Below are positions 1 through 64,000 of a stretch of 64,000 nt of DNA, one piece after another. The position numbers were made by a program, and so were the translations under genes. Source of the stretch: an uncultured Shimia sp. (GTDB lineage Bacteria > Pseudomonadota > Alphaproteobacteria > Rhodobacterales > Rhodobacteraceae); assembly GCF_947493595.1 (NCBI RefSeq), contig NZ_CANLRL010000009.1:62001-126000 (forward strand), read 5' to 3'. How positions within the stretch are numbered: the stretch's first letter is position 1; every line of letters begins with the position of its first letter. The notes under the pieces are model-generated. The model saw only the letters and a list, made by a program, of their open reading frames with translations. It ran no database searches and was not told the DNA's origin.

Positions 1-555
1 CACATGCGCCGCCAGCAAGACGTGCTGCACTGGGCAGAGCGCCAAATAGGCGCGCTTTTTGAACAAGAACCCGTGGGTGACATGGTGGCCAACCGGGCGG
101 CGTTTGACGGTGCGCCGGAGGCTTTGCGCAGCAAAGCGTTGGCTGAGGCGCTTTGCAAAGTGTCCGGACACGCTTATCGCCCGCGGTATCGTCCGCTGTT
201 GGAGGCGATGACGTCTCAAACCCCAAAGCCGCTTCACGGCTGTTTGATCTTGCCATCAGAGACGCAGCTTCGCGTGACTCGGGAATGGTCGGCTGTGCGC
301 GATAGCGTCACCGTCCCAGAGGCCGTGTGGGATCGGCGCTGGCGTGTCTCCTGCAGCGGGGGCACCCCATCCGAAACCCTTAAAATTAAGGCCTTGGGTC
401 AAGAAGGACTCGCAAAAATTCCAAATTGGCGCGATACTGGCCATGCCCGACAAAGCCTTTGGGCCACCCCCGCTGTCTGGCAGGGGGATACGTTGATCGC
501 CGCACCGTTGGCCGGGCTGACAGAAGGTTGGACGGCACAGCTTCTGCGCACATAA
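1..555 (+). CDS. tilS: tRNA(Ile)-lysidine synthase, C-terminal part (5' end outside window)
   Basis: The reading frame is open from the first base, so this is the 3' part of a longer gene. The visible 184 codons lack the N-terminal PP-loop ATPase domain and match the variable middle and C-terminal portion of alphaproteobacterial TilS (for example PLPAIHGG-free, with the run LHGCLILPSETQLRVTREW). TilS places lysidine on C34 of the AUA-reading tRNA-Ile in the cytoplasm. The call rests mainly on position: in Rhodobacterales tilS commonly sits directly upstream of ftsH, as here with a 124 bp gap. That gap holds no further gene that I can support. The C-terminal region is poorly conserved, so the assignment is moderate. 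Confidence 0.7.
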   Translation, partial: HMRRQQDVLHWAERQIGALFEQEPVGDMVANRAAFDGAPEALRSKALAEALCKVSGHAYRPRYRPLLEAMTSQTPKPLHGCLILPSETQLRVTREWSAVRDSVTVPEAVWDRRWRVSCSGGTPSETLKIKALGQEGLAKIPNWRDTGHARQSLWATPAVWQGDTLIAAPLAGLTEGWTAQLLRT

Positions 556-679
556 GCAACACTGGCCGCGCCTTACGCCTGAAATTGCACACAATCGCAT
601 TGATTACGGCCCCGCGATCTCTATTTAACTCTGTACGCGCACGTGATAGGCCACGGGCGTTCTGAAAGGGAGACTTGCC

Positions 680-2596
680 TTGGGCAATGCGAGAAATGTA
701 GCTTTCTGGGTCGTGCTGTTTTTACTGATCCTGGCTTTGTTCAACTTGTTCAGCGGAGACAGCAGCTCGCTGCAAAGCCGTGAAAGCAGTTATTCGGACT
801 TTGTGGCGTCGGTGGAAGCCGGGCAAGTGCAGAATGTGGTCATTGATGGCGAAAAGCTGCGCTATCAGACGCAAGATGGCTCGACCAATTCGGCGATTCT
901 GCCACGTGATGCAGAGGTGACAAAGCTTCTGACGGACAAAGGCATTGATGTACGTGCCGAGAGCCAGGAAACCTCCGGTCTGCAAGCCTTCCTGATCAGC
1001 CTTTTGCCTTTCCTTCTGCTGATTGGTGTCTGGATCTATTTCATGAACCGCATGCAAGGCGGCGGCAAAGGTGGCGCGATGGGCTTTGGCAAATCCAAAG
1101 CCAAGATGCTGACCGAAAAGCATGGCCGCGTGACCTTTGATGATGTGGCAGGCATTGATGAGGCCAAAGAAGAGCTCGAAGAGATTGTTGAATTCCTGCG
1201 CAACCCGCAGAAATTCTCCCGCCTTGGCGGCAAAATTCCCAAGGGTGCGCTGCTTGTTGGCCCTCCCGGCACCGGTAAAACGCTTCTCGCACGTGCGATT
1301 GCAGGCGAAGCTGGTGTGCCGTTCTTCACCATTTCCGGTTCTGACTTTGTGGAGATGTTTGTTGGTGTGGGGGCTTCCCGTGTCCGTGACATGTTTGAGC
1401 AGGCCAAGAAAAACGCGCCGTGCATCGTGTTTATCGACGAAATCGACGCCGTGGGCCGTCACCGTGGCGCAGGCTACGGCGGTGGCAACGATGAGCGTGA
1501 ACAGACACTCAACCAATTGCTGGTGGAGATGGACGGTTTTGAAGCCAACGAAGGCGTGATCATTCTCGCCGCGACCAACCGTCGTGACGTGCTGGACCCT
1601 GCGCTGCTGCGTCCGGGCCGTTTTGACCGCAACGTGACCGTGGGCAACCCGGACATCAAAGGCCGCGAGAAAATCCTTGGTGTGCACGCGCGCAAGACCC
1701 CACTGGGCCCTGACGTTGATCTGCGCATCATTGCGCGTGGGACGCCTGGCTTCTCCGGTGCGGACCTTGCCAACCTGGTGAACGAGGCCGCGCTGACAGC
1801 CGCCCGCGTTGGCCGCCGGTTTGTCACCATGGAAGATTTTGAATTTGCCAAGGACAAGATCATGATGGGGGCCGAACGGCGCAGCATGGTCATGACCCAA
1901 GAGCAAAAAGAAATGACCGCCTACCACGAAGCTGGCCACGCGATTGTGGGTATTCACCTGCCAAAATGTGATCCGGTCTATAAGGCAACAATCATCCCGC
2001 GCGGTGGTGCGTTGGGCATGGTGATGAGCTTGCCGGAGATGGATCGCCTGAACCTCTTTAAAGAAGAGTGTCATCAGCGTCTTGCCATGGCGATGGCGGG
2101 CAAAGCGGCTGAAATCATCAAATACGGCGAAAACGAAGTGTCCAATGGCCCGGCCGGCGACATTCAGCAGGCCTCCGGTCTGGCACGTGCCATGGTGATG
2201 CAGTGGGGCATGTCTGATAAAGTTGGCAATATCGACTATCAGGAAGCGGCGGCGGGTTACCAAGGCAACACCGGTGGCTTCTCGGTGTCTGCGGCCACCA
2301 AAGAGATGATCGAATCCGAAGTGAAGCGCTTGATTGACGAAGGTTATGAGCGTGCGGTTGGCATCATCAAAGACAAGAACGAAGAGTTCGAACGTCTGGC
2401 GCAAGGCTTGTTGGAATACGAAACCCTGACCGGTGATGAAATCAAGCGGGTCATGAATGGCGAACCACCCCATGCCAGCGACGATGATGACGGCAACGAC
2501 GAAGGCAACGCGCCAAGCGTGACTGCCATTCCAAAAACCAAGCCACGTAATAAACCAAGTGGGGATGGCGGACTAGAGCCGGAACCCACCGCCTAA
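680..2596 (+). CDS. ftsH: ATP-dependent zinc metalloprotease FtsH
   Basis: This is the membrane-anchored AAA+ protease that extracts and degrades membrane and short-lived cytosolic proteins. At 638 residues it has normal family length. A first membrane segment lies at about residues 8-25 and a second at about 104-121, flanking the periplasmic part. The Walker A motif GPPGTGKT is at 194-201, Walker B with FIDEIDA around 251-257, and the zinc site HEAGH at 416-420. The start is a TTG, chosen because the protein then begins [10 protein letters not shown] as in relatives and because AAAGGGAGA lies just upstream at 665-673. The C-terminus after about 600 is acidic and low in complexity. A strong terminator follows at 2622. 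Confidence 0.98.
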
Positions 2597-2621
2597 CCTG
2601 AGGGACAGGCCCAAGACCATG

Positions 2622-2658
2622 AAACCCTGGAGCGTGAGGGCGCTTCGGGGTTTTTCTT
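2622..2658 (+). terminator. Rho-independent terminator of ftsH
   Basis: A 13 bp stem (2622-2634 with 2641-2653, two or three G-T pairs) around the loop TGAGGG runs into a T-rich tract. It lies 25 bases after the ftsH stop codon. Confidence 0.9.
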
Positions 2659-2774
2659 TTTTTTACGCAAGGCGCTGGTCACAAATGGTGAACATCTCCA
2701 TCAGCCATCTTTGATTGTCTGATCTCGACACTGCCTCTAGGTTCCGGCGTAGAACAGTGACGAGGAAGCGCGAC

Positions 2775-3374
2775 ATGCCTGCATTAAAACCCACAACTTT
2801 TGAGGCCGAGGTGGTCTGGCTTGGCCGGGTGGCCAATTCCGAAGAAAATCTGAGCGCCGCGCCGGTGCCGTCGCTGGACCTCGCCCTGGGTGGCGACGCG
2901 GGTGAGTTTCATTCTGGCCTGACGCGGCCGTCCTGTGTGCGTGTCAAAGCCCTCTATGAGCGCGGCACGGAAATTATAAACGTGCGCCAACTGTCGGTGT
3001 TGTCTCAGGAAGAGTTGGACATGATCGCCGCTGAAATGGGGCTTGAGGCCGTGGACCCGGCCTGGGTTGGCGCCTCCGTCGTGCTCAAGGGGATTCCCGA
3101 TTTCACCCATGTGCCACCAAACGCGCGCCTGCAAGGCCCGGATGGGGTGACCATCACCGTGGATATGGAGAACCGCCCCTGTGTGTTGCCCGGTCGTGTG
3201 ATCGAAGGGGCGCACCCCGGCTATGGGCCAAAGTTCAAGGCCGCCGCCAAGGACAAACGGGGTGTGACCGCCTGGGTCGAGCGGGCGGGCACACTTTCCG
3301 TGGGAGACAGGATGCGCCTGTTTGTGCCGGATCAACCGGTGTGGAGCCACTTGGAACGCGCCCGCAAATCGTGA
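2775..3374 (+). CDS. MOSC domain-containing protein
   Basis: The 199-residue protein has the features of a stand-alone MOSC domain (molybdenum cofactor sulfurase C-terminal fold): a beta-rich body, LTRPSCVRVKALYERGTEIINVRQLS in the core, and a late GDRMRLFVP strand. MOSC proteins carry sulfur or handle molybdenum cofactor, but the substrate of this clade is not known to me. The ATG at 2775 was preferred to an upstream in-frame TTG at 2715 because GAGGAAGCG precedes it at the right distance. It is a single-gene unit between the ftsH terminator and fhs. The conserved MOSC cysteine expected in cofactor sulfurases may be the Cys in RPSCVRV, but this was not verified by alignment. Confidence 0.75.
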   Translation: MPALKPTTFEAEVVWLGRVANSEENLSAAPVPSLDLALGGDAGEFHSGLTRPSCVRVKALYERGTEIINVRQLSVLSQEELDMIAAEMGLEAVDPAWVGASVVLKGIPDFTHVPPNARLQGPDGVTITVDMENRPCVLPGRVIEGAHPGYGPKFKAAAKDKRGVTAWVERAGTLSVGDRMRLFVPDQPVWSHLERARKS

Positions 3375-3557
3375 TCCAGCTGTGATCCACTAAGGGTGGT
3401 CCTTGTGCATGATCCTGACGTAACGTCTCCAAAACGAAACCGGCGCCTCTTATGTCGACGCAAGAAGCGCCGGATATGTCGGAAACGCATCTCTTTGCCG
3501 TGTATTCGGCGCTACAAATGAGGTGAGAGAGCGTCAAATTATATGACAGGGGTCACG
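3375..3557 (+). other. Intergenic leader of fhs with a strong stem-loop
   Basis: This 183 bp stretch has no gene. It contains one imperfect 12 bp inverted repeat (3440-3451 with 3462-3473, arms CCGGCGCCTCTT and AAGAAGCGCCGG) with no T-tract after it. It could be the terminator of the MOSC gene without a U-run, or a 5'-leader structure of fhs. AGGGG at 3548-3552 is the ribosome binding site that decides the fhs start. Confidence 0.5.
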
Positions 3558-5234
3558 ATGAGCTTTAAAACCGATATTCAAATCGCCCGTGAGGCGAAAA
3601 AGCAGCCTATCCAGGACATTGGCGCAAAGTTGGGCATTGGCAGTGATGATCTGCTGCCTTATGGCCACGACAAGGCCAAGATCAGCCAGGAGTTTATCAA
3701 CTCGGTGCAGGACCGTGAAAACGGCAAACTGATCCTTGTGACAGCGATCAACCCAACCCCGGCGGGTGAAGGTAAAACCACCACCACCGTGGGTCTGGGC
3801 GACGGTCTGAACGCGATTGGCAAAAAAGCCGCTGTATGTATCCGCGAGGCCTCCTTGGGGCCAAACTTCGGCATGAAGGGCGGCGCCGCAGGCGGTGGCT
3901 ACGCGCAAATCGTGCCGATGGAAGAGATGAACCTGCACTTTACAGGGGACTTCCACGCAATCACCTCCGCGCACAACCTGCTGTCGGCGATGATCGACAA
4001 CCACATCTACTGGGGCAACGAGCTGGAAATTGATGAGCGCCGTGTGACCTGGCGTCGTGTGCTCGACATGAACGACCGCGCCCTGCGTGACACCGTGACC
4101 TCGCTTGGTGGGGTTGCCAACGGCTTCCCACGTCAGACCGGCTTTGACATCACCGTGGCGTCGGAAGTGATGGCGATCCTGTGTCTGGCCAACAATCTGG
4201 CTGACCTGCAAAAACGTCTGGGCGACATGATTGTCGCTTACCGCCGTGACCGCAGCCCGATCTACGCGCGTGACATCAAAGCGGACGGCGCGATGACCGT
4301 TCTGCTGAAAGACGCGATGCAGCCAAATCTGGTGCAGACGCTGGAAAACAACCCGGCCTTTGTGCACGGCGGTCCGTTTGCCAACATCGCCCACGGCTGT
4401 AACTCCGTGATTGCCACCACCACCGCGCTGAAGGTTGCGGATTATGTGGTGACCGAAGCGGGCTTTGGTGCCGATCTGGGTGCTGAGAAGTTCATGAACA
4501 TCAAATGCCGCAAAGCAGGTCTGGCACCTGACGCGGTTGTGTTGGTGGCCACCATTCGCGCGATGAAAATGAACGGCGGCGTGGCCAAAGCAGACCTTGG
4601 TGCGGAAAACGTCGATGCGGTGAACGAAGGCTGTGCCAACCTGGGACGTCACATCGGCAACTTGAAACAGTTCGGCGTGCCGGTTGTTGTGGCGATCAAC
4701 CATTTTGTCACCGATACTGACGCCGAAGTGCAGGCGGTGATGGACTACGTTGAAGGCCAAGGCTCTGAAGCAATCCTGTGTCAGCACTGGGAAAAAGGCT
4801 CTGAGGGCACCAAAGAGCTGGCGACCCGTATTGCGGAAATCGCCGACGCTGGTGTGAGCCAATTTGCACCGCTCTACAAAGACGAGCTGCCGCTGTTTGA
4901 GAAAATCGAACGCATCGCAACCTCGATCTACCGTGCGGACGAAGTTCTGGCTGATAAGAAAATCCGCGATCAGCTCAAAGCTTGGGAAGACGCGGGTTAC
5001 GGTCACCTGCCGGTCTGTATGGCGAAGACACAATACAGCTTCTCCACCGATCCTAACCTGCGCGGCGCACCAACCGGTCACTCCGTGCCGGTGCGTGAGG
5101 TACGGCTGAGCGCGGGCGCTGGGTTTATTGTGGTGATCTGTGGTGAGATCATGACCATGCCCGGCCTGCCACGTCATCCAGCTGCGGAGAATATCCGCAT
5201 CAATGAGGAAGGTCTGGTCGAGGGACTGTTCTGA
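3558..5234 (+). CDS. fhs: Formate-tetrahydrofolate ligase
   Basis: The enzyme makes 10-formyl-THF from formate, THF and ATP, feeding C1 units into purine and fMet-tRNA synthesis or allowing formate turnover. The 558-residue product has the family length and begins [13 protein letters not shown]. Its P-loop-like [11 protein letters not shown] is at 67-77, followed by LREPSLGP-type sequence (here [23 protein letters not shown] in part). The ATG at 3558 was chosen over an ATG at 3543 because AGGGG at 3548-3552 lies five bases before it and the protein then starts as in relatives. It heads a probable operon with the chorismate mutase and folD genes downstream. Confidence 0.97.
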
Positions 5235-5293
5235 CGCATTGCGATTTGGACTTAGGCGGGGTAGGGCATGCGCAACACTTGCGAGAGGATGCC

Positions 5294-5590
5294 ATGCTGA
5301 GCCCCGCCGATTGTCCTGATATGCCATCCCTGCGTGCGCAGATTGATACGTTGGACCGCGAATTGGTCCGCCTGTTGGCGCTGCGCACCACCTACATCGA
5401 CCGCGCCGTCGAAATCAAAACCGGCGTAGGCCTGCCTGCCAATATTCCAGCCCGCGTCGAAGACGTTGTTGCCAAGGTCAAAGAGACCGCTGCGCAAGAG
5501 GGGCTGGACACCGAGATTGCCGAGACCTTGTGGAGGCAGTTGATTGACTGGTCCATTGCTCGGGAAGCCAAAACCATCAAATTAGACTGA
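5294..5590 (+). CDS. Chorismate mutase, AroQ type
   Basis: This 98-residue all-helical protein matches the stand-alone AroQ fold. It has the N-terminal [19 protein letters not shown] helix with the catalytic Arg, then KTGVGLP, and a late [14 protein letters not shown] helix. AroQ enzymes rearrange chorismate to prephenate for Phe and Tyr synthesis. Some relatives are isochorismate-pyruvate lyases, which the sequence alone does not rule out. The ATG at 5294 follows GAGAGGA. The gene sits 59 bp after fhs and 70 bp before folD, so it is embedded in a folate C1 operon. The shared precursor chorismate (for 4-aminobenzoate and so for folate) gives a loose rationale for that placement. Confidence 0.85.
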
Positions 5591-5660
5591 CGCGCAAGGA
5601 GCGGCGCGTGTGAGAGCACCCACCGGGGCGCGCCCCGGGCAGATCATAAAGGGGAGCGTG

Positions 5661-6563
5661 ATGAGCGCACAAATCATCGATGGACGGGCCTTTGCGGCCA
5701 CTGTACGCGGAAAAGTGGCGGGCCATGTGGCGCGCTTGAAAGAGGAACACGACATTACGCCGGGTTTGGCTGTGGTGTTGGTTGGCGAAGACCCTGCTTC
5801 GCAGGTTTACGTCCGTTCGAAAGGCGAGCAGACCGTTGAGGTCGGTATGAACTCCTACGAGCATAAATTGCCCGCCGACGTGTCCAAAGACGAGCTTTAT
5901 GCGTTGATCGATAAGCTGAACAACGACCCTGCTGTGCATGGTATCCTCGTGCAATTCCCTGTGCCGGACCACTTGAGCGAAACAGACATCGTGGCACGCA
6001 TTGATCCGAGCAAAGACGTTGACGGTCTGCATGTTGTTAACGCCGGTTTGCTGGCCTCTGGGCAGCGGGCCATGGTGTCCTGTACTCCACTGGGCTGCTT
6101 GATGTTGCTGCGCGATCAACTGGGGTCTCTGTCCGGGTTGAACGCTGTTGTTGTTGGTCGGTCCAACCTTGTGGGCAAGCCAATGGCACAGCTTTTGCTG
6201 GGCGATAGTTGCACCGTGACCATCGCGCACAGCCGCACCAAGGACCTACCGGATGTGGTGAAACGTGCCGACATTGTGATTGCAGCGGTGGGCCGTCCGG
6301 AAATGGTGCCGGGCGACTGGATCAAAGAAGGTGCCACTGTGATTGATGTTGGCATCAATCGCATTGCTGCGCCGGAAAAAGGCGAAGGCAAAACCCGTCT
6401 GGTGGGCGACGTTCATTTTGAAAGCGCCGCTGCTGTGGCCGGTGCGATCACCCCTGTGCCGGGTGGTGTTGGTCCGATGACCATTGCTTGCCTGCTGGCC
6501 AACACCGTGACGGCCTGTTGCCGCGCCAACGGTCTGGCCGAGCCAGAGGGTCTGACGGCTTAA
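5661..6563 (+). CDS. folD: Bifunctional methylene-THF dehydrogenase / methenyl-THF cyclohydrolase
   Basis: FolD interconverts 5,10-methylene-THF and 10-formyl-THF, linking serine and glycine derived C1 units to the Fhs product. The 300-residue protein has the catalytic YVRSK segment with Lys54, the PVPDHLSE and DVDGLH signatures, the GRSNLVGKP nucleotide-binding loop, and the C-terminal [11 protein letters not shown] box. The ATG at 5661 follows AAGGGGAG at 5649-5656. An upstream in-frame ATG at 5610 would add an unconserved 17-residue tail. It is the last gene of the rightward fhs group and ends at a terminator shared with the convergent gnd. Confidence 0.97.
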
Positions 6564-6585
6564 TGCTCTCGCTAAGATGAGTTGG

Positions 6586-6613
6586 AAAGGGTCGCTTTGG
6601 CGGCCCTTTTTTA
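6586..6613 (+). terminator. Rho-independent terminator of folD
   Basis: A 10 bp stem (AAAGGGTCGC at 6586-6595 with GCGGCCCTTT at 6600-6609) with a four-base loop runs into a T-tract. It lies between convergent folD and gnd. Confidence 0.9.
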
Positions 6614-6624
6614 GTTGCGTGGGA

Positions 6625-8025
6625 TCAGTCCGCCCACGGCCCATGATGGCCGCTGCCCCCGTCGACCCGCGCAAAGCTATGGCGGCCAAAGAAATCGCGC
6701 TGCCCCTGGATCAAATCCGCCGTGCCGCGCGCTTGTGTCATGCCATCAAACCACGCCAGTGCGGCTGTCATCACCGGCACGGGATGGCCCGCGGCGATGG
6801 CCGTGCCCACCACAGCGCGTAAGGCGGGAACCGTATCTTTGAGCGTGATTGCCATCTCCGGCGCATACGCCAGCAATCCCGCCGGTGGCGCGTTGCGGAA
6901 GGCGTCTGCAATGCCGCTGAGCAATTCAGATCGAATGATACACCCCGCCCGCCAAATCTCGGCACAGCGCGACAGATCCAGGCCCCAGTCAAATTCCTCG
7001 GACGCGCTGGCCAAGAGGTCAAACCCCTGACTGTGGCCAATGACGCGCGCGGCCAGAGCCGCTTGTTCCATCTGCGCAGAGGTCAGTTCAACCGCGCCAC
7101 GCGCTGGTGCAAAAATCTCTTCGCCAACGGCACGCGCCTCACGGCCGGCGGACCACACCCGAGCGCCAACCGCTGCCTCTACCGTATTGGCGGCAACCCC
7201 CAGCTTTTGAGCCTCAATCGCGGTCCAACGGCCGGTGCCTTTCTGACCCGCTGTATCGACAATCACATCCACCAGCGGCGTGTCCGTCTTTGGATCAACG
7301 GTCTGCAAAACTTTAGCAGAAATCTCCACCAGGTAGCTGCGCATTGGCCCATTGTTCCAACGCTCAAACTCTGCGCCAATCTCGGCTGGCGACATCGCCA
7401 AACCCTGCCGCATCAGGCCATAACTCTCCGCCAAAAGCTGCATGTCGGCATATTCAATACCGTTGTGCACCGTCTTTACGAAATGCCCCGCGCCGTCCGG
7501 CCCGACATGATCTACACAAGGCGCACCTTCAAACTTGGCCGAGATCGCTTCCAGCATGGGGCGCATCGCCTCCCAGACCGAGGCCGTGCCGCCCACCATC
7601 ATCGACGGGCCGGTGCGCGCACCAAACTCGCCGCCGGACACTCCCATGCCCATATAGGCCAACCCGCTGGCCTCAAGGTCAGCCGCGCGGCGGCGGGTGT
7701 CCTGGAAATTCGAATTGCCCGCATCAATCAAGACATCGCCGGGCTGCATATGGGGCCGGGCCTGCGCAATCGCGTCATCCACCGCTTGTCCGGCCGGGAT
7801 CAGAAAGATGATCGCGCGCGGCGCGGGCATGTCGCGCACCATGTCGGCCAGGCTCTTATGGCCGGTGAATTTGCCGTCAAAAGCCGGCGCCTCAGTGACA
7901 AACCTGTCCATATCGGCTTTGCGATAGGAAGCCACATGCAGATCAAAACCGTTTTCAGCGATGTTATGCGCCAGGGCGGTGCCCATTGTGCCAAGTCCAT
8001 AGAGGCCAAAGTTTGCAAGCGTCAT
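6625..8025 (-). CDS. gnd: 6-phosphogluconate dehydrogenase (decarboxylating)
   Basis: The enzyme oxidises and decarboxylates 6-phosphogluconate to ribulose-5-phosphate with NAD(P). The 466-residue protein opens with a Rossmann motif GLYGLGTMG, and carries VDHVGPDGAGHFVKTVHNGIEYADMQ, which includes the catalytic Lys and the substrate loop. The C-terminus ends in the usual RVDGGSGHHGPW segment. The ATG at 8025 was chosen because AAGGA lies upstream and the protein then begins MTLANFGLYG. It lies 72 bp downstream of gntK on the same strand, so the pair turns gluconate into pentose phosphate. Both genes follow bhcR, which is unexpected. Confidence 0.95.
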   Translation of the reverse strand: MTLANFGLYGLGTMGTALAHNIAENGFDLHVASYRKADMDRFVTEAPAFDGKFTGHKSLADMVRDMPAPRAIIFLIPAGQAVDDAIAQARPHMQPGDVLIDAGNSNFQDTRRRAADLEASGLAYMGMGVSGGEFGARTGPSMMVGGTASVWEAMRPMLEAISAKFEGAPCVDHVGPDGAGHFVKTVHNGIEYADMQLLAESYGLMRQGLAMSPAEIGAEFERWNNGPMRSYLVEISAKVLQTVDPKTDTPLVDVIVDTAGQKGTGRWTAIEAQKLGVAANTVEAAVGARVWSAGREARAVGEEIFAPARGAVELTSAQMEQAALAARVIGHSQGFDLLASASEEFDWGLDLSRCAEIWRAGCIIRSELLSGIADAFRNAPPAGLLAYAPEMAITLKDTVPALRAVVGTAIAAGHPVPVMTAALAWFDGMTQARGTADLIQGQRDFFGRHSFARVDGGSGHHGPWAD

Positions 8026-8097
8026 CGGTGTGTTCCTTGTCTTCAAGGGGTACGTGCCGCTCAAATCGCGGTGCGCTCTTTCATGTGTCCTGCGGTG

Positions 8098-8649
8098 TCA
8101 GGAGGATGTCAATGTACCCGCGTTGCCTCTGCGGGCCAGTCCTTCACATGCCATGGCCACGGTGCCTTCAGGCGACAGGCTGGCGTCAACGGGCACACAG
8201 GCCTCATCCGGTGCAGGCGGTTCCAGTATGGCCAGCTGACTGTCCAACAAGCTTGGCGGCATAAAGTGGTCCGTTCTGGCTTCGATACGGGCGCGGATCA
8301 TGTCGGGATCCGCTTTGAGATAGACGATGATCGCTTCAGGGTTTTTAGCCCGCAATATATCCCGGTAACTGTATTTGAGTGCGGAGCAAGCGACCACCAC
8401 AGGTGTGTCCGGTTGCGATGTGCGGGCCTGCCGCATCGCAATCGCCAGCCGCTCCAGCCAAGGCTGTCGCATCGCGTCCGTCAGCGGTGTTCCCGCTGCC
8501 ATGGCTGCGACGTTTTCCATCGGATGAAACTCATCAGCCTCGATGTAGCGCCCGCCGATCCGATCCGCCAAAGCCCGCGCCACCGTGGTTTTACCGACGC
8601 CGCTGACACCCATCACGATAAGTGCCTGGCCCTTTGTGTTCTGGGGCAT
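8098..8649 (-). CDS. gntK: Gluconokinase, GntK type
   Basis: The 183-residue protein phosphorylates gluconate to 6-phosphogluconate. The P-loop GVSGVGKT occupies residues 14-21, and EADEFHPMENVAAMAAGTPLTD, CSALKYSYRDILR and DHFMPPSLLDSQ are all signatures of the GntK/IdnK thermoresistant gluconokinase family. The ATG at 8649 follows GAGGGAGG. It starts 48 bp after the bhcR stop and is followed by gnd, so bhcR-gntK-gnd is a likely transcription unit. No gluconate transporter is present in the window. Confidence 0.95.
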   Translation of the reverse strand: MPQNTKGQALIVMGVSGVGKTTVARALADRIGGRYIEADEFHPMENVAAMAAGTPLTDAMRQPWLERLAIAMRQARTSQPDTPVVVACSALKYSYRDILRAKNPEAIIVYLKADPDMIRARIEARTDHFMPPSLLDSQLAILEPPAPDEACVPVDASLSPEGTVAMACEGLARRGNAGTLTSS

Positions 8650-8697
8650 GTCGCGCCTCCCTCTCTGACTCCACATAAATGGTAGCGCAAACATTTT

Positions 8698-9540
8698 TCA
8701 AGATGCTGTGGCCTCCCCGCCAATTGCCAGGGTCAGTTCTTTTGCTGCAGAAGTCACGGCCTTTGCCAGGCGGTCGGTTTCCTCTGCGCTCACACGACTG
8801 GCTGGTCCAGACACGGATATGCCTGCCACCGCTTCGCCATTAAAATCAAACACCGGTGCCGCGATACAACGCATGCCCATGTTGCGCTCTTCGTCATCCA
8901 CTGAATAGCCGCGTTCCCGAATGGCGAGCAGGTCTTCGAGCAAGGCATCCACATCGGTGATGGTGTGTTTGGTAAACTCCGTGAGCTGTTCGTTGGCCAA
9001 CAGCCGATTGCGCCGGCCCGCTTCCATATGTGCCAGTAAGGCCTTGCCAATGCCCGACGCATGCATTTGCGACAGGGTGCCGGGTGGGAAAAACGCGCGG
9101 ATACTGGCGTGGGTTTCCACTTGGCTGAGGAAAAGCACCTGTCCTTCGCGCTCCACGCCAAGGTTGGCGGTCTCCCCGGTCAGTTCCATCAATTTGCGCA
9201 TCACGGGCCGTGCACGGTCCACAAGACTGGTGCGCCGCAGGAAACGGGCGCCAATAATGAAGGCACGCGGTCCAATGTGCCAAAGCTGTTCGCGGCCCTC
9301 AAACTCGACCAATCCACGGGTCTCCAGTGTCACCAGAATTCGGTACACCGTGGCCGGGGATTGCCCCATCTCATCGGCAATCTGCGAGAGGGTTTTGCCC
9401 TGTTCCTCGCTGAGATACTCAAACACCTCCATCGCGCGATCGAGCGATTTGATGGTGTTCTGTGCCGTTTTGTCGTGCCAATCACGTGGACGTCCACGGG
9501 CCTTGGGACCGTCATTTTCTGTATTCTTTTGCGAAACCAT
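8698..9540 (-). CDS. bhcR: IclR-family regulator of the beta-hydroxyaspartate cycle
   Basis: The 280-residue IclR regulator has a winged helix at about residues 30-95 (SLDRAMEVFEYLSEEQGKTLSQIADEMGQSPATVYRIL) and the C-terminal ligand-binding domain (FLSQVETHASIRAFFPPGT, SGIGKALLAH, GMRCIAAPVFDFNGEAVAGISVSGP). Its position facing bhcABCD matches BhcR of Paracoccus, a glyoxylate-responsive regulator. The start at 9540 is backed by AAAGGGGC upstream. Between it and bhcA is a perfect 12+12 bp inverted repeat that is the obvious operator. Downstream genes gntK and gnd follow closely and may share its transcript. Confidence 0.9.
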   Translation of the reverse strand: MVSQKNTENDGPKARGRPRDWHDKTAQNTIKSLDRAMEVFEYLSEEQGKTLSQIADEMGQSPATVYRILVTLETRGLVEFEGREQLWHIGPRAFIIGARFLRRTSLVDRARPVMRKLMELTGETANLGVEREGQVLFLSQVETHASIRAFFPPGTLSQMHASGIGKALLAHMEAGRRNRLLANEQLTEFTKHTITDVDALLEDLLAIRERGYSVDDEERNMGMRCIAAPVFDFNGEAVAGISVSGPASRVSAEETDRLAKAVTSAAKELTLAIGGEATAS

Positions 9541-9614
9541 AAACTGCCCCTTTGAAATTGTTGAAAAACACATTCACAATATGAAAAAATCAAGCATCTG
9601 ACAACATTGAATAA

Positions 9615-9650
9615 TTTTGAAAAATGTCATTCTGAAATCATTTTTCAAAA
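9615..9650. promoter_or_regulatory. Candidate BhcR operator (perfect inverted repeat)
   Basis: The arms TTTTGAAAAATG (9615-9626) and CATTTTTCAAAA (9639-9650) are exactly complementary, 12 bp each with a 12 bp spacer. The dyad lies in the 169 bp AT-rich gap between divergent bhcR and bhcA, 60 bp before the bhcA start. Further TTGAAA-type half sites occur nearby (9551-9556, 9560-9566). IclR regulators bind extended dyads in such gaps. The spacing of about two helical turns between arm centres fits a dimer or tetramer site. Binding itself is inferred. Confidence 0.7.
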
Positions 9651-9709
9651 AAATTTTCAGCCTGAGGCGCACCCGCTATCCTGATTGCAACGCTTGAAGG
9701 AGACCAACC

Positions 9710-10900
9710 ATGAGCTTCCAAAACCCTGTCTTTATTCCCGGTCCAACCAACATCCCGGAGAGCCTGCGCAAGGCGTGTGACATGCCAACCATTGACCACC
9801 GCTCGCCGCTGTTTGGTCAAATCCTGCACCCCGCCCGTGAGGGTGTGCGCAAAGTGCTCAAAAGCGAGAGCGCGGAGATTTTCATCTTCCCGTCCACCGG
9901 CACCGGCGGCTGGGAAACCGCACTGACCAACACACTGTCTGCCGGTGACAAAATTCTTGCGGCACGCAACGGCATGTTCAGCCACCGCTGGATCGATATG
10001 TGCCAGCGCCACGACCTCGATGTGCAGGTTGTGGAAACCCCGTGGGGCAAAGGCTTGCCAGCGGATCGCTACGAGGAAATCCTCACCGCAGATACCAACC
10101 ACGAAATCAAAGCCGTTTTGGCCACCCACAACGAGACGGCAACCGGTGTGAAATCTGACATCGCCGCCGTGCGCCGCGCCTTGGATGCCGCAGGCCACCC
10201 GGCGCTGCTGTTTGTCGATGGCGTGTCCTCGATTGCCTCGATGGACTTCCGCATGGACGAATGGGGTGTGGATGTTGCTGTGACCGGCTCACAGAAAGGT
10301 TTCATGCTGACTGCTGGTCTGGCGATTGTCGGCTTCAGCGCCAAAGCCATGGCCGCGACCGAGACCGCCAAACTGCCGCGCACCTTCTTTGACGTGCACG
10401 ACATGGCCAAAGGCTATGCCGCCAACGCTTACCCTTACACGCCTGCCGTCGGCCTGCTGAATGGCTTGAATGAAGCCTGCTCCATGCTGCTCAACGAAGG
10501 TCTGGACAACGTCTTTGCCCGCCACACCCGCATCGCCGAAGGCGTGCGCGCCGCCGTCGGTGCCTGGGGGCTGGAGCTTTGCGCCGCTAACCCGTCGGTT
10601 TATTCCGACACCGTGAGTGCGATCAAAACACCGGAGGGCTTTAACGCCACTGATATTGTGACCCACGCGGCGGAGAAATACGGCGTCGCCTTTGGTGTGG
10701 GGCTTGGCGAGGTTGCGGGCAAAGTCTTCCGTATCGGCCACCTTGGCAGCCTGACCGACGTGATGGCGCTCTCCGGCATCGCCACCGCAGAGATGTGCAT
10801 GGTGGACCTTGGTCTGGACATCAAACTGGGCAGTGGTGTTGCCGCCGCACAAGATTTCTACCGTGGCCACACTGCGACGGCGCAGAAGGACGCGGCCTGA
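9710..10900 (+). CDS. bhcA: L-aspartate-glyoxylate aminotransferase (beta-hydroxyaspartate cycle)
   Basis: BhcA transfers the amino group from aspartate to glyoxylate, giving glycine and oxaloacetate. The 396-residue fold-type I PLP enzyme belongs to the serine-glyoxylate/alanine-glyoxylate aminotransferase family: PGPTNIPESLRKAC at the N-terminus, STGTGGWETAL for phosphate binding, VDGVSSIASMDF, and the Schiff-base Lys196 in GSQKGFML. The ATG at 9710 follows GAAGGAGA. Functional specificity is assigned from context, because the next three genes are the diagnostic bhcB, bhcC and bhcD. Its stop codon overlaps the bhcB start (TGATG), so they are translationally coupled. Confidence 0.93.
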   Translation: MSFQNPVFIPGPTNIPESLRKACDMPTIDHRSPLFGQILHPAREGVRKVLKSESAEIFIFPSTGTGGWETALTNTLSAGDKILAARNGMFSHRWIDMCQRHDLDVQVVETPWGKGLPADRYEEILTADTNHEIKAVLATHNETATGVKSDIAAVRRALDAAGHPALLFVDGVSSIASMDFRMDEWGVDVAVTGSQKGFMLTAGLAIVGFSAKAMAATETAKLPRTFFDVHDMAKGYAANAYPYTPAVGLLNGLNEACSMLLNEGLDNVFARHTRIAEGVRAAVGAWGLELCAANPSVYSDTVSAIKTPEGFNATDIVTHAAEKYGVAFGVGLGEVAGKVFRIGHLGSLTDVMALSGIATAEMCMVDLGLDIKLGSGVAAAQDFYRGHTATAQKDAA

Positions 10901-11871
10901 TGTTGGACAGCGACATGTATATCCCAACCTATGAGGACATGCTGGAGGCGCACAGGCGCATTCAGCCCCACATCCGCCGCACCCCAGTGCGTGTGTCGGA
11001 CTACCTCAACGAACTGACCGGTGCGGAGCTGTTCTTCAAGTGTGAGAACTTCCAAGAACCCGGCGCGTTCAAAGTGCGCGGCGCGGCCAATGCAGTCTTT
11101 GGACTGGATGACGAGCAGGCCAAGAAGGGTGTGGCGACACATTCCTCCGGCAACCACGCGTCTTGTCTCAGTTACGCGGCCATGAAGCGCGGCATCCCGT
11201 GCAACGTGGTCATGCCGCGCACGGCGCCACAGGCCAAGAAAGACACCGTGCGTCGCTATGGCGGCAAGATCACCGAATGTGAACCGTCCACCACGTCGCG
11301 TGAGGCGACCTTTGCCGAGGTGCAAGCGGCCACAGGCGGCGATTTTGTTCATCCTTACAACGATCATCGCGTGATAGCGGGGCAGGGGACCTGTTCCAAA
11401 GAATTCATCGAACAGACTGACGGTCTGGACATGGTGGTCGCGCCCATTGGCGGCGGCGGCATGATCTCCGGCACCTGCCTGACGCTCTCCACCTTGGCGC
11501 CGGAAACGCAGGTGATTGCCGCAGAGCCGGAACAGGCCGATGACGCCTACCGCAGCTTCAAAGCCGGACACATCATCGCCGATGATGCGCCAAAAACCAT
11601 TGCTGACGGGCTGTTGGTTCCGTTGAAAGAGCGCACCTGGCACTTTGTCTCCAACCACGTGAGCGAGATTTACACCGCGTCTGAGCAAGAGATCATCGAC
11701 GCGATGAAGCTCACCTGGAAGCACCTGCGCGTCGTGATGGAGCCCTCTTCCGCCGTGCCGTTGGCGACAGTTCTGAAAAACCCGGAGGCCTTCAAGGGCA
11801 AACGCGTCGGGCTGATCATCACTGGCGGCAACGTCGATCTGGACAAGCTGCCTTGGCTGGCAACCGCCTGA
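10900..11871 (+). CDS. bhcB: beta-Hydroxyaspartate dehydratase
   Basis: BhcB dehydrates (2R,3S)-beta-hydroxyaspartate to iminosuccinate. The 323-residue protein is a fold-type II PLP enzyme of the threonine/serine dehydratase family. The PLP lysine is Lys58 in EPGAFKVRGA, SSGNHASCLS is the substrate loop, and APIGGGGMISG is the phosphate-binding glycine loop. The ATG at 10900 overlaps the bhcA stop. A second in-frame ATG at 10915 gives MYIPTYEDM and is an alternative start with a weaker ribosome site. Gene order and family both match the Paracoccus bhc operon. By sequence alone it could be called a threonine dehydratase or serine racemase. Confidence 0.9.
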   Translation: MLDSDMYIPTYEDMLEAHRRIQPHIRRTPVRVSDYLNELTGAELFFKCENFQEPGAFKVRGAANAVFGLDDEQAKKGVATHSSGNHASCLSYAAMKRGIPCNVVMPRTAPQAKKDTVRRYGGKITECEPSTTSREATFAEVQAATGGDFVHPYNDHRVIAGQGTCSKEFIEQTDGLDMVVAPIGGGGMISGTCLTLSTLAPETQVIAAEPEQADDAYRSFKAGHIIADDAPKTIADGLLVPLKERTWHFVSNHVSEIYTASEQEIIDAMKLTWKHLRVVMEPSSAVPLATVLKNPEAFKGKRVGLIITGGNVDLDKLPWLATA

Positions 11872-11908
11872 AACACACACAATACGATTTTCGACAGAGG
11901 ATAAGGAC

Positions 11909-13072
11909 ATGAAAGACATGACCAATCTCGACAACTACGAAGTGGGCTATGACATTCCGGCCAAGCCGGGCATGGACGCCGCAGACATTCAAACTCCGGC
12001 GCTTGTGCTGGACCTTGATGCGCTGGAGCGCAACATCAAGAAAATGGGTGACTACGCCAAAGCCCACGGCATGCGTCACCGTGTGCACGGCAAGATGCAC
12101 AAATCCGTGGATGTGGCCAAGCTACAGGAAAGCCTTGGCGGCGCCGTGGGTGTGTGCTGTCAAAAAGTGTCCGAGGCCGAGGTCTTTGCCCGTGGTGGCA
12201 TCAAGGACATTCTGGTCTCCAACCAGGTGCGTGACCCGGCGAAAATCGACCGTCTGGCCCGCCTGCCCAAATTTGGCAGCCGCACAATTGTCTGCGTGGA
12301 TGACGTCGCCAATGTGGCCGACCTCTCAGCCGCAGCCGTGCAGCATGGCACCGAACTGGAAATCTTTGTCGAGATCGACTGTGGCGCGGGCCGCTGTGGC
12401 GTGACCACAACTGAGGCCGTTGTAGAGATTGCCAAGGCTGTTGGAGCAGCAGAGAACCTTAAGTTCACCGGCATTCAGGCTTATCAGGGCGCAATGCAGC
12501 ACATGGACAGCTACGAGGACCGCAAGGCCAAGCTCGACGTGGCGATTGCGCAGGTGCAGGACGCGGTGGACGGCCTCAAAGCCGAAGGCATTGCTTGCGA
12601 ATTGGTCTCCGGCGGCGGCACCGGCTCTTACTATTTTGAGAGCAACTCCGGTGTGTACAACGAGCTGCAATGTGGCTCCTACGCCTTTATGGACGCAGAC
12701 TACGGCCGCATCCTGGACAAGGACGGCAACCGGATTGACCAGGGTGAGTGGGAAAACGCGTTTTTCATCCTGACCAGCGTGATGAGCCACGCCAAAGCCG
12801 ACAAAGCCATCGTGGACGCAGGGCTGAAGGCGCAATCCGTGGACAGCGGCCTGCCGGTGATCTTTGGTCGCGACGATGTGGAATACATCAAATGCTCGGA
12901 TGAACACGGTGTGGTCATGGACCCAACCGGCGCGTTGAAGGTCAATGACAAGCTCAAGCTGGTGCCGGGCCACTGCGATCCAACCGCAAATGTGCACGAC
13001 TGGTACGTTGGGGTGCGCGACGGCAAGGTGGAAACGGTTTGGCCTGTGTCCGCTCGCGGCCGCGCCTACTGA
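11909..13072 (+). CDS. bhcC: beta-Hydroxyaspartate aldolase
   Basis: BhcC condenses glycine with glyoxylate to give (2R,3S)-beta-hydroxyaspartate. The 387-residue product belongs to the D-threonine aldolase / alanine racemase N-terminal barrel family. The PLP lysine is probably Lys62 in VHGKMHKS, and the C-terminal metal-site region contains VVMDPTGALKVNDKLKLVPGHCDPTANVHDWY. That segment, with HCDPT, is the hallmark of this group. The ATG at 11909 follows GAGGATAAGG; an in-frame ATG at 11918 is possible. It lies 37 bp after bhcB. Two stem-loops separate it from bhcD. Confidence 0.92.
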   Translation: MKDMTNLDNYEVGYDIPAKPGMDAADIQTPALVLDLDALERNIKKMGDYAKAHGMRHRVHGKMHKSVDVAKLQESLGGAVGVCCQKVSEAEVFARGGIKDILVSNQVRDPAKIDRLARLPKFGSRTIVCVDDVANVADLSAAAVQHGTELEIFVEIDCGAGRCGVTTTEAVVEIAKAVGAAENLKFTGIQAYQGAMQHMDSYEDRKAKLDVAIAQVQDAVDGLKAEGIACELVSGGGTGSYYFESNSGVYNELQCGSYAFMDADYGRILDKDGNRIDQGEWENAFFILTSVMSHAKADKAIVDAGLKAQSVDSGLPVIFGRDDVEYIKCSDEHGVVMDPTGALKVNDKLKLVPGHCDPTANVHDWYVGVRDGKVETVWPVSARGRAY

Positions 13073-13092
13073 TCCCGTTACCAAAAAAACAC

Positions 13093-13160
13093 CTCCGGCG
13101 TATGGGGCGCCGGATTTGTGCCCGCGTGTCTGCTTTCCCTTCCGGCATTGACGCGCGGGC
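13093..13160 (+). promoter_or_regulatory. Two stem-loops between bhcC and bhcD
   Basis: A 7 bp perfect hairpin (TCCGGCG with CGCCGGA, 13093-13113) is followed by an 11 bp hairpin with one wobble pair (13120-13130 with 13150-13160). Neither has a T-tract, so they look like intercistronic mRNA structures or processing/stability elements, not terminators. They occupy the only long gap in the bhc operon. Confidence 0.55.
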
Positions 13161-13186
13161 ATTCAAATTTCTGATGAGAGAGCACC

Positions 13187-14152
13187 ATGCTGATTGTACC
13201 TGAACGCGAAATTGCCGATCTGATGACCCGTGAGGCGGCGTTTGATGCGGTTGAAAAAGTCTTTGCCGCCATGGCCGCGCGCGACGCCTATAACTTTCCG
13301 GTTGTGCGTGAGGCCATCGGCCACGAAGACGCGCTTTATGGTTTCAAAGGCGGCTTTGATCAGGCGGGGCTGACGCTGGGCATGAAGGCGGGCGGCTACT
13401 GGCCCAACAACCTGGAAAAGCGCGGGCTGATCAACCACCAGTCCACCGTGTTCCTGTTTGATCCGGACACCGGCAAGGCCAAAGCCATGGTCGGCGGCAA
13501 CCTCTTGACCGCGCTGCGCACCGCTGCCGCGTCGTCCGTGTCGATCAAACATCTGGCCCGCGAAGATGCCAAAGTCATTGGCATGATTGGCGCGGGGCAT
13601 CAGGCCACTTTCCAATTGCGCGCCGCGCTGGAGCAGCGCGGCTTTGAAAAGGTCATCGGCTGGAACTACCATCCGGAGATGCTGCCTAACATTGAGAAAG
13701 TCGCCTCTGAGGCGGGCCTTCCTTTTGAGGCAGTGGAGCTCGATGGCATGGGCGAAGCTGACGTAATTATCTCGATCACCTCAGCCTTTGCACCGTCCTT
13801 GATGGCGGATCATGTGGCGCCCGGCACGCACATCGCCTGCATGGGCACGGACACCAAAGGCAAACAAGAGGTCGAAAGCGCACTTCTGGCGAAAGCCTCC
13901 GTCTTCACCGACGAGGTGGCGCAATCGATCACCATCGGCGAGGCGCAACACGCGGTGGCCGAAGGGCTGATTGAGGTCAGTGATGTGGCCGAAGTCGGCG
14001 CGGTGATCAACGGCACCAACCCGGGGCGCACCTCGGCGGAGCAAATCACCCTGTTTGATGGCACAGGTGTGGGCTTGCAGGATCTCGCGGTGGCTGCTGC
14101 CGTCGTTGATCTGGCGGTGGAAAAAGGCATCGCCATCGAGGTCGATTTCTAA
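13187..14152 (+). CDS. bhcD: Iminosuccinate reductase
   Basis: BhcD reduces iminosuccinate to L-aspartate with NADH, closing the cycle. The 321-residue protein is an ornithine cyclodeaminase / mu-crystallin family member with GGNLLTALRTAAASSVSIKHL, the Rossmann loop GMIGAGHQA, and the late DGTGVGLQDLAVAAAVVDLA segment. The ATG at 13187 is preceded by GAGAGAG. It is the last bhc gene, 114 bp after bhcC, and is followed by a terminator at 14178. The family alone would not give the substrate; the operon does. Confidence 0.92.
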   Translation: MLIVPEREIADLMTREAAFDAVEKVFAAMAARDAYNFPVVREAIGHEDALYGFKGGFDQAGLTLGMKAGGYWPNNLEKRGLINHQSTVFLFDPDTGKAKAMVGGNLLTALRTAAASSVSIKHLAREDAKVIGMIGAGHQATFQLRAALEQRGFEKVIGWNYHPEMLPNIEKVASEAGLPFEAVELDGMGEADVIISITSAFAPSLMADHVAPGTHIACMGTDTKGKQEVESALLAKASVFTDEVAQSITIGEAQHAVAEGLIEVSDVAEVGAVINGTNPGRTSAEQITLFDGTGVGLQDLAVAAAVVDLAVEKGIAIEVDF

Positions 14153-14177
14153 GCCTCTCTAATCCTTTGAAAACACA

Positions 14178-14220
14178 CGCCTCCGTTGCCCATTGGGCTG
14201 CGGGGGTGCTTTGTTTTTGG
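14178..14220 (+). terminator. Rho-independent terminator of the bhc operon
   Basis: An 8 bp outer stem (14178-14185 with 14101-independent partner 14201-14208, with G-T pairs) encloses GCCC-ATT-GGGC (14188-14198). CTTTGTTTTT follows. It lies 25 bases after bhcD. Confidence 0.8.
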
Positions 14221-14701
14221 CGTTTGCCGCTCTCAGCCTTACGCGACGTTTTATTCAAAAATCCATTGAAAGTATCTCCCGATTTGCGCCGTTTTGCCCC
14301 GTAGTCACAGCCGATAAAACTAAGGCCACACGCGCGCGATACCTGCGCGATAGGGGAGGCCAGATGGCACATTGCTTGGACAAGACGGCTCAGAAAGACA
14401 GTGCCCACGCGCGGTCTGATGTCGATTTGTCCCAGTCTCCCGCACGCACCCAATATCGCGATGGCCTGTCCGTCGCGCCCTTGATCTGCCCCTCGTGGGC
14501 AGGCGGTAGCCGCAAAATGCGGCCTGCCGGGATCGCCACCTCTGATGTGGCCGAAGTGATTCCGGCGCTGACCTCTGAAACTGCCGCAACTCCCCAACTT
14601 CGGGGCACTGGACCGCATATCGCAGCCCAGTGAGTTCACGCCAAGAGATGTCACCTTGAGGAGAGGGCGGCATCCCTTCGGTTAGCAAATGGAGGTCCCA
14701 C
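14221..14701 (+). other. Long gene-free leader before the purine permease
   Basis: No convincing gene lies in these 480 bp; the short open frames have no family resemblance and no good ribosome site. Near the permease there are several small stem-loops: CCCC-AACTT-CGGGG around 14592-14605, CACTGG (14606-14611) with CCAGTG (14627-14632), and GTGAGTTCAC around 14631-14640. The length and the structured end before a purine transporter make a cis-acting leader possible. I could not match it to any riboswitch consensus by eye. Confidence 0.5.
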
Positions 14702-16282
14702 ATGAGGGATGGTAGCTATACCTACAAGCTGTTTGATCGCAGCGATTTTAGTGCCTTTTGGGCGCTTTTCACCGACAATTTGATCAACCTGATGGTGCTT
14801 GCTGGCGTCTGCCAATTTGTGTTCCAGATGCCTGCTGAGATTGTCTATGGTCGCATCGTGCCGGGCGCAGCCGTGGCCATTCTGGCCGGGATCGCCGTCT
14901 ATGTTGGTTTGGCCAAACGCGCCGCCGCGCAACATGGCCGCGATGTAACCGCGCTGCCCTACGGCATCTCGACACCGGTGATGTTTGTCTATCTGTTTGG
15001 CGTGATTGGCCCGATCTACTGGTCCACCAATGACCCAATGCTGGCTTGGCAGGTCGGTATCGGCGCTGGTTTCATGGGCGGAATCGTCGCCGCAATGGGC
15101 GCTGTGATTGGCCCGTGGCTGAAACGTGTGACCCCACGCGCCGGTATGCTGGGCACGCTCTGCGGCATCGCGCTGGTGTTCATTGGCACTGTGCCGCTGG
15201 CGACCGTGTTTGAAAACCCGTTCATCGGCTTTGCCTCGATGATCATCATCCTTTGGGGGCTCGTGGGCCGCTTCCGCCTGCCATACAACATCCCCGCCGG
15301 TCTGCTCGCACTGATCGTCGGCACCGTGGTGGCCTTTGGCATTGGCGAAGCCAAGCTCAGCCTGGATGGCGTTGGATTCTACCCACCGCTGCCATATTTT
15401 GGTGACCTGATCGCAGGCATCCAGTATCTGTTTGCCAACCCGGAGCTGTTCCTGGTGTTGGTGCCGGTGCAGATCTACAACTTCATCGAAACCATGAACA
15501 ACGTGGAAAGCGCCGAAGCGGCGGGGGACCATTACCCTGTGGCCACCTGTCAGATCACCGACGGTCTGGGCACCATGGTCGGTGCGGTCTTTGGCTCACC
15601 TTTTCCAACCACCGCTTATATCGGCCACCCGGCTTATAAGCGCATGGGCGCACATGCGGGCTACATCATTGGCGTGGGCGCGGTGATCCCGCTGGCAGCC
15701 TTCTTCGGTCTGCTTGCTTTCCTCAACAACCTGATCCCGACCGCAGCCGCGGCTCCGGTACTGGTGTTTGTTGCGCTCAGCCTGATTACCAATACGGCAC
15801 ATTCGGTGAAAACCGATCACATGGCGGCGGTGACCATCGCGATGATGCCGCATGTGTCCTCTTTCCTGATGGTGAAATGGGGCTCGCTGATGGGTGCATT
15901 GGGTGCCGTAGGCGTGGCGGGTCTGCCAAACCTCGGTGATGAGGCCCTGACCGCCGCCCTGTTGCAGCAAGGCGCGCATTTCGAAGGACATCTGGCTCTC
16001 TCACAGGGCGCAATCCTGACCGGTCTAATCTGGGGTGCCATTGTCGCCAGCGTCATTGATGGCCGCTTCCGCAACGCCGGTGGTTTTGCCCTCGCAGCAG
16101 CCGTGATGTCTGCCTTTGGTATCATCCATGGTGCCAGCCTGCAGTGGCCTGCACTTAACGGTGTGACCTCCGGCTACCTCATCGCCGCGGCCTTCCTCTA
16201 CATCTACCCGCTGTTTCACAAAGAGGACGACCTCGTGAACGAAAACGCGGTGGTGGATGAGGTCCCGGCACCGGCCGAATAA
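14702..16282 (+). CDS. NCS2-family purine (xanthine/guanine-type) permease
   Basis: The 526-residue protein is a polytopic inner-membrane carrier with about 12 or more hydrophobic segments. It has the NCS2/AzgA-type features ALPYGISTPVMFVYLFGVIGP near residues 81-101, IETMNNVESAEAAGDHYP (the conserved acidic motif region) near 262-279, and GSPFPTTAYIGHPAYKRMGA. The ATG at 14702 follows GGAGG. Context points to purine import, since guanine deaminase follows and uraH and puuD are close. The exact substrate (guanine, xanthine, urate or hypoxanthine) is not shown by the sequence. Confidence 0.88.
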   Translation: MRDGSYTYKLFDRSDFSAFWALFTDNLINLMVLAGVCQFVFQMPAEIVYGRIVPGAAVAILAGIAVYVGLAKRAAAQHGRDVTALPYGISTPVMFVYLFGVIGPIYWSTNDPMLAWQVGIGAGFMGGIVAAMGAVIGPWLKRVTPRAGMLGTLCGIALVFIGTVPLATVFENPFIGFASMIIILWGLVGRFRLPYNIPAGLLALIVGTVVAFGIGEAKLSLDGVGFYPPLPYFGDLIAGIQYLFANPELFLVLVPVQIYNFIETMNNVESAEAAGDHYPVATCQITDGLGTMVGAVFGSPFPTTAYIGHPAYKRMGAHAGYIIGVGAVIPLAAFFGLLAFLNNLIPTAAAAPVLVFVALSLITNTAHSVKTDHMAAVTIAMMPHVSSFLMVKWGSLMGALGAVGVAGLPNLGDEALTAALLQQGAHFEGHLALSQGAILTGLIWGAIVASVIDGRFRNAGGFALAAAVMSAFGIIHGASLQWPALNGVTSGYLIAAAFLYIYPLFHKEDDLVNENAVVDEVPAPAE

Positions 16283-16305
16283 CGTCCACTTCCCCGGACG
16301 CCCTT

Positions 16306-16348
16306 GTGCGGGCCAGCCTTGTCCTTCGGCGGCCCGCACCTTTTTATT
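16306..16348 (+). terminator. Terminator or attenuator between the purine permease and guaD
   Basis: The perfect 9 bp stem GTGCGGGCC (16306-16314) with GGCCCGCAC (16331-16339) is followed by CTTTTTATT. It ends 20 bases before the guaD start, so it either separates the two genes or sets a permease/guaD expression ratio. Confidence 0.85.
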
Positions 16349-16368
16349 CCTCCACATTGGACCCGACC

Positions 16369-17727
16369 ATGCCACACACAGAGACCCAAACGCTCCTGAG
16401 GGGCCGTATTCTGGATTTCCACGCCGCCCCTGCGGATGAGATGGACACCGACGCCTATACCTACATCAAGGACGGCGCGATCCTGATCGAAGGCGGCAAG
16501 ATCAAAGCCACCGGTGTCTACCAAGACATTGCGGCGCAGGCGCCACAGGCCACGGTCAAGGACCACCGTCCAAATTTGCTGCTGCCCGGTTTCATCGACA
16601 CCCATGTGCATTTCCCGCAGGTGCAGGTGATTGCCTCCTGGGGCGAACAGCTTCTGGACTGGCTCAACAATTACACCTTCCCCGAAGAGACTCGCTTTGA
16701 AGATCCCAAGCACAGCACCGCGATGGCGGGACACTTCTATGATCTGCTGACCAGCCACGGCACCACCACCGCTGTTTCCTACTGCTCGGTGCACACCGCA
16801 TCGGTGGAGGCCTATTTTGCTGAAGCCGAAAAGCGCAACATGTGCATGATTGGTGGCAAGGTCATGATGGACCGCAACGCGCCGGATGCTCTGCGCGACA
16901 CGCCGCAATCCAGCTATGACGACAGCAAAAAGATGATTGCCAAGTGGCATGGCAAGGGCCGTGCGCACTACGCCATCACCCCGCGCTTTGCCATCACCTC
17001 AACGCCAGAACAGATGCAGATGGCGCAGGCTTTGGTGGCGGAGCACCCCGAGTGTTTTGTGCAGACCCACCTGAGCGAAAACCACGACGAGATTGCCTTC
17101 ACCAAAGAGCTGTATCCCGACGCGCCGGACTATCTGGGCGTCTATGAAAGCTACGGCCTGCTGACACCCAAAACCTTGCTGGGCCACTCCATTCACCTGA
17201 CCCCGCGCGAGATTGATGTACTGGCCGAAACGCAGGCGAAACCGGTGTTCTGCCCAACCTCCAATCTCTTCCTGGGCAGCGGTCTGTTTGACGACGGCGG
17301 GCTGCGCGCCCGTGGTATTCAGAACGCGATTGCCACCGACATCGGGGCAGGGACCAGCTACTCGATGCTGCAGACACTGAATGAGGGCTACAAAATCCTG
17401 CAACTCCAAAAGCAGAAACTGCACCCGCTGCGCGCCTTTGACTGGATCACCCGTGGCAACGCGGAGGTGCTGGGCCTGTCCGACAAAATCGGCACGCTGG
17501 CCGCAGGCTCAGATGCGGATGTGGTGGTGTTGGATTCCCACGCCACCCACGCCATGGACCTGCGCGTGCAGCGCGCGGAAAGCCTGTCGGAAGAGCTGTT
17601 TATCCTGCAAACTCTGGGCGATGATCGCGCTGTGGCAGAGACCTATGTTGCTGGCGTGGCGCAGAAAAACGGCACGGCGGCACTTGCAGTTACCCCTGCA
17701 CCAGCGCCGGTGCTCAAATCCGCCTGA
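16369..17727 (+). CDS. guaD: Guanine deaminase
   Basis: The enzyme hydrolyses guanine to xanthine and ammonia. The 452-residue amidohydrolase has LPGFIDTHVHFPQ with the metal-binding His79 and His81, QTHLSEN, LLGHSIHL, CPTSNLFLGSGLFD and the late ATDIGAGTSYSMLQT aspartate motif, all typical of GuaD. The ATG at 16369 is chosen for its conserved context (MPHTETQTLLRGRILDF). The ribosome site is weak, and a strong stem-loop with a T-tract ends 20 bases upstream. No xanthine dehydrogenase gene is present in the window to link xanthine to urate; it must lie elsewhere. Confidence 0.95.
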   Translation: MPHTETQTLLRGRILDFHAAPADEMDTDAYTYIKDGAILIEGGKIKATGVYQDIAAQAPQATVKDHRPNLLLPGFIDTHVHFPQVQVIASWGEQLLDWLNNYTFPEETRFEDPKHSTAMAGHFYDLLTSHGTTTAVSYCSVHTASVEAYFAEAEKRNMCMIGGKVMMDRNAPDALRDTPQSSYDDSKKMIAKWHGKGRAHYAITPRFAITSTPEQMQMAQALVAEHPECFVQTHLSENHDEIAFTKELYPDAPDYLGVYESYGLLTPKTLLGHSIHLTPREIDVLAETQAKPVFCPTSNLFLGSGLFDDGGLRARGIQNAIATDIGAGTSYSMLQTLNEGYKILQLQKQKLHPLRAFDWITRGNAEVLGLSDKIGTLAAGSDADVVVLDSHATHAMDLRVQRAESLSEELFILQTLGDDRAVAETYVAGVAQKNGTAALAVTPAPAPVLKSA

Positions 17728-17764
17728 TCGACAAAACGCTTGTCAGCTGGCTCCAATCATCGGG

Positions 17765-18523
17765 TCAGCTGACAAACAACCGCGCCAGAAACACCGCGCT
17801 CATGCCGTAGCCGATCACGACCACGATCCAGCGCACCACGGAAGCCGGAATGGCCTTGGCGACAAAAGCCCCGCTGTAGCCCCCCAAGACCGCAAACACC
17901 ATCATCAGTACCGCCATCGGCCAAACCACCAGGCCTGCCACGGCAAATGTCACCACCGAAATGGCGGACAGCGCAAACGACAGTCCGTTTTTCACCCCGT
18001 TCATCAGGTGAATGTCACGCCAGCCCCACATGGCAAACAGCGCGAGCAGCACAATGCCCAAGCCGCCGTTAAAATAGCCGCCATAGACGCTGACCAAAAA
18101 CAGTCCCACAGCGCCTTCCGGCTTGAACCATTTTGCCTTTTCCTGTGCCCAGACCTGCAGCTTTGCCCCCAGCAAAAACGCCGTTGTGGCAAACATCAAC
18201 AGAAACGGCACCACATAGGAAAACACCTCGTTGGACGACACCAGCAACAACAGCGACCCCGCCAATCCGCCCGCCAGCGTGATGACGGTGAGCCGGATCA
18301 TTTGCGCCCGCGACAGTGTTTTGAGTTCTGACAGAAATCCTATTGCTCCGCCCAGATAGCCGGGGAACACCGACACCGCGCTGGTGGCATTGGCCGCGAC
18401 CGGCGGCACCCCGGCCCAGACCAGCGCCGGGAAGGTCAAAAACGTCCCGCCCCCCGCAATCGTGTTCACAACGCCAGCGCCAAATCCGGCCAATGCCAGC
18501 ACACAGAGTTCCAAGATCGTCAT
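17765..18523 (-). CDS. TauE/SafE family membrane exporter
   Basis: The 252-residue protein is almost entirely hydrophobic, with about eight membrane segments and the family features GFGAGVVNTIAGGGTFLTFPAL near the N-terminus and VYGGYFNGGLGIVLL in the second half. The family moves small anions such as sulfite or organic sulfonates, but members have diverse or unknown substrates. It lies in reverse orientation between guaD and uraH, so it is not co-transcribed with the purine genes. Its start at 18523 faces uraH across a 179 bp gap that must hold two promoters. Whether it takes part in purine catabolism is unknown. Confidence 0.85.
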   Translation of the reverse strand: MTILELCVLALAGFGAGVVNTIAGGGTFLTFPALVWAGVPPVAANATSAVSVFPGYLGGAIGFLSELKTLSRAQMIRLTVITLAGGLAGSLLLLVSSNEVFSYVVPFLLMFATTAFLLGAKLQVWAQEKAKWFKPEGAVGLFLVSVYGGYFNGGLGIVLLALFAMWGWRDIHLMNGVKNGLSFALSAISVVTFAVAGLVVWPMAVLMMVFAVLGGYSGAFVAKAIPASVVRWIVVVIGYGMSAVFLARLFVS

Positions 18524-18702
18524 CGGGGTCTTTCTCTTGTATTTGGTCTGGCGGTCCGCGCACCGTAACGCGCATTGCTGGATATGCCAGATAATCGCGT
18601 TTGTTTTTCAAGAAAAATCGGAAAGTGCATCGCCTCAGACAGGCTTTGCCTCCAGCGCCCCAACCGGACTAAAACCAATACAAACAATCAGGAGACACAT
18701 CC

Positions 18703-19056
18703 ATGACCGGCTATCTGACCACTCATGTTCTGGACACCGCCCGTGGCTGCCCTGCTGAGGGCCTGAAAATTGATCTCTTCCGAATCGAAGGCGAGACCCG
18801 CACCAAACTCAAATCTTTGGTCACCAACGATGATGGCCGCACCGATGAACAAATCCTGCCAGCTGCGGAGTTCGCCATCGGTGAATATGAGCTGATCTTC
18901 CACGCCGGGGCTTACCTTGACGCCTGCGGCACCCCGCCGGAAGAACCGCGTTTCCTGAACATCGTGCCAATCCGCTTTGGCATGTCGGAGGCCTCGCACT
19001 ACCACGTGCCACTGCTGCTCTCGCCGTTTGGCTACTCCACCTATCGTGGCAGCTAA
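18703..19056 (+). CDS. uraH: 5-Hydroxyisourate hydrolase
   Basis: This transthyretin-like enzyme opens 5-hydroxyisourate, the product of urate oxidation, to OHCU. The 117-residue protein has the N-terminal [15 protein letters not shown] with His8 and the C-terminal signature [19 protein letters not shown], which distinguishes the hydrolase from transthyretin. The ATG at 18703 follows CAGGAG. It is followed by its own terminator and, 191 bp later, by puuD, which makes its substrate. OHCU decarboxylase and allantoinase genes are not in the window. Confidence 0.97.
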
Positions 19057-19080
19057 GGCTTTAGGGCAAAACAGTTTTGC

Positions 19081-19116
19081 AAAGGCGCGCTCTGGTTTCG
19101 GACGCGCCTTTTTTGT
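19081..19116 (+). terminator. Rho-independent terminator of uraH
   Basis: The 9 bp perfect stem AAAGGCGCG (19081-19089) with CGCGCCTTT (19103-19111) runs into a T-tract. Confidence 0.92.
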
Positions 19117-19247
19117 GTGCAGCCCAGCAGATAGTGTAGATTTTTCATTGTTCTGAAATTTTTGATACTGCTTGGCATTTAGAGGGAATTCCGAAAGAAA
19201 GCCCTGTCGCGTAGACTGATCAAAATTCGAATCTAGGGGAGACCGCC

Positions 19248-20483
19248 ATGTACGATATGGCTATTTTGTGGGACTGGATTGCGTTCTCGGTGCGCTGGCT
19301 ACACGTCATCACCGCCATGGCATGGATTGGCGCGTCGTTCTATTTCATCGCATTGGACCTGATGCTGAAACCGGCCAAACACCTGCCAGAAGGCGCATTT
19401 GGCGAAGAATGGGAAGTGCACGGCGGTGGCTTCTATCACACCGTGAAATACCTCGTGGCGCCGTCCGAAATGCCGGAGCACCTGACCTGGCACAAATGGC
19501 AGAGCTACACCACATGGCTCTCCGGCGCCGCGCTTTTGATGATTGTCTACTGGGTGGGTGGTGAGCTTTTCCTGCTGGACCCAACCAAAGCCGACTTGAC
19601 CCTGTTTCAGGGCATCCTGATCTCTGGTGGCTCCTTGACCATTGGCTGGTTGGCCTATGATTTCATGTGCAAATCCAAGCTCAGCGAGCAGCCAACCCTG
19701 CTGATGCTGCTGTTGTTTGCCATCCTTGTGGTGATGTCCTGGGGCTATAACCAGATCTTCACCGGCCGTGCCGCGCTGCTGCACCTTGGGGCTTTCACCG
19801 CCACCATCATGACCGCTAACGTGTTCTTCCAGATCATGCCCAATCAGCGCATCGTTGTGGATGATCTGAAAAACGGCCGCACGCCGGATGCCAAATACGG
19901 CAAGATCGCCAAGGTGCGCTCCACCCACAACAACTACCTGACCCTGCCGGTGGTGTTCCTGATGTTGTCCAACCATTACCCGCTGGCCTTCGCCACCGAG
20001 TATGCTTGGATCATCGCCAGCCTGATCTTCCTGACCGGTGTCACCATCCGCCATTACTTCAACACCATGCACCGCACCGGCAAAGGCCCGCTCTGGACCT
20101 GGTTGATTACTGCGCTGCTGATGGTGACCATCGCCTGGCTCTCCACCGCGCAGAGCGGCGAGACCTACGAGGAATCCGAGGCCCGTGAACTGACCGCCTA
20201 CGAGCAGAAGTTCGCCTCCGCCGAGGGGTTTGAAGACGCTTACTATGCGGTCACCGGAAACTGCTCAATGTGTCACGCCCGTGAGCCTTCTTGGGAGGGC
20301 TTGCACTGGGCCCCAAAAGGCGTGGTGCTGGAAACCGAAGCAGATGTGGCACGCCATGCTGAGCAGATTTATCTGCAAGCGGGCCGCACCCACGCCATGC
20401 CGCCCCCCAACGCGATCGAGATGGATCAGGAAAGCCGCAATTTGATTGTGGCCTGGATCAAGGAAGTGCGCCAAGGCGGCTGA
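19248..20483 (+). CDS. puuD: Urate hydroxylase PuuD (membrane protein with C-terminal cytochrome c)
   Basis: PuuD oxidises urate to 5-hydroxyisourate and is thought to pass electrons to its fused cytochrome c. The 411-residue protein starts with FSVRWLHVITAMAWIGASFYFI and has about eight membrane segments up to residue ~300. After residue 310 comes a soluble domain with the heme motif CSMCH at 339-343 and a later AMPPPNA methionine region that may give the sixth heme ligand. The ATG at 19248 follows AGGGGAGA. It replaces the soluble uricase in this pathway. UraH, upstream, takes the product. Confidence 0.95.
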   Translation: MYDMAILWDWIAFSVRWLHVITAMAWIGASFYFIALDLMLKPAKHLPEGAFGEEWEVHGGGFYHTVKYLVAPSEMPEHLTWHKWQSYTTWLSGAALLMIVYWVGGELFLLDPTKADLTLFQGILISGGSLTIGWLAYDFMCKSKLSEQPTLLMLLLFAILVVMSWGYNQIFTGRAALLHLGAFTATIMTANVFFQIMPNQRIVVDDLKNGRTPDAKYGKIAKVRSTHNNYLTLPVVFLMLSNHYPLAFATEYAWIIASLIFLTGVTIRHYFNTMHRTGKGPLWTWLITALLMVTIAWLSTAQSGETYEESEARELTAYEQKFASAEGFEDAYYAVTGNCSMCHAREPSWEGLHWAPKGVVLETEADVARHAEQIYLQAGRTHAMPPPNAIEMDQESRNLIVAWIKEVRQGG

Positions 20484-20515
20484 CACAGGGGGCAAGCCGT
20501 TCCGTTGCAAAAGAT

Positions 20516-20538
20516 GGGCGTCACAGGCGCCCTTTTTC
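20516..20538 (+). terminator. Terminator of puuD
   Basis: GGGCG (20516-20520) pairs with CGCCC (20528-20532), followed by TTTTTC. It lies between the convergent puuD and PAS-like genes. Confidence 0.7.
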
Positions 20539-20544
20539 TAACAA

Positions 20545-21066
20545 TCAGGACTGCGTCCCGTTTCGCCGATGTCCAGGGAAATCAACCACTTCTCCATAGT
20601 CGGCCGGCTTTAGAACCACGCCCACCATCACAAACTCCACCGTATGTCGGTCTCCACTTATTGGTAGGTAAAGCTCGGACGTGCTGTGATAGTTTTTGAG
20701 CGGACCTGTGTAGGGCAGGGTGATGTTCAGCGGGAAGGGCTCTGTTGCAGCCCGCACAAACGCGCTCCACATCTTGGAGCCTGGGCCCTTGCCAATGTGA
20801 TCGGATAGCCAGGTTCCCGTGAAGGTTTTGCTCAGCGTTTTGTTGAGCTTGCTGCGCACATAGAGCCCTTTGAAGTCGACAGGCTCCCCGGTGTGGGACC
20901 GCAAAATCTCATAAATTGACAGGATACTGGGCGGGGCTTGCAGGAAAGGTAGCCCAATGTTTTTGAGTTGTGGCAGCGGCGCGGCCGTTGCCGCGGATCG
21001 CCACAGAAAATACAGCTGCTTAAGCTCTGGCTCGAGCGTCGCGACCGAAAAGGTATTGGTGTTCAT
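20545..21066 (-). CDS. PAS_5-like sensory domain protein (tentative)
   Basis: The 173-residue soluble protein has no membrane segment or signal peptide. The N-terminal LKQLYFLWRSAATAAPLPQLKNI resembles the opening of alphaproteobacterial PAS_5 proteins (an LYxYWxxLR-type motif). The middle FKGLYVRSKLNKTLSKTFTGTWLSDHI fits the following PAS core strand and helix, and a final strand HTVEFVMVGVVLK is also compatible. No output domain is visible. The start at 21066 gives MNTNTFSVATLE; an extra 19 Gln/Arg-rich residues are possible upstream. The gene stands alone between puuD and the sialic acid locus. The family call is by eye and could be wrong. Confidence 0.5.
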   Translation of the reverse strand: MNTNTFSVATLEPELKQLYFLWRSAATAAPLPQLKNIGLPFLQAPPSILSIYEILRSHTGEPVDFKGLYVRSKLNKTLSKTFTGTWLSDHIGKGPGSKMWSAFVRAATEPFPLNITLPYTGPLKNYHSTSELYLPISGDRHTVEFVMVGVVLKPADYGEVVDFPGHRRNGTQS

Positions 21067-21367
21067 TACGCGTTGTCTCTGCTGATCGATCCTTTTTTGT
21101 TGCTGTCCCCTTTTGCCCTTCAAAACGTCAGGCGCGCGCGTTCTACTCCTTGCAACTATGATTCAGCGTATCACATAATTGCCGGGTTGGCTGTGTTTGC
21201 GCGGTAAACATGGGTGAAATATACGTGACTATTCTTAGGGTTCCTGTGACTGCACCGCGCAGTCACAAAACTCTGTTTGATTGAGGCAAGCACAAAAACA
21301 GCGCCTTGGAGGAGGGGGCAGGCGGCATCAAATGTGCCGCCCTTGTATGGTTCATGAGGCTTGCGCT
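21067..21367. other. Gene-free gap with two hairpins
   Basis: No gene is visible here. GTGACTGC (21246-21253) pairs with GCAGTCAC (21259-21266), and GGCGGCA (21321-21327) pairs with TGCCGCC (21335-21341). Both are perfect and lie downstream of nanA on its strand. Neither has a long T-tract, so they may be terminators helped by other factors or mRNA 3' end structures. Confidence 0.55.
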
Positions 21368-22264
21368 TTAGGACAACCAGCTTTGAACTGGCGCGGATTG
21401 CAAAAAGGCACCGATGCGTTCTTCCGTCTTTGTGTCCAGTTCAATGAGGGGCCCTCGTGCAAAGCCTGCGTCGACTCCGATGGATCTCAGCGCAGCCTTG
21501 ACCCCAGGTATCACGCCTGTTTCCAAAAGAACTTCGACGAAGCGCTGAGAGATGTCCTGAAGTTCCTGCGCTTGGCGCAAATCGGATGCCAGCACACTTT
21601 TGTTGAGCTCGACATATAGCTTGCCGAACACATTGTATGTTGTGCCAATTCCGCCATCACAGCCCAAAGCCGCCGCGCCAGCGAAGATTTCGTCAAACCC
21701 AAAGAAGTAGGTCTTGTCCGGCCGGCTTCGGCGCAACATTGACAGTTTGAAGAGGTCGGTGGAGGTGAATTTGATCCCGGCGACATTGGGCAAATCCAGC
21801 AGACGTTGCAGCAATGCAAGCGGCAGCGGCCGCCCGGTGCGCACCGGCACCTCGTAGACAATCAGCGGCAGAGAAGTCGCGGCGGCAAGCTCTGCGTAGT
21901 AGTGAAAGATTTCTTCATCGGAAAACGGGTAGGAGTGCGGTGGCAGCGCCGACAGGGCCGCAAACCCAAAGGTTTCGGCGGATTTTGCCAAGGCGATGGA
22001 ATCACGGGTGTTGGGTTGCCCAACATGTGCGATCACCTGTGCGTTTTGCGCGTCCGGGAGTCCCGCAATGACTGCCTGCTGCGCCAACAGCTCGTCCGTG
22101 GACATCAATCCCGACTCGCCACTGCTGCCTCCGATGTAAATGCCCTGCAGGCCCTGCCGCAGAACATACTCCGTGATTGCCGTCTGTCTGCCTGCATCAA
22201 AGGCGCCGCTGTCAGAAAAGCCCGTCAACAGTGCGGCATACATGCCCTCAAGTGATTTACCCAT
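21368..22264 (-). CDS. nanA: N-acetylneuraminate lyase
   Basis: NanA splits sialic acid (Neu5Ac) into N-acetylmannosamine and pyruvate. The 298-residue DHDPS-superfamily protein has the carboxylate-binding GSSGES loop at 46-51, Tyr137 and the Schiff-base Lys165 (YEVP and GIKFTSTD). These fall at the same numbers as in E. coli NanA. The start at 22264 follows AGGAAA. The gene faces the rightward nanR-sia-nan-nag run across a regulatory gap of about 220 bp. It lacks an adjacent esterase or mutarotase gene. Confidence 0.9.
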   Translation of the reverse strand: MGKSLEGMYAALLTGFSDSGAFDAGRQTAITEYVLRQGLQGIYIGGSSGESGLMSTDELLAQQAVIAGLPDAQNAQVIAHVGQPNTRDSIALAKSAETFGFAALSALPPHSYPFSDEEIFHYYAELAAATSLPLIVYEVPVRTGRPLPLALLQRLLDLPNVAGIKFTSTDLFKLSMLRRSRPDKTYFFGFDEIFAGAAALGCDGGIGTTYNVFGKLYVELNKSVLASDLRQAQELQDISQRFVEVLLETGVIPGVKAALRSIGVDAGFARGPLIELDTKTEERIGAFLQSAPVQSWLS

Positions 22265-22330
22265 AATTTCCTCACGATTGCTTCGCGTTCAAGGGGGAGG
22301 TCTGACATCCCCGCTGACTCCATATTGGCT

Positions 22331-22399
22331 TTTTGGTATCCCAAATGGAACTTTTGGTAAAGTATGGTTTGACAAAAAATAGTTTTGGAAATACCAAAT
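22331..22399. promoter_or_regulatory. Candidate NanR operator region with GGTAT-type repeats
   Basis: TTTGGTAT (22332-22339) and its exact reverse complement ATACCAAA (22391-22398) flank a third TTTTGGTAA (22352-22360). Two of these sit in short dyads, TTTGG-TATC-CCAAA (22332-22345) and TTTGG-AAATA-CCAAA (22384-22398). E. coli NanR, a related GntR/FadR regulator, binds GGTATA repeats, so the motif and position agree. The sites lie between divergent nanA and nanR and could control both directions. Confidence 0.65.
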
Positions 22400-22486
22400 G
22401 AGGCAAGTTGATAGCTCAGGTGGTGGTTTGCAGATCCTTTTGTTAGGTCTTTTGCCCAATGACCCACCAAGCTCAGGAGAATTGGA

Positions 22487-23236
22487 ATGTCGCCGGAATT
22501 GGAAATGCGAAACGACACCCCCAAGCGAACCGCCGCCCGGATCGCCGAGTCGATCATTGCGCAGATAAAAGATGGAACATTGTCAGTTGGCGATGCAGTG
22601 CCAACTGAGCGTGAGTTATGTGACCAGTTTTCAACCTCCCGCCCCACCGTGCGGGAAGCCTTGTCCAATCTGCACATGCGCGGGTTTCTTTCGACCGGCA
22701 CGGGGAAACGCCCCCGGGTCACAACGCCGTCCTTGGAGGATGTGTTTACGCTGGCTGGCGACCACATTCGCGAAATTCTCGGGAATGCTGAAAGTGCGGC
22801 GCATCTGGAGCAAATGCGTCAGTTTATCGAAGCTGGCGCCGTGCGGGTTGCCGCCGAAAACGCGTCCAATATCCAAGTGGCCAAAATGCAGGCCGCTCTG
22901 GAAAAGAACCTGGAATCGGTGGGTACAGATGCCTTTCCGGCCACAGATATTGCGTTTCACCGCTCCATTGTCGCGGTTGTGGGCAACCCGATCATTTTGA
23001 AGCTGCACGACATGTTTGTGAGCACGATGTTGGCGCATCGCCCCAATTCCCCAAGCCCGCGCCATATGGATGCGTTGGTCTATGAAGAACATCGCGCGAT
23101 CTATGAGGCGGTGCTCAACGGGGATGTCGTCACCGCAACCAAGCAAATGGATGGCCACCTTGAGCGATCTTATCGGTCGCGACTGGCAGCGCCAAAATCG
23201 CTGCAGAGTGAGACCCAATCAATCGAGGAAGCCTAA
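22487..23236 (+). CDS. nanR: GntR/FadR-family regulator of sialic acid catabolism
   Basis: The 249-residue protein has a winged helix at about 12-80 (RIAESIIAQIKDGTLSVGDAVPTERELCDQFSTSRPTVREALSNLHMRGFL) and an all-helical FadR-type effector domain with the metal or ligand residues seen in DIAFHRSIV and EEHRAIYEAVLNGD. The ATG at 22487 follows CAGGAGA. It is the first gene of a rightward cluster for sialic acid uptake and breakdown and is probably autoregulated through the GGTAT sites upstream. The symbol is given by context; similarity to E. coli NanR is general, not close. Confidence 0.8.
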   Translation: MSPELEMRNDTPKRTAARIAESIIAQIKDGTLSVGDAVPTERELCDQFSTSRPTVREALSNLHMRGFLSTGTGKRPRVTTPSLEDVFTLAGDHIREILGNAESAAHLEQMRQFIEAGAVRVAAENASNIQVAKMQAALEKNLESVGTDAFPATDIAFHRSIVAVVGNPIILKLHDMFVSTMLAHRPNSPSPRHMDALVYEEHRAIYEAVLNGDVVTATKQMDGHLERSYRSRLAAPKSLQSETQSIEEA

Positions 23237-23282
23237 CACAAAGCGGCGTTAAGCCGTGAACAAACAGCAAGGAGGATATGAG

Positions 23283-24242
23283 ATGCTGAATAAACTAATC
23301 ACCGGGACGGTTGTCTCTCTTTTGATGTCAGGGGCGGCTTTTGCCGAAAAAACACTGACGTTTGGTATGCAGGACAATGAAGTGTCCAACGTGTACCAGG
23401 GCGCGCTCGCATTTAAAGATGAGCTTGAAAAAGTGTCCGGCGGCGAGATGACAGTCAATCTCTTCCCATCCTCTTCTCTTGGTGATTTCAAAGCCATGGT
23501 GGCGCAGGTTCAAGCCGGCGAGCTGGACATGGTGATGACCGGTTATCCGGACATGTCCTATATCATTCCTGAGTTGAAGCTGGTTGGCGCGCCTTATGTG
23601 GTCGACAGCTTTGATCACCTGCAAGAAATTGTGGCCGGCCCCTGGGGGCAGGACATGGCGACAAAGATGAATGAAGCCAACATTCATCTGCTGGATGTCT
23701 GGTACTACGGCACACGTCAAACCACTTCAAACCGTGCGATCAATTCGTTGGATGACATGGCAGGCCTGCGGTTGCGCACGCCAAACGTGCCGTTCCTGAT
23801 CGCCTATGCGAAAAACACCGGCGCGACACCGGCCCCAGTTGCTTTTGCGGAAGTCTATCTTGCGTTGCAAACCAATCAGGTCGACGCGGAAGAAAATCCG
23901 CTGCCAACCATCGAAGCGATGAAGTTCTATGAGGTGCAAAGCCACATCGCGATGACCAATCACTTCATTGCGTCGGGCGCCATTCAGATTGGCACTTCCA
24001 CCTGGGGCAACCTTTCCGATGAAGAAAAAGGCTGGGTTCAGGCCGCTGTTGCCAAAGGTGGCGAGGTGTCAGACAGCCTGACATTTGAAGCCGAAGCCAA
24101 GCTGGTGGACACGTTCAAAGAGCGTGGTTTGACCATCACCGAACCTGACACAACCCCATTCCGTGCGGCGATGAAGCCGTATTACGATGAGTTGGAAGGT
24201 GAGTTTGGCGCGGGCGCAATCGCAAAAGTGCGCGGCGAGTAA
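23283..24242 (+). CDS. siaP: TRAP transporter periplasmic sialic acid-binding protein
   Basis: The 319-residue DctP-family substrate-binding protein has a signal peptide ending in GAAFA-E near residue 21, and the GLRLRTPNVPFLIAYAKNTGATPAPVAFAEVYLALQTNQVDAEENPL region that holds the conserved carboxylate-binding Arg. It captures the substrate in the periplasm for SiaQM. The ATG at 23283 was chosen over a GTG at 23256 because AAGGAGG falls at ideal spacing and the signal peptide then starts correctly. The substrate is inferred from the nan/nag neighbours. Confidence 0.88.
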   Translation: MLNKLITGTVVSLLMSGAAFAEKTLTFGMQDNEVSNVYQGALAFKDELEKVSGGEMTVNLFPSSSLGDFKAMVAQVQAGELDMVMTGYPDMSYIIPELKLVGAPYVVDSFDHLQEIVAGPWGQDMATKMNEANIHLLDVWYYGTRQTTSNRAINSLDDMAGLRLRTPNVPFLIAYAKNTGATPAPVAFAEVYLALQTNQVDAEENPLPTIEAMKFYEVQSHIAMTNHFIASGAIQIGTSTWGNLSDEEKGWVQAAVAKGGEVSDSLTFEAEAKLVDTFKERGLTITEPDTTPFRAAMKPYYDELEGEFGAGAIAKVRGE

Positions 24243-24259
24243 GCCACGAAAAGCTGTTG

Positions 24260-24283
24260 GGGGAGGCTGCGACGCCTCCTCCA
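24260..24283 (+). promoter_or_regulatory. Intercistronic stem-loop after siaP
   Basis: GGGGGAGGC (24260-24268) pairs with GCCTCCTCC (24275-24283) with one wobble and a six-base loop; there is no T-tract. Such hairpins after binding-protein genes often stabilise the upstream mRNA, giving more SiaP than SiaQM. Confidence 0.6.
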
Positions 24284-24308
24284 ATTCTCTACTCTTGGGG
24301 CGGAAAGA

Positions 24309-24785
24309 ATGAAAAGAAAATACGGTTTTGAAGCCTCTGTGGCCTCCGTTTTGTTTATCGTTCTGTTTTTTGTCATGGTGTTGCAGATTGTTGGGCGGAC
24401 CAATTTGGTGGTTGGGCCAATTTGGACTGAGGAGCTTGCACGTTGGCTTTGGGTCTGGATGGCCCTGATTGGCATTGGCACGGTTGAGCGGGACGACGCG
24501 CATTTGCGCATGGGCTTCCTGATGGACCTTCTGCCGGCAATTGTTCAGAAAACCTGGGCGATCCTTGTCGACATTGTCTACATCGCCTTGGCCAGTCATC
24601 TGGTCTGGATTGCCTACAAAACAATCCTGCGCACATGGAACAATGAAACGGTGACGTTGCCGACAACGGATGCGGTTCTCTACGCCTCCGCCTTTGTGGC
24701 GCTGGTGTTGATCGTGCACCGCATTTTCTGGCGCCTGCTCCAAAACATCACGTCATTCAAATCAGTCGAACAAGAGGGGGCCTGA
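24309..24785 (+). CDS. siaQ: TRAP transporter small membrane subunit
   Basis: The 158-residue DctQ-type protein has four membrane segments and the family motif GPIWTEELARWLWVWMALIG at about 37-56. It pairs with the large subunit encoded three bases downstream to form the Na+-driven permease for the SiaP ligand. The gene starts 66 bp after siaP, behind a stem-loop, and is otherwise tightly packed with siaM. Confidence 0.88.
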   Translation: MKRKYGFEASVASVLFIVLFFVMVLQIVGRTNLVVGPIWTEELARWLWVWMALIGIGTVERDDAHLRMGFLMDLLPAIVQKTWAILVDIVYIALASHLVWIAYKTILRTWNNETVTLPTTDAVLYASAFVALVLIVHRIFWRLLQNITSFKSVEQEGA

Positions 24786-24787
24786 AC

Positions 24788-26062
24788 ATGGTGCTGTTAT
24801 GTGTTGTTGTGGGCTGGCTCCTGCTGGTCCTGCTGAATGTCCCAATTGGCATTGGCATGATTTTTGTGTCGATGGGCTACTTCTATTATTCCGGCCTTGG
24901 CCTAACTTTTGCCGCCCAACGCATGGTGGACGGGCTTAACAGCTTTCCCATGTTGGCGGTGCCGCTGTTCATTCTGGCCGCGGCCATTTTGAACTCCGCC
25001 GGGATCACACATCACCTGTTTGGCTTTGCCCGTGCCTTGGTTGGGCACATCACAGGTGGTCTGGGCCATGTGAATGTTCTGGCCTCTCTGTTTTTCTCGG
25101 GCATGTCGGGGTCCGCAATTGCCGACGCCGGGGGGCTTGGCAAAATGGAAATCGAAGCCATGCGCGAAGCCGGTTATGACGATGAGTTCTCCGGTTCCGT
25201 CACCGCGGCGTCGTCGATGATTGGTCCGCTTGTGCCGCCCTCCATCACAATGGTTTTGTATGGGGTGATTTCCAACACATCCATTGGACAGCTCTTTCTG
25301 GGCGGCATTGTGCCGGGCGTTATGTGTGCCGGGGCCCTGATGTGCATGGTCTATTTTATTGCCCGCAAGCGTGAATACCCGACGGACCCAGTGAAGCCCG
25401 CCGGCGAGATCACAGGCATGTTTGTGAAGTCGCTCCCTGCCTTGCTTACACCTGTTGTCATCGTCGGCGGCATTTTCTCCGGGTATTTCTCGCCAACCGA
25501 AGCCGCTGCCATCACCGTGCTGTATGCCATCCTGATCGACCTGCTGTTTTACCGCGAACTCACGTTCCGGCGGCTGTGGGATGCGATTTACGACACCACG
25601 GTGACCTCGTCTGCGATCGCTACGATCATCGCAGGTGTTGGATTGCTGGGGTGGGTTCTGGCGCGCGAACAAGCGCCACAGCAACTGGCCAGCCTGTTTC
25701 TGGCGATCGCAGACAGTAAGTTGACGTTTCTGATCGCGGTGAACCTCATGATTTTTGTGCTGGGTGCCTTCATCGAGTCTCTGGTGATCCTGCTTGTGGT
25801 GGTGCCCATTTTGGTGCCCGTGGCGTTGGGCTTTGGCGTTGATCCGGTGCACTTCGGCATCATCGTGGTGCTTAACCTGATGATCTCGATCCTGACCCCG
25901 CCCATGGGGATGGCTCTGTTTGTTGTCGCCCAGGTGGGGGAGATTCCCTATCAGCGCCTGGCCAAAGCCATTCTGCCATGGCTGTTGCCGCCGCTGATTG
26001 TGCTGGTCTTGGTGTGTACCTTCCCAATTCTGGCCACCGGCCTGCCAAGTCTGATGAGGTAG
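24788..26062 (+). CDS. siaM: TRAP transporter large membrane subunit
   Basis: The 424-residue DctM-type protein has about 12 hydrophobic segments and family signatures: FPMLAVPLFILAAAILN, LASLFFSGMSGSAIADAGGLGKMEIEAM, GPLVPPSITMVLYG, FSPTEAAAITVLYA and LTPPMGMALFVV. It forms the transport channel with SiaQ. Unlike Haemophilus, Q and M are separate here. The stop is followed after two bases by nanE, so translation is coupled. Confidence 0.9.
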   Translation: MVLLCVVVGWLLLVLLNVPIGIGMIFVSMGYFYYSGLGLTFAAQRMVDGLNSFPMLAVPLFILAAAILNSAGITHHLFGFARALVGHITGGLGHVNVLASLFFSGMSGSAIADAGGLGKMEIEAMREAGYDDEFSGSVTAASSMIGPLVPPSITMVLYGVISNTSIGQLFLGGIVPGVMCAGALMCMVYFIARKREYPTDPVKPAGEITGMFVKSLPALLTPVVIVGGIFSGYFSPTEAAAITVLYAILIDLLFYRELTFRRLWDAIYDTTVTSSAIATIIAGVGLLGWVLAREQAPQQLASLFLAIADSKLTFLIAVNLMIFVLGAFIESLVILLVVVPILVPVALGFGVDPVHFGIIVVLNLMISILTPPMGMALFVVAQVGEIPYQRLAKAILPWLLPPLIVLVLVCTFPILATGLPSLMR

Positions 26063-26064
26063 GC

Positions 26065-26766
26065 ATGACGATACTGAAACAGCTACAAAACGGTTTGGTG
26101 GTGTCATGCCAGCCGGTGGATGACGGCCCGATGGACCGCCCCGATATCATATTGGCCATGGCCCAAGCAGCCATTGCCGGCGGGGCTGTTGGCGTGCGCA
26201 TCGAGGGCGCGGACAATGTGGCGGCTGTGCGGGCCGGTGTCACACAGCCGATCATTGGCATTGTGAAACGCGACTTGGATGACAGTTTGGTGCGCATCAC
26301 GCCGTGGGTGCAAGACGTCGTGGATTTGGCGCAGGCAGGCGCCGATGTGATTGCCTATGACGCAACAGACCGCGTGCGGCCCACTGCCTGCGCGGAACTT
26401 GTGCGGGAAATCTTAGCGCGGGGATGCCTTGCGATGGCTGATTGCGCCACAATGGCGGATGCCCAAGCTGCCGTCGCAGATGGCGCGCGCATTCTTGGGT
26501 CCACCTTGTCGGGGTACACGCTCGAGACCGAAGGCGACAACACGTCTCCAGACCTCAAATTTGTGACGGAGTTACGCGCTTTGGAGCGGTTTGTGATGGC
26601 GGAAGGGCGCTATGACACACCGCAATGGGCGCGGATGGCGCTGGACGCCGGCGCGGATTGCGTGACTGTCGGCACGGTTCTCACGCGTCTGGAAGTGAAC
26701 ACCGCCAAATTTTATGAAGCTCTGCCAAAGCGGGATGTAGGCAATGGTGATGTGCGCGTTGGCTGA
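26065..26766 (+). CDS. nanE: N-acetylmannosamine-6-phosphate 2-epimerase
   Basis: NanE converts ManNAc-6-P to GlcNAc-6-P. The 233-residue TIM-barrel protein begins LKQLQNGLVVSCQP and has GAVGVRIEG, PIIGIVKRDLDDSLVRITPW, GADVIAYDATDRVRP, MADCATMADAQAAVADGARILGSTLSGYT and GADCVTVGTVLTR, all NanE signatures. The ATG at 26065 follows GAGGTAGG and lies two bases after siaM. Its 3' end overlaps nanK by 23 bases. Confidence 0.95.
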   Translation: MTILKQLQNGLVVSCQPVDDGPMDRPDIILAMAQAAIAGGAVGVRIEGADNVAAVRAGVTQPIIGIVKRDLDDSLVRITPWVQDVVDLAQAGADVIAYDATDRVRPTACAELVREILARGCLAMADCATMADAQAAVADGARILGSTLSGYTLETEGDNTSPDLKFVTELRALERFVMAEGRYDTPQWARMALDAGADCVTVGTVLTRLEVNTAKFYEALPKRDVGNGDVRVG

Positions 26767-27658
26767 TTTGAATGGATATGCGGTGGACTTGGGAGGAACC
26801 AAGCTGGCGGCGGTTTCGATTGTTGCGGGGCAGGTTCAAGACGCGCTTGTACGCAAGACAAGGAGCGCAGATGGGCCGGATGCCCTGGTGCGTGACCTGG
26901 CGCATATTTCCCGTGACATAGGCTACACCGCTGGCGCGCCAATTGGCGTGGCTGTTGCCGGTAAGCTGGATGAGCAGGGCCTATGGTCTTCCGTCAACCA
27001 CACCATATTGAAAGATCTCAACAAACTGCCCCTGGTGGATTGTTTGTCAAACGCGATGGGGCCTGGCGTTGTCGCGCTCAATGACACGCAGGCCGCCGCC
27101 ATCGGCGAGTTTCGCTTTGGAGCCGGGCAGGGCGTCGCCTCATTGGCGTATCTGACCGTATCTACAGGGATTTCGGCGGGCTTTATGTTGAACGGCCAGC
27201 CCCTGCAGTCGCCAAACGGGATGTTGGGGCATGTTGGTGCAATGGTGAGCAGAACCGGAGATCGCAATTGCGGATGTGGGCGTGTTGGCACCTACGAGAG
27301 CATTGCCTCCGGCCGCGCCATAGAGGCCATGGCCGCAGAGCAGGGCTATCCCGGTTTTGCATGCCATCAAGTTTTTGCCGCGGCCGCGACGGGGGAGCGT
27401 TGGGCGCAAACCCTGATGGATAATGCCTGCGCTGCCATTGCCGAACTCTGTGCTAATCTGGCCGCCGTTTTGGGAGTCGAGCGGGTTGTGCTCGGCGGGG
27501 GCGTTGGGCTGGCGGATGATTTCCTCAGTGGCGTGCGGCGTCACCTGTCTCGGGAGCCGGAGCAATTTCAACCCCAACTCGTACCTGCAGGGTTGGGCAA
27601 GCACAGCGCGATGTACGGTGCGCTGTCCGCTGCGGTAGCCAAAGGGAACCTGTCATGA
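26744..27658 (+). CDS. nanK: N-acetylmannosamine kinase, ROK family
   Basis: NanK phosphorylates ManNAc to feed NanE. The 304-residue ROK protein has the ATP-binding DLGGTK at 15-20, LNDTQAAAIGE, GISAGFMLNG and GHVGAMVS. The ROK zinc motif (CxCGxxGCxE) is changed: here NCGCGRVGTYES has Thr where the third Cys is expected. The ATG at 26744 lies inside nanE; an ATG six bases later is equally possible. The stop overlaps the nagB start (ATGA). By family alone it could be a GlcNAc or glucose kinase; context favours ManNAc. Confidence 0.85.
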   Translation: MVMCALADLNGYAVDLGGTKLAAVSIVAGQVQDALVRKTRSADGPDALVRDLAHISRDIGYTAGAPIGVAVAGKLDEQGLWSSVNHTILKDLNKLPLVDCLSNAMGPGVVALNDTQAAAIGEFRFGAGQGVASLAYLTVSTGISAGFMLNGQPLQSPNGMLGHVGAMVSRTGDRNCGCGRVGTYESIASGRAIEAMAAEQGYPGFACHQVFAAAATGERWAQTLMDNACAAIAELCANLAAVLGVERVVLGGGVGLADDFLSGVRRHLSREPEQFQPQLVPAGLGKHSAMYGALSAAVAKGNLS

Positions 27659-28443
27659 AGGTGTTGATTTTCAAAACGGCCGAGGAGGTCAAAGTACAGG
27701 CGGCGCGGCAGTTGTTGATGTCAGTGCAGCGCAATCCTGAATCTGTGCTTGGATTGGCGACAGGCGGCACGATGGAGGATGTCTATGCCGAACTGGTCAA
27801 GCAGAGCCACCAACACGACGCCAGTTGGGCGCAGGTAACCACCTTCAATCTGGACGAATACTGGGGCATTTCGAGCGACAGCCCTGCATCATATCGCACC
27901 TATATGAACCACCATCTGTTTGACCACATCGACGTGGATCCGGGTGCGACCCATATCCCGCCGTCGGAGGGCGACAACCCGGAGATGGCCGCAGCACAGT
28001 ACGAAGCGCGCATATCCGGGGCTGGCGGGATAGATCTTCAACTGCTCGGAATCGGGGTGAACGGGCACATTGGCTTTAATGAACCGACCTCAAGCTTGGT
28101 CTCTAAAACACGGCTCAAGACGCTGACCCAGAGCACACGCGATGCCAATCTCCGCTTCTTTGACACGATGGAGCAGGTGCCGAGATATGCGCTCACCGTT
28201 GGGATTGGAACAATTATGGCCTCTGATGAGTGCCTTCTGGTTGCCACCGGCAGTTCCAAGGCGCCGGCGGTACAGACAATGATTGAGGGACCGCTGGCGG
28301 CAAGCTGTCCGGCAAGTGCTTTGCAGATGCACCAGAAAGTAACGGTGATGCTGGATGAAGAGGCTGCGCGCGATCTCGAGCTGCGCAGTTACTATCAGCT
28401 GGTGCATCCGGACGGGCAGGAAAGTGCCGTGTCCGATGGCTGA
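27655..28443 (+). CDS. nagB: Glucosamine-6-phosphate deaminase
   Basis: NagB converts GlcN-6-P to fructose-6-P and ammonia. The 262-residue protein has LGLATGGTMEDVY, FNLDEYWG with Asp67 as the likely catalytic acid, and LGIGVNGHIGFNEP with the active-site His. The start overlaps the nanK stop by four bases, and nagA starts inside its 3' end. It lacks the longer C-terminal allosteric extension only slightly, being close to E. coli NagB length. Confidence 0.94.
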   Translation: MKVLIFKTAEEVKVQAARQLLMSVQRNPESVLGLATGGTMEDVYAELVKQSHQHDASWAQVTTFNLDEYWGISSDSPASYRTYMNHHLFDHIDVDPGATHIPPSEGDNPEMAAAQYEARISGAGGIDLQLLGIGVNGHIGFNEPTSSLVSKTRLKTLTQSTRDANLRFFDTMEQVPRYALTVGIGTIMASDECLLVATGSSKAPAVQTMIEGPLAASCPASALQMHQKVTVMLDEEAARDLELRSYYQLVHPDGQESAVSDG

Positions 28444-29695
28444 TCCTCAGGCCCGCACCTTTGTGTATGCAGATATGATGTATGATGGCGTGTCCCGGCA
28501 CGGCCAGCCCCACGCGCTGATTGGTGTGGCGGAAGGCCGGATTGTCACCGTTCATGGTGACGTTCCGCAAAACGACGTCCCCTCAAATGCGCTCCGCGTT
28601 CCCATTGTGATGCCGGGTTTTCTCGATTTGCAGATCAATGGCGCAGGAGATGTGCAATTCAATTTTGACCTGACTATTTCCGGTCTCGAAACGATGGTCG
28701 CAGCCTCCGCCCTTGGCGGAGCCACCCATATCTTTCCGACCTTCACAACCGCACCAAACAGCGACTATCGCCGGGCAATTGAGGTTGTGGCTGAGGCGGT
28801 TGCAATTGGGGTTCCAGGGATTGCGGGGCTCCATCTGGAGGGACCGTTTATCTCCCGCCACAGGCCAGGCATACATCAAAAGGACTTCATTCGGCCGTTG
28901 CGCCAAAGTGATGTCGACCTGCTGTGTGAGGCCGCCGCAAAAATACCGCTTCTTGTCACGCTGGCACCGGAAGAACAGCCACCTCACATGCTGCAACAGC
29001 TCCAGCAAGCTGGCGTGACACTTTTTGCGGGGCATACCGAAGCAACTTTCGAGGACATGACACGGGCGGCGCAATCCGGCGTTACGGGGGGCACACATCT
29101 CTTCAACGCTATGAGCCAGATGACCCCGCGGGAGCCGGGCGCAGTTGGTGCGGTGTTGGGCGGTGGTGCTTTTTACGCGGGCATCGTGGCGGATGGTCAT
29201 CATGTGCATCCGCACAATTTAAACCTGGCCGTGCGGGCCTTGCCGGATCACCTCTGTCTGGTGACAGACGCGATGCAAACTATGAATGGCCGCTCGCAGG
29301 AAATGACGCTGTATGGCCGTCGAATTCGCCTGAAACACGGGCGATTGACCGGGGATGACGGCACCCTTGGAGGCGCCCACCTGACGATGGCAAACGCGGT
29401 GCAAACCCTTGTCCAACACACCGTTGCCAGCCTTGGCGATGCCGCGAAATTTGCGAGTGCCAACCCGGCGCAAGCCGTGGGTCTGCAGCACATCTATGGC
29501 CAACTCAAGCCGGGTTTGAGTGCCTCCATGTCACTACTCTCTACAGAGCTGGACTGTTTGGGCATATTGCGCGACGGCAGGTGTCACCTGTTTGGCCAAT
29601 CCGTCCCCAAAGGCTTTGCGCGCGGTCAGAGCGCCGACCTGTCACCGCTGGCCGGATGTTCGAAAGCCTCACACCACGCCACAGAAAGTGGATGA
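28436..29695 (+). CDS. nagA: N-acetylglucosamine-6-phosphate deacetylase
   Basis: NagA removes acetate from GlcNAc-6-P, giving NagB its substrate. The 419-residue amidohydrolase has MPGFLDLQINGAGDVQFN, GLHLEGPFIS with the metal Glu, FAGHTEA and GTHLFNAMSQM with the metal His residues, and VTDAMQ with the catalytic Asp. As in other NagA proteins the N-terminal HxH is missing. The ATG at 28436 overlaps nagB by eight bases and follows AGGAAAG. A 40 bp gap separates it from the exonuclease gene. Confidence 0.93.
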   Translation: MADPQARTFVYADMMYDGVSRHGQPHALIGVAEGRIVTVHGDVPQNDVPSNALRVPIVMPGFLDLQINGAGDVQFNFDLTISGLETMVAASALGGATHIFPTFTTAPNSDYRRAIEVVAEAVAIGVPGIAGLHLEGPFISRHRPGIHQKDFIRPLRQSDVDLLCEAAAKIPLLVTLAPEEQPPHMLQQLQQAGVTLFAGHTEATFEDMTRAAQSGVTGGTHLFNAMSQMTPREPGAVGAVLGGGAFYAGIVADGHHVHPHNLNLAVRALPDHLCLVTDAMQTMNGRSQEMTLYGRRIRLKHGRLTGDDGTLGGAHLTMANAVQTLVQHTVASLGDAAKFASANPAQAVGLQHIYGQLKPGLSASMSLLSTELDCLGILRDGRCHLFGQSVPKGFARGQSADLSPLAGCSKASHHATESG

Positions 29696-29735
29696 CCCAG
29701 ATGGTTTTCAGACCGGTCAAAGGCGGAAAGCACAC

Positions 29736-30353
29736 ATGTCAAAGCTGGTGATTTTTGACACAGAGTATTTGTCCTGTGAGGGCGCAATGCACCGGCTTTG
29801 GTCCGCCGCTGACGATCCAGACCCCCTGTTGGTTCAGATCGGCGCCGTTCTGATTGATTTGGAAGGTCAGGCCAGGGTTGAGGATAGTCTCAATGTCCTT
29901 GTCTTGCCCAAGGACAGGTTTGGCGCGCTATGTGAGCTTGACCCGTATTTTGTCGCTTTGACCGGCATCACCAACGAAAGACTGCGGGCAGAGGGCGTTG
30001 GAATAGCAGCGGCGCTTGAAGCCTTGGACAGGTTTTCGCGCGGAAGCCGCCTGTGGAGCTGGGGAAAAGATGAGCTTTTTGCCTTGGGCGTGAGCTGCTT
30101 TGTGCAGGGGGTACAGCCAAGCATTCCTGCCAACCGATTTGGCAACCTGAAATCAGTTTTTCAAAAGGCGTCGATGTCAGAACATGATATCGCCACCACC
30201 AACAGCGCAAGTCTCAGCAGCTTTTTTGGTGTCGAGACTGGGCTGCTTCGGGAACACGATGCGCTGGATGACGCGTTTTCCTTAAGTGCGGCCGTGCTGC
30301 ACCAACTGGACTGCGCAAAAATTAGCCCCGCGGACCTTTTCAGTGGAGCTTAG
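29736..30353 (+). CDS. DEDDh-type 3'-5' exonuclease
   Basis: The 205-residue protein looks like a DnaQ-fold nuclease: IFDTEYLS at the N-terminus gives the first Asp and Glu, LWSWGKDELF the second Asp region, and HDALDDAFSL the final His and Asp. These proteins digest single strands of DNA or RNA. The ATG at 29736 follows AAAGGCGGAAAG. It lies in line with and 40 bp after nagA, so it is probably on the sialic acid transcript, but a functional link is not obvious. No polymerase or RNase T context is present. Confidence 0.7.
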   Translation: MSKLVIFDTEYLSCEGAMHRLWSAADDPDPLLVQIGAVLIDLEGQARVEDSLNVLVLPKDRFGALCELDPYFVALTGITNERLRAEGVGIAAALEALDRFSRGSRLWSWGKDELFALGVSCFVQGVQPSIPANRFGNLKSVFQKASMSEHDIATTNSASLSSFFGVETGLLREHDALDDAFSLSAAVLHQLDCAKISPADLFSGA

Positions 30354-30374
30354 GCAAGCCGTGTGACACAGCCG

Positions 30375-30451
30375 TGGCGACCCCTGAAGGACTCGAACCC
30401 TCAACCTGCTGATTAGAAGTCAGCTGCTCTATCCAGTTGAGCTAAGGGGCC
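30375..30451 (-). tRNA. tRNA-Arg (anticodon TCT)
   Basis: The minus strand folds into a full cloverleaf: acceptor GGCCCCT with AGGGGTC (one G-T pair), D stem GCTC/GAGC, anticodon stem GCTGA/TCAGC around CTTCTAA, T stem GAGGG/CCTTC with TTCGAGT, discriminator G and an encoded CCA. The anticodon lies at 30415-30417 and reads AGA codons. Confidence 0.97.
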
Positions 30452-30559
30452 ATCGCCAAACGGCCAGCAGGTCACCCTGCGCCGTCACCTTTCTTATAGC
30501 CGCGCCAGCTTGTCAACGGCACGGGCGGGAAAAACGAATTTCCATCGCAACCGGTTGGC

Positions 30560-31315
30560 TTATCCAGACAGAACCGCAGTGTCTTTCGCCGCACAAACCT
30601 CGGCCAATGTGTCCGGGATGTCATCGGTGTAGAGCCGGGCCACGTCGGCGAAGTCCAAAATCCGCGCGGGGGCGTTGCGTTGGAATTTAGAGTGGTCCGC
30701 CAAAAGCCAGGTTTCCCGCGCACCCGCCAAAGCGGCGTGGGATACGGCAATCTCGTCGATGTCAAAATCATAGGCCACGCCGGTGTCCGACACCGCCGAG
30801 CAGCCCAGGATGGCATAGTCAAAGGCGAAGTCGGCCACCATGCGCGCGGCCACCGGGCCGACCAATCCGCCATCTTCTTCCCGCGGCCGCCCGCCAGTCA
30901 AAAGCACGCTGCAGCGCGCGTTGCCGGACAATATCCGTGCCACATTGAGGTTGTTGGTCACCACCAGCAGGCCATCGTGGCCCAGCAAGGCGCTTGCCAG
31001 TGCCTCTGTGCTGGTGCCGATGTTGATGAACAGGGCGGAACCATTGGGGATGTCCGCCGCACAGCGCGCCGCCATTGCCGCTTTGGCATCCGCGTTCACG
31101 CGTCCGCGTTCCTCATAAGCAATGTTGCGCACACCGGAGGGGAGAACCGCGCCGCCATGTACCCGCTCCAGCCTACCGGCGTTGGCCATTTCATTGAGGT
31201 CGCGGCGAATGGTTTGCACGGTCACGTCAAAGCGCGCGGCCAACCCTTCAACAGTGACTTTGCCCTCGCTGCGGGCGATATCGAGGATTTCTCTTTCGCG
31301 AAAACTGCTCAGCAT
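30560..31315 (-). CDS. glpR: DeoR-family regulator, GlpR-like
   Basis: The 251-residue protein has the DeoR helix-turn-helix at about 5-60 (REREILDIARSEGKVTVEGLAARFDVTVQTIRRDLNEM) followed by LERVHGGAVLPSG and a sugar-phosphate-binding domain (NIGTSTEALA, VVTNNLNVA, DYAILGCSAV, LADHSKF). The start at 31315 gives MLSSFREREILD as in GlpR. It diverges from glpD across 144 bp that holds a perfect 19 bp dyad, so it most likely represses glpD in response to glycerol-3-phosphate. The effector is inferred. Confidence 0.85.
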   Translation of the reverse strand: MLSSFREREILDIARSEGKVTVEGLAARFDVTVQTIRRDLNEMANAGRLERVHGGAVLPSGVRNIAYEERGRVNADAKAAMAARCAADIPNGSALFINIGTSTEALASALLGHDGLLVVTNNLNVARILSGNARCSVLLTGGRPREEDGGLVGPVAARMVADFAFDYAILGCSAVSDTGVAYDFDIDEIAVSHAALAGARETWLLADHSKFQRNAPARILDFADVARLYTDDIPDTLAEVCAAKDTAVLSG

Positions 31316-31324
31316 GTTCGTTAC

Positions 31325-31381
31325 TTTTCGTTTGCTTCCACCTTCAGTGGCAGGCGGCGGGTGGATTTTCAACGAAAATCC
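31325..31381. promoter_or_regulatory. Candidate GlpR operators
   Basis: A perfect dyad GGATTTTC-AAC-GAAAATCC spans 31363-31381. Its inner octamer AACGAAAA (31371-31378) also occurs as the reverse complement TTTTCGTT at 31325-31332. The TTTCG-type half site is common for GlpR-like DeoR proteins. The sites lie between the divergent glpR and glpD starts. Confidence 0.7.
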
Positions 31382-31459
31382 GTGGAGTCACAGAGAATTT
31401 CCTTGACGATATGCGCGTTTTGGGTTCGTAAGGGTGCGCAAATGTTCGAAGGTGTTCTT

Positions 31460-33043
31460 ATGGAAGCGCAAACCGAAAATCCGGTGGATCTTTTTGTCAT
31501 TGGCGGCGGCATCAACGGCTGTGGCATTGCCCGCGATGCAGCAGGGCGGGGGCTCTCGGTGGAACTGGCGGAAATGAGCGATTTGGCTTCGGCCACGTCC
31601 TCGGCCTCAACCAAGTTGTTCCATGGCGGTCTGCGCTATCTCGAATACTTCGAAGTGCGTCTGGTGCGGGAAGCGTTGATCGAGCGTGAAACTCTGCTAC
31701 GCGCCATGCCGCACATCAGCTGGCCGATGCGGTTTGTGCTGCCGATGCACAAAGACATGCGCTTTGAAAACGACACGCCGACCTCAAAACTGTTGAGTGT
31801 GGTCATGCCGTGGATGAAAGGCCGTCGCCCCAGCTGGCTGATCCGCATGGGGCTCTTCATGTATGACCACCTCGGCGGGCGGAAAATCCTGCCCGGCACC
31901 CGCACCGTGGATCTGAAAATCGATGAAGCAGGCGCGCCAATCAAAGAGAAATTTGTCAAAGCCTTTGAGTATTCCGACTGTTGGGTCGAAGACAGCCGCC
32001 TTGTGGTGTTGAACGCCCGCGATGCCGAGGCGCGCGGCGCCACCATTCGCACCCGCACAAAAGTGATCTCCGCGCAACGGGGAGACAGCCTCTGGCATAT
32101 CGAGATGGAAGACGTCGACACCGGCGTGCGCCGCAGCACTCGCGCAAAGGCGCTGGTCAATGCCGGTGGCCCTTGGGTGGCGGATGTCATTCGTGGTGTG
32201 ATCCAGCAAAATTCTTCTGCCGGCGTTCGGCTTGTACGCGGTAGCCACATCGTGACCAAACGCCTGTTTGACCACGACCGCTGTTACTTCTTCCAAGGCA
32301 CCGACGGGCGCATCATCTTTGCCATTCCCTATCAGGAAGATTTCACTCTCATCGGCACTACCGATCAGGAGCACACCCACGCTGACGTGGCCCCAACCTG
32401 CACCGATGAAGAGGCGCAATACCTCTGCGACTTTGCCTCTAACTACTTCAAGAAGCCCGTCACCATGGAGGATATCGTCTGGCGCTATTCCGGTGTGCGT
32501 CCGCTTTATGACGACGGCGCGTCTTCTGCGCAGGCCGCGACCCGCGACTATGTGTTGAAACTGGATGATGGTGGCGCACCGGTGCTCAACATCTTTGGCG
32601 GAAAAATCACCACCTACCGCAAGCTGGCCGAAGCGGCGATGGAGAAACTCACGCCGTTCTTCCCGGAGGCCACAGCCCCTTGGACGGCCGGTGTGGCCAT
32701 GCCCGGGGGTGATTTTGAGGTGCATCAGGTGGGGGACAAGATTGCCGAGCTACTACGCGACTACCCCTTCCTAAACGATGCCTGGGCCAAACGCCTGATC
32801 CGCGCCTATGGCACCGAAGCACCGGAGATGCTCGGGGCCGCAAAATCTGCCGCTGATCTAGGCGCAGACTTTGGCGCCACGCTCACCGCTGCTGAGGTCG
32901 ACTGGCTCATGGCGAAGGAATACGCCCGTGCCGCCGCCGATGTGGTCTGGCGCCGTTCCAAGCTGGGTCTGCGCCTCAACGCGCAGCAAATTGCCGCCAT
33001 CGACAGCTACATGGCTGCAGCGCGGCAAAAAGCCTCTGCCTAA
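31460..33043 (+). CDS. glpD: Glycerol-3-phosphate dehydrogenase (FAD, aerobic)
   Basis: GlpD oxidises glycerol-3-phosphate to dihydroxyacetone phosphate at the inner membrane and passes electrons to quinone. The 527-residue protein has the FAD motif VIGGGINGCGIARDAAGRGLSVEL at the N-terminus, STKLFHGGLRYLEYFEVRLVREAL, FAIPYQEDFTLIGTTDQEH and LNIFGGKITTYRKLAE. The ATG at 31460 has GAAGG at good spacing; an ATG at 31442 would add six residues and is also possible. No glycerol kinase or transporter gene is nearby. A strong terminator follows. Confidence 0.95.
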   Translation: MEAQTENPVDLFVIGGGINGCGIARDAAGRGLSVELAEMSDLASATSSASTKLFHGGLRYLEYFEVRLVREALIERETLLRAMPHISWPMRFVLPMHKDMRFENDTPTSKLLSVVMPWMKGRRPSWLIRMGLFMYDHLGGRKILPGTRTVDLKIDEAGAPIKEKFVKAFEYSDCWVEDSRLVVLNARDAEARGATIRTRTKVISAQRGDSLWHIEMEDVDTGVRRSTRAKALVNAGGPWVADVIRGVIQQNSSAGVRLVRGSHIVTKRLFDHDRCYFFQGTDGRIIFAIPYQEDFTLIGTTDQEHTHADVAPTCTDEEAQYLCDFASNYFKKPVTMEDIVWRYSGVRPLYDDGASSAQAATRDYVLKLDDGGAPVLNIFGGKITTYRKLAEAAMEKLTPFFPEATAPWTAGVAMPGGDFEVHQVGDKIAELLRDYPFLNDAWAKRLIRAYGTEAPEMLGAAKSAADLGADFGATLTAAEVDWLMAKEYARAAADVVWRRSKLGLRLNAQQIAAIDSYMAAARQKASA

Positions 33044-33086
33044 GCGGCAACCGAGAATTGATCTTTGCGCCCCATCGGCCTATACG

Positions 33087-33118
33087 AAGCCCGCACGCTG
33101 CTGTTGTGCGGGCTTTTG
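33087..33118 (+). terminator. Rho-independent terminator of glpD
   Basis: AAGCCCGCAC (33087-33096) pairs exactly with GTGCGGGCTT (33106-33115), followed by a short T-run. Confidence 0.9.
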
Positions 33119-33223
33119 AGTCTGCGCGAGGGCGGAGGAGAACCATTCGGATTTTGTCAGGTCATCCCGACCTGATCCCGCAAGTCACAGAACACCCCTG
33201 ACGCAAAAAAGGTAGTGAGAAAC

Positions 33224-35440
33224 ATGGCTGATAAAAAATCGCCCGACATATTGTATACCATTGTAGACGAAGCGCCTGAGTTGGCCTCCGCCTCCTTCCT
33301 GCCGATCATTCGCAAGTTTGTGTCCGCCGCTGGTATCACCGTTGGCACCCCGGACATTTCCCTTGCCGGTCGCATCATTGCCACCTTCCCTGAAAACCTG
33401 ACTGCAGAGCAGCGTCAATCTGATGAGCTGGCCGCGCTGGGCGAATTGGTGAAAACACCGGACGCCAACGTCATCAAGCTGCCAAACATCTCCGCCTCCG
33501 TGCCACAGCTGGTCGCGGCCATCGAAGAGCTGCAGGGCCAGGGCTACAACATCCCGTCCTATCCAGAAGACCCGCAGTCTGACGAAGACAAAGCCATCCG
33601 CGCGCGTTTTGACGGCATCAAAGGCTCCGCCGTGAACCCGGTACTACGTGAAGGCAACTCTGACCGCCGTTCCGCCCGCGCCGTGAAAAACTACGCTCAG
33701 AACAACCCACATTCCATGGGCGCCTGGGAAAGCTCCAGCAAGACCAAAGTCAGCTCCATGCCGGGCAACGACTTCTACGCCAACGAAAAATCCGCCACCA
33801 TCTCTGAGGCGCAAGCCGGTGATGCGAAGATCGAATTTGTTGGCAAAGACGGTTCCGTGACCGTGCTCAAGGACAGCTACCCGCTGGCCGCAGGTACCAT
33901 CGCAGACGCCACTTTCATGTCCGCCAAAGCGCTGGGCGCCTTCCTCGCGGACGCGATTGAAGACACCAAAGCCGACGGCACCATGTTCTCCCTGCACATG
34001 AAAGCCACCATGATGAAGGTCTCCGACCCGATCATCTTTGGCCACGCGGTAAAAGCATGGCTGGGTCCGGTTTGGGACGCCCATGGTGAGGCCATCGCCG
34101 CCGCTGGCGGCTCTCCAAACTCCGGTCTGGGTGCTGTTCTGGCTGCGATCGACACGCTCGACAACGCCGACGCCATCAAATCCGAGATCGCCGCGCTGGA
34201 CCGTCCGTCCATGTACATGGTCGACAGCGACAAAGGCATCACCAACCTGCACGTGCCGTCCGATGTGATCATCGACGCCTCCATGCCAGCCGTGATCCGC
34301 GCAGGCGGCAAGGGCTGGGACGAAGCCGGCAACAAAGGTGACACCAACTGTGTGATCCCGGATCGCTGCTACGCGACTGTCTATGACGAAACCGTCAACT
34401 TCTTCAAAGCCAATGGCGCGCTTGACGTGACCACCGCAGGCTCCGTCGCCAACGTCGGCCTGATGGCGCAGAAAGCCGAGGAATACGGCTCTCACCCAAC
34501 CACGTTTGAGGCCCCAGCCGCGGGTTCCATCCGCATCGTTCTGGAAAACGGCGACGTGCTGCACTCTCACGATGTGGACACCGGCGACATCTGGCGCTCC
34601 TGCACCGTGAAGAAAGCCCCAATCGAGAACTGGATCGAACTGGCGATGGACCGTCAGCGCCTGACCGGGTCCGAGGCGATCTTCTGGCTGGACGCAAACC
34701 GCGCCCACGATGCCGAGCTGATCAAATATGTGACCCCGGCGCTCGCGGCGGCTGGCAAAGCTGACCTGTTCCAGATCATGGCGCCTCGTGAGGCCACCGC
34801 ACAGTCGCTCAAAACCATCACCGCCGGCAACGACAGCATCGCCATCACCGGCAACGTGCTGCGTGACTACCTGACCGATCTCTTCCCGATCCTCGAGCTG
34901 GGCACCTCCGCCAAAATGCTCTCCATCGTGAAGCTGATGAAAGGTGGCGGCCTGTTTGAAACCGGTGCCGGTGGCTCCGCACCAAAGCACGTGCAGCAGC
35001 TGGTCGAAGAAAACCACCTGCGCTGGGACTCCATGGGCGAGTTCTGTGCCCTTGGTGAAAGCCTGAACTTCCTCGCGGATGTCAAAGGCAACGCCAAAGC
35101 AGGTGTTCTCGGTGTGGCAGCTGAAGCCGCAACCCAAGGCATTCTGGACGACAACCGTTCGCCATCGCGCAAAGTCGGTCAGCCAGACAACCGCGACAGC
35201 CACTACTGGTTCGCCCGCTATTGGGCCGAGGCACTGGCAGCACAGTCTGACGACGCCGACCTAGCAGCCGAATTCGCAGGTGTGGCCAAAGCGCTCGCAG
35301 ACGGCGAAGAAGCCATCCTGGCCGAGCTCGCTGCGGCCCAAGGTCCAGCAGCTGATATTGGCGGCTACTTCCGCCCATCCGTGGAGCTGAAAGCCAAAGT
35401 CATGCGCCCCAGCGCCACCCTGAACGCGATCATCGACTAA
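33224..35440 (+). CDS. icd: Isocitrate dehydrogenase, NADP-dependent, monomeric
   Basis: The enzyme makes 2-oxoglutarate, CO2 and NADPH from isocitrate. At 738 residues it is the large monomeric type, not the ~420-residue dimer. Diagnostic runs are [21 protein letters not shown] near the start, [20 protein letters not shown] near 130, [19 protein letters not shown] near 245 and [18 protein letters not shown] near 600. The ATG at 33224 gives [12 protein letters not shown]; a GTG three codons upstream is unlikely. It is flanked by terminators and is a single-gene unit. Confidence 0.97.
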
Positions 35441-35466
35441 GGCTGACCCGATAGGTTGAAACAAGG

Positions 35467-35495
35467 AAGCCGCCCTGAAAGGGGCGGCTTTTTTG
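35467..35495 (+). terminator. Rho-independent terminator of icd
   Basis: AAGCCGCCC (35467-35475) pairs exactly with GGGCGGCTT (35482-35490), followed by TTTT. Confidence 0.95.
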
Positions 35496-35568
35496 TTTTG
35501 AGGCCAGCCACTTCACTAGTGGGAATGTACGTTTACAGTCGTTTAGTCCGCGCCTTTTGAGGGATAGC

Positions 35569-36141
35569 ATGTTGAAGTTATGTGTGATGGTCGCCGCAGT
35601 TGTCTTGGCACTGCATCCCGTGAAAGGGTTTGCTTCTGACGTTTCCCCAGCACGAGTGCTAATGGCAGCGGTGGTTTCGGATGATCCTCACACCACAAGG
35701 AAAGCAGGCGAATTGCTTTCGGTTTTTCGCACAATTGGCCAAATTCGCGAAACTGTTGTTTCGAACGAACCTTGGGTGGCTGCAAAACCGAATTTTGTTT
35801 TTGCATCAGGGGACGATTTCATCGTGCAAGGGCGACTAGCAGTTGATGCCTTGACTGAGTTTGATCCAAAAGTGGCGGAGTTCATTTTGGAACTTCCAGC
35901 CAACTCAGGGCACTGCTTTGTACAAAGCTTTAGTGTTGGCTTAGAAAAACGCTGGGTTCTTTTGGTAGTTCACAGTGTAGACAACGAGGCTCCAGAGTAT
36001 ATGAGCCAATGCCTCACTGCTGGTTTGTACAAATTTGTGAAGGGCAGCTTAGACGACTTTGTTCCATCCAAATGGCGAGAGGCCTATGTGGGACTCTTGT
36101 CTGAGAGCCAATCGACCTTCAGTTCAGTGGGAGTTAACTAG
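35569..36141 (+). CDS. Secreted protein of unknown family (paralogue of the convergent gene at 36224)
   Basis: I do not recognise the family. The 190-residue protein has an N-terminal hydrophobic signal (MLKLCVMVAAVVLALHPVKGFAS, likely cleaved after Ala22) and is probably periplasmic. It carries two cysteines in the mature part, Cys116 and Cys148, and an ending WREAYVGLL at 169-177. The convergent gene at 36224-36763 shares these: FxF and a Gly 12 residues later, CFV, VDN, a second Cys, and WRxxYxxLL exactly 21 residues after it. The patch looks AT-richer than its neighbours. GAGGGA at 35559-35564 precedes the ATG. Confidence 0.7.
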   Translation: MLKLCVMVAAVVLALHPVKGFASDVSPARVLMAAVVSDDPHTTRKAGELLSVFRTIGQIRETVVSNEPWVAAKPNFVFASGDDFIVQGRLAVDALTEFDPKVAEFILELPANSGHCFVQSFSVGLEKRWVLLVVHSVDNEAPEYMSQCLTAGLYKFVKGSLDDFVPSKWREAYVGLLSESQSTFSSVGVN

Positions 36142-36223
36142 GTCAAGCATTGGACGGACATTTACGTCGCCGCAAACCTGAACCAAGCTGGGTTTCGTAA
36201 GGCGGGCTAAGTTTCCTATGGCG

Positions 36224-36763
36224 CTACTCGTTGACAGCCCCAGCCTGCAACAGATCAAGATACGTCTTCCTCCAAGATTGCTGCGGATCGTCCGGTACGC
36301 GCTCCGTGACATGATACGACAGGCCGACCGCAAAACACTGTAGTGATCCATTCTGATTGTCGACAGTTGTGCTGATAACAAATGTTACCGGCCAGCCATC
36401 TTCGGTTGGATACGTCGAAACAAAGCACTCGTCGCTTTCTGAATGCTCACTGAGCAGTTGTTGATTTACGCTGCCATCGATCCCTTTCAATACCGTCTTC
36501 GCGATTTTTCCATTTGAAATTGCATCGCGCTTTTGCAGAAAAATAAATTGCGAGACCTGCCGACCATGTGTGCCAAACGTGCCGTCGTAGACGAGAGTAT
36601 ATGTATCTAAGAGGTTTATCATATTCTCAGCAAATGCTTCGTTGTCTGCAGCAACAAAATATCGCAACGGTGAGGGGGAACGCACCGTTTCAGAGATGGC
36701 AAGAGTTTTTAACCCCAACATCAGAAGGCTCGCGATCACAATCTTCGCTTTCCAAGATGTCAT
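36224..36763 (-). CDS. Secreted protein of unknown family (paralogue of the convergent gene at 35569)
   Basis: I do not recognise the family. The 179-residue product has a signal-like start (KIVIASLLMLGLKTLA, then SETV) and two cysteines, Cys113 and Cys143. It ends in WRKTYLDLL at 164-172. Shared features with the facing gene include FIF..G (73-85), CFV, VDN at 134-136 and the fixed 21-residue step from the second Cys to the Trp, so the two are homologues in inverted orientation. They are far diverged, which argues against a recent duplication. The start at 36763 follows GAGG. Role unknown; a disulfide-bonded periplasmic protein is likely. Confidence 0.7.
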   Translation of the reverse strand: MTSWKAKIVIASLLMLGLKTLAISETVRSPSPLRYFVAADNEAFAENMINLLDTYTLVYDGTFGTHGRQVSQFIFLQKRDAISNGKIAKTVLKGIDGSVNQQLLSEHSESDECFVSTYPTEDGWPVTFVISTTVDNQNGSLQCFAVGLSYHVTERVPDDPQQSWRKTYLDLLQAGAVNE

Positions 36764-37000
36764 CAGCCGGCCTCAATTCTGTTTTTTGTAGTCTCGCTGG
36801 GCACCGTATTGTGTCTGCTTCCATTGCGCTAGCAATATTGACGTGCTTCAACCTCCGGTTCTGGGGATCAGCTTCCCCCCATTCCCATGTCGCATCCCAT
36901 CCAAAACCGGCACGCTGCCCCAGTAACATGTCCGGTTTTTGAGCTTCTGTGCCAATGCAGAAGGCCCTATCTCAACCGGACCTTGGCACTGGGACCAACC
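36764..37000. other. Gap without a supported gene
   Basis: This stretch must hold the promoter of the leftward secreted-protein gene and perhaps that of the microprotein genes. I see no strong dyad, repeat or terminator in it. Confidence 0.5.
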
Positions 37001-37141
37001 ATGGGGCGTTTTCAAAAATTCTGTGAGAAGCACGATTTCTGCCGCAACATCCTGCTGGCCGCCATGTTTTTCGGTATCGCCTATGGCGTGGCGTCATTGG
37101 TGATTTATGCGGTTCCCAACACAATCGACAACCCGCCTTGA
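37001..37141 (+). CDS. Membrane microprotein with CxxHxxC motif, copy 1
   Basis: The 46-residue product has a short N-terminal head with Cys8, His11 and Cys14 (CEKHDFC), one membrane helix at about 17-38, and a Pro-rich tail ending in DNPP. It aligns without gaps with the 45-residue product at 37288, sharing Cys8, His11, Cys14, Ala20-Ala21, Phe23, Val30-Ala31, Val34-Ile35, Ala37, Pro39 and Pro45. That conservation in a 46-residue frame is the main evidence that both are real genes. The ribosome site is weak. The C/H spacing suggests metal or heme binding, which is inference. Confidence 0.6.
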   Translation: MGRFQKFCEKHDFCRNILLAAMFFGIAYGVASLVIYAVPNTIDNPP

Positions 37142-37287
37142 AGCCCATTCGCGGGTCCATCTGGTTTTGAGTGCCAATTGCCTTTGGCTGCTTTTGGCGC
37201 CGCATCCCAAATCACTGTCGCGATTTCTGAATGCAGTCTCTGTTGGCGCTACCATCTGTAGCGTGTCATCAACACGCGAGAACAGAC

Positions 37288-37425
37288 ATGAAACACATAA
37301 CCGCCTACTGCCGTCGGCACTCTTGGTGCGGCGATTTGAAAGTTGCAGCCCTCTTCCTTATTCTCTCAGCCATTGTTGCCTTTGTGGTGATACAGGCCTT
37401 TCCGACCCCTGTGATTGGTCCCTGA
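37288..37425 (+). CDS. Membrane microprotein with CxxHxxC motif, copy 2
   Basis: The 45-residue product has Cys8, His11 and Cys14 (CRRHSWC), one membrane helix at about 17-38 (LKVAALFLILSAIVAFVVIQAF) and a Pro-containing tail. It is a tandem homologue of the protein at 37001, 146 bp upstream, and the two align end to end without gaps. GAGA at 37278-37281 is a weak ribosome site. The gene is convergent with the lrp gene, whose stop lies 40 bp further. No known family is recognised. Confidence 0.6.
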   Translation: MKHITAYCRRHSWCGDLKVAALFLILSAIVAFVVIQAFPTPVIGP

Positions 37426-37465
37426 TCCTGACGTCCAGTGCGCGGCTGCCGACGTGGCACAGCGC

Positions 37466-37930
37466 TCACACCGGCACCTGCAACCCCGCTTTCACCCGAT
37501 CAATCACCACATTGCTGTGAAACCGCCGGATGTTGGGATTGTCGTTGAACACGTGGCGGCTGAACTCCTCATAGGCGGTCATATCCGGGGCGGTCACCAC
37601 CAGAATAAAATCCGCCTGACCGGTGACGTAGTAGCATTGCTGCACATCATCGAGCTTGAGCATCGAGCGGCGGAACTCATCAAGCAGGTCCGTGCGCTCG
37701 CGCTCCATCTCCACCTCGACCACAAAGGTCATTGGCCGCCCCACGGCTTTCGCAGAGACCACAGAGATATCCGCCTCCACGATCCCTTCATCGCGAAACC
37801 GCTTCAGCCGCCGTTGCACAGCGGAGCGCGAGATGCCTGCGATCTCCCCTAACTCATCCGCCGTCAGTCGGTTGTTCTTCTGAATGGCCGTAAGCAGGCG
37901 ACGGTCGATGTCATCCAAATTGGTGGCCAT
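37466..37930 (-). CDS. Lrp/AsnC-family transcriptional regulator
   Basis: The 154-residue protein has the N-terminal helix-turn-helix (LDDIDRRLLTAIQKNNRLTADELGEIAGISRSAVQRRLKRF) and the RAM effector domain (VQQCYYVTGQADFILVVTAPDMTAYEEF). It diverges from the catabolic cluster starting at 38118 across 187 bp, so it most likely controls that cluster, as DoeX (AsnC type) does in ectoine degradation clusters. The ligand is unknown, and would be an amino acid or a pathway intermediate. Confidence 0.9.
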   Translation of the reverse strand: MATNLDDIDRRLLTAIQKNNRLTADELGEIAGISRSAVQRRLKRFRDEGIVEADISVVSAKAVGRPMTFVVEVEMERERTDLLDEFRRSMLKLDDVQQCYYVTGQADFILVVTAPDMTAYEEFSRHVFNDNPNIRRFHSNVVIDRVKAGLQVPV

Positions 37931-38117
37931 GTTGGGGCTCCTTTCGGGAAACTGCGGGCACTACGCTCAGCCTGTGGCGATTTCAGAGCATTCTGCCCAA
38001 ATCTTTGCGCTAGCCTTTGGTTCTGAACCCTCTCCTGTCAACCCTGCACAGCCCATTGCCTTTCCCCGCAACCCCGCTCACTCTGACCGTCAAAGAAATC
38101 TCAGTCGGACTCATGCC

Positions 38118-38534
38118 ATGCCTTTTAGTTTCGAAAATCACCACAACGTTGTCTTTGGCGACTGTGATCCGGCTGGCATTGTCTACTACCCCAACATCTA
38201 CCGCTGGATGGACGGCACCTTTCAGCGCTTTTTGCAGCAATATGGCGGCCACGCCGCTGTCTGTGAACACCTCGACGCCGTGGGGTTGGGCCTGATGGAA
38301 ACCCATGCCAAATACCGCCGCCCACTGACCGATGGCGACGCATTGACCATCCGCATGGAGATCGTCGAGTGGACCGCCAAATCCTACCGCCTGGTCCATC
38401 GCGGTTATGTTGGTGATGATCTGGCCTTTGAAGGCACCGAGGTCCGTGCGTTGTTTGAAAATCGCGACGGCCGCATGCGGGCAGGGGAGGTCACTCGTCT
38501 CAAATCTTACCTCGAAAGCCACTCTGAGCCATGA
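38118..38534 (+). CDS. Hotdog-fold acyl-CoA thioesterase (4-hydroxybenzoyl-CoA thioesterase / YbgC type)
   Basis: The 138-residue protein has the family active-site signature VVFGDCDPAGIVYYPNIYRWMD, where the Asp is the catalytic residue of the 4HBT group. Later strands (AKYRRPLTDGDALTIRMEIVEWTAKSYRLVHR) fit the fold. The ATG at 38118 gives the usual short head; an ATG five bases earlier is out of frame. Its stop overlaps the next start by four bases (ATGA), tying it to the diaminopropionate ammonia-lyase-like gene. The acyl-CoA substrate is unknown, and its presence in an amino acid type cluster is noteworthy. Confidence 0.85.
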   Translation: MPFSFENHHNVVFGDCDPAGIVYYPNIYRWMDGTFQRFLQQYGGHAAVCEHLDAVGLGLMETHAKYRRPLTDGDALTIRMEIVEWTAKSYRLVHRGYVGDDLAFEGTEVRALFENRDGRMRAGEVTRLKSYLESHSEP

Positions 38535-39583
38535 CCGAAACCCTGCAAAACCCACACCGCGGCCACGGCCTGCCGACGCGCCAATCCGAGACCCTCCCGA
38601 GCCGCGACGCCACCGCCGTTGCCAAGCTGCTCGCCCTGTGCCCAGCCCATTCCGAGACCCCACTGCAAGACATGGCGGATCTCTCCACCACCTTGGGCGT
38701 GCACAGCTTACACATCAAAGACGAGCGCTCCCGCATGGGGCTTGGCTCCTTCAAAGCTCTCGGTGCCGCCTACGCCATCGCTTATGATGCGGCCCGCACG
38801 GAACCCAACGACTGGGCAACCGCTTTAACGGGCCGCACCTATGTCACCGCCTCGGCGGGCAACCACGGCATGTCCGTCGCCGCTGGCGCGCGTGTGTTTG
38901 GCGCAAAAGCCGTGATCTACCTCTCCCACACAGTGCCACAAGCCTTTGGCAAACGTCTGGAGGCGCAAGGCGCCACAGTGGCTTGGGCCGGTGACGACTA
39001 CGAAGCCAGCATGGAGGCCGCCGCGCAAGCCGCCAAAGACAATGGCTGGACTTTGCTCTCTGACAGCACATGGGACGGGTATGAAGACAGCGGCTACCGC
39101 GTCATGGAGGGCTATTTGCAAATGGCCTCTGAAGCCGCTGCGCAAATCCCCGCGCCACCCACCCACATCTTTCTACAGGCTGGCGTAGGCGGCCTCGCTG
39201 CTGCCGTCGCGGCCTATGCCCGCACCACGTGGGGTGACGCGCCACATGTCACCGTGGTGGAACCCGAAGCCGCCCCCGCGCTGATTGAATCCATTCGTGC
39301 TGGCCAATTGGTCGACACCACCGGACCTGTGTCCGATATGGGGCGCTTGGATTGCAAAACGGCCTCCATGGTGGCGCTCAACGGGCTTGCGATGGATGCG
39401 GACAGCTTTGTCACCATCTCCGAGCAGGAGGCGCAGGACACAGTGGACACGCTCAAGTCCCATGGCATCGCCAGCACGCCCTCCGGCGTTGCCGGTGTCG
39501 CCGCCGCGCTCCTGAAACGTCCCGATCTGCCGACTGACGCCCGCGTTCTGTGTTTCGTCTCCGAAGGGCCAGAAGATGCCTGA
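38531..39583 (+). CDS. Diaminopropionate ammonia-lyase-like PLP enzyme
   Basis: The 350-residue fold-type II PLP protein has the diaminopropionate ammonia-lyase signature HIKDERSRMGLGSFKALGAAYA with the PLP Lys75, SAGNHG at 108-113 and the glycine loop LQAGVGGLAAAV. DPAL splits 2,3-diaminopropionate to pyruvate and two ammonia. The E. coli and Salmonella enzymes are about 50 residues longer, so a related substrate (a threonine-, serine- or diamino-acid) is possible. The gene overlaps the thioesterase gene by four bases and the M24 gene by eight, so the three are translated together. Confidence 0.78.
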   Translation: MTETLQNPHRGHGLPTRQSETLPSRDATAVAKLLALCPAHSETPLQDMADLSTTLGVHSLHIKDERSRMGLGSFKALGAAYAIAYDAARTEPNDWATALTGRTYVTASAGNHGMSVAAGARVFGAKAVIYLSHTVPQAFGKRLEAQGATVAWAGDDYEASMEAAAQAAKDNGWTLLSDSTWDGYEDSGYRVMEGYLQMASEAAAQIPAPPTHIFLQAGVGGLAAAVAAYARTTWGDAPHVTVVEPEAAPALIESIRAGQLVDTTGPVSDMGRLDCKTASMVALNGLAMDADSFVTISEQEAQDTVDTLKSHGIASTPSGVAGVAAALLKRPDLPTDARVLCFVSEGPEDA

Positions 39584-40733
39584 CCGTGGCTTTCCACCAG
39601 CAGAGTTCCGCACCCGCATCACCCGCCAGCAAGCCGCCATGACAGACGCAGGCGAAACTACACTCCTGCTGACCTCACAGGCCGACATTTTCTACACCAC
39701 AGGCTTCCTCACCCGCTTCTGGGAAAGCCCCGCCCGCCCGTGGTTTGTGATCATCCCCACGCAAGGCGACCCCATCGCCGTGATCCCTTCCATCGGTGCG
39801 GACCTGATGTCCAAAACCTGGCTCACCGACATCCGCACATGGGATGCGCCTTTTCCCGGCGACGACGGCGTTAGCCTGCTCTCCCAAACCCTTGCTGACA
39901 TCGTGCCCGAGGCCGGCACCATCGGCCTGCCCATGGGCCTGGAAACCCACCTGCGCATGCCGCTTGGGGATTACCTCCAGCTCACACAAAACCTCGCCCC
40001 GCGCCGCTTTGTCGACGCCACCAACACCGTGCAACGCACCCGTGAAATCAAATCCGATGGCGAAGTCGCCAAAATCCGCGCCGCCTGCGCCATTGCAGAC
40101 CGCGCCTTCTCCCGCATCACTGAATACGCCTCTGAAAACAACACTCACGGTCAAGTCTTCCGAGACTTTCAGCGTATTCTCTTAGAGGAGGGGGCTGATT
40201 GGGTCAGCTATACAGCAGGCGGCGCAGGGCAGGGCGGCTACGGAGATGTGATCTCTCCGGCAGGTGATGAACGCCTCATGGCTGGCGACATCCTCATGCT
40301 CGACACCGGCGCGGTGCTGGACGGCTACTTCTGTGACTTTGACCGCAACTTCGCCATCAGTCACGCCGACGACGCCGCCAAACGCGCTTATGATCAGCTC
40401 TATCTAGCCACCGACCACGTGCTTGCCACCCTGCGCCCCGGCCACAAGGCCTGCGATGTGCACGCCATGTTTGTCGATAGCCTGACCAAGCAAGGCGCCA
40501 CGCCCGGTGGCGGTCGCCTTGGCCATGGTCTGGGCATCACGCTCACCGAATGGCCAAGCTTCACGCCCCATGACCACACTGAGCTGCGCGCAGGCATGGT
40601 GCTCACCTTGGAGCCGGGCGTCGAAATCGCCCCCGGCCTGTTTCAAGTGCATGAAGAAAACATCGTCCTGCGCGACACCGGCCCGGAGCTGCTCTCCTCC
40701 CGCGCCGCTGCAACCCTGCCCATTCTGAGGTAA
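39576..40733 (+). CDS. M24-family metallohydrolase (Xaa-Pro peptidase / ectoine hydrolase DoeA-like)
   Basis: The 385-residue pita-bread protein has an N-terminal creatinase-like domain up to about 155 and the catalytic domain after it. All five metal ligands are seen: Asp243 and Asp254 (DTGAVLDGYFCDFD), His317 (GHGLG), Glu346 (LEPG) and Glu360 (HEEN). Relatives include Xaa-Pro aminopeptidase, creatinase and the ectoine hydrolase DoeA. Context (an AsnC-type regulator, DPAL-like and EutA-like enzymes) favours a small-molecule amidohydrolase over a peptidase. The start overlaps the preceding gene by eight bases. Confidence 0.85.
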   Translation: MPDRGFPPAEFRTRITRQQAAMTDAGETTLLLTSQADIFYTTGFLTRFWESPARPWFVIIPTQGDPIAVIPSIGADLMSKTWLTDIRTWDAPFPGDDGVSLLSQTLADIVPEAGTIGLPMGLETHLRMPLGDYLQLTQNLAPRRFVDATNTVQRTREIKSDGEVAKIRAACAIADRAFSRITEYASENNTHGQVFRDFQRILLEEGADWVSYTAGGAGQGGYGDVISPAGDERLMAGDILMLDTGAVLDGYFCDFDRNFAISHADDAAKRAYDQLYLATDHVLATLRPGHKACDVHAMFVDSLTKQGATPGGGRLGHGLGITLTEWPSFTPHDHTELRAGMVLTLEPGVEIAPGLFQVHEENIVLRDTGPELLSSRAAATLPILR

Positions 40734-40738
40734 CACCC

Positions 40739-41482
40739 ATGGAGACTGTCCCTTTCACCCTTGGCACCCCGGCGTCCGGTCAGACCACTCTGGGCCTGAT
40801 CGTGCTCAAGTTTGACGAAACGCTGGAGCAGGACTTTCGCCGTCTGTTCCCGTCCCGCGATCTCTCCATCTACACCAGCCGGGTGCCCTCGGACCCGGAA
40901 GTCACACAAGACACGCTGCTGGAAATGTCCAAAACCCTGCCTGCCAGCGCATCCCTTTTCCCGCCCGCCGCAAACTTCGATGTAGTTGGCTACGGCTGTA
41001 CGTCTGGCACAACCATGATTGGCGCAGAGAAGGTTGCTGATCTGGTCAAACAAGGCGTGCAAACGCCCGCCGTGACCGATCCGCTCACGGCCTCAATCGC
41101 CGCCTGCAAAGCCTTGGGCATCACCCGCCTTGGCATGGTCACGCCCTATGTCGAAAGCGTCTCCCTGCCGGTGAAACAGGCCTTTGAGGCCGCAGGCATT
41201 GCCGTGCCGCATCTGGTGTCTTTTGGCGAGGCAGGCGAAGAAAACGTCGCCCGCATTGATACCGCTTCTGTGAAAGCCGCCGCCTTGCAAGTGGGGCATC
41301 AAGACGTGGATGCGGTCTTTCTCAGCTGCACCAACCTGCAAACCTTGGATGTGATCGACAGCCTAGAGGCCGACCTCGACAAGCCGGTGTTTGGCAGCAA
41401 TCTTGCCCTCGCCTGGCACATGGTCAAACTCTCTGGCGCAAAACTGGCCGCCAACGCCCCTGGCCGTTTGCTCAAAAGCTAA
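40739..41482 (+). CDS. EutA-like Asp/Glu racemase superfamily protein (maleate isomerase / arylmalonate decarboxylase type)
   Basis: The 247-residue protein has the two cysteine boxes of this superfamily: Cys87 in GYGCTSGTT and Cys197 in FLSCTNLQTL, with GMVTPYVESV between. Maleate cis-trans isomerase, arylmalonate decarboxylase and EutA of the ectoine/hydroxyectoine clusters belong here. The pair of cysteines is typical of racemase or isomerase chemistry. It starts five bases after the M24 gene and is part of the same unit. A racemase or isomerase for a hydroxy- or diamino-acid intermediate is the best guess. Confidence 0.8.
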   Translation: METVPFTLGTPASGQTTLGLIVLKFDETLEQDFRRLFPSRDLSIYTSRVPSDPEVTQDTLLEMSKTLPASASLFPPAANFDVVGYGCTSGTTMIGAEKVADLVKQGVQTPAVTDPLTASIAACKALGITRLGMVTPYVESVSLPVKQAFEAAGIAVPHLVSFGEAGEENVARIDTASVKAAALQVGHQDVDAVFLSCTNLQTLDVIDSLEADLDKPVFGSNLALAWHMVKLSGAKLAANAPGRLLKS

Positions 41483-41563
41483 AAACGTCCACTCCCTGTC
41501 GGTATCAGGCCTGCTGGCGCAATTTCTCCCACGCAGTCTGACCTTAACCAAAGGAGGACAGCT

Positions 41564-42526
41564 ATGAAAATCGGCTTCATCGGATTGGGCAATGTCGGCG
41601 GCAAACTCTCCGGCAGCCTGCTGCGCAACGGCAAAGACCTTTATGTGCATGATCTCAACCCCGATCTTGTGGCGGAGAAATGCGGGGCCGGGGCTAAACC
41701 CGTGTCCGGTCCCGCCGAAATGATGCGCCTCTGCGATGCGGTCATCACCTGCCTGCCATCCCCCGCGGCCTCCGATGCGGTCATGCAAGAGATGCTGCCT
41801 GAAGTCACTGAGGGCAAAATCTGGATGGAAATGTCCACCACGGATGAGGCCGAGGTCAAACGCCTCGGCGCATTGGTGATCGCACGTGGCGGCGCGGCGG
41901 TGGATTGCCCGGTCTCCGGCGGTTGCCACCGCGCCGACACCGGCAACATCGCCATCTTCGCAGGCTGTGATCGCGACACCTTTGAGCGCATCCTGCCACT
42001 CCTGACTACCATGGGCCGCCGTATCCTGCACACCGGCCCGCTTGGTTCCGCTTCCGTTTTGAAGGTGGTGACCAACTACCTCGCCACGGCGCATCTCGTG
42101 GCCTCCGCCGAAGCGCTCACCACCTGCGCCGCCGCCGGTATGGACCTCAACACCGCCTATGAGGCGATCCGCATCAGTTCCGGCAACTCCTTCAGCCACG
42201 AAACTGAGAGCCAAGTCATTCTGAATGGCTCGCGCGATATCTCCTTCACCATGGATCTGGTCAAAAAGGACATCGGCCTATTCCAAGACGTCGCCGACAG
42301 GGCAGGGGTGCCGTTAGAACTCAACCCGCTGATGATCTCGATGTTTGACGACGCCATTGCCCGCTTTGGCGCGCGCGAGCTCAGCCCCAACATCATCAAG
42401 CGGCTGGAAGAGGCCACCGGCCTGTCCGTCCTCGCTCCCGGCTTCCCCCCGGAGATGCTCGATGATGAGCCGGAAGAGCCGGGGTATGAGGTGATCCCGA
42501 CTGGCACGCAACGCCCGCAGACTTAA
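41564..42526 (+). CDS. 3-Hydroxyisobutyrate dehydrogenase family oxidoreductase
   Basis: The 320-residue protein has the NAD(P)-binding GFIGLGNVGG at 4-13, the substrate-binding DCPVSGGCHRADTGNIAIFAG and the catalytic Lys in GSASVLKVVTNYLATAHLVASAEA. The family oxidises beta-hydroxy acids to semialdehydes or keto acids (3-hydroxyisobutyrate, tartronate, glyoxylate reductase type). The C-terminus is about 25 residues longer than usual, rich in Glu and Pro. AAGGAGGA precedes the start. The gene lies 81 bp after the EutA-like gene and is probably the last gene of the cluster. Confidence 0.88.
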   Translation: MKIGFIGLGNVGGKLSGSLLRNGKDLYVHDLNPDLVAEKCGAGAKPVSGPAEMMRLCDAVITCLPSPAASDAVMQEMLPEVTEGKIWMEMSTTDEAEVKRLGALVIARGGAAVDCPVSGGCHRADTGNIAIFAGCDRDTFERILPLLTTMGRRILHTGPLGSASVLKVVTNYLATAHLVASAEALTTCAAAGMDLNTAYEAIRISSGNSFSHETESQVILNGSRDISFTMDLVKKDIGLFQDVADRAGVPLELNPLMISMFDDAIARFGARELSPNIIKRLEEATGLSVLAPGFPPEMLDDEPEEPGYEVIPTGTQRPQT

Positions 42527-42617
42527 CCTTTACACGCAACAAAACGCACCTCCGCAAAACAGTCGTGATACCGACAGAATACCGACGTGATTTTTGCGCC
42601 AAAATAGGGAGGTTAAC

Positions 42618-43532
42618 TCACGCCTTCGGATGGGTCTTGTTATAGACTTCCATCAATCGCGCCGCATCGACTTGGGTGTAGGCCTGCGTCGTTGACAAGG
42701 ATGCATGGCCCAAGAGTTCCTGAATGGCGCGTAAGTCCCCACCAGCGCTTAATAAATGCGTGGCAAAGCTGTGTCGCATCGCATGTGGCGTGGCGCTCGC
42801 AGGCAGGCCCAGTTGCTGCCGTGTTTGCTGCATAACCTTCTGCACCTGTCGTGGATTAAGCGCCCCGCCGCGCACCCCACGAAACAACGGAAGACCCTCG
42901 CTAAGTGTATGAGGGCAAAGACGAATATAGCGCGCCACCGCATCGCGTGCCGTGTCGATCACCGGCACCACCCGCTCTTTGCCGCCTTTCCCAACAATGC
43001 GCAGCGCATTGGGCAAGGGCACATCCGCTCCCGTCAGGCCAAGCGCCTCAGAGATGCGCAATCCGCATCCGTAAAGCATTGTAATCACGGCGATATCCCG
43101 TGCGCCCACCCAGTCTTCTTGTGATTGAAACTCCACGGTCTCAATCACATCCTTGGCTGCGCCTTCACTCAAAGGGCGTGGCAGTTTGGCCTGAAATTTC
43201 GGCGCGCGGGTTGCGAGAACAGCCGTCGGATCACATCCTTCTTTGTCGGCCAGCCAGCGGTAAAAACTCTTTACGGACGAGAGCTTACGCGCCAGTGAGC
43301 GTGGCGCAATGCCACTGGATCGCGCACTCGCCATCCAACTGCGCATGTCCGGCACACCCAGCTCCATCAAAGGGGCCAGCCCCTGCGGCCCGCCTTTGTG
43401 CATCGTCATAAAGATCAGGAATTCTGTGAGGTCTCTTTGATAAGCCGCAACGGTGTTCTCGGACGCGCCTTGCAACGCTGTTTTATGGGCCAGAAACCGC
43501 GCAACCGCGTCACTGGCCGCAGGGCTTATCAC
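42618..43532 (-). CDS. xerC: Tyrosine recombinase XerC
   Basis: XerC resolves chromosome dimers at dif together with XerD. The 304-residue protein has an N-terminal SAM-like core-binding domain (8-100) and the catalytic residues Arg159, Lys182, His250, Arg253, His276 and Tyr285 in their usual motifs (GCGLRISEAL, GKGGKERVVP, HAMRHSFATHLL, LGHASLSTTQAYTQV). The start is a GTG that overlaps the stop of the upstream DUF484 gene (GTGA), as in the conserved DUF484-xerC pair. It is a housekeeping enzyme, not a phage integrase. Confidence 0.95.
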   Translation of the reverse strand: MISPAASDAVARFLAHKTALQGASENTVAAYQRDLTEFLIFMTMHKGGPQGLAPLMELGVPDMRSWMASARSSGIAPRSLARKLSSVKSFYRWLADKEGCDPTAVLATRAPKFQAKLPRPLSEGAAKDVIETVEFQSQEDWVGARDIAVITMLYGCGLRISEALGLTGADVPLPNALRIVGKGGKERVVPVIDTARDAVARYIRLCPHTLSEGLPLFRGVRGGALNPRQVQKVMQQTRQQLGLPASATPHAMRHSFATHLLSAGGDLRAIQELLGHASLSTTQAYTQVDAARLMEVYNKTHPKA

Positions 43533-44239
43533 GCCAGCCAGCGGCGCATGGCACGCTCAAACACACCGGCAAAAAACGTCAACAGATCAGTGCCTTGCTG
43601 CGGTGTGAACTGGTGCGGATCTTCAGCCCCCATGACCAGCAAGCCGGGTAGGCGGCCAGAGCCAAAGTCCAACTTCAGACAGGCCTCAGAGCGGATCCAA
43701 TCGGCGTCATCACCATAGACCACCGAACCCCCACCCTGTATTTGGCGCAACGTCACCTGCCGCTGTGGTATATTGCGTCCACCGGTCAAATAGTCTTCCA
43801 CAAATCCAGGAGCCGCCGTCGACAAAACATCTCCAAGACGTGCGATATTGGCGTCACCCTCGGTTTCCGCTTCGGTTTCCAGCACCAAACGCACTGCATC
43901 CACGCGCAAAATATCGGCCACTTCGCCGCCCAAATCGTGCAGGAAGCCTTCAAATTCTACCGGATCCAGCATCCGTAGTATGGCGCGGTGCACCTGATTT
44001 GTACCAGCGAGGTTGTCGTAAGCTGCTGCGATCACGCTGCGATGTGTGTCTTCCAGCCGATCCAAACGCGATTCAAGCCGCTCCATGGCGATGCCGCGCA
44101 GGTCAACGATGTTGCCACCCATGGTTTTTTCATTGGCGGCAATCAATGCGCGCATCAGGTCTCGGTCTTCCAGAATTACATCTGGTTGCGAGATGATCTT
44201 CTCGCGCATGTCGTCTTCGATTTTTGGAGTACTGCTCAT
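43529..44239 (-). CDS. DUF484 family protein
   Basis: The 236-residue soluble protein has an N-terminal helical part (MREKIISQPDVILEDRDLMRALIAANE) with a coiled-coil-like MERLESRLDRLEDTHRSVIAA and a GAF-like C-terminal half (FGSGRLPGLLVMGAEDPHQFTPQQGTDLLTFFAGVFERAM). DUF484 proteins usually precede xerC, as here; their role is unknown, and the C-terminal half resembles ligand-sensing GAF domains. The ATG at 44239 is chosen because it gives the conserved short head. An extra 28-residue upstream run is possible but unlikely. Confidence 0.9.
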   Translation of the reverse strand: MSSTPKIEDDMREKIISQPDVILEDRDLMRALIAANEKTMGGNIVDLRGIAMERLESRLDRLEDTHRSVIAAAYDNLAGTNQVHRAILRMLDPVEFEGFLHDLGGEVADILRVDAVRLVLETEAETEGDANIARLGDVLSTAAPGFVEDYLTGGRNIPQRQVTLRQIQGGGSVVYGDDADWIRSEACLKLDFGSGRLPGLLVMGAEDPHQFTPQQGTDLLTFFAGVFERAMRRWLA

Positions 44240-44498
44240 GTCGTCGCCATTTTTGGTCGTTGCGGTAACCTTATCAGAGCGTTTCCCAAAATGCCGCAAC
44301 TTTTTTGCACTGCAGCGTCGCATCTGCGGGCTTTTGCCAAAGGTGTTCGGTTTGGGTGGGGGCGTGCCAAGGGGGGAGTGTTGTTTGCTATCCTGGGAGA
44401 CGAAGGATGGTTTTGCTCAGCAGTTACGGCTTGCTCTTTTCAGCGCCTCTGAGATAACGAGCCAATCCCGCTAAGCCCTTATCCGCAGAGAGAAAACC

Positions 44499-45677
44499 AT
44501 GAGCACCAAAAACCGCACCTCCTTGGCAACCCGCGTCATCCATGCCGGTCATGAGCCCGACCCTGCCACCGGTGCGGTGGTGCCCCCTCTCTACACGGCC
44601 ACAACCTACGTGCAGGACGGTATCGGAAAAAACCGAGGCTATGATTATTCCCGATCTGGCAACCCAACTCGGCAGCGGGTGGAAAGCTGCCTTGCGGATC
44701 TTGAAAACGCGGAGGCGGCTTTTGTGTTCCCGTCCGGCCTCTCTGCTGCGTCAACCATGCTGGCAACGCTGAAGCCGGGCGCCAAGATCGTCGCGCACGA
44801 AGATCTCTATGGAGGTGTTTATCGACTGTTGGCCCAGGTTGGTCCTGCGATGGCTGGATATGATGTTGAACTGGTTGATTTTTCCGACGCGGAAGCTTTG
44901 AGGGCAGTGGCTCAGGGTGCCAATCTGATGTGGTTTGAGACGCCGTCCAACCCGCTGTTAAAAATTGTAGATTTACAGGCGGTGGCCCAAATCGCGCGCG
45001 ACGTAGGGGCGGTGACGGTGTGTGACAGTACCTTTGCGTCGCCTTGCGGTCAGTTGCCATTGGATCATGGCGTTGATGTGGTGATGCATTCCGCCACCAA
45101 ATTTCTTGGCGGGCATTCGGACCTGTTGGGTGGGGTGCTGTCGGTGTCGGAAAGGGCACCGGAAGGCCTGGCGGGACGTGTTGGTTATCTGCAAAACGCG
45201 CTTGGCGCGGTGATGAGCCCAAGCGATTGTGCACTGCTTCTGCGGTCTTTGCGCACGCTGGCTCTTCGGGTTGAACGACAGGCGTCTTCGGCAGCGTTTA
45301 TTGCTGAAAAACTGTCTCAAAACGCAAGTGCTTACGGGATTTCTCAAGTGGTTTATCCCGGCTTGGAAACCCATCGGGGCCATGCCATCGCTGCACAGCA
45401 GATGGCAAACTTTGGCGCGCTGATTTCATTGCGATTGGAGGGCGGGCTTGACCGGGTGGAGCGTGTGCTGACGTCGACACGTTTGTTCCACTTCGCGGTC
45501 AGTCTTGGCAGTGTAGAAAGCCTGATTCAGCATCCCGCATCCTTGACCCACGCGGCAGTGGCCGAAGAGCATCGGGAGAAAATCAGCATCGGTGATGATC
45601 TCATTCGCTTGTCGGTCGGGTGCGAGGATCCTGATGATTTGGTCGCTGATTTGGATGCGGCTTTGCGGACTGCTTGA
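44499..45677 (+). CDS. Trans-sulfuration-type PLP enzyme (cystathionine gamma-synthase / beta-lyase family)
   Basis: The 392-residue fold-type I PLP enzyme of the Cys/Met metabolism family has VVPPLYTATTYV, YDYSRSGNPTRQRVESCLADLENAEAAFVFPSGLSA, ETPSNPLLKIVDL and the PLP lysine in MHSATKFLGGHSDLLGG. It could be a cystathionine gamma-synthase, cystathionine beta- or gamma-lyase, or methionine gamma-lyase; these are hard to separate by eye. The ATG at 44499 follows CAGAGAGA. It stands alone between divergent DUF484 and the convergent acyl-CoA synthetase gene, with a strong dyad after it. Confidence 0.85.
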   Translation: MSTKNRTSLATRVIHAGHEPDPATGAVVPPLYTATTYVQDGIGKNRGYDYSRSGNPTRQRVESCLADLENAEAAFVFPSGLSAASTMLATLKPGAKIVAHEDLYGGVYRLLAQVGPAMAGYDVELVDFSDAEALRAVAQGANLMWFETPSNPLLKIVDLQAVAQIARDVGAVTVCDSTFASPCGQLPLDHGVDVVMHSATKFLGGHSDLLGGVLSVSERAPEGLAGRVGYLQNALGAVMSPSDCALLLRSLRTLALRVERQASSAAFIAEKLSQNASAYGISQVVYPGLETHRGHAIAAQQMANFGALISLRLEGGLDRVERVLTSTRLFHFAVSLGSVESLIQHPASLTHAAVAEEHREKISIGDDLIRLSVGCEDPDDLVADLDAALRTA

Positions 45678-45690
45678 TTTCCCATCTTTG

Positions 45691-45723
45691 ATCAAGGCGA
45701 GGGTTGGTGCCTCTCGCCTTGAT
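45691..45723. terminator. Strong inverted repeat between convergent genes
   Basis: ATCAAGGCGAG (45691-45701) pairs exactly with CTCGCCTTGAT (45713-45723), an 11 bp perfect stem with an 11-base loop. There is no long T-tract. It probably ends transcription of the PLP gene and perhaps also of the facing acyl-CoA synthetase gene. Confidence 0.6.
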
Positions 45724-45770
45724 AAGATTGCTTGGATGTTGAGGTCAGCGATGGCGATTGCCAAGCACCC

Positions 45771-47399
45771 CTACAGGCTCTTGGCTTTTTCGCGCAGGGC
45801 AAACTTTTGAATCTTGCCTGTAGAGGTTTTAGGCAATTCGCCAAATACCACTTTCTTTGGGGTTTTGAATCCTGCAAGGTGTTCTCGTGCAAAAGAAATC
45901 ACCTCTTTCTCCTCTGCCGTTTGACCGTCCAAGAGTTCGACAAAGGCACAGGGAATTTCGCCCCATTTCTCGTCTGATTTGGCCACAACCGCTGCAAGGT
46001 TCACTGCAGGGTGATGCATCAGCACACCTTCGACTTCCACAGAGCTGATGTTCTCTCCACCAGAGATGATGATGTCTTTGGCGCGATCGGTGATTTGTAC
46101 GTAGCTGTCGGGATGCTGTACCGCGATGTCGCCAGAATGGAAGTAGCCGCCGGCAAAGGCTTCTTTGGTGGCTTCGGGATTTTTCAAATAGCCTTTCATA
46201 ACCGCATTGCCGCGGATCATGATCTCGCCATCTGCGGCACCATCCATAGGAATTTGCGCCATTTTGTCGTCAAGAACAGTGATGTCGTCCATGAAGGGCA
46301 TCGCCACACCCTGGCGGGCTTTGATCGCGGCGCGGTCATGGCCTTCTAGGTCGTCCCAGCGGGTGTCATCCCACAGGCATTCTGTGGCCGGACCATAGAC
46401 TTCGGTCAGGCCATAGACTTGCGTGATGTGAAAACCCATCGGTTCGATCTTGGCCAAAGTGGCCGGCGCAGGGGGGGCGCCAGCGGTGAAGACTTCGACA
46501 ACGTGATCAAACGCTCGGCGCTGCTCTTCCGGCGCATTGACCAGCATATTCAACACGATAGGGGCGCCACCAAAGTGGGTCACGCCCTCATCTGCAATTG
46601 CGTTGAAAATCGCCTGCGCTGTGATGTCCCGACAGCAGACAATGGTGCCACCCACCATCGGCATCATCCACGTGTGGCACCAGCCGTTGCAATGAAACAG
46701 GGGCACAATGGTCAGGTAGACTGGGTGCAATGTCATGCGCCAGCTCAGCACTTGTCCCATGGCGTTCAGATAGGCGCCACGGTGGTGGTACACCACGCCC
46801 TTGGGCTTGCCTGTCGTGCCTGAAGTGTAGTTGAGCGCGATGCTCTCCCATTCGTCTTGTGGCATGATCCAGTCAAACACAGGGTCGCCTTGCGCCAATA
46901 GGTCTTCATAGGTCTGGTGCCGTCCGGTGGCCGGAAAACCTGCCTCCGGGGCTGCCACCTCGATCAGCGTGGGGGCGGGGGTGGTCATCGCGGCGCAAGC
47001 GGCCTCGGCAAGCTCGAGGAACGCGCTATCGACCAAAACCACTTTGGCTTCCCCGTGTTCAAAGATGTAGGTCACCGTCGCGATATCAAGGCGAATGTTG
47101 ATCGCGTTCAGTACGGCGCCGCAGGCAGGCACGCCAAAATGCGCCTCACATGCGGCCGGCGTGTTGGGCAGAAGCGCAGCAACCACGTTGCCAGGTTTCA
47201 CACCCAAACTGACGAGGCCGCTGGCCAGCTGGCTGCATCGTGCGTGATACTCCCGATAGGTGCGGCGAATCTCTCCATCTACCAGGGCGAGGCGGTCTGG
47301 AAAGATTTTTGCCGCACGCTTCAGCCCCGACAGGGGGGACAAGGGTACATAATTTGCCGCGCATTTTTCCAAACCAGTTTCATCAGACATCCAACCCAT
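45771..47399 (-). CDS. AMP-forming acyl-CoA synthetase
   Basis: The 542-residue protein activates a carboxylate to its CoA thioester using ATP. The AMP-binding signature NYTSGTTGKPKGVVYHH lies near 195, GLTEVYGPATE near 330, GEIMIRGNAVMKGYL and HSGDIAVQHPDSYVQITDRAKDIIISGGENISSVEVE near 430-470, and the catalytic lysine in KTSTGKIQKF near the end. It resembles medium-chain/fatty acyl ligases and DmdB (methylmercaptopropionyl-CoA ligase) of roseobacters, and the exact substrate is not decided by the sequence. GGGAGGG precedes the start at 47399. Beta-oxidation genes lie downstream of the next gene on the same strand. Confidence 0.9.
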   Translation of the reverse strand: MGWMSDETGLEKCAANYVPLSPLSGLKRAAKIFPDRLALVDGEIRRTYREYHARCSQLASGLVSLGVKPGNVVAALLPNTPAACEAHFGVPACGAVLNAINIRLDIATVTYIFEHGEAKVVLVDSAFLELAEAACAAMTTPAPTLIEVAAPEAGFPATGRHQTYEDLLAQGDPVFDWIMPQDEWESIALNYTSGTTGKPKGVVYHHRGAYLNAMGQVLSWRMTLHPVYLTIVPLFHCNGWCHTWMMPMVGGTIVCCRDITAQAIFNAIADEGVTHFGGAPIVLNMLVNAPEEQRRAFDHVVEVFTAGAPPAPATLAKIEPMGFHITQVYGLTEVYGPATECLWDDTRWDDLEGHDRAAIKARQGVAMPFMDDITVLDDKMAQIPMDGAADGEIMIRGNAVMKGYLKNPEATKEAFAGGYFHSGDIAVQHPDSYVQITDRAKDIIISGGENISSVEVEGVLMHHPAVNLAAVVAKSDEKWGEIPCAFVELLDGQTAEEKEVISFAREHLAGFKTPKKVVFGELPKTSTGKIQKFALREKAKSL

Positions 47400-47733
47400 C
47401 GGCGAACCCTCCCATTAAATGCTGGATGCAATCTTGCGGATGTCGTTTCAAAAGGGAAGACGGTAATAATACGCACGCCTTAGTTGGTATTCTTGAAACA
47501 ATCATGCGTTTCGGGGGCTGTTTCCAAGGTCTGGCGCAGCGCTGCGGCAAAGGTAATGGCAAGCGGGCGCTGTTTCAAATTTCATTCAGTTTGAGCCTTC
47601 TCTCAGTTGAACTAAATGCAGAACAGCCTGCTGAGATTGTTTACGAATTGTAGAGGCTGGCACCAAACAATCGGACCTGCGGTTCAAAAACAATGAAGAG
47701 CCGTATGACTATTTGGATGGGGCCGAATACTCG
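47400..47733. other. Gap before the Hint gene
   Basis: No complete gene is seen. From about 47635 the Hint frame is open and reads like coding sequence (EAGTKQSDLRFKNEEPYDY) but has no usual start codon, so either the Hint gene starts later or its 5' end has been lost or uses an unusual start. Confidence 0.45.
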
Positions 47734-48411
47734 ATGGAACATATGGTGGGAACACTTCGTGACAAAGCCCGGTTGGCTTTGGCGGCCAGGCGCCGCCAAT
47801 CCAACCTGCGGCCGGTGATCACAACCACGGGATGTGGGTTTGTGGGAGGCACCCGTGTGGTCACGCCGGGTGGCTGGGCCACTGTAGACAGCTTGCATGT
47901 CGGCGACGAAGTCCTCACATTTGACGCTGGGTTTCAGCGTGTCACCGCTTTGGCGACAGATCCGATCTTCAGGCACGACCACGTGACCCCGCGCCAGCTT
48001 TGGCCGATTTTTGTCCCCGCCGGCGCCTTGGAGAATCGGCGAAATCTCTTGGTGCAACCGGGGGAAGGGGTTCTCGTCGAAAGCCCGTCGGTACGCGACA
48101 AATGGGGCGATCCCTATTCTGTCATCCCTGGCGCAGCTTTGGACGTATTGAGCGGCACCTACCGCGTGGAACCAACCACGCCGCTTAAGGCTATCCTGCC
48201 GGTATTTGCTGATGATCAGATGGTGTTTGTCAACGGCGGGGCACTGTTGTTTTCCCAGTGCATTTGGGGCGTACGTGCCGGTGTGCGGCCCCGTTTTGGT
48301 CGGGCGGCGAACTACAACATGGTGCCGGTGCAAACAGCTATGACCATGCTGGAAAGCGGCGCGGTGCGGAATGTGTCTGTGAAGCCAGAGATGATGCTAG
48401 CCGCAGCGTAG
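47734..48411 (+). CDS. Hint (hedgehog/intein) domain protein
   Basis: The 225-residue protein carries a Hint_2-type fold: CGFVGGTRVVTPGGWATVDSLHVGDEVLTFDAGFQRV at about 34-70, then LVQPGEGVLVESPSVRDKWGDPYSVIPGAAL. Such proteins occur widely in Rhodobacterales, where the Hint part is thought to process itself or a partner. The usual CFxxGT start of the domain is altered to CGFVGGT, so self-cleavage is uncertain. No final His-Asn pair is visible, so intein-like splicing is unlikely. The start is uncertain (ATG at 47734 or 47743, TTG at 47713). It is convergent with the fadB-like gene. Confidence 0.7.
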   Translation: MEHMVGTLRDKARLALAARRRQSNLRPVITTTGCGFVGGTRVVTPGGWATVDSLHVGDEVLTFDAGFQRVTALATDPIFRHDHVTPRQLWPIFVPAGALENRRNLLVQPGEGVLVESPSVRDKWGDPYSVIPGAALDVLSGTYRVEPTTPLKAILPVFADDQMVFVNGGALLFSQCIWGVRAGVRPRFGRAANYNMVPVQTAMTMLESGAVRNVSVKPEMMLAAA

Positions 48412-48425
48412 AAAATTCACAAAAT

Positions 48426-48464
48426 AAAACGCCCGGCAGCATAGGCTACCGGGCGTTTTGTGTT
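48426..48464. terminator. Bidirectional terminator between Hint gene and fadB
   Basis: AAAACGCCCGG (48426-48436) pairs exactly with CCGGGCGTTTT (48449-48459), with A-rich and T-rich flanks on both sides. It serves both convergent genes. Confidence 0.92.
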
Positions 48465-48477
48465 TAAAATGATGCGT

Positions 48478-50676
48478 TTAGGCTGCCGCTTTGGCCTTTG
48501 GACCAAAGCGGCCATAGAAGGTCTCACCTTTGTCTGCCATCTCACGCAGTAGTGCTGGGCAGGCAAACCGATCGCCAAATTTCTCGGCCAGTTGGTCACA
48601 GCGTTCTGCAGCCCAGGCGGCACCAACGATGTCGAGCCAGCTGAATGGCCCGCCGGACCAAGGCATGAAGCCCCAACCCAGGATTGCGCCCACGTCACCT
48701 TCACGGATGTCTTCCAACACGCCCGCTTCCAGCGCCCGCACGGCTTCCAGAACTTGCGCAAAGATCAGGCGATGCTGCACTTCGATCAGATCAGGCTGTT
48801 CGTCCAGAAGCGGAAACTTCTCGTTGAAGCCGGTCCAGTAGTCGCCGCGTTTGCCTTTTTCATCATAGTCAAAGAAGCCAGCTTTTGCCTTTCGGCCCAA
48901 ACGGCCCTCTTCGACCATCCAGAAGGTCACGTCATCCGCAACGGAGGCCGGATAGGCATCCCCCATGGCTGCTTTCGTGGCTTTGGCAATCTTTGCCCCC
49001 AGATCCAGCGAGGTCTCATCCACCAACTGAATTGGCCCCACCGGGAAGCCCAGCAACTGTGCTGCGTGGTCCAGCAACGGACGGCCGACACCTTCACCCG
49101 CCATCATCACGCCTTCGTTGATGTAAGGAATGATACAACGGTTGGCGTAGAAGAAGCGCTCATCGTTCACAACGATCGGCGTCTTGCGGATCTGACGCAC
49201 ATAGTCGAGCGCTTTGGCCACCGCACGGTCGCCGGTTTCCTTGCCTTTGATGATTTCCACCAGCGCCATTTTCTCCACTGGGGAGAAGAAGTGGATGCCG
49301 ATGAACTGCTCTTTGCGCACCGAGGCCTCCGCCAAACCAGTGATCGGCAGTGTCGAGGTGTTGGAGGCAAAGATCGCATCCTCAGGGATGATCGCTTCGA
49401 CTTTCTTGGTCATCTCGGCTTTCACACCGACATCTTCGAACACCGCTTCGATGATCAGGTCGACATCGGACAGATTGTTCAGATCAGTGGTGGCGTTGAT
49501 GCGGCCCAACATGGCCTCTTTTTTTTCTGCCGTGACCTTGCCGCGCTTGATGCCCTTGTCGAGATAGGTCTCGGAGTAGGCTTTGCCGCGATCTGCCGCT
49601 TCTTGGTTGGTGTCGATTAGCACAACATCCATACCGGCCTGTGCGGACACCAGCGCGATGCCTGCACCCATCATGCCTGCGCCCAGAACGCCGACTTTTT
49701 TGACGGACTGATCCGGCACGTCCGGGCGGTTTGCTCCTTTTTCCAGCGCTTCTTTGTTGATGAACAGAGACTGGATCATCGCCGAAGACGACGGGTTCAT
49801 CAGCACGTTCACGAACCAGCGTGCTTCGATCTTCAGCGCGGTGTCAAACGGCACCTGTGCACCTTCGTAGGCGGCAGACAGCAGCGCTTTGGCCGCTGGG
49901 TACACGCCCCATGTGTTGCCGTTCACCATGGCCGACGCGCCTGCGTAGGTCATGAAACCCGCTGGGTGATACGGCTCACCACCTGGCATTTTGTAGCCTT
50001 TGGCATCCCAAGGCTTCAGGATGTCTTTGTCTGTAGCCGACAACACCCATTCGGTTGCGGCTGCAACAGGATCGTCCACCACTTCATGGATGATGCCCGC
50101 GGATTTGGCTTTCTTCGGATCGACCATCTTGCCTTGCAGCAGGAACGGCGAGGCCGCCATGGCGCCCATCATGCGAATAAAGCGCGTGGTGCCGCCCATG
50201 CCCGGGAAGATGCCAACCATGATTTCCGGCAGGCCAATTTTTGCCTTTGGGTTGTCAGCGGCAAAGATGCGGTGGGTTGCCAACGGCAGTTCCAGACCAA
50301 TCCCAAGCGCGGTGCCGGGCAGGGCAGAAGCGATGGGCTTGCCGCCTTTGTTGGTCTTTGGGTCCATACCCGCGCGCTCGATTTTGCGCAGGAACTTGTG
50401 GCCCATCATAGTGAAGTCAAACAGCGCTTGCGCAGGCTCGTCGCCAGCATCCGCACGGATGGAGCCAAGCACGTTCAGGTCCATGCCGCCGGCAAATGTG
50501 TCTTTGCCAGAGGTAATTACCGCGCCTTTGATGTCGTCGTTGCCCAGCACTTCGTCAATGCAAGCTTCCAAGTCGCCAAAAGCCTCACGGCTCAGCACGT
50601 TCATTGATTTGGACTTCACGTCCCATGTGATGATGGCGACACCGTTGTCGCCGACTTTCATTGTGAAATCAGTCAT
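48478..50676 (-). CDS. fadB: Fatty acid oxidation multifunctional protein (enoyl-CoA hydratase / 3-hydroxyacyl-CoA dehydrogenase)
   Basis: The 732-residue fusion does the two middle steps of beta-oxidation. The N-terminal crotonase domain (about 1-200) has FAGGMDLNVLG, GTALGIGLELPLATHR and the catalytic Glu region GLPEIMVGIFPGMGGTTR. The NAD domain begins with VGVLGAGMMGAGIALVSAQAGMDVVLID at about 320 and carries HFFSPVEKM and the substrate residues after it. Some would name it FadJ; the two are not separated by eye. It is last in a tight merR-fadE-x-gst-fadA-fadB unit, 24 bp after fadA. Confidence 0.95.
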   Translation of the reverse strand: MTDFTMKVGDNGVAIITWDVKSKSMNVLSREAFGDLEACIDEVLGNDDIKGAVITSGKDTFAGGMDLNVLGSIRADAGDEPAQALFDFTMMGHKFLRKIERAGMDPKTNKGGKPIASALPGTALGIGLELPLATHRIFAADNPKAKIGLPEIMVGIFPGMGGTTRFIRMMGAMAASPFLLQGKMVDPKKAKSAGIIHEVVDDPVAAATEWVLSATDKDILKPWDAKGYKMPGGEPYHPAGFMTYAGASAMVNGNTWGVYPAAKALLSAAYEGAQVPFDTALKIEARWFVNVLMNPSSSAMIQSLFINKEALEKGANRPDVPDQSVKKVGVLGAGMMGAGIALVSAQAGMDVVLIDTNQEAADRGKAYSETYLDKGIKRGKVTAEKKEAMLGRINATTDLNNLSDVDLIIEAVFEDVGVKAEMTKKVEAIIPEDAIFASNTSTLPITGLAEASVRKEQFIGIHFFSPVEKMALVEIIKGKETGDRAVAKALDYVRQIRKTPIVVNDERFFYANRCIIPYINEGVMMAGEGVGRPLLDHAAQLLGFPVGPIQLVDETSLDLGAKIAKATKAAMGDAYPASVADDVTFWMVEEGRLGRKAKAGFFDYDEKGKRGDYWTGFNEKFPLLDEQPDLIEVQHRLIFAQVLEAVRALEAGVLEDIREGDVGAILGWGFMPWSGGPFSWLDIVGAAWAAERCDQLAEKFGDRFACPALLREMADKGETFYGRFGPKAKAAA

Positions 50677-50700
50677 GTCTCTTATCCTAATGTCAGCCGG

Positions 50701-51912
50701 TTACACGCGTTCGATGATGGTGGCCGCGCCCATGCCGGACGCGATGCAGAGGGTGGCCAGGCCGGTTTCTTTGTCCTGACGCTCCAGCTCGTCCAGCAAT
50801 GTGCCGATGATGATCGCGCCGGTGGCGCCCAGTGGGTGACCCATCGCGATGGAGCCGCCGTTCACGTTTACCAGCGCCGGATCAACGTCAAACGCCTGCT
50901 GGAAACGCATCACCACCGAAGCGAAGGCTTCGTTGACCTCAAACAGGTCGATGTCAGAGATCGCCATGCCTGCGTCTTTCAGGATCTTCTGTGTCGCAGG
51001 GACCGGACCGGTCAGCATGATGGTTGGGTCCAGACCAATTTTGCAGGTCTGTTTGATCACCGCACGTGGCTTAATGCCGTATTTCTCACCAAACTCTTTG
51101 TTGCCGATCAGTACGCCAGCAGAGCCATCCACGATACCGGAAGAGTTACCGGCGTGGTGGATGTGGTTGATCTTCTCAAGGTGGGGGTACTTCATGATCG
51201 CCAGCTTGTCGAAACCGGGCATCACTTCGCCCTGTTCCTTAAACGCAGGCTTCAGGCCACCGAGGGATTGCATGTCGGTGCCCGGACGCATGTACTCGTC
51301 GCGATCCAGAATGGTCAGGCCGTTGATGTCCTTGACCGCCACGATGGACTTATCAAACCGGCCTTCCTCCCACGCCATTGCGGCGCGGCGTTGGGATTCT
51401 ACGGCCAATTGGTCCGCTTGATCACGGGTGAAACCGTACTCAGTCGCAATGATGTCGGCGGAAATGCCCTGTGGGACAAAATACATGTCCATAGCGACAG
51501 ATGGATCTACGGCAATTGCGGCCCCGTCAGAGCCCATCGGCACGCGGCCCATCATTTCAACGCCGCCAGCGATGTATGCATCGCCTGCGCCGCCTTTGAC
51601 CTGGTTCGCCGCGAGGTTCACAGCTTCCATGCCAGACGCGCAGAAGCGGTTGATCGAGAGGCCTGGAATGATTTCGTCCAGATCGGAAGCGAGTACAGCG
51701 GTCCGCGCCAAGCAGCCGCCTTGCTCTTTCACTTGGGTCACGTTGCCCCAGATCACGTCTTCAACGGCGTGGCCTTCCAGGCCGTTGCGCTCTTTCAGGC
51801 TGTTCAAAACAGTCTTGGACAGGGCAACGGAGGTCACCTCGTGCAGGCTGCCATCTTTGCGGCCTTTGCCGCGCGGCGTGCGCACGGCGTCATAGATATA
51901 GGCTTCGGTCAT
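50701..51912 (-). CDS. fadA: Acetyl-CoA C-acyltransferase (3-ketoacyl-CoA thiolase)
   Basis: The thiolase cleaves 3-ketoacyl-CoA with CoA in the last step of beta-oxidation. The 403-residue protein has the nucleophile Cys91 in INRFCASGMEAV, NEAFASVVMRF, GGSIAMGHPLGATGA and the second Cys in LCIASGMGAA. The partner of the multifunctional protein is encoded 24 bp downstream, so the two probably form the trifunctional complex. Confidence 0.95.
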   Translation of the reverse strand: MTEAYIYDAVRTPRGKGRKDGSLHEVTSVALSKTVLNSLKERNGLEGHAVEDVIWGNVTQVKEQGGCLARTAVLASDLDEIIPGLSINRFCASGMEAVNLAANQVKGGAGDAYIAGGVEMMGRVPMGSDGAAIAVDPSVAMDMYFVPQGISADIIATEYGFTRDQADQLAVESQRRAAMAWEEGRFDKSIVAVKDINGLTILDRDEYMRPGTDMQSLGGLKPAFKEQGEVMPGFDKLAIMKYPHLEKINHIHHAGNSSGIVDGSAGVLIGNKEFGEKYGIKPRAVIKQTCKIGLDPTIMLTGPVPATQKILKDAGMAISDIDLFEVNEAFASVVMRFQQAFDVDPALVNVNGGSIAMGHPLGATGAIIIGTLLDELERQDKETGLATLCIASGMGAATIIERV

Positions 51913-51937
51913 TGTGGTCTCCTATTATCAGGCGAGA

Positions 51938-52576
51938 TCAGGCGCGGTCCGCAGGGGAACCGGGCATCAGGTCGTAGGGGTGTTTCCACCCCGGCGTTTG
52001 CGAAATATTGGATAGCCAGCGGTCAATGTTGGACCATTCGGCACGGTCAAAGCCAAAGGGCTCTGGATAGTAGAGGTAGGAACAGCAGGTCAGGTCCGCG
52101 TTGGTCAGGCTGTCGCCCACAATCCAGTCACGTCCCTCAAGATGTTTGTTCAGAATGTCATAGGCGCCTTTGAGACGGCCTTGATTGAAGGCAATCACCT
52201 CTTTGGGCTGTTTGTCTTCGGGCATGAAGTTGATCAGGAAGCGGGTCATGCCTGCAAACGAACTGAGCTTGTGGTTATCCCAGAATTGCCAACGCAGAAT
52301 TTCGCGGCGTTCATCGTTGTCGCGCCCCGCAAATTTCCCGGTTTTCTCGGAAATGTAATCCTGAATGACCGAGGACTGTGTCAGGCTAAAGTCGCCATCC
52401 ACAAGCACCGGCGCTTCACCCATCTCATTTACGTTCTGGCGGTATTCATCGGAGCGGGTTTCGCCTGCAAAGAAGTCCACCTTCACGGGCTCCCATTCGA
52501 GACCGGAAAGTTCCAATGCCAGAGCAGCTTTGTAGGAATGGCCACTTTCCCCAAAACAGTAGAGTTTGATTGTCAT
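51938..52576 (-). CDS. Glutathione S-transferase family protein
   Basis: The 212-residue protein has a thioredoxin-like N-terminal domain (MTIKLYCFGESGHSYKAALALELSG, with a Ser/His-rich active-site start, and MGEAPVLVDGDFSLTQSSVIQDYI) and an all-helical C-terminal domain ending DRWLSNISQTPGWKHPYDL. The glutathione-dependent reaction is unknown. It lies between fadE and fadA in a beta-oxidation operon, so a role in handling reactive acyl-CoA products is possible. GGGGAGGA precedes the ATG at 52576. Confidence 0.88.
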   Translation of the reverse strand: MTIKLYCFGESGHSYKAALALELSGLEWEPVKVDFFAGETRSDEYRQNVNEMGEAPVLVDGDFSLTQSSVIQDYISEKTGKFAGRDNDERREILRWQFWDNHKLSSFAGMTRFLINFMPEDKQPKEVIAFNQGRLKGAYDILNKHLEGRDWIVGDSLTNADLTCCSYLYYPEPFGFDRAEWSNIDRWLSNISQTPGWKHPYDLMPGSPADRA

Positions 52577-52613
52577 GCCGTCCTCCCCTTGGCAAATGTC
52601 TGCGCGGGCTTGA

Positions 52614-52826
52614 TCACCGTTTGCGGTCATCCAAAGTCGCGTTGAACTGGCGCAAGCGATGCGCCAGTTGGTCGTCGTCTGTTACAGCGTCGAAGTTCTC
52701 AAACAGAAACGAGAGCGCCTCACCTTCGTCCAGACCGGCCTCCGTCGCAAAACTGCGTAGCTTACGATACCCATCCTCTGTCATCGCAACAGGGAAACGG
52801 CGGGTCAGTCGAAAACGTTTGGGCAT
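52614..52826 (-). CDS. Small conserved basic protein, RHH-like (unknown function)
   Basis: The 70-residue protein begins MPKRFRLTRRFPVAMTEDGYRKLRSFATEAGLDEGEALSFLFENF. A short strand followed by two helices, with basic residues at the N-terminus, resembles ribbon-helix-helix DNA-binding proteins, but this is a fold-level guess. GGAGGACAG precedes the ATG. It lies between fadE and gst in the fad operon, with gaps of 60 and 37 bp. A C-terminal helix with HRLRQFNATLDDRKR follows. Confidence 0.7.
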   Translation of the reverse strand: MPKRFRLTRRFPVAMTEDGYRKLRSFATEAGLDEGEALSFLFENFDAVTDDDQLAHRLRQFNATLDDRKR

Positions 52827-52886
52827 CTGTCCTCCATTACGACGCCGGTACACGAGTGGAGGGCGGGGAGGCCCCGCCCAACCGGA

Positions 52887-54662
52887 TCAAAACTGGTCTG
52901 CGGCCAGCGCCATCACGGTGTCGCCACCGGATTGGATACGCGCCAGGTGCATGCCGGTCGCTGGCAGACGACGCGCCATGTAGTAGCGGCCGGTGGTCAG
53001 CTTGGTCTCGTAGAAGGTTTTGTCTTCGGCACCAGAGGCCAATGCCGCGTTTGCGGCTTTGGCCATCTGGGCCCACATCAGGCCCAGGCAAACATGACCG
53101 AAGAGATGCATGAAGTCGTTGGAACCAGACAGAGCATCATTCGGGTTCTTCATGCCTGCTTGCATGAAGTACATGCTTGCGGCTTGCAGATCCTTCGAAG
53201 CTTGCTTTAGCGGGCCAACAAAATCCTTCAGCGCTTCGTCTTCGCCATTTTCTTTGCAGAAGCTTTTGACCAGCTCAAAGAAGGCCATCACGTGCTTGCC
53301 GCCGTCAGCTGCCAGCTTGCGACCCACGAGGTCCAGAGCCTGAACACCGTTTGCGCCTTCGTAGATCATCGCAATCCGCGCATCGCGGGTGAACTGGCTC
53401 ATGCCGTGCTCTTCGATGTACCCGTGGCCGCCATAAACCTGCTGGGCTTTGACCGTCATGTCGTAGCCTTCATCGGTCAGGAAACCTTTGATAACCGGGG
53501 TCATCAGAGAGACCAAACCATCAGCGTCTTTGTCACCTTTGCGGTGAGATTCATCGAGAAGTTTAGCCCCCCACAGAATGAACGCGCGACCCGCTTCCAC
53601 AAAAGATTTCTGATCCATCAGAGAGCGACGGATATCCGGGTGCACGATCAACGGATCTGCTGGGCCATCCGGGTTTTCAACCCCAGTTACGGCGCGGCCC
53701 TGCAAGCGATCTTTCGCGTATTCCACGGCGTTTTGGTAGGCCGCTTCAGCGGCGGAAAGGCCCTGCATCCCAACACCCAGACGCGCTTCGTTCATCATGG
53801 TGAACATGGCGCGCATGCCTTTGTTCAGGTCTCCCAGCAGGTAGCCTTCGGCTTCATCGTAATTCAGCACACAGGTGGAGTTGCCGTGAATGCCCATCTT
53901 CTCTTCGATGCTGCCAACCGACACGCCATTGCGCGCACCGATGGTGCCTTCGTCATCCACAATAAACTTGGGCACGATGAAGAGAGATACGCCTTTGATG
54001 CCTTCCGGGCCGCCGGGCACTTTGGCGAGAACAAGGTGGACAATGTTGTCCGCCATGTCGTGGTCGCCAGCAGAAATAAAGATCTTCTGACCGGAGATTT
54101 TGTAGCTGCCGTTGTCCTGCGGCTCTGCCTTGGTGCGCATCAGACCCAGATCGGTGCCGCAATGTGGCTCTGTCAGGTTCATGGTGCCGGTCCACTCACA
54201 GGAGACCATTTTCGGCAGCCATTTGCTTTTCTGCTCATCGGTACCGTGGGCGAGGATCGCCGCCGCTGCACCGTGGGTCAGACCCTGATACATGGTGAAC
54301 GCTTGGTTGGAGGAGGAGAACATCTCACCAACTGCTGTGCCGAGCACCTGTGGCATGTTCTGTCCGCCGTATTCCTCGGGCATATCCAGACCCGGCCAGC
54401 CGCCTTCTTTCACTTGCTCAAATGCGGCTTTGAAACCTGTCGGCGTATACACAACGCCGTTTTCCAAGCGACAGCCTTCTTGATCGCCAACAACATTGAG
54501 AGGCGCCAACACTTCGCCGGTCAATTTGCCAGCTTCTTCCAGCACGGCGTTGGTGAAGTCGGCGTCCAGGTCGCTGTAGCCTGGAATGTCGGAGTTGGAG
54601 ACGTTCAATACGTCGTGCAGCACAAACTGCAGGTCTTTTACGGGCGCGGTATAAATCGGCAT
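52887..54662 (-). CDS. Acyl-CoA dehydrogenase, FadE/DmdC type (C-terminal extended)
   Basis: The 591-residue flavoprotein belongs to the long acyl-CoA dehydrogenases with an extra C-terminal domain, as in DmdC and AidB-like members. The start [32 protein letters not shown] and the FAD/acyl region [24 protein letters not shown] and [12 protein letters not shown] are typical. The catalytic Glu lies in [20 protein letters not shown]. It could serve fatty acids or 3-methylmercaptopropionyl-CoA (DmdC); operon company (fadA, fadB) favours general beta-oxidation. Confidence 0.9.
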
Positions 54663-54710
54663 ATAGCTCTTCCCTTTGGATGATCCGAGACGGAATTTGG
54701 TGTGCGTCGC

Positions 54711-55112
54711 TTACTGAGCGGCGTCTTTCTGCGATGTGAGATCGGATAGGAACTGTTCGCCCCATTTGAGTTGTTCGCGCAGATCGTCGATCGCTTCGTT
54801 CAACTCGTCGCGTTGCTCTTCCATGTCTTTGAGGCGGTGCTTGGCCACTTCATAGGTGCGTTGCATCTGCGTCGCCTGTTGATCGCCCATGTCATATAGG
54901 TCGAGCAGCTGGCGGATTTCTTCGAGAGAAAATCCAAAACGCTTGCCACGCAGGATCAGTTTCAAACGGGCGCGGTCACGTTTAGTGAACAAACGCTTTT
55001 GGCCCTCGCGAACGGGGAACAAAAGTTCCTTGGACTCGTAAAAACGCAGGGTACGAGGGGTCACGTCATAGACGTCACACATCTCGCGAATGGTCATCGT
55101 TTCTTCGCTCAT
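54711..55112 (-). CDS. MerR-family regulator heading the fad operon
   Basis: The 133-residue protein has the MerR winged helix TIREMCDVYDVTPRTLRFYESKELLFPVREGQKRLF and a C-terminal coiled coil (about 75-120, RTYEVAKHRLKDMEEQRDELNEAIDDLREQ) for dimerisation. It lacks a metal-binding cysteine loop, like the acyl-CoA-sensing MerR regulators (LiuR group). It is the first gene of merR-fadE-x-gst-fadA-fadB and lies behind a palindromic operator at 55177, so it is probably autoregulated. Effector (acyl-CoA) is inferred. Confidence 0.85.
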   Translation of the reverse strand: MSEETMTIREMCDVYDVTPRTLRFYESKELLFPVREGQKRLFTKRDRARLKLILRGKRFGFSLEEIRQLLDLYDMGDQQATQMQRTYEVAKHRLKDMEEQRDELNEAIDDLREQLKWGEQFLSDLTSQKDAAQ

Positions 55113-55167
55113 CGTTGCGTCCTTTCTTACGGAAGTTGGGAACAAAATGGGCTTCGGGAATTGGGTT

Positions 55168-55224
55168 ACTATACAGCTTGACGTTAACGTAAGTAAGACG
55201 TCACGTCACAAATTGAAGTGACGT
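55168..55224 (-). promoter_or_regulatory. Promoter/operator of the fad operon with MerR-type palindrome
   Basis: CTTGACGTTAACGTAAG (55177-55193) is a near-perfect palindrome like the LiuR-type box (ACGTTAACGT core). On the minus strand TATAGT (complement of 55168-55173) lies three bases beyond it and is a good -10, so the palindrome fills the -35/-10 spacer, as in MerR-controlled promoters. A second dyad, ACGTCAC (55203-55209) with GTGACGT (55218-55224), lies upstream. No good -35 hexamer is seen. Confidence 0.7.
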
Positions 55225-55281
55225 AGGATCAGTTTTTTCATCTTAAGCGATATCCTGCGCATCGGGAGCAGTTTGGGGCAG

Positions 55282-55308
55282 CAAAAGAAAAGGCGCCCAA
55301 TGGGCGCC
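55282..55308 (-). terminator. Terminator of the second merR gene
   Basis: GGCGCCC-AAT-GGGCGCC (55292-55308) is a perfect 7 bp hairpin; on the minus strand it runs into TTTTCTTTT. It lies 39 bp after the stop of the merR gene at 55347. Confidence 0.85.
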
Positions 55309-55346
55309 CAATATTTGCTCAGCGTGTTTCAGTAAGAGATCACGGT

Positions 55347-55724
55347 TTAGGTGGCCTTGGTGAGGAAGCCCGCAGTTTCGTCCCGCAGTGCCTTCAGTTC
55401 CCGCATCGCCTCATCCAGTTGTTGGCGCTGTTCTTCAAGCTCCGCCATCTGGCGGTCAGCCATTTCAACAAAGGCCTGCATCTGTGCGGAGGTGCCATCG
55501 TTCTCATAAATCATGAGCCACTGGCGGATGTCTTCGAGCTTAATGCCAAAGCGGCGTCCGCGCATGATTAGGGTCATGCGGGCGATCTCACGAGGGCCAA
55601 AAAAACGGCTGCGACCTTCACGTTCCGGCTGCAAGAGCTCGATATACTCATAATAACGCAGCGTTCTGGGCGTGACGTCAAAACGGGCGCACATTTCCTT
55701 AAAAGTCATGCGAGTATCAGACAT
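55347..55724 (-). CDS. MerR-family regulator, second copy
   Basis: The 125-residue protein is a paralogue of the MerR at 54711: TFKEMCARFDVTPRTLRYYEYIELLQPEREGRSRFFGPREIARMTLIMRGRRFGIKLEDIRQWLMIY, then a coiled coil ending in MRELKALRDETAGFL. AAGGAGG precedes the ATG at 55724. It has its own terminator and faces the rightward thioesterase-MATE group across 116 bp, where AAACT-T-AGTTT (55747-55757) is a possible small dyad. Its target is probably that group, or the fad and leu genes; this is inference. Confidence 0.85.
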   Translation of the reverse strand: MSDTRMTFKEMCARFDVTPRTLRYYEYIELLQPEREGRSRFFGPREIARMTLIMRGRRFGIKLEDIRQWLMIYENDGTSAQMQAFVEMADRQMAELEEQRQQLDEAMRELKALRDETAGFLTKAT

Positions 55725-55840
55725 TTGCGGGGCCTCCTTGGGGGCGAAACTTAGTTTGCATCCGCAGCAAGAGCAACCGCCCCCTTGAAGCCAGCGACAA
55801 ATGGCGCTCATAAAGGACGAAAACCAGTCGGAGGCAGGAC

Positions 55841-56263
55841 ATGGAACCGGACAAAGCAAAAATGGCGGAGCATTTCATCAATGCGATTCCCCATTGCAAG
55901 GCGTTGAACATGCGGCTGACGGACATTGGCGCCGGCAAAGCAGAAATGGAATTGCCCTATGATGCCAAAATTGTTGGCGATCCGGAAACCGGGGTTTTGC
56001 ACGGCGGCGCGGTTTCGGCCTTGATGGACACCTGTTGCGGTGCGGCCGCGATGTGCCATCCATCTTCACCGTCCGGGACCGCGACAATTGATTTGCGAAT
56101 TGACTATATGCGCGCGGCGACGCCGGGGCAGAATGTGCGCACCAAAGCCGAGTGTTACCACATCACCCGTTCGGTGGCCTTTGTGCGGGCAACCGCGTTT
56201 GATGATGACGACGCTCGTCCCGTTGCCACGGCAACCGGCGCCTTTACAGTGCAGAGGAGCTGA
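55841..56263 (+). CDS. PaaI-type hotdog thioesterase
   Basis: The 140-residue protein has the PaaI-group signature TGVLHGGAVSALMDTCCGAAA and the later IDLRIDYMRAATPGQNVRTKAECYHITRSVAFVRATA. It hydrolyses an acyl- or aryl-CoA of unknown identity. It is followed two bases later by a second hotdog gene, which is followed by a MATE pump overlapping it. The ATG at 55841 follows GGAGG. Confidence 0.88.
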   Translation: MEPDKAKMAEHFINAIPHCKALNMRLTDIGAGKAEMELPYDAKIVGDPETGVLHGGAVSALMDTCCGAAAMCHPSSPSGTATIDLRIDYMRAATPGQNVRTKAECYHITRSVAFVRATAFDDDDARPVATATGAFTVQRS

Positions 56264-56265
56264 GT

Positions 56266-56775
56266 ATGCCACGCCCCCGCCCAGAACCCGTACAGGTGGT
56301 CAAACAACGCCGTGACACAGCGCTCTCTGCGCTGGTGCATGGTGTGCCTTACATTAATTTTCTTGGCATCGAGTTTGAACGCCGTGGTGATGAGCTCACC
56401 GCCATTTTGCCGTTTGATGATAAGCTGATTGGCAACCCACTTTTACCCGCCATTCATGGCGGCGTGACGGCGGGCTTTCTTGAGACCACGGCGGTGATTG
56501 GGTTGGCTTGGTCCGGGTTGTGGGATGATATCGAGAGCGGTCGGATTTCCATGGAAAGCCTGACCGAAGGCCATTTGCCCCGTTTGCCCAAGACAATAGA
56601 CTTCACAGTGGACTACCTGCGATCCGGTTTGCCTCGCGATGCCTATGCCCGTGCGCGGGTGAACCGCTCCGGCCGTCGTTATGCCTCTGTACATGTCGAG
56701 GCTTGGCAAGATCAGCGCGACGTGTTGTTTGCGCAGGCCACCGGCCATTTCTTGATGCCATCCAAAGATGAATGA
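56266..56775 (+). CDS. Hotdog-fold thioesterase, second tandem copy
   Basis: The 169-residue protein shares the LPAIHGGVTAGFLETTAVIGLAW-type PaaI motif and IDFTVDYLRSGLPRDAYARARVNRSGRRYASVHVEAW with the gene before it, but has a longer N-terminus and an insert after the central helix. The two may form a heteromeric hotdog pair. It starts two bases after the first copy and overlaps the MATE gene by eight bases. Confidence 0.85.
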   Translation: MPRPRPEPVQVVKQRRDTALSALVHGVPYINFLGIEFERRGDELTAILPFDDKLIGNPLLPAIHGGVTAGFLETTAVIGLAWSGLWDDIESGRISMESLTEGHLPRLPKTIDFTVDYLRSGLPRDAYARARVNRSGRRYASVHVEAWQDQRDVLFAQATGHFLMPSKDE

Positions 56776-58102
56776 AGGACCGCAAGCGAGTGGTGTTGGC
56801 GAAATCACTCACCGGCGCATTTTACACACCGCCCTTCCGATTGTTTTGTCCAACGCCACAGTGCCTATCCTTGGTGCAGTGGACACAGGTGTCGTCGGGC
56901 AGTTGGGCGAAGCTGCGCCCATTGGTGCTGTGGGCATTGGCGCTGTTATTCTTGCAGGGCTCTACTGGATTTTCGGGTTCCTGCGGATGGGCACCACAGG
57001 CCTAACTGCACGCGCCAAAGGGGAAGGGCGGTACGGTGAAGTGGCCGCGATGCTCACCCGTGCGGTGATGATTGGCGTTGTGGCGGGGCTTTTGCTCATT
57101 GTCGGCCAAGTTTGGTTTTTCCGAGCAGCTTTTTGGCTGTCTCCAGCTTCTCCGGAAGTTGAGGTTCTGGCTCAACAGTATTTGCAATTCCGCATTTGGT
57201 CTGCTCCAGCGGCGATTGCAATTTACGGCCTCACAGGGTGGTTGATTGCTCAGGAGCGTACAAAGGCCGTGCTTGTCATTCAGCTTTGGATGAACGGCGT
57301 CAACATTCTGCTCGACCTATGGTTCGTGCTTGGGTTGGGTTGGGGTGTTGAAGGTGTGGCGATTGCCACTGTCATTGCCGAGGTGACGGGCTGCGCTTTG
57401 GCTGTGTGGTTGTGTCGCGACGTTTTCCAAAACCCTGCGTGGAAAGAAAAGGCGCGTGTTTTGGATCGGGCAGCCTTGCGGGAAATGGCGGCAGTTAATG
57501 GCGATATTTTGCTGCGATCCTTGATGTTGCAGGCAATCTTCATGTCGTTCTTGTTTCTGGGAGCGGATTTTGGGGATGACACACTGGCGGCAAATCAGGT
57601 GCTGTTGCAGTTCCTTTACATTACGGCCTACGCGCTGGATGGCTTTGCCTTTGCTGTGGAAACACTCGCAGGCCAGGCCTTTGGTGGCAAAGACCGCGTC
57701 GGGTTGCGGCGAGCCACTTATTTGGCTTCCGTCTGGGCGGTGCTTGGGTCGATCCTTATCGCGACAGTTTATTGGATTGCCGGCGGCTGGATTGTGGACC
57801 TCATGACATCCTCTGTGACTCTTAGGGCATTGGCGCGGGACTATCTGCCTTGGGTGGTGCTCTCTCCCATGCTTGGTGTTGTACCCTTTATGCTGGATGG
57901 CGTTTTTATTGGCGCGACGCAAACCAAAGACATGCGCAACATGATGCTGCTTTCAACCGTAATCTACTTTGCTGCGTTGGCGGTTTGTTTGCCGAGTTTG
58001 GGCAATCATGGCTTGTGGCTGGCATTGATGGTCAGTTTTGTGGCGCGCGGCGTCACATTGGCCTTGCGGTATCCGGCTTTGGAAGCGCGGGCAGCGACCT
58101 AA
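56768..58102 (+). CDS. MATE-family efflux transporter (DinF type)
   Basis: The 444-residue membrane protein has about 12 segments and MATE features: ILHTALPIVLSNATVPILGAVDTGVVGQLGEAAPIGAVGIGAVIL in the first two helices, GFLRMGTTGLTARAKG, and TAYALDGFAFAVETLAGQAFGGKD in the second half. It pumps cationic or organic compounds with Na+ or H+. It overlaps the second thioesterase gene by eight bases, so a product of the pair may be the exported compound, though this is a guess. A terminator follows. Confidence 0.9.
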   Translation: MNEGPQASGVGEITHRRILHTALPIVLSNATVPILGAVDTGVVGQLGEAAPIGAVGIGAVILAGLYWIFGFLRMGTTGLTARAKGEGRYGEVAAMLTRAVMIGVVAGLLLIVGQVWFFRAAFWLSPASPEVEVLAQQYLQFRIWSAPAAIAIYGLTGWLIAQERTKAVLVIQLWMNGVNILLDLWFVLGLGWGVEGVAIATVIAEVTGCALAVWLCRDVFQNPAWKEKARVLDRAALREMAAVNGDILLRSLMLQAIFMSFLFLGADFGDDTLAANQVLLQFLYITAYALDGFAFAVETLAGQAFGGKDRVGLRRATYLASVWAVLGSILIATVYWIAGGWIVDLMTSSVTLRALARDYLPWVVLSPMLGVVPFMLDGVFIGATQTKDMRNMMLLSTVIYFAALAVCLPSLGNHGLWLALMVSFVARGVTLALRYPALEARAAT

Positions 58103-58137
58103 CGCAAGGCTCTCAATATAAAAGAGAATACCAAATG

Positions 58138-58165
58138 GGCGGCGCAGTTTGCGTCGCCTTTTTTG
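58138..58165 (+). terminator. Terminator of the thioesterase-MATE group
   Basis: GGCGGCGCA (58138-58146) pairs with TGCGTCGCC (58150-58158) with one wobble, then a T-tract. Confidence 0.92.
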
Positions 58166-58220
58166 TTGTGTGGGGCTTGGGGTGGCGTGAAATTTCTTGA
58201 TCCGTGCTGCGACTCGGTCT

Positions 58221-58246
58221 AGTTATTGAACAACTGTTCAATAACT
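58221..58246. promoter_or_regulatory. Perfect dyad before ivd, TetR-type operator candidate
   Basis: AGTTATTGAAC (58221-58231) and GTTCAATAACT (58236-58246) are exactly complementary with a four-base spacer. It lies 14 bp before the ivd start, overlapping the ribosome-binding region, so bound protein would block initiation. The size and symmetry fit a TetR-family or similar site. Confidence 0.7.
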
Positions 58247-58260
58247 GAAGGGGGTGTCCC

Positions 58261-59424
58261 ATGTTCATGCACACGATGAATTTTGACCTGGGTGAAGACG
58301 TCAACGCGCTGCGCGAGATGGTGCACCGCTTTGCGCAAGAGCGCATCAAACCGATGGCCGCAGAGATCGATCTGAAAAACGAATTCCCCAATGAGCTTTG
58401 GAAAGAGTTTGGCGAATTGGGCCTGTTGGGGGTCACCGTTCCAGAAGAATTTGGCGGGGCCGGCATGTCCTATCTGGCACATGTGATTGTGGTCGAAGAG
58501 CTTGCCCGTGCGTCCGCGTCCGTATCCTTGTCCTACGGCGCGCACTCCAACCTCTGTGTGAACCAGATTAAACTCAACGGCACCGATGAGCAGCGCGCCA
58601 AATACCTGCCGCGCCTGCTATCTGGTGAGCATGTTGGGGCTCTGGCCATGTCCGAACCCTCCGCCGGCTCAGATGTGGTGTCGATGAAGCTGCGTGCCGA
58701 GAAGCGCAACGATCGCTTTGTTCTGAACGGCAACAAATACTGGATCACCAACGGTCCAGACGCCGATACGCTGGTGGTTTATGCCAAAACCGATCCGGAT
58801 GCAGGCCCGCGCGGCATCACAGCTTTCCTGATCGAAAAAGAGATGAAGGGGTTCACCACCTCGCCGCATTTCGACAAGCTGGGCATGCGCGGCTCAAACA
58901 CCGCAGAGTTGATTTTTGAAGATGTAGAAGTGCCGTTCGAGAATATTCTTGGCGAAGAAGGCAAAGGTGTTGCGGTTCTGATGTCCGGATTGGATTACGA
59001 ACGCGTGGTTCTGGCGGGCATCGGCACCGGCATTATCGCGGCCTGTTTGGACGAAATCATGCCCTACATGGTGGAGCGCAAACAGTTTGGCCAATCCATC
59101 GGCAATTTCCAACTGATGCAGGGCAAAATCGCCGACATGTACACCGCGATGAACTCTGCACGCGCCTATGTGTATGAATGTGCGAAAGCCTGCGACGAAG
59201 GCCGCATCACCCGTCAGGACGCCGCGGCGTGTTGTCTCTACGCATCCGAAGTAGCGATGACCCAGGCGCACCAGGCGGTGCAGGCCATGGGTGGCGCGGG
59301 CTACCTGTCTGATAACCCTGTGGGTCGGATTTTCCGCGATGCGAAGCTGATGGAGATTGGCGCAGGCACCAGCGAAATCCGCCGTATGCTGATTGGCCGC
59401 GAACTGATGGCAGCGCAGGCGTAA
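58261..59424 (+). CDS. ivd: Isovaleryl-CoA dehydrogenase
   Basis: The flavoenzyme converts isovaleryl-CoA to 3-methylcrotonyl-CoA in leucine catabolism. The 387-residue protein has [58 protein letters not shown] and the catalytic Glu247 in [11 protein letters not shown], at the IVD position and not the C-terminal one of other acyl-CoA dehydrogenases. AAGGGGG precedes the start at 58261; an ATG six bases on is possible. The mcc genes downstream fit the leucine route. Confidence 0.94.
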
Positions 59425-59519
59425 GGGCTCCGAAGCGCCAATTTGCCCTGTGGGGTTGGGCGGGAACAGCCTTCTCGCTTACCCTCAAGGCAAATCAGCG
59501 TTTTGAAAGGCATCAAACC

Positions 59520-60026
59520 ATGTGGAAGATTTTGGCATTTGCGACAGGAGTGGTCACTGGCACTGTGGCGCTGGCAGAGGGGGGGGCGGGTTTCTCGACC
59601 GTCGCAACCGAAACCTGTCTGGCGGCGATGACGGACAGTCAGAACCCCACCACATGTATCGGCAATTCCGCCAATCACTGTATGGAGGCCACTGAGGGTG
59701 GCTGGTCCACCTACGGCATGAGCCAATGCCTTGATCAGGAGCGGGCCTATTGGGACCAGCGTCTCAACGCCGCTTACAAGGCGGTCCGTGCAACGCGTAA
59801 GGCCACAGACAAAGAAATGGCCGCCCTGGGCTCGGCCGCGCCGTCTCAGGGCGATGCCCTCAAGAACATGCAACGCGCCTGGATCGCCTATCGCGACGCC
59901 ACCTGTGATTACGAACGCTCACTTTGGGGCGGCGGCACGGGCGGTGGTCCGGCGACGGTGAGTTGCCTGATGTATATGACCGCCGAACAGGCGCTCTATC
60001 TGGAAGCGGATGGGCTGGTGGAGTGA
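59520..60026 (+). CDS. LprI/DUF1311 family secreted protein
   Basis: The 168-residue protein has a signal peptide (MWKILAFATGVVTGTVALA) and the DUF1311/LprI-type core SQCLDQERAYWDQRLNAAYKAVRA, then MQRAWIAYRDATCDYERSLWGGGTGGGPATVSCLMYMTAEQALYL, with four or more paired cysteines. Some relatives inhibit lysozyme; here function is unknown. It is inserted between ivd and mccB with gaps of 95 and 39 bp and on the same strand, so it is co-transcribed with leucine catabolism genes. Confidence 0.85.
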   Translation: MWKILAFATGVVTGTVALAEGGAGFSTVATETCLAAMTDSQNPTTCIGNSANHCMEATEGGWSTYGMSQCLDQERAYWDQRLNAAYKAVRATRKATDKEMAALGSAAPSQGDALKNMQRAWIAYRDATCDYERSLWGGGTGGGPATVSCLMYMTAEQALYLEADGLVE

Positions 60027-60065
60027 GATCACACACCACGCCTGTCATAAGAATGGGATACGACA

Positions 60066-61673
60066 ATGAGTAAGTTGCAATCCAAAGTGATCACCTCGTC
60101 TGAGGAATTTGCCGCCAATCGCGCGGCGCATCTTCAGATGATTGATGATGTGCGTCAGGTGGCGGAAAAGGCTCGTATGGGTGGCGGGGAAAAATCCCGC
60201 GCACGTCACGAAAGCCGCGGCAAAATGCTGCCGCGCCGGCGTGTGGCGGGTTTGCTGGATCCTGGCTCGCCGTTCCTGGAAGTGGGCGCGACGGCAGCGC
60301 ATAACATGTACGACGGCGCCGCACCCTGTGCCGGTGTTGTGGCGGGGATTGGCCGTGTCCACGGGCAAGAGGTCATGGTGGTTTGCAATGATGCCACCGT
60401 TAAGGGTGGCACCTACTACCCGATGACTGTCAAAAAACACCTGCGGGCTCAAGAGATCGCGGAGCAGAATAACCTGCCGTGCGTCTATCTGGTGGACAGC
60501 GGCGGTGCGAACTTGCCGCAGCAAGATGAAGTGTTCCCAGACCGCGACCACTTTGGCCGTATCTTCTTTAACCAAGCCAATATGTCCGCCAAAGGCATCC
60601 CGCAGATCGCCGTTGTGATGGGCTCTTGCACAGCTGGTGGTGCCTACGTGCCGGCAATGTCAGACGTGACCATCATTGTAAAAGAGCAGGGGACTATCTT
60701 CCTTGCAGGCCCACCACTGGTGAAAGCAGCAACCGGTGAGGTTGTAAGTGCCGAAGATCTTGGCGGCGGCGATGTGCACACCCGTTTGTCCGGTGTGGCA
60801 GACTATCTGGCGGATGACGATTCCCATGCATTGGCTTTGGCGCGCGATGCACTCAAGCACCTCAACCGCACCAAACCACAAACCGTTGATTGGCAGGCGT
60901 CAGAAGAGCCTGCGTATGATCCCGAAGAAATCCTCGGTGTGGTGCCTGGCGGACTGCGCACGCCGTATGACATCCGTGAGGTCATTGCCCGGGTGGTCGA
61001 CGGCTCCCGGTTTGATGAATTCAAAAAACGCTTTGGCGAAACACTGGTCTGTGGTTTTGCCCATGTGAAAGGTTGCCCCGTCGGCATCATCGCCAACAAC
61101 GGCGTGCTCTATTCGGAAAGTGCAGCCAAAGGCGCGCATTTTGTTGAGCTCTGCTCGCAACGCGGAATCCCACTGGTGTTCTTGCAAAACATCACAGGCT
61201 TTATGGTTGGCCAGAAATATGAGGCCGAAGGCATCGCCCGCCATGGCGCGAAAATGGTGACCGCAGTGGCCACCACCAAAGTGCCAAAAATCACCATGTT
61301 GGTCGGCGGCTCCTTTGGCGCAGGCAACTACGGCATGGCTGGTCGCGCCTATAGTCCACGCTTCCTTTGGAGTTGGCCTAACAGCCGCATTTCCGTGATG
61401 GGCGGCGAACAGGCGGCGGGTGTACTCGCAACGGTCAAACGCGATGCCATCGAACGGCAAGGCGGGGAGTGGTCCGCGGAGGAAGAGACCGCCTTCAAAC
61501 AGCCCACGCTGGACATGTTCGAAGAACAAAGCCACCCGCTTTATGCCTCAGCCCGCCTGTGGGATGACGGTATTGTCGACCCGCGCAAAACCCGCGACGT
61601 GCTGCACCTGAGCCTCACAGCCTCTCTGAACGCACCAATTGAGGAGACCAAGTTCGGCGTGTTCCGGATGTAA
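60066..61673 (+). CDS. mccB: Methylcrotonyl-CoA carboxylase, carboxyltransferase (beta) subunit
   Basis: The 535-residue protein carries carboxyl from biotin to 3-methylcrotonyl-CoA. Features are the N-terminal [28 protein letters not shown], the oxyanion regions [21 protein letters not shown] and [20 protein letters not shown], and [20 protein letters not shown] beta subunit of another biotin carboxylase (propionyl- or geranyl-CoA) is possible, but ivd upstream and mccA downstream favour MCC. It starts 39 bp after the LprI gene. Confidence 0.93.
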
Positions 61674-61704
61674 TCTTCTCTTGGCCCAAAATATCCCCGG
61701 GGGT

Positions 61705-61725
61705 CCGGGGGCAGGCAGCCCCCGG
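61705..61725. repeat. GC-rich perfect hairpin between mccB and mccA
   Basis: CCGGGGG (61705-61711) pairs with CCCCCGG (61719-61725) around CAGGCAG; CCCCGGGGG lies just before it (61695-61703). This looks like a short intergenic palindromic unit, of a type common in Rhodobacterales. No T-tract follows. Confidence 0.6.
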
Positions 61726-61754
61726 TCCGACGTCTCAACACAAAGGACCACCCG

Positions 61755-63704
61755 ATGTTTGAAAAAATTCTAATCGCCAACCGTGGTGAGATCGCCTGTC
61801 GCGTGATGGAAAGCGCCCGATCCATGGGGGTAAAAACCGTTGCTGTCTACTCCGACGCGGACGCCACCGCAAAACACGTCGCGCTGGCAGATCAAGCCGT
61901 GCACATTGGAGGTGCCGCGCCAGCGGACAGCTACCTTAAAGGCGATGTGATCATCCAAGCCGCTCTGGACACCGGCGCGCAGGGTATCCACCCCGGCTAC
62001 GGCTTCTTGTCGGAAAACCCTGAGTTTGTGGAGGCTGTCGAGGCTGCAGGCCTCACCTTCATCGGTCCATCTGCCAAAGCCATCCGAGCCATGGGGCTCA
62101 AGGACGCTGCCAAAGCGCTTATGGAAGAGGCCAACGTTCCGGTCGTGCCGGGCTATCACGGTGACAATCAGGACGCGGCGTTTTTGGCCGAACAAGCCGA
62201 GGCCATCGGCTACCCTGTGCTGATCAAAGCGGTTGCGGGCGGCGGCGGCAAAGGCATGCGTCTTGTTGAGAAACCCGCGGAGTTTGCGGATGCGCTGGCG
62301 TCGGCGCAGGGCGAAGCCACCACAGCCTTCGGCAACCCGGATGTATTGATCGAGAAATACGTCACCAGCCCGCGTCACATCGAAGTGCAGGTCTTTGGGG
62401 ATGGCGAAAAGGCGGTACATCTGTTTGAGCGGGACTGTTCGCTGCAACGCCGCCACCAAAAGGTCATCGAAGAAGCGCCTGCTCCGGGTATGACCGAAGA
62501 AATGCGCGCGGCAATGGGCGACGCTGCTGTACGTGCGGCCGAGGCGATCAACTACAAAGGCGCGGGCACCATTGAGTTTATCGTGGACGGTTCTGATGGC
62601 CTGCGCCCGGACGGGTTCTGGTTCATGGAAATGAACACCCGCCTACAGGTGGAGCACCCCGTCACCGAAGCCATCACCGGCGTCGATCTGGTGGAATGGC
62701 AATTGCGCGTAGCGTCAGGTGAGCCGCTGCCGAAACAGCAAGACGAGCTGACCATCACCGGCCACTCTTTTGAAGCGCGTATCTATGCTGAAGATGTACC
62801 CAAAGGCTTCCTGCCCGCGACCGGTACGCTGTCGCATCTGGAGTTCCCTGCAGCGGCGCGTATCGACAGCGGTGTGCGGGCAGACGACACAATCAGCCCG
62901 TGGTATGACCCGATGATTGCCAAGCTGGTGGTGCATGGGGCGACCCGTGAGATTGCCTTGAAACAATTGGAACGCGCGCTGCGCTGGACTGATGTGGGCG
63001 GCACCGTGACCAACGTAAGCTTTCTGGCCTTGCTCGCGGCGCAGCCCAACTTTGTGGCGGGCGACGTTGACACCGGCCTGATCGAGCGCCACATCGACGC
63101 GCTTGCAGTACAGCCGTCGGCCTGCACCAAAGCCCGTTCGGTTGCGGCGCTGACAGCGTTGGGATTGCGGCCACTGGACGGATCCGCGCCGGCCGAAACG
63201 CTGGTACTGTGGTCCCCGCTCACACACAGCGTGTCGATGATCCACAATGAAGAGCGTATCGATGTAGATGTGCGTGTGAATGACACCGGCAATTACAGCG
63301 TTCACGTCGGTGAGGCGGAGCACACCGTCACTTTCAAAGGCGGCAGCTGGTGGGTCGACACAGTCAAAGTTCCCGCGCGTACCGCGCAAAACGGCGACGA
63401 GCTGACCGTGTTCTGGGGCAACGGCTATCGCTTCACTGTCGTGGATCCGCTGGACCGTGAAGACGAAGGCGGGGCAGGCGGCAACGTGATTGCCGCACCG
63501 ATGCCAGGCCTTGTGAAAGCGATTTTTGCGGAGGCCGGACAAGAGGTGAGCGAAGGCGACCGCCTGGCGATCTTGGAAGCTATGAAAATGGAGCATTCTC
63601 TGCTCGCTCCACGTGATGGTGTCGTGGCGGATGTTTTGGCCACCGAGGGCGCACAAGTCGAGGACGGTACGGCCCTAATCCTGTTGGAAGAAGACGAGAC
63701 ATGA
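61755..63704 (+). CDS. mccA: Methylcrotonyl-CoA carboxylase, biotin carboxylase/BCCP (alpha) subunit
   Basis: The 649-residue protein has a biotin carboxylase domain (about 1-450: FEKILIANRGEIACRV, GIHPGYGFLSENPEF, VAGGGGKGMRLVE, HLFERDCSLQRRHQKVIEEAP, EMNTRLQVEHPVTE), a linking BT domain and the biotinyl domain with EAMKMEH, where Lys611 is biotinylated. It pairs with the carboxyltransferase encoded 81 bp upstream. The stop overlaps the start of the gst gene (ATGA). Confidence 0.95.
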   Translation: MFEKILIANRGEIACRVMESARSMGVKTVAVYSDADATAKHVALADQAVHIGGAAPADSYLKGDVIIQAALDTGAQGIHPGYGFLSENPEFVEAVEAAGLTFIGPSAKAIRAMGLKDAAKALMEEANVPVVPGYHGDNQDAAFLAEQAEAIGYPVLIKAVAGGGGKGMRLVEKPAEFADALASAQGEATTAFGNPDVLIEKYVTSPRHIEVQVFGDGEKAVHLFERDCSLQRRHQKVIEEAPAPGMTEEMRAAMGDAAVRAAEAINYKGAGTIEFIVDGSDGLRPDGFWFMEMNTRLQVEHPVTEAITGVDLVEWQLRVASGEPLPKQQDELTITGHSFEARIYAEDVPKGFLPATGTLSHLEFPAAARIDSGVRADDTISPWYDPMIAKLVVHGATREIALKQLERALRWTDVGGTVTNVSFLALLAAQPNFVAGDVDTGLIERHIDALAVQPSACTKARSVAALTALGLRPLDGSAPAETLVLWSPLTHSVSMIHNEERIDVDVRVNDTGNYSVHVGEAEHTVTFKGGSWWVDTVKVPARTAQNGDELTVFWGNGYRFTVVDPLDREDEGGAGGNVIAAPMPGLVKAIFAEAGQEVSEGDRLAILEAMKMEHSLLAPRDGVVADVLATEGAQVEDGTALILLEEDET

Positions 63705-64000
63705 GTGCGGTCCTGCATTCCATTGCGGGCAGCCGGTCCTTTCGGGTGAACTGGCTGCTTCACGAGTTGGAGGAAACGGTGCAGATCGTGCCGTACCAGA
63801 TTATGGACGGCTCATTGCAGCAGCCTGACTTCAAAGCTATGTCTCCCGCCCGGCGCGTGCCGGCGTTGGAAATCGACGGACGGGTGCTCTATGAAAGCGG
63901 CGCGATTGTGCAGTACCTCTGCGAAACCCGCGAGGGGCATGGCTTGATGCCAGAGGTCGGCGGTGAGGAGCGGGCTGACTGGTTGCAATGGCTGTATTAC
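63701..64000 (+). CDS. Glutathione S-transferase family protein, N-terminal part (3' end outside window)
   Basis: The 100 visible codons form a GST thioredoxin-like domain: SAVLHSIAGSRSFRVNWLLHELE at the start and the PARRVPALEIDGRVLYESGAIVQYLCE motif (cis-Pro and Glu-Ser for glutathione). The ATG overlaps the mccA stop (ATGA), so translation is coupled. The C-terminal helical domain lies outside the window. Confidence 0.85.
   Translation, partial: MSAVLHSIAGSRSFRVNWLLHELEETVQIVPYQIMDGSLQQPDFKAMSPARRVPALEIDGRVLYESGAIVQYLCETREGHGLMPEVGGEERADWLQWLYY

Follow-up and report, generated by a model that had tools for sequence, protein, structure and literature searches.

The question raised by this stretch of Shimia DNA (the window, 64,000 nucleotides in its entirety) is what two very short open reading frames, arranged in tandem beside a gene for an Lrp/AsnC-type regulator, encode and what their products might do. 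An earlier note on the sequence had reported them as a pair of 46 and 45 residues, and their coordinates, their common plus strand, and their spacing of 146 bp were all verified. The two genes, herein named S1 and S2, are listed below together with the neighboring features that the text refers to.

36849-36888, plus strand: element A, CAACyTCCGGTTyTGGGGA-N13-ATTCCCAT, ahead of S1; putatively promoter-like
37001-37141, plus strand: S1, predicted 46-aa single-pass membrane microprotein with a CxxHxxC head; found in six genomes, including the window's own
37227-37255, plus strand: element B, CTGAAT-N17-TACCAT, ahead of S2; putatively promoter-like, identified by eye in aligned S2 and S3 upstream regions
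37255-37286, plus strand: predicted stem-loop preceding the start codon of S2, MFE -11.2 kcal/mol, z -1.97; alternatively part of a DNA operator
37288-37425, plus strand: S2, predicted 45-aa single-pass membrane microprotein with a CxxHxxC head; found in five genomes, including the window's own
37466-37930, minus strand: lrp/asnC-family regulator (Pfam AsnC_trans_reg 2e-18, plus HTH_24), convergent with S2

Aligned without gaps, S1 and S2 agree at every position previously listed (C8, H11, C14, A20, A21, F23, V30, A31, V34, I35, A37, P39, and P45) and additionally at M1. Earlier in-frame ATGs exist upstream of both genes and would lengthen the open reading frames to 84 aa for S1 and 64 aa for S2. 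The upstream frame is interrupted by stops in both S1 and S2 of genome G018, though not in all orthologs, and in the ortholog alignment protein conservation sets in at the starts given above.

A profile of 15 rows finds 15 family copies in seven of 25 Shimia genomes at E 2.4e-20 or better: two each in G000, G007, G010, G018, and G021, four in G016, and one in G024. Because these rows are themselves part of the search profile, the search was repeated with each paralog group held out, and all 15 copies were again recovered at E 1.1e-18 to 1.3e-9 (Z=130000), the G024 copy at 5.6e-13. Since the held-out profiles recover every paralog group, the likeness of S1 and S2 is beyond chance. Orthologs of S1 in five other genomes share 52-89% identity with it. 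With S1 as the sole query against 60 relatives, the copies of S2 and of a third type, S3, match at E 3.4e-5 to 0.52; four of the 17 matches at E 0.01-1 are members (G024, the S3 copies of G010 and G016, and a further S3 copy of G016 on contig C15, termed G016:C15). Matches to G043 and G047 in the same range were translated and dropped as members. Three matches of the profile within the genus (G008, G005, and G003; E 0.01-0.08) were dropped because they are partial, covering 20-22 positions, and stand in frames of 99-173 aa. The seven carrier genomes differ by an lrp synonymous divergence of 0.36-1.63; hence, homologs exist beyond very close strains, and an objection along those lines fails.

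Outside Shimia, neither 394 family genomes, representing each genus about once, nor 292 genomes of the order from 112 genera yielded a convincing homolog, with the best approximately 18 and 24 candidates per genome scored, respectively, a depth at which a very diverged relative could escape. Seven weak matches outside the genus from the family search (E 0.001-0.01) were all translated and rejected, as they resemble pieces of other frames or of larger proteins. For any of the 15 members, Pfam, NCBIfam, and PHROGs give no match better than E 0.01, PADLOC gives none up to E 10, and among solved structures in the PDB the best E is 1.3, with no relative. The absence of a named family with this pattern, as asserted before, is thus borne out in these five collections. 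Among the matches listed in the open-access literature, no paper deals with such a CxxHxxC peptide by its title or abstract opening, none pairs Shimia with a small membrane protein, and none concerns the S1/S2/S3 family by its title. Within the searches made, and judged from sequence, S1, S2, and S3 are three distinct paralogs of a Shimia-restricted microprotein family.

The members are 45-46 aa in length, with the exception of the S2 of G016 (41 aa). All 15 copies contain one strongly hydrophobic segment at residues 17-35, which, together with the structural models, supports by prediction the single membrane helix that had been proposed. The net charge is 0 to +4 before this segment (positive in 14 of 15 copies) and -1 to +1 behind it; in 13 of 15 copies, the former is higher by 2 or more. 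This higher charge ahead of the helix implies a head that faces the cytoplasm; the N terminus is therefore probably cytoplasmic, with a short C-terminal tail outside. AlphaFold2 predicts helices at 2-10 and 13-37 for S1 (15-row alignment, mean pLDDT 77) and at 3-10 and 13-37 for S2 (single sequence, mean pLDDT 80). The helix break at residues 11-12 is common to both models, where scores over the first ten residues are no higher than 67-68. An amphipathic N-terminal helix with a face formed by residues 4/7/8/11/14 was considered and rejected: the hydrophobic moments of residues 2-17 compared with shuffles give p 0.08-0.95, with none of the 15 copies below 0.05.

The cysteine–histidine–cysteine head, which the earlier note had taken as fixed, is not. 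It is complete (C8-H11-C14) in ten of 15 copies, with C8 present in 10/15, H11 in 11/15, and C14 in 12/15. Complete heads occur in five of six S1 and five of five S2 copies, H11 and C14 being kept in all six S1. The S3 copies read M-Q-W or L-Q-W instead, the S1 of G018 reads L-H-C, and the G024 copy L-N-C. Six of the seven carrier genomes contain at least one copy with the complete motif, and no further conserved cysteine is present across the 15 copies. On these alignments, the C-H-C head is a feature of S1 and S2 and not of the whole family.

S1 and S2 sit in a 2.03-kb gap between the gene at 33215-35440 (idh), which we take to encode a monomeric isocitrate dehydrogenase, and the convergent lrp. 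In all seven carrier genomes, S genes occupy the gap next to the 3′ end of this same lrp. An lrp ortholog (E<=1e-70) is present in 11 of 25 Shimia genomes, among them all seven carriers, so that S genes occur in 7/11 lrp-bearing and 0/14 other genomes (Fisher p 0.0007, relatedness ignored). A profile at maximum sensitivity revealed no diverged copy around lrp in the four genomes that have this gene but no S genes (G003, G011, G013, and G015), nor in the vicinity of the XRE-like genes in G001, G004, G008, and G017, the best score at such S-free loci being 5.3 bits. Tandem arrays of two to three units are found in six of the seven genomes and a single unit in the seventh. The order is S1-S2-lrp in G000 and G007, S1-S3-lrp in G010, S2-S1-S3-lrp in G016, and S2-S1-lrp in G018 and G021; in G024, an XRE-like gene separates the single S copy from lrp. 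The fourth copy of G016 is the S3 on C15, away from the lrp locus.

The XRE-like regulator (assigned by eye) of 89-94 aa is convergent to lrp in several species (L031:3245-3517, L032, L034, L089, and L090) and ends in a cysteine-rich tail such as CTSGCCG or SCSCCG. It is found also where S genes are absent, and a 5′-truncated version occurs in L033. As an obligatory partner of the S genes it was dismissed: at E<=1e-5, it is present in ten of 25 genomes, comprising 4/7 carriers versus 6/18 noncarriers.

The genes are under selection at the codon level. A dN/dS well below 1, which had been suggested as a check, was obtained for S1 and S2: the values are 0.05-0.30 for S1 (ten of 15 pairs) and 0-0.26 for S2 (eight of ten pairs), with the other pairs of both types saturated at synonymous sites. 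The three S3 values are 0.22, 0.26, and 0.64, the last from a pair that involves the translocated G016:C15 copy. Values this low show purifying selection. The comparison genes lrp (0.01-0.08, 21 pairs) and the PALP enzyme gene (0.06-0.10, 15 pairs) lie lower, so the microproteins are constrained yet faster-evolving. The view of S1 and S2 as old paralogs under selection, and not a recent duplicate, is upheld; they are distant paralogs.

The slot beside lrp holds S2 in G000 and G007 and S3 in G010 and G016, and herein synonymous divergence drops. Between G000 and G007, dS is 0.10 for S2 against 0.62 for lrp and 0.42 for the PALP gene; between G010 and G016, it is 0.16 for S3 against 0.47 and 0.65, respectively. 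Compared in windows of 60 columns, the two genomes G000 and G007 share 98-100% identity between 37215 and approximately 37395, as against 58-92% over the S1 unit and 65-97% over lrp. The simplest reading of this locally low dS is a recent exchange at the slot next to lrp.

Each type carries its own upstream block. Element A occurs once per genome in six of 25 Shimia genomes, always upstream of S1; its length is fixed at 40 nt in all six S1 genomes, and its middle 13 nt are variable. A slightly shorter pattern retrieved four records only from a scan of genome contigs. As a conserved RNA structure, element A was rejected, with an RNAalifold covariation of +0.17, two-sided change in two of 18 pairs, and z-scores of the S1 leaders from -2.28 to +1.56; the fixed spacing and variable middle fit a promoter better. 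Element B is weaker ahead of the G016 S3 and missing from the G016:C15 copy. Its CTACC core also appears in five of ten groES upstream regions from nine Shimia genomes (by eye) and does not indicate a sigma factor. We infer from these patterns that elements A and B are promoters. All eight S2 and S3 starts contain GCGAGrACAGACATGAA, which recurs with one mismatch at a single other site (another gene, in G011). Among 394 genomes scanned for it, only G000 has it, and all 392 from other genera lack it. Both the S1-type and the S2/S3-type block are missing from the G024 copy.

The start sites of S2 and S3 are predicted to be folded. In 44-nt windows (-35 to +9), the invariant ACAG arm is paired in the predicted fold of all eight leaders, with left arms that differ between them (z -0.91 to -4.57). 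The six distinct intact leaders, leaving out the near-identical G007 leader and the G016:C15 copy, have z -1.7 to -4.6, compared with a mean of +0.24 for 59 control starts of seven neighboring genes (minimum -2.65, one of 59 at or below -1.37); the Mann–Whitney p of 1.5e-7 is optimistic, because leaders and controls are related sequences. When the 5′ end is cut back so that 29, 27, or 25 nt remain ahead of the ATG, the group mean z becomes -2.0, -1.55, and +0.26, respectively (p 1e-4, 9e-4, and 0.5); a start at 27 nt loses the stem in one of the six leaders, and with a start at 25 nt it is gone. The stem would hence exist only if transcription starts approximately 27 nt or more upstream of the ATG. 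If TACCAT is the -10 element, the transcription start would lie near 25-29 nt before the ATG, a close call for the stem. The stem is weaker in the G016:C15 copy (z -0.91) and the G024 copy (z -1.27). None of the six S1 starts shows a stem (z -0.23 to +2.06), and longer S1 leaders yielded no consistent structure.

The same nucleotides can be read at the DNA level, a reading that concerns control alone and is compatible with any function of the S genes. TGTCTGT-N15-ACAGACA would then be an operator over the transcription start that is bound by a repressor, with no RNA control involved. The repeat is perfect (7-15-7) in four of the eight S2/S3 leaders and overlaps or abuts the expected transcription start. 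In the other four (G000, G007, the S2 of G016, and the S3 of G016:C15), however, the left arm is altered, and three of them (G000, G007, and the S2 of G016) keep an alternative pairing despite this. Genomes G000, G007, and G010 contain no match at E<=1e-5 to the XRE-like gene of the locus, which therefore cannot be the general repressor. An operator of this kind is a serious alternative, though less likely than not.

What the peptides do is tentatively best explained, at a probability of roughly 0.35, by a tightly controlled, membrane-acting role that resembles that of type I toxins. Their size, a topology like that of HokB, the tandem arrangement, the swapping, and start sites that may be gated all tilt the balance toward toxin-like peptides. 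Ldr toxins likewise occur as tandem units. In common with HokB, TisB, LdrD, ZorO, and DinQ, the S peptides are shorter than 60 aa with one predicted helix and a possibly occluded start site. The excerpt of PMC8309996 describes membrane type I toxins as generally below 60 aa with one predicted helix, and a hydrophobic peptide of this length with one membrane helix is what is predicted for the S family. The same excerpt puts the positive N terminus of HokB in the cytoplasm, as predicted for the S peptides, and gives the C terminus of most such toxins as predicted cytosolic and positively charged, with HokB as one exception in topology. Unlike in most type I toxins, the C terminus of the S peptides is predicted to be outside and has a net charge of -1 to +1.

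A toxin-like sequence of events might run as follows. S1, S2, and S3 would be genus-specific, single-pass peptides of the inner membrane, each type under its own conserved upstream block, and for S2 and S3 a local stem at the mRNA 5′ end would keep the start sites shut. A signal that opens the promoter or the stem would set off a burst of peptide synthesis, after which the peptides may work, like HokB and other type I toxins, either directly on the membrane or on a partner within it. The C-H-C head would tune the S1 and S2 peptides and not be their core function; this head, present in most S copies, is not known from type I toxins.

We do not count the S peptides among the type I toxins, since the search for an antitoxin came up empty and there is no similarity to named families. 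Unlike for type I toxins, no antisense RNA was found and no significant library similarity: none of the 15 members resembles a named type I toxin family in Pfam, NCBIfam, PHROGs, or PADLOC; a consensus promoter scan, weak in that it missed elements A and B too, gave no minus-strand promoter; Rfam at gathering cut-offs returned only a tRNA; and exact complementarity between S1 and the S2 leader in G000 is no greater than in shuffles. All three of these antitoxin scans are weak. A bolder and very improbable version makes the interchangeable membrane peptides beside lrp a new toxin–antitoxin-like module in one genus, in which the 5′ stem would hold off translation and lrp read-through into the S genes would serve as the antisense antitoxin. 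The consensus scan placed no terminator between the convergent lrp and S2 in the window, and read-through of this kind would account for why the S genes are so strictly linked to the 3′ end of lrp.

Nearly as likely as a toxin-like peptide is a nontoxic modulator. CydX, AcrZ, and MgrB are small membrane proteins that bind and tune larger membrane proteins, and the S peptides, equally small and single-pass, could be accessory or regulatory subunits of this kind. The predicted helix–break–helix, conserved residues along the membrane helix, the invariant proline at the helix exit, the strong codon constraint, and S1 starts that resemble those of ordinary genes all suit a subunit. However, unlike CydX, AcrZ, and MgrB, the S genes have no co-located partner operon, and their tandem paralogs are swapped between species. 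No partner gene travels with them, since the neighbors between idh and the S genes vary and lrp points the opposite way, and the patchy presence (7/25) and the swapping of S2 and S3 fit a subunit of a core complex poorly.

Metal, heme, or redox chemistry through C8, H11, and C14 at the cytoplasmic membrane face is unlikely; the earlier note had suggested such chemistry for either the cytoplasmic or the periplasmic face. As a role of S1 and S2 only it retains some room, the motif being complete in five of six S1 and all S2 and kept in at least one copy in six of seven genomes, and the modeled break at 11-12 falls between the three residues. As a family-wide role it is not supported, because CxxHxxC is complete in only 10/15 and S3 has M/L-Q-W; counted by ligand, M, L, Q, N, or W replace all three in 3/3 S3, two in G024, and one in the S1 of G018. 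The ligands, moreover, number three with no conserved fourth cysteine, and no metal or heme gene was recognized by eye among the neighbors. Ferredoxins of the [3Fe-4S] type are soluble and have a further Cys-Pro ligand. Those with CxxHxxC share the three-residue spacing of the S1/S2 head (in the excerpts of PMC6237146 and PMC9868604). Unlike them, the S peptides have no further conserved cysteine and enter the membrane helix right after the head; neither a fourth cysteine ligand in the 15 copies nor the ferredoxin fold was found, the models being helical and single-pass. Phage-spread peptides for prophage-type exclusion or competition are very improbable. The alleles are patchy and swapped, and approximately 640 bases separate the extra G016:C15 S3 copy, which comes with the last 34 lrp codons, from a gene that by eye is endolysin-like. 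Against this, that copy lacks element B, IMG/VR yielded no relatives (one pattern and three alignment scans), and none were found in phages (S1 query only), plasmids (S2 protein; DNA), or PADLOC, with E 0.01 as the best in PHROGs.

With this locus, a bounded, Shimia-restricted family of membrane microproteins is added that is strongly constrained at the codon level, comprises three diverged paralogs, and visibly exchanges alleles at a single chromosomal slot, and it is directly testable in cultured marine bacteria. It also advises caution, as a striking three-residue motif common to two paralogs need not be the core of a family.

Several observations concern the surroundings. The piece on C15 of G016 (L101:12243-12513) consists of the last 34 codons of lrp and the S3 copy without element B; it lies past the endolysin-like gene, and part of a nearby gene is duplicated there too. 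The idh–lrp gap (35441-37000; L029-L034 and L087-L089) is a variable spot whose gene content differs by species, including by eye SDR plus AraC-type, sulfotransferase-like, ATPase-like, and methyltransferase-like genes. In the window, it holds a convergent pair at 35557-36141 (plus strand) and 36224-36763 (minus strand) with signal-peptide-like starts (by eye). The two products have no Pfam match and no counterpart at E 1e-3 in ten other loci compared, and they are related to each other (29% over approximately 100 aa, E 3e-8 to 7e-8). On the other side, 37466-42526 comprises lrp and genes for a thioesterase, a PALP enzyme, an M24 peptidase, and Asp/Glu racemase-like and hydroxyisobutyrate-dehydrogenase-like proteins, a cluster with an AsnC regulator that we presume to resemble an ectoine-type catabolic cluster.
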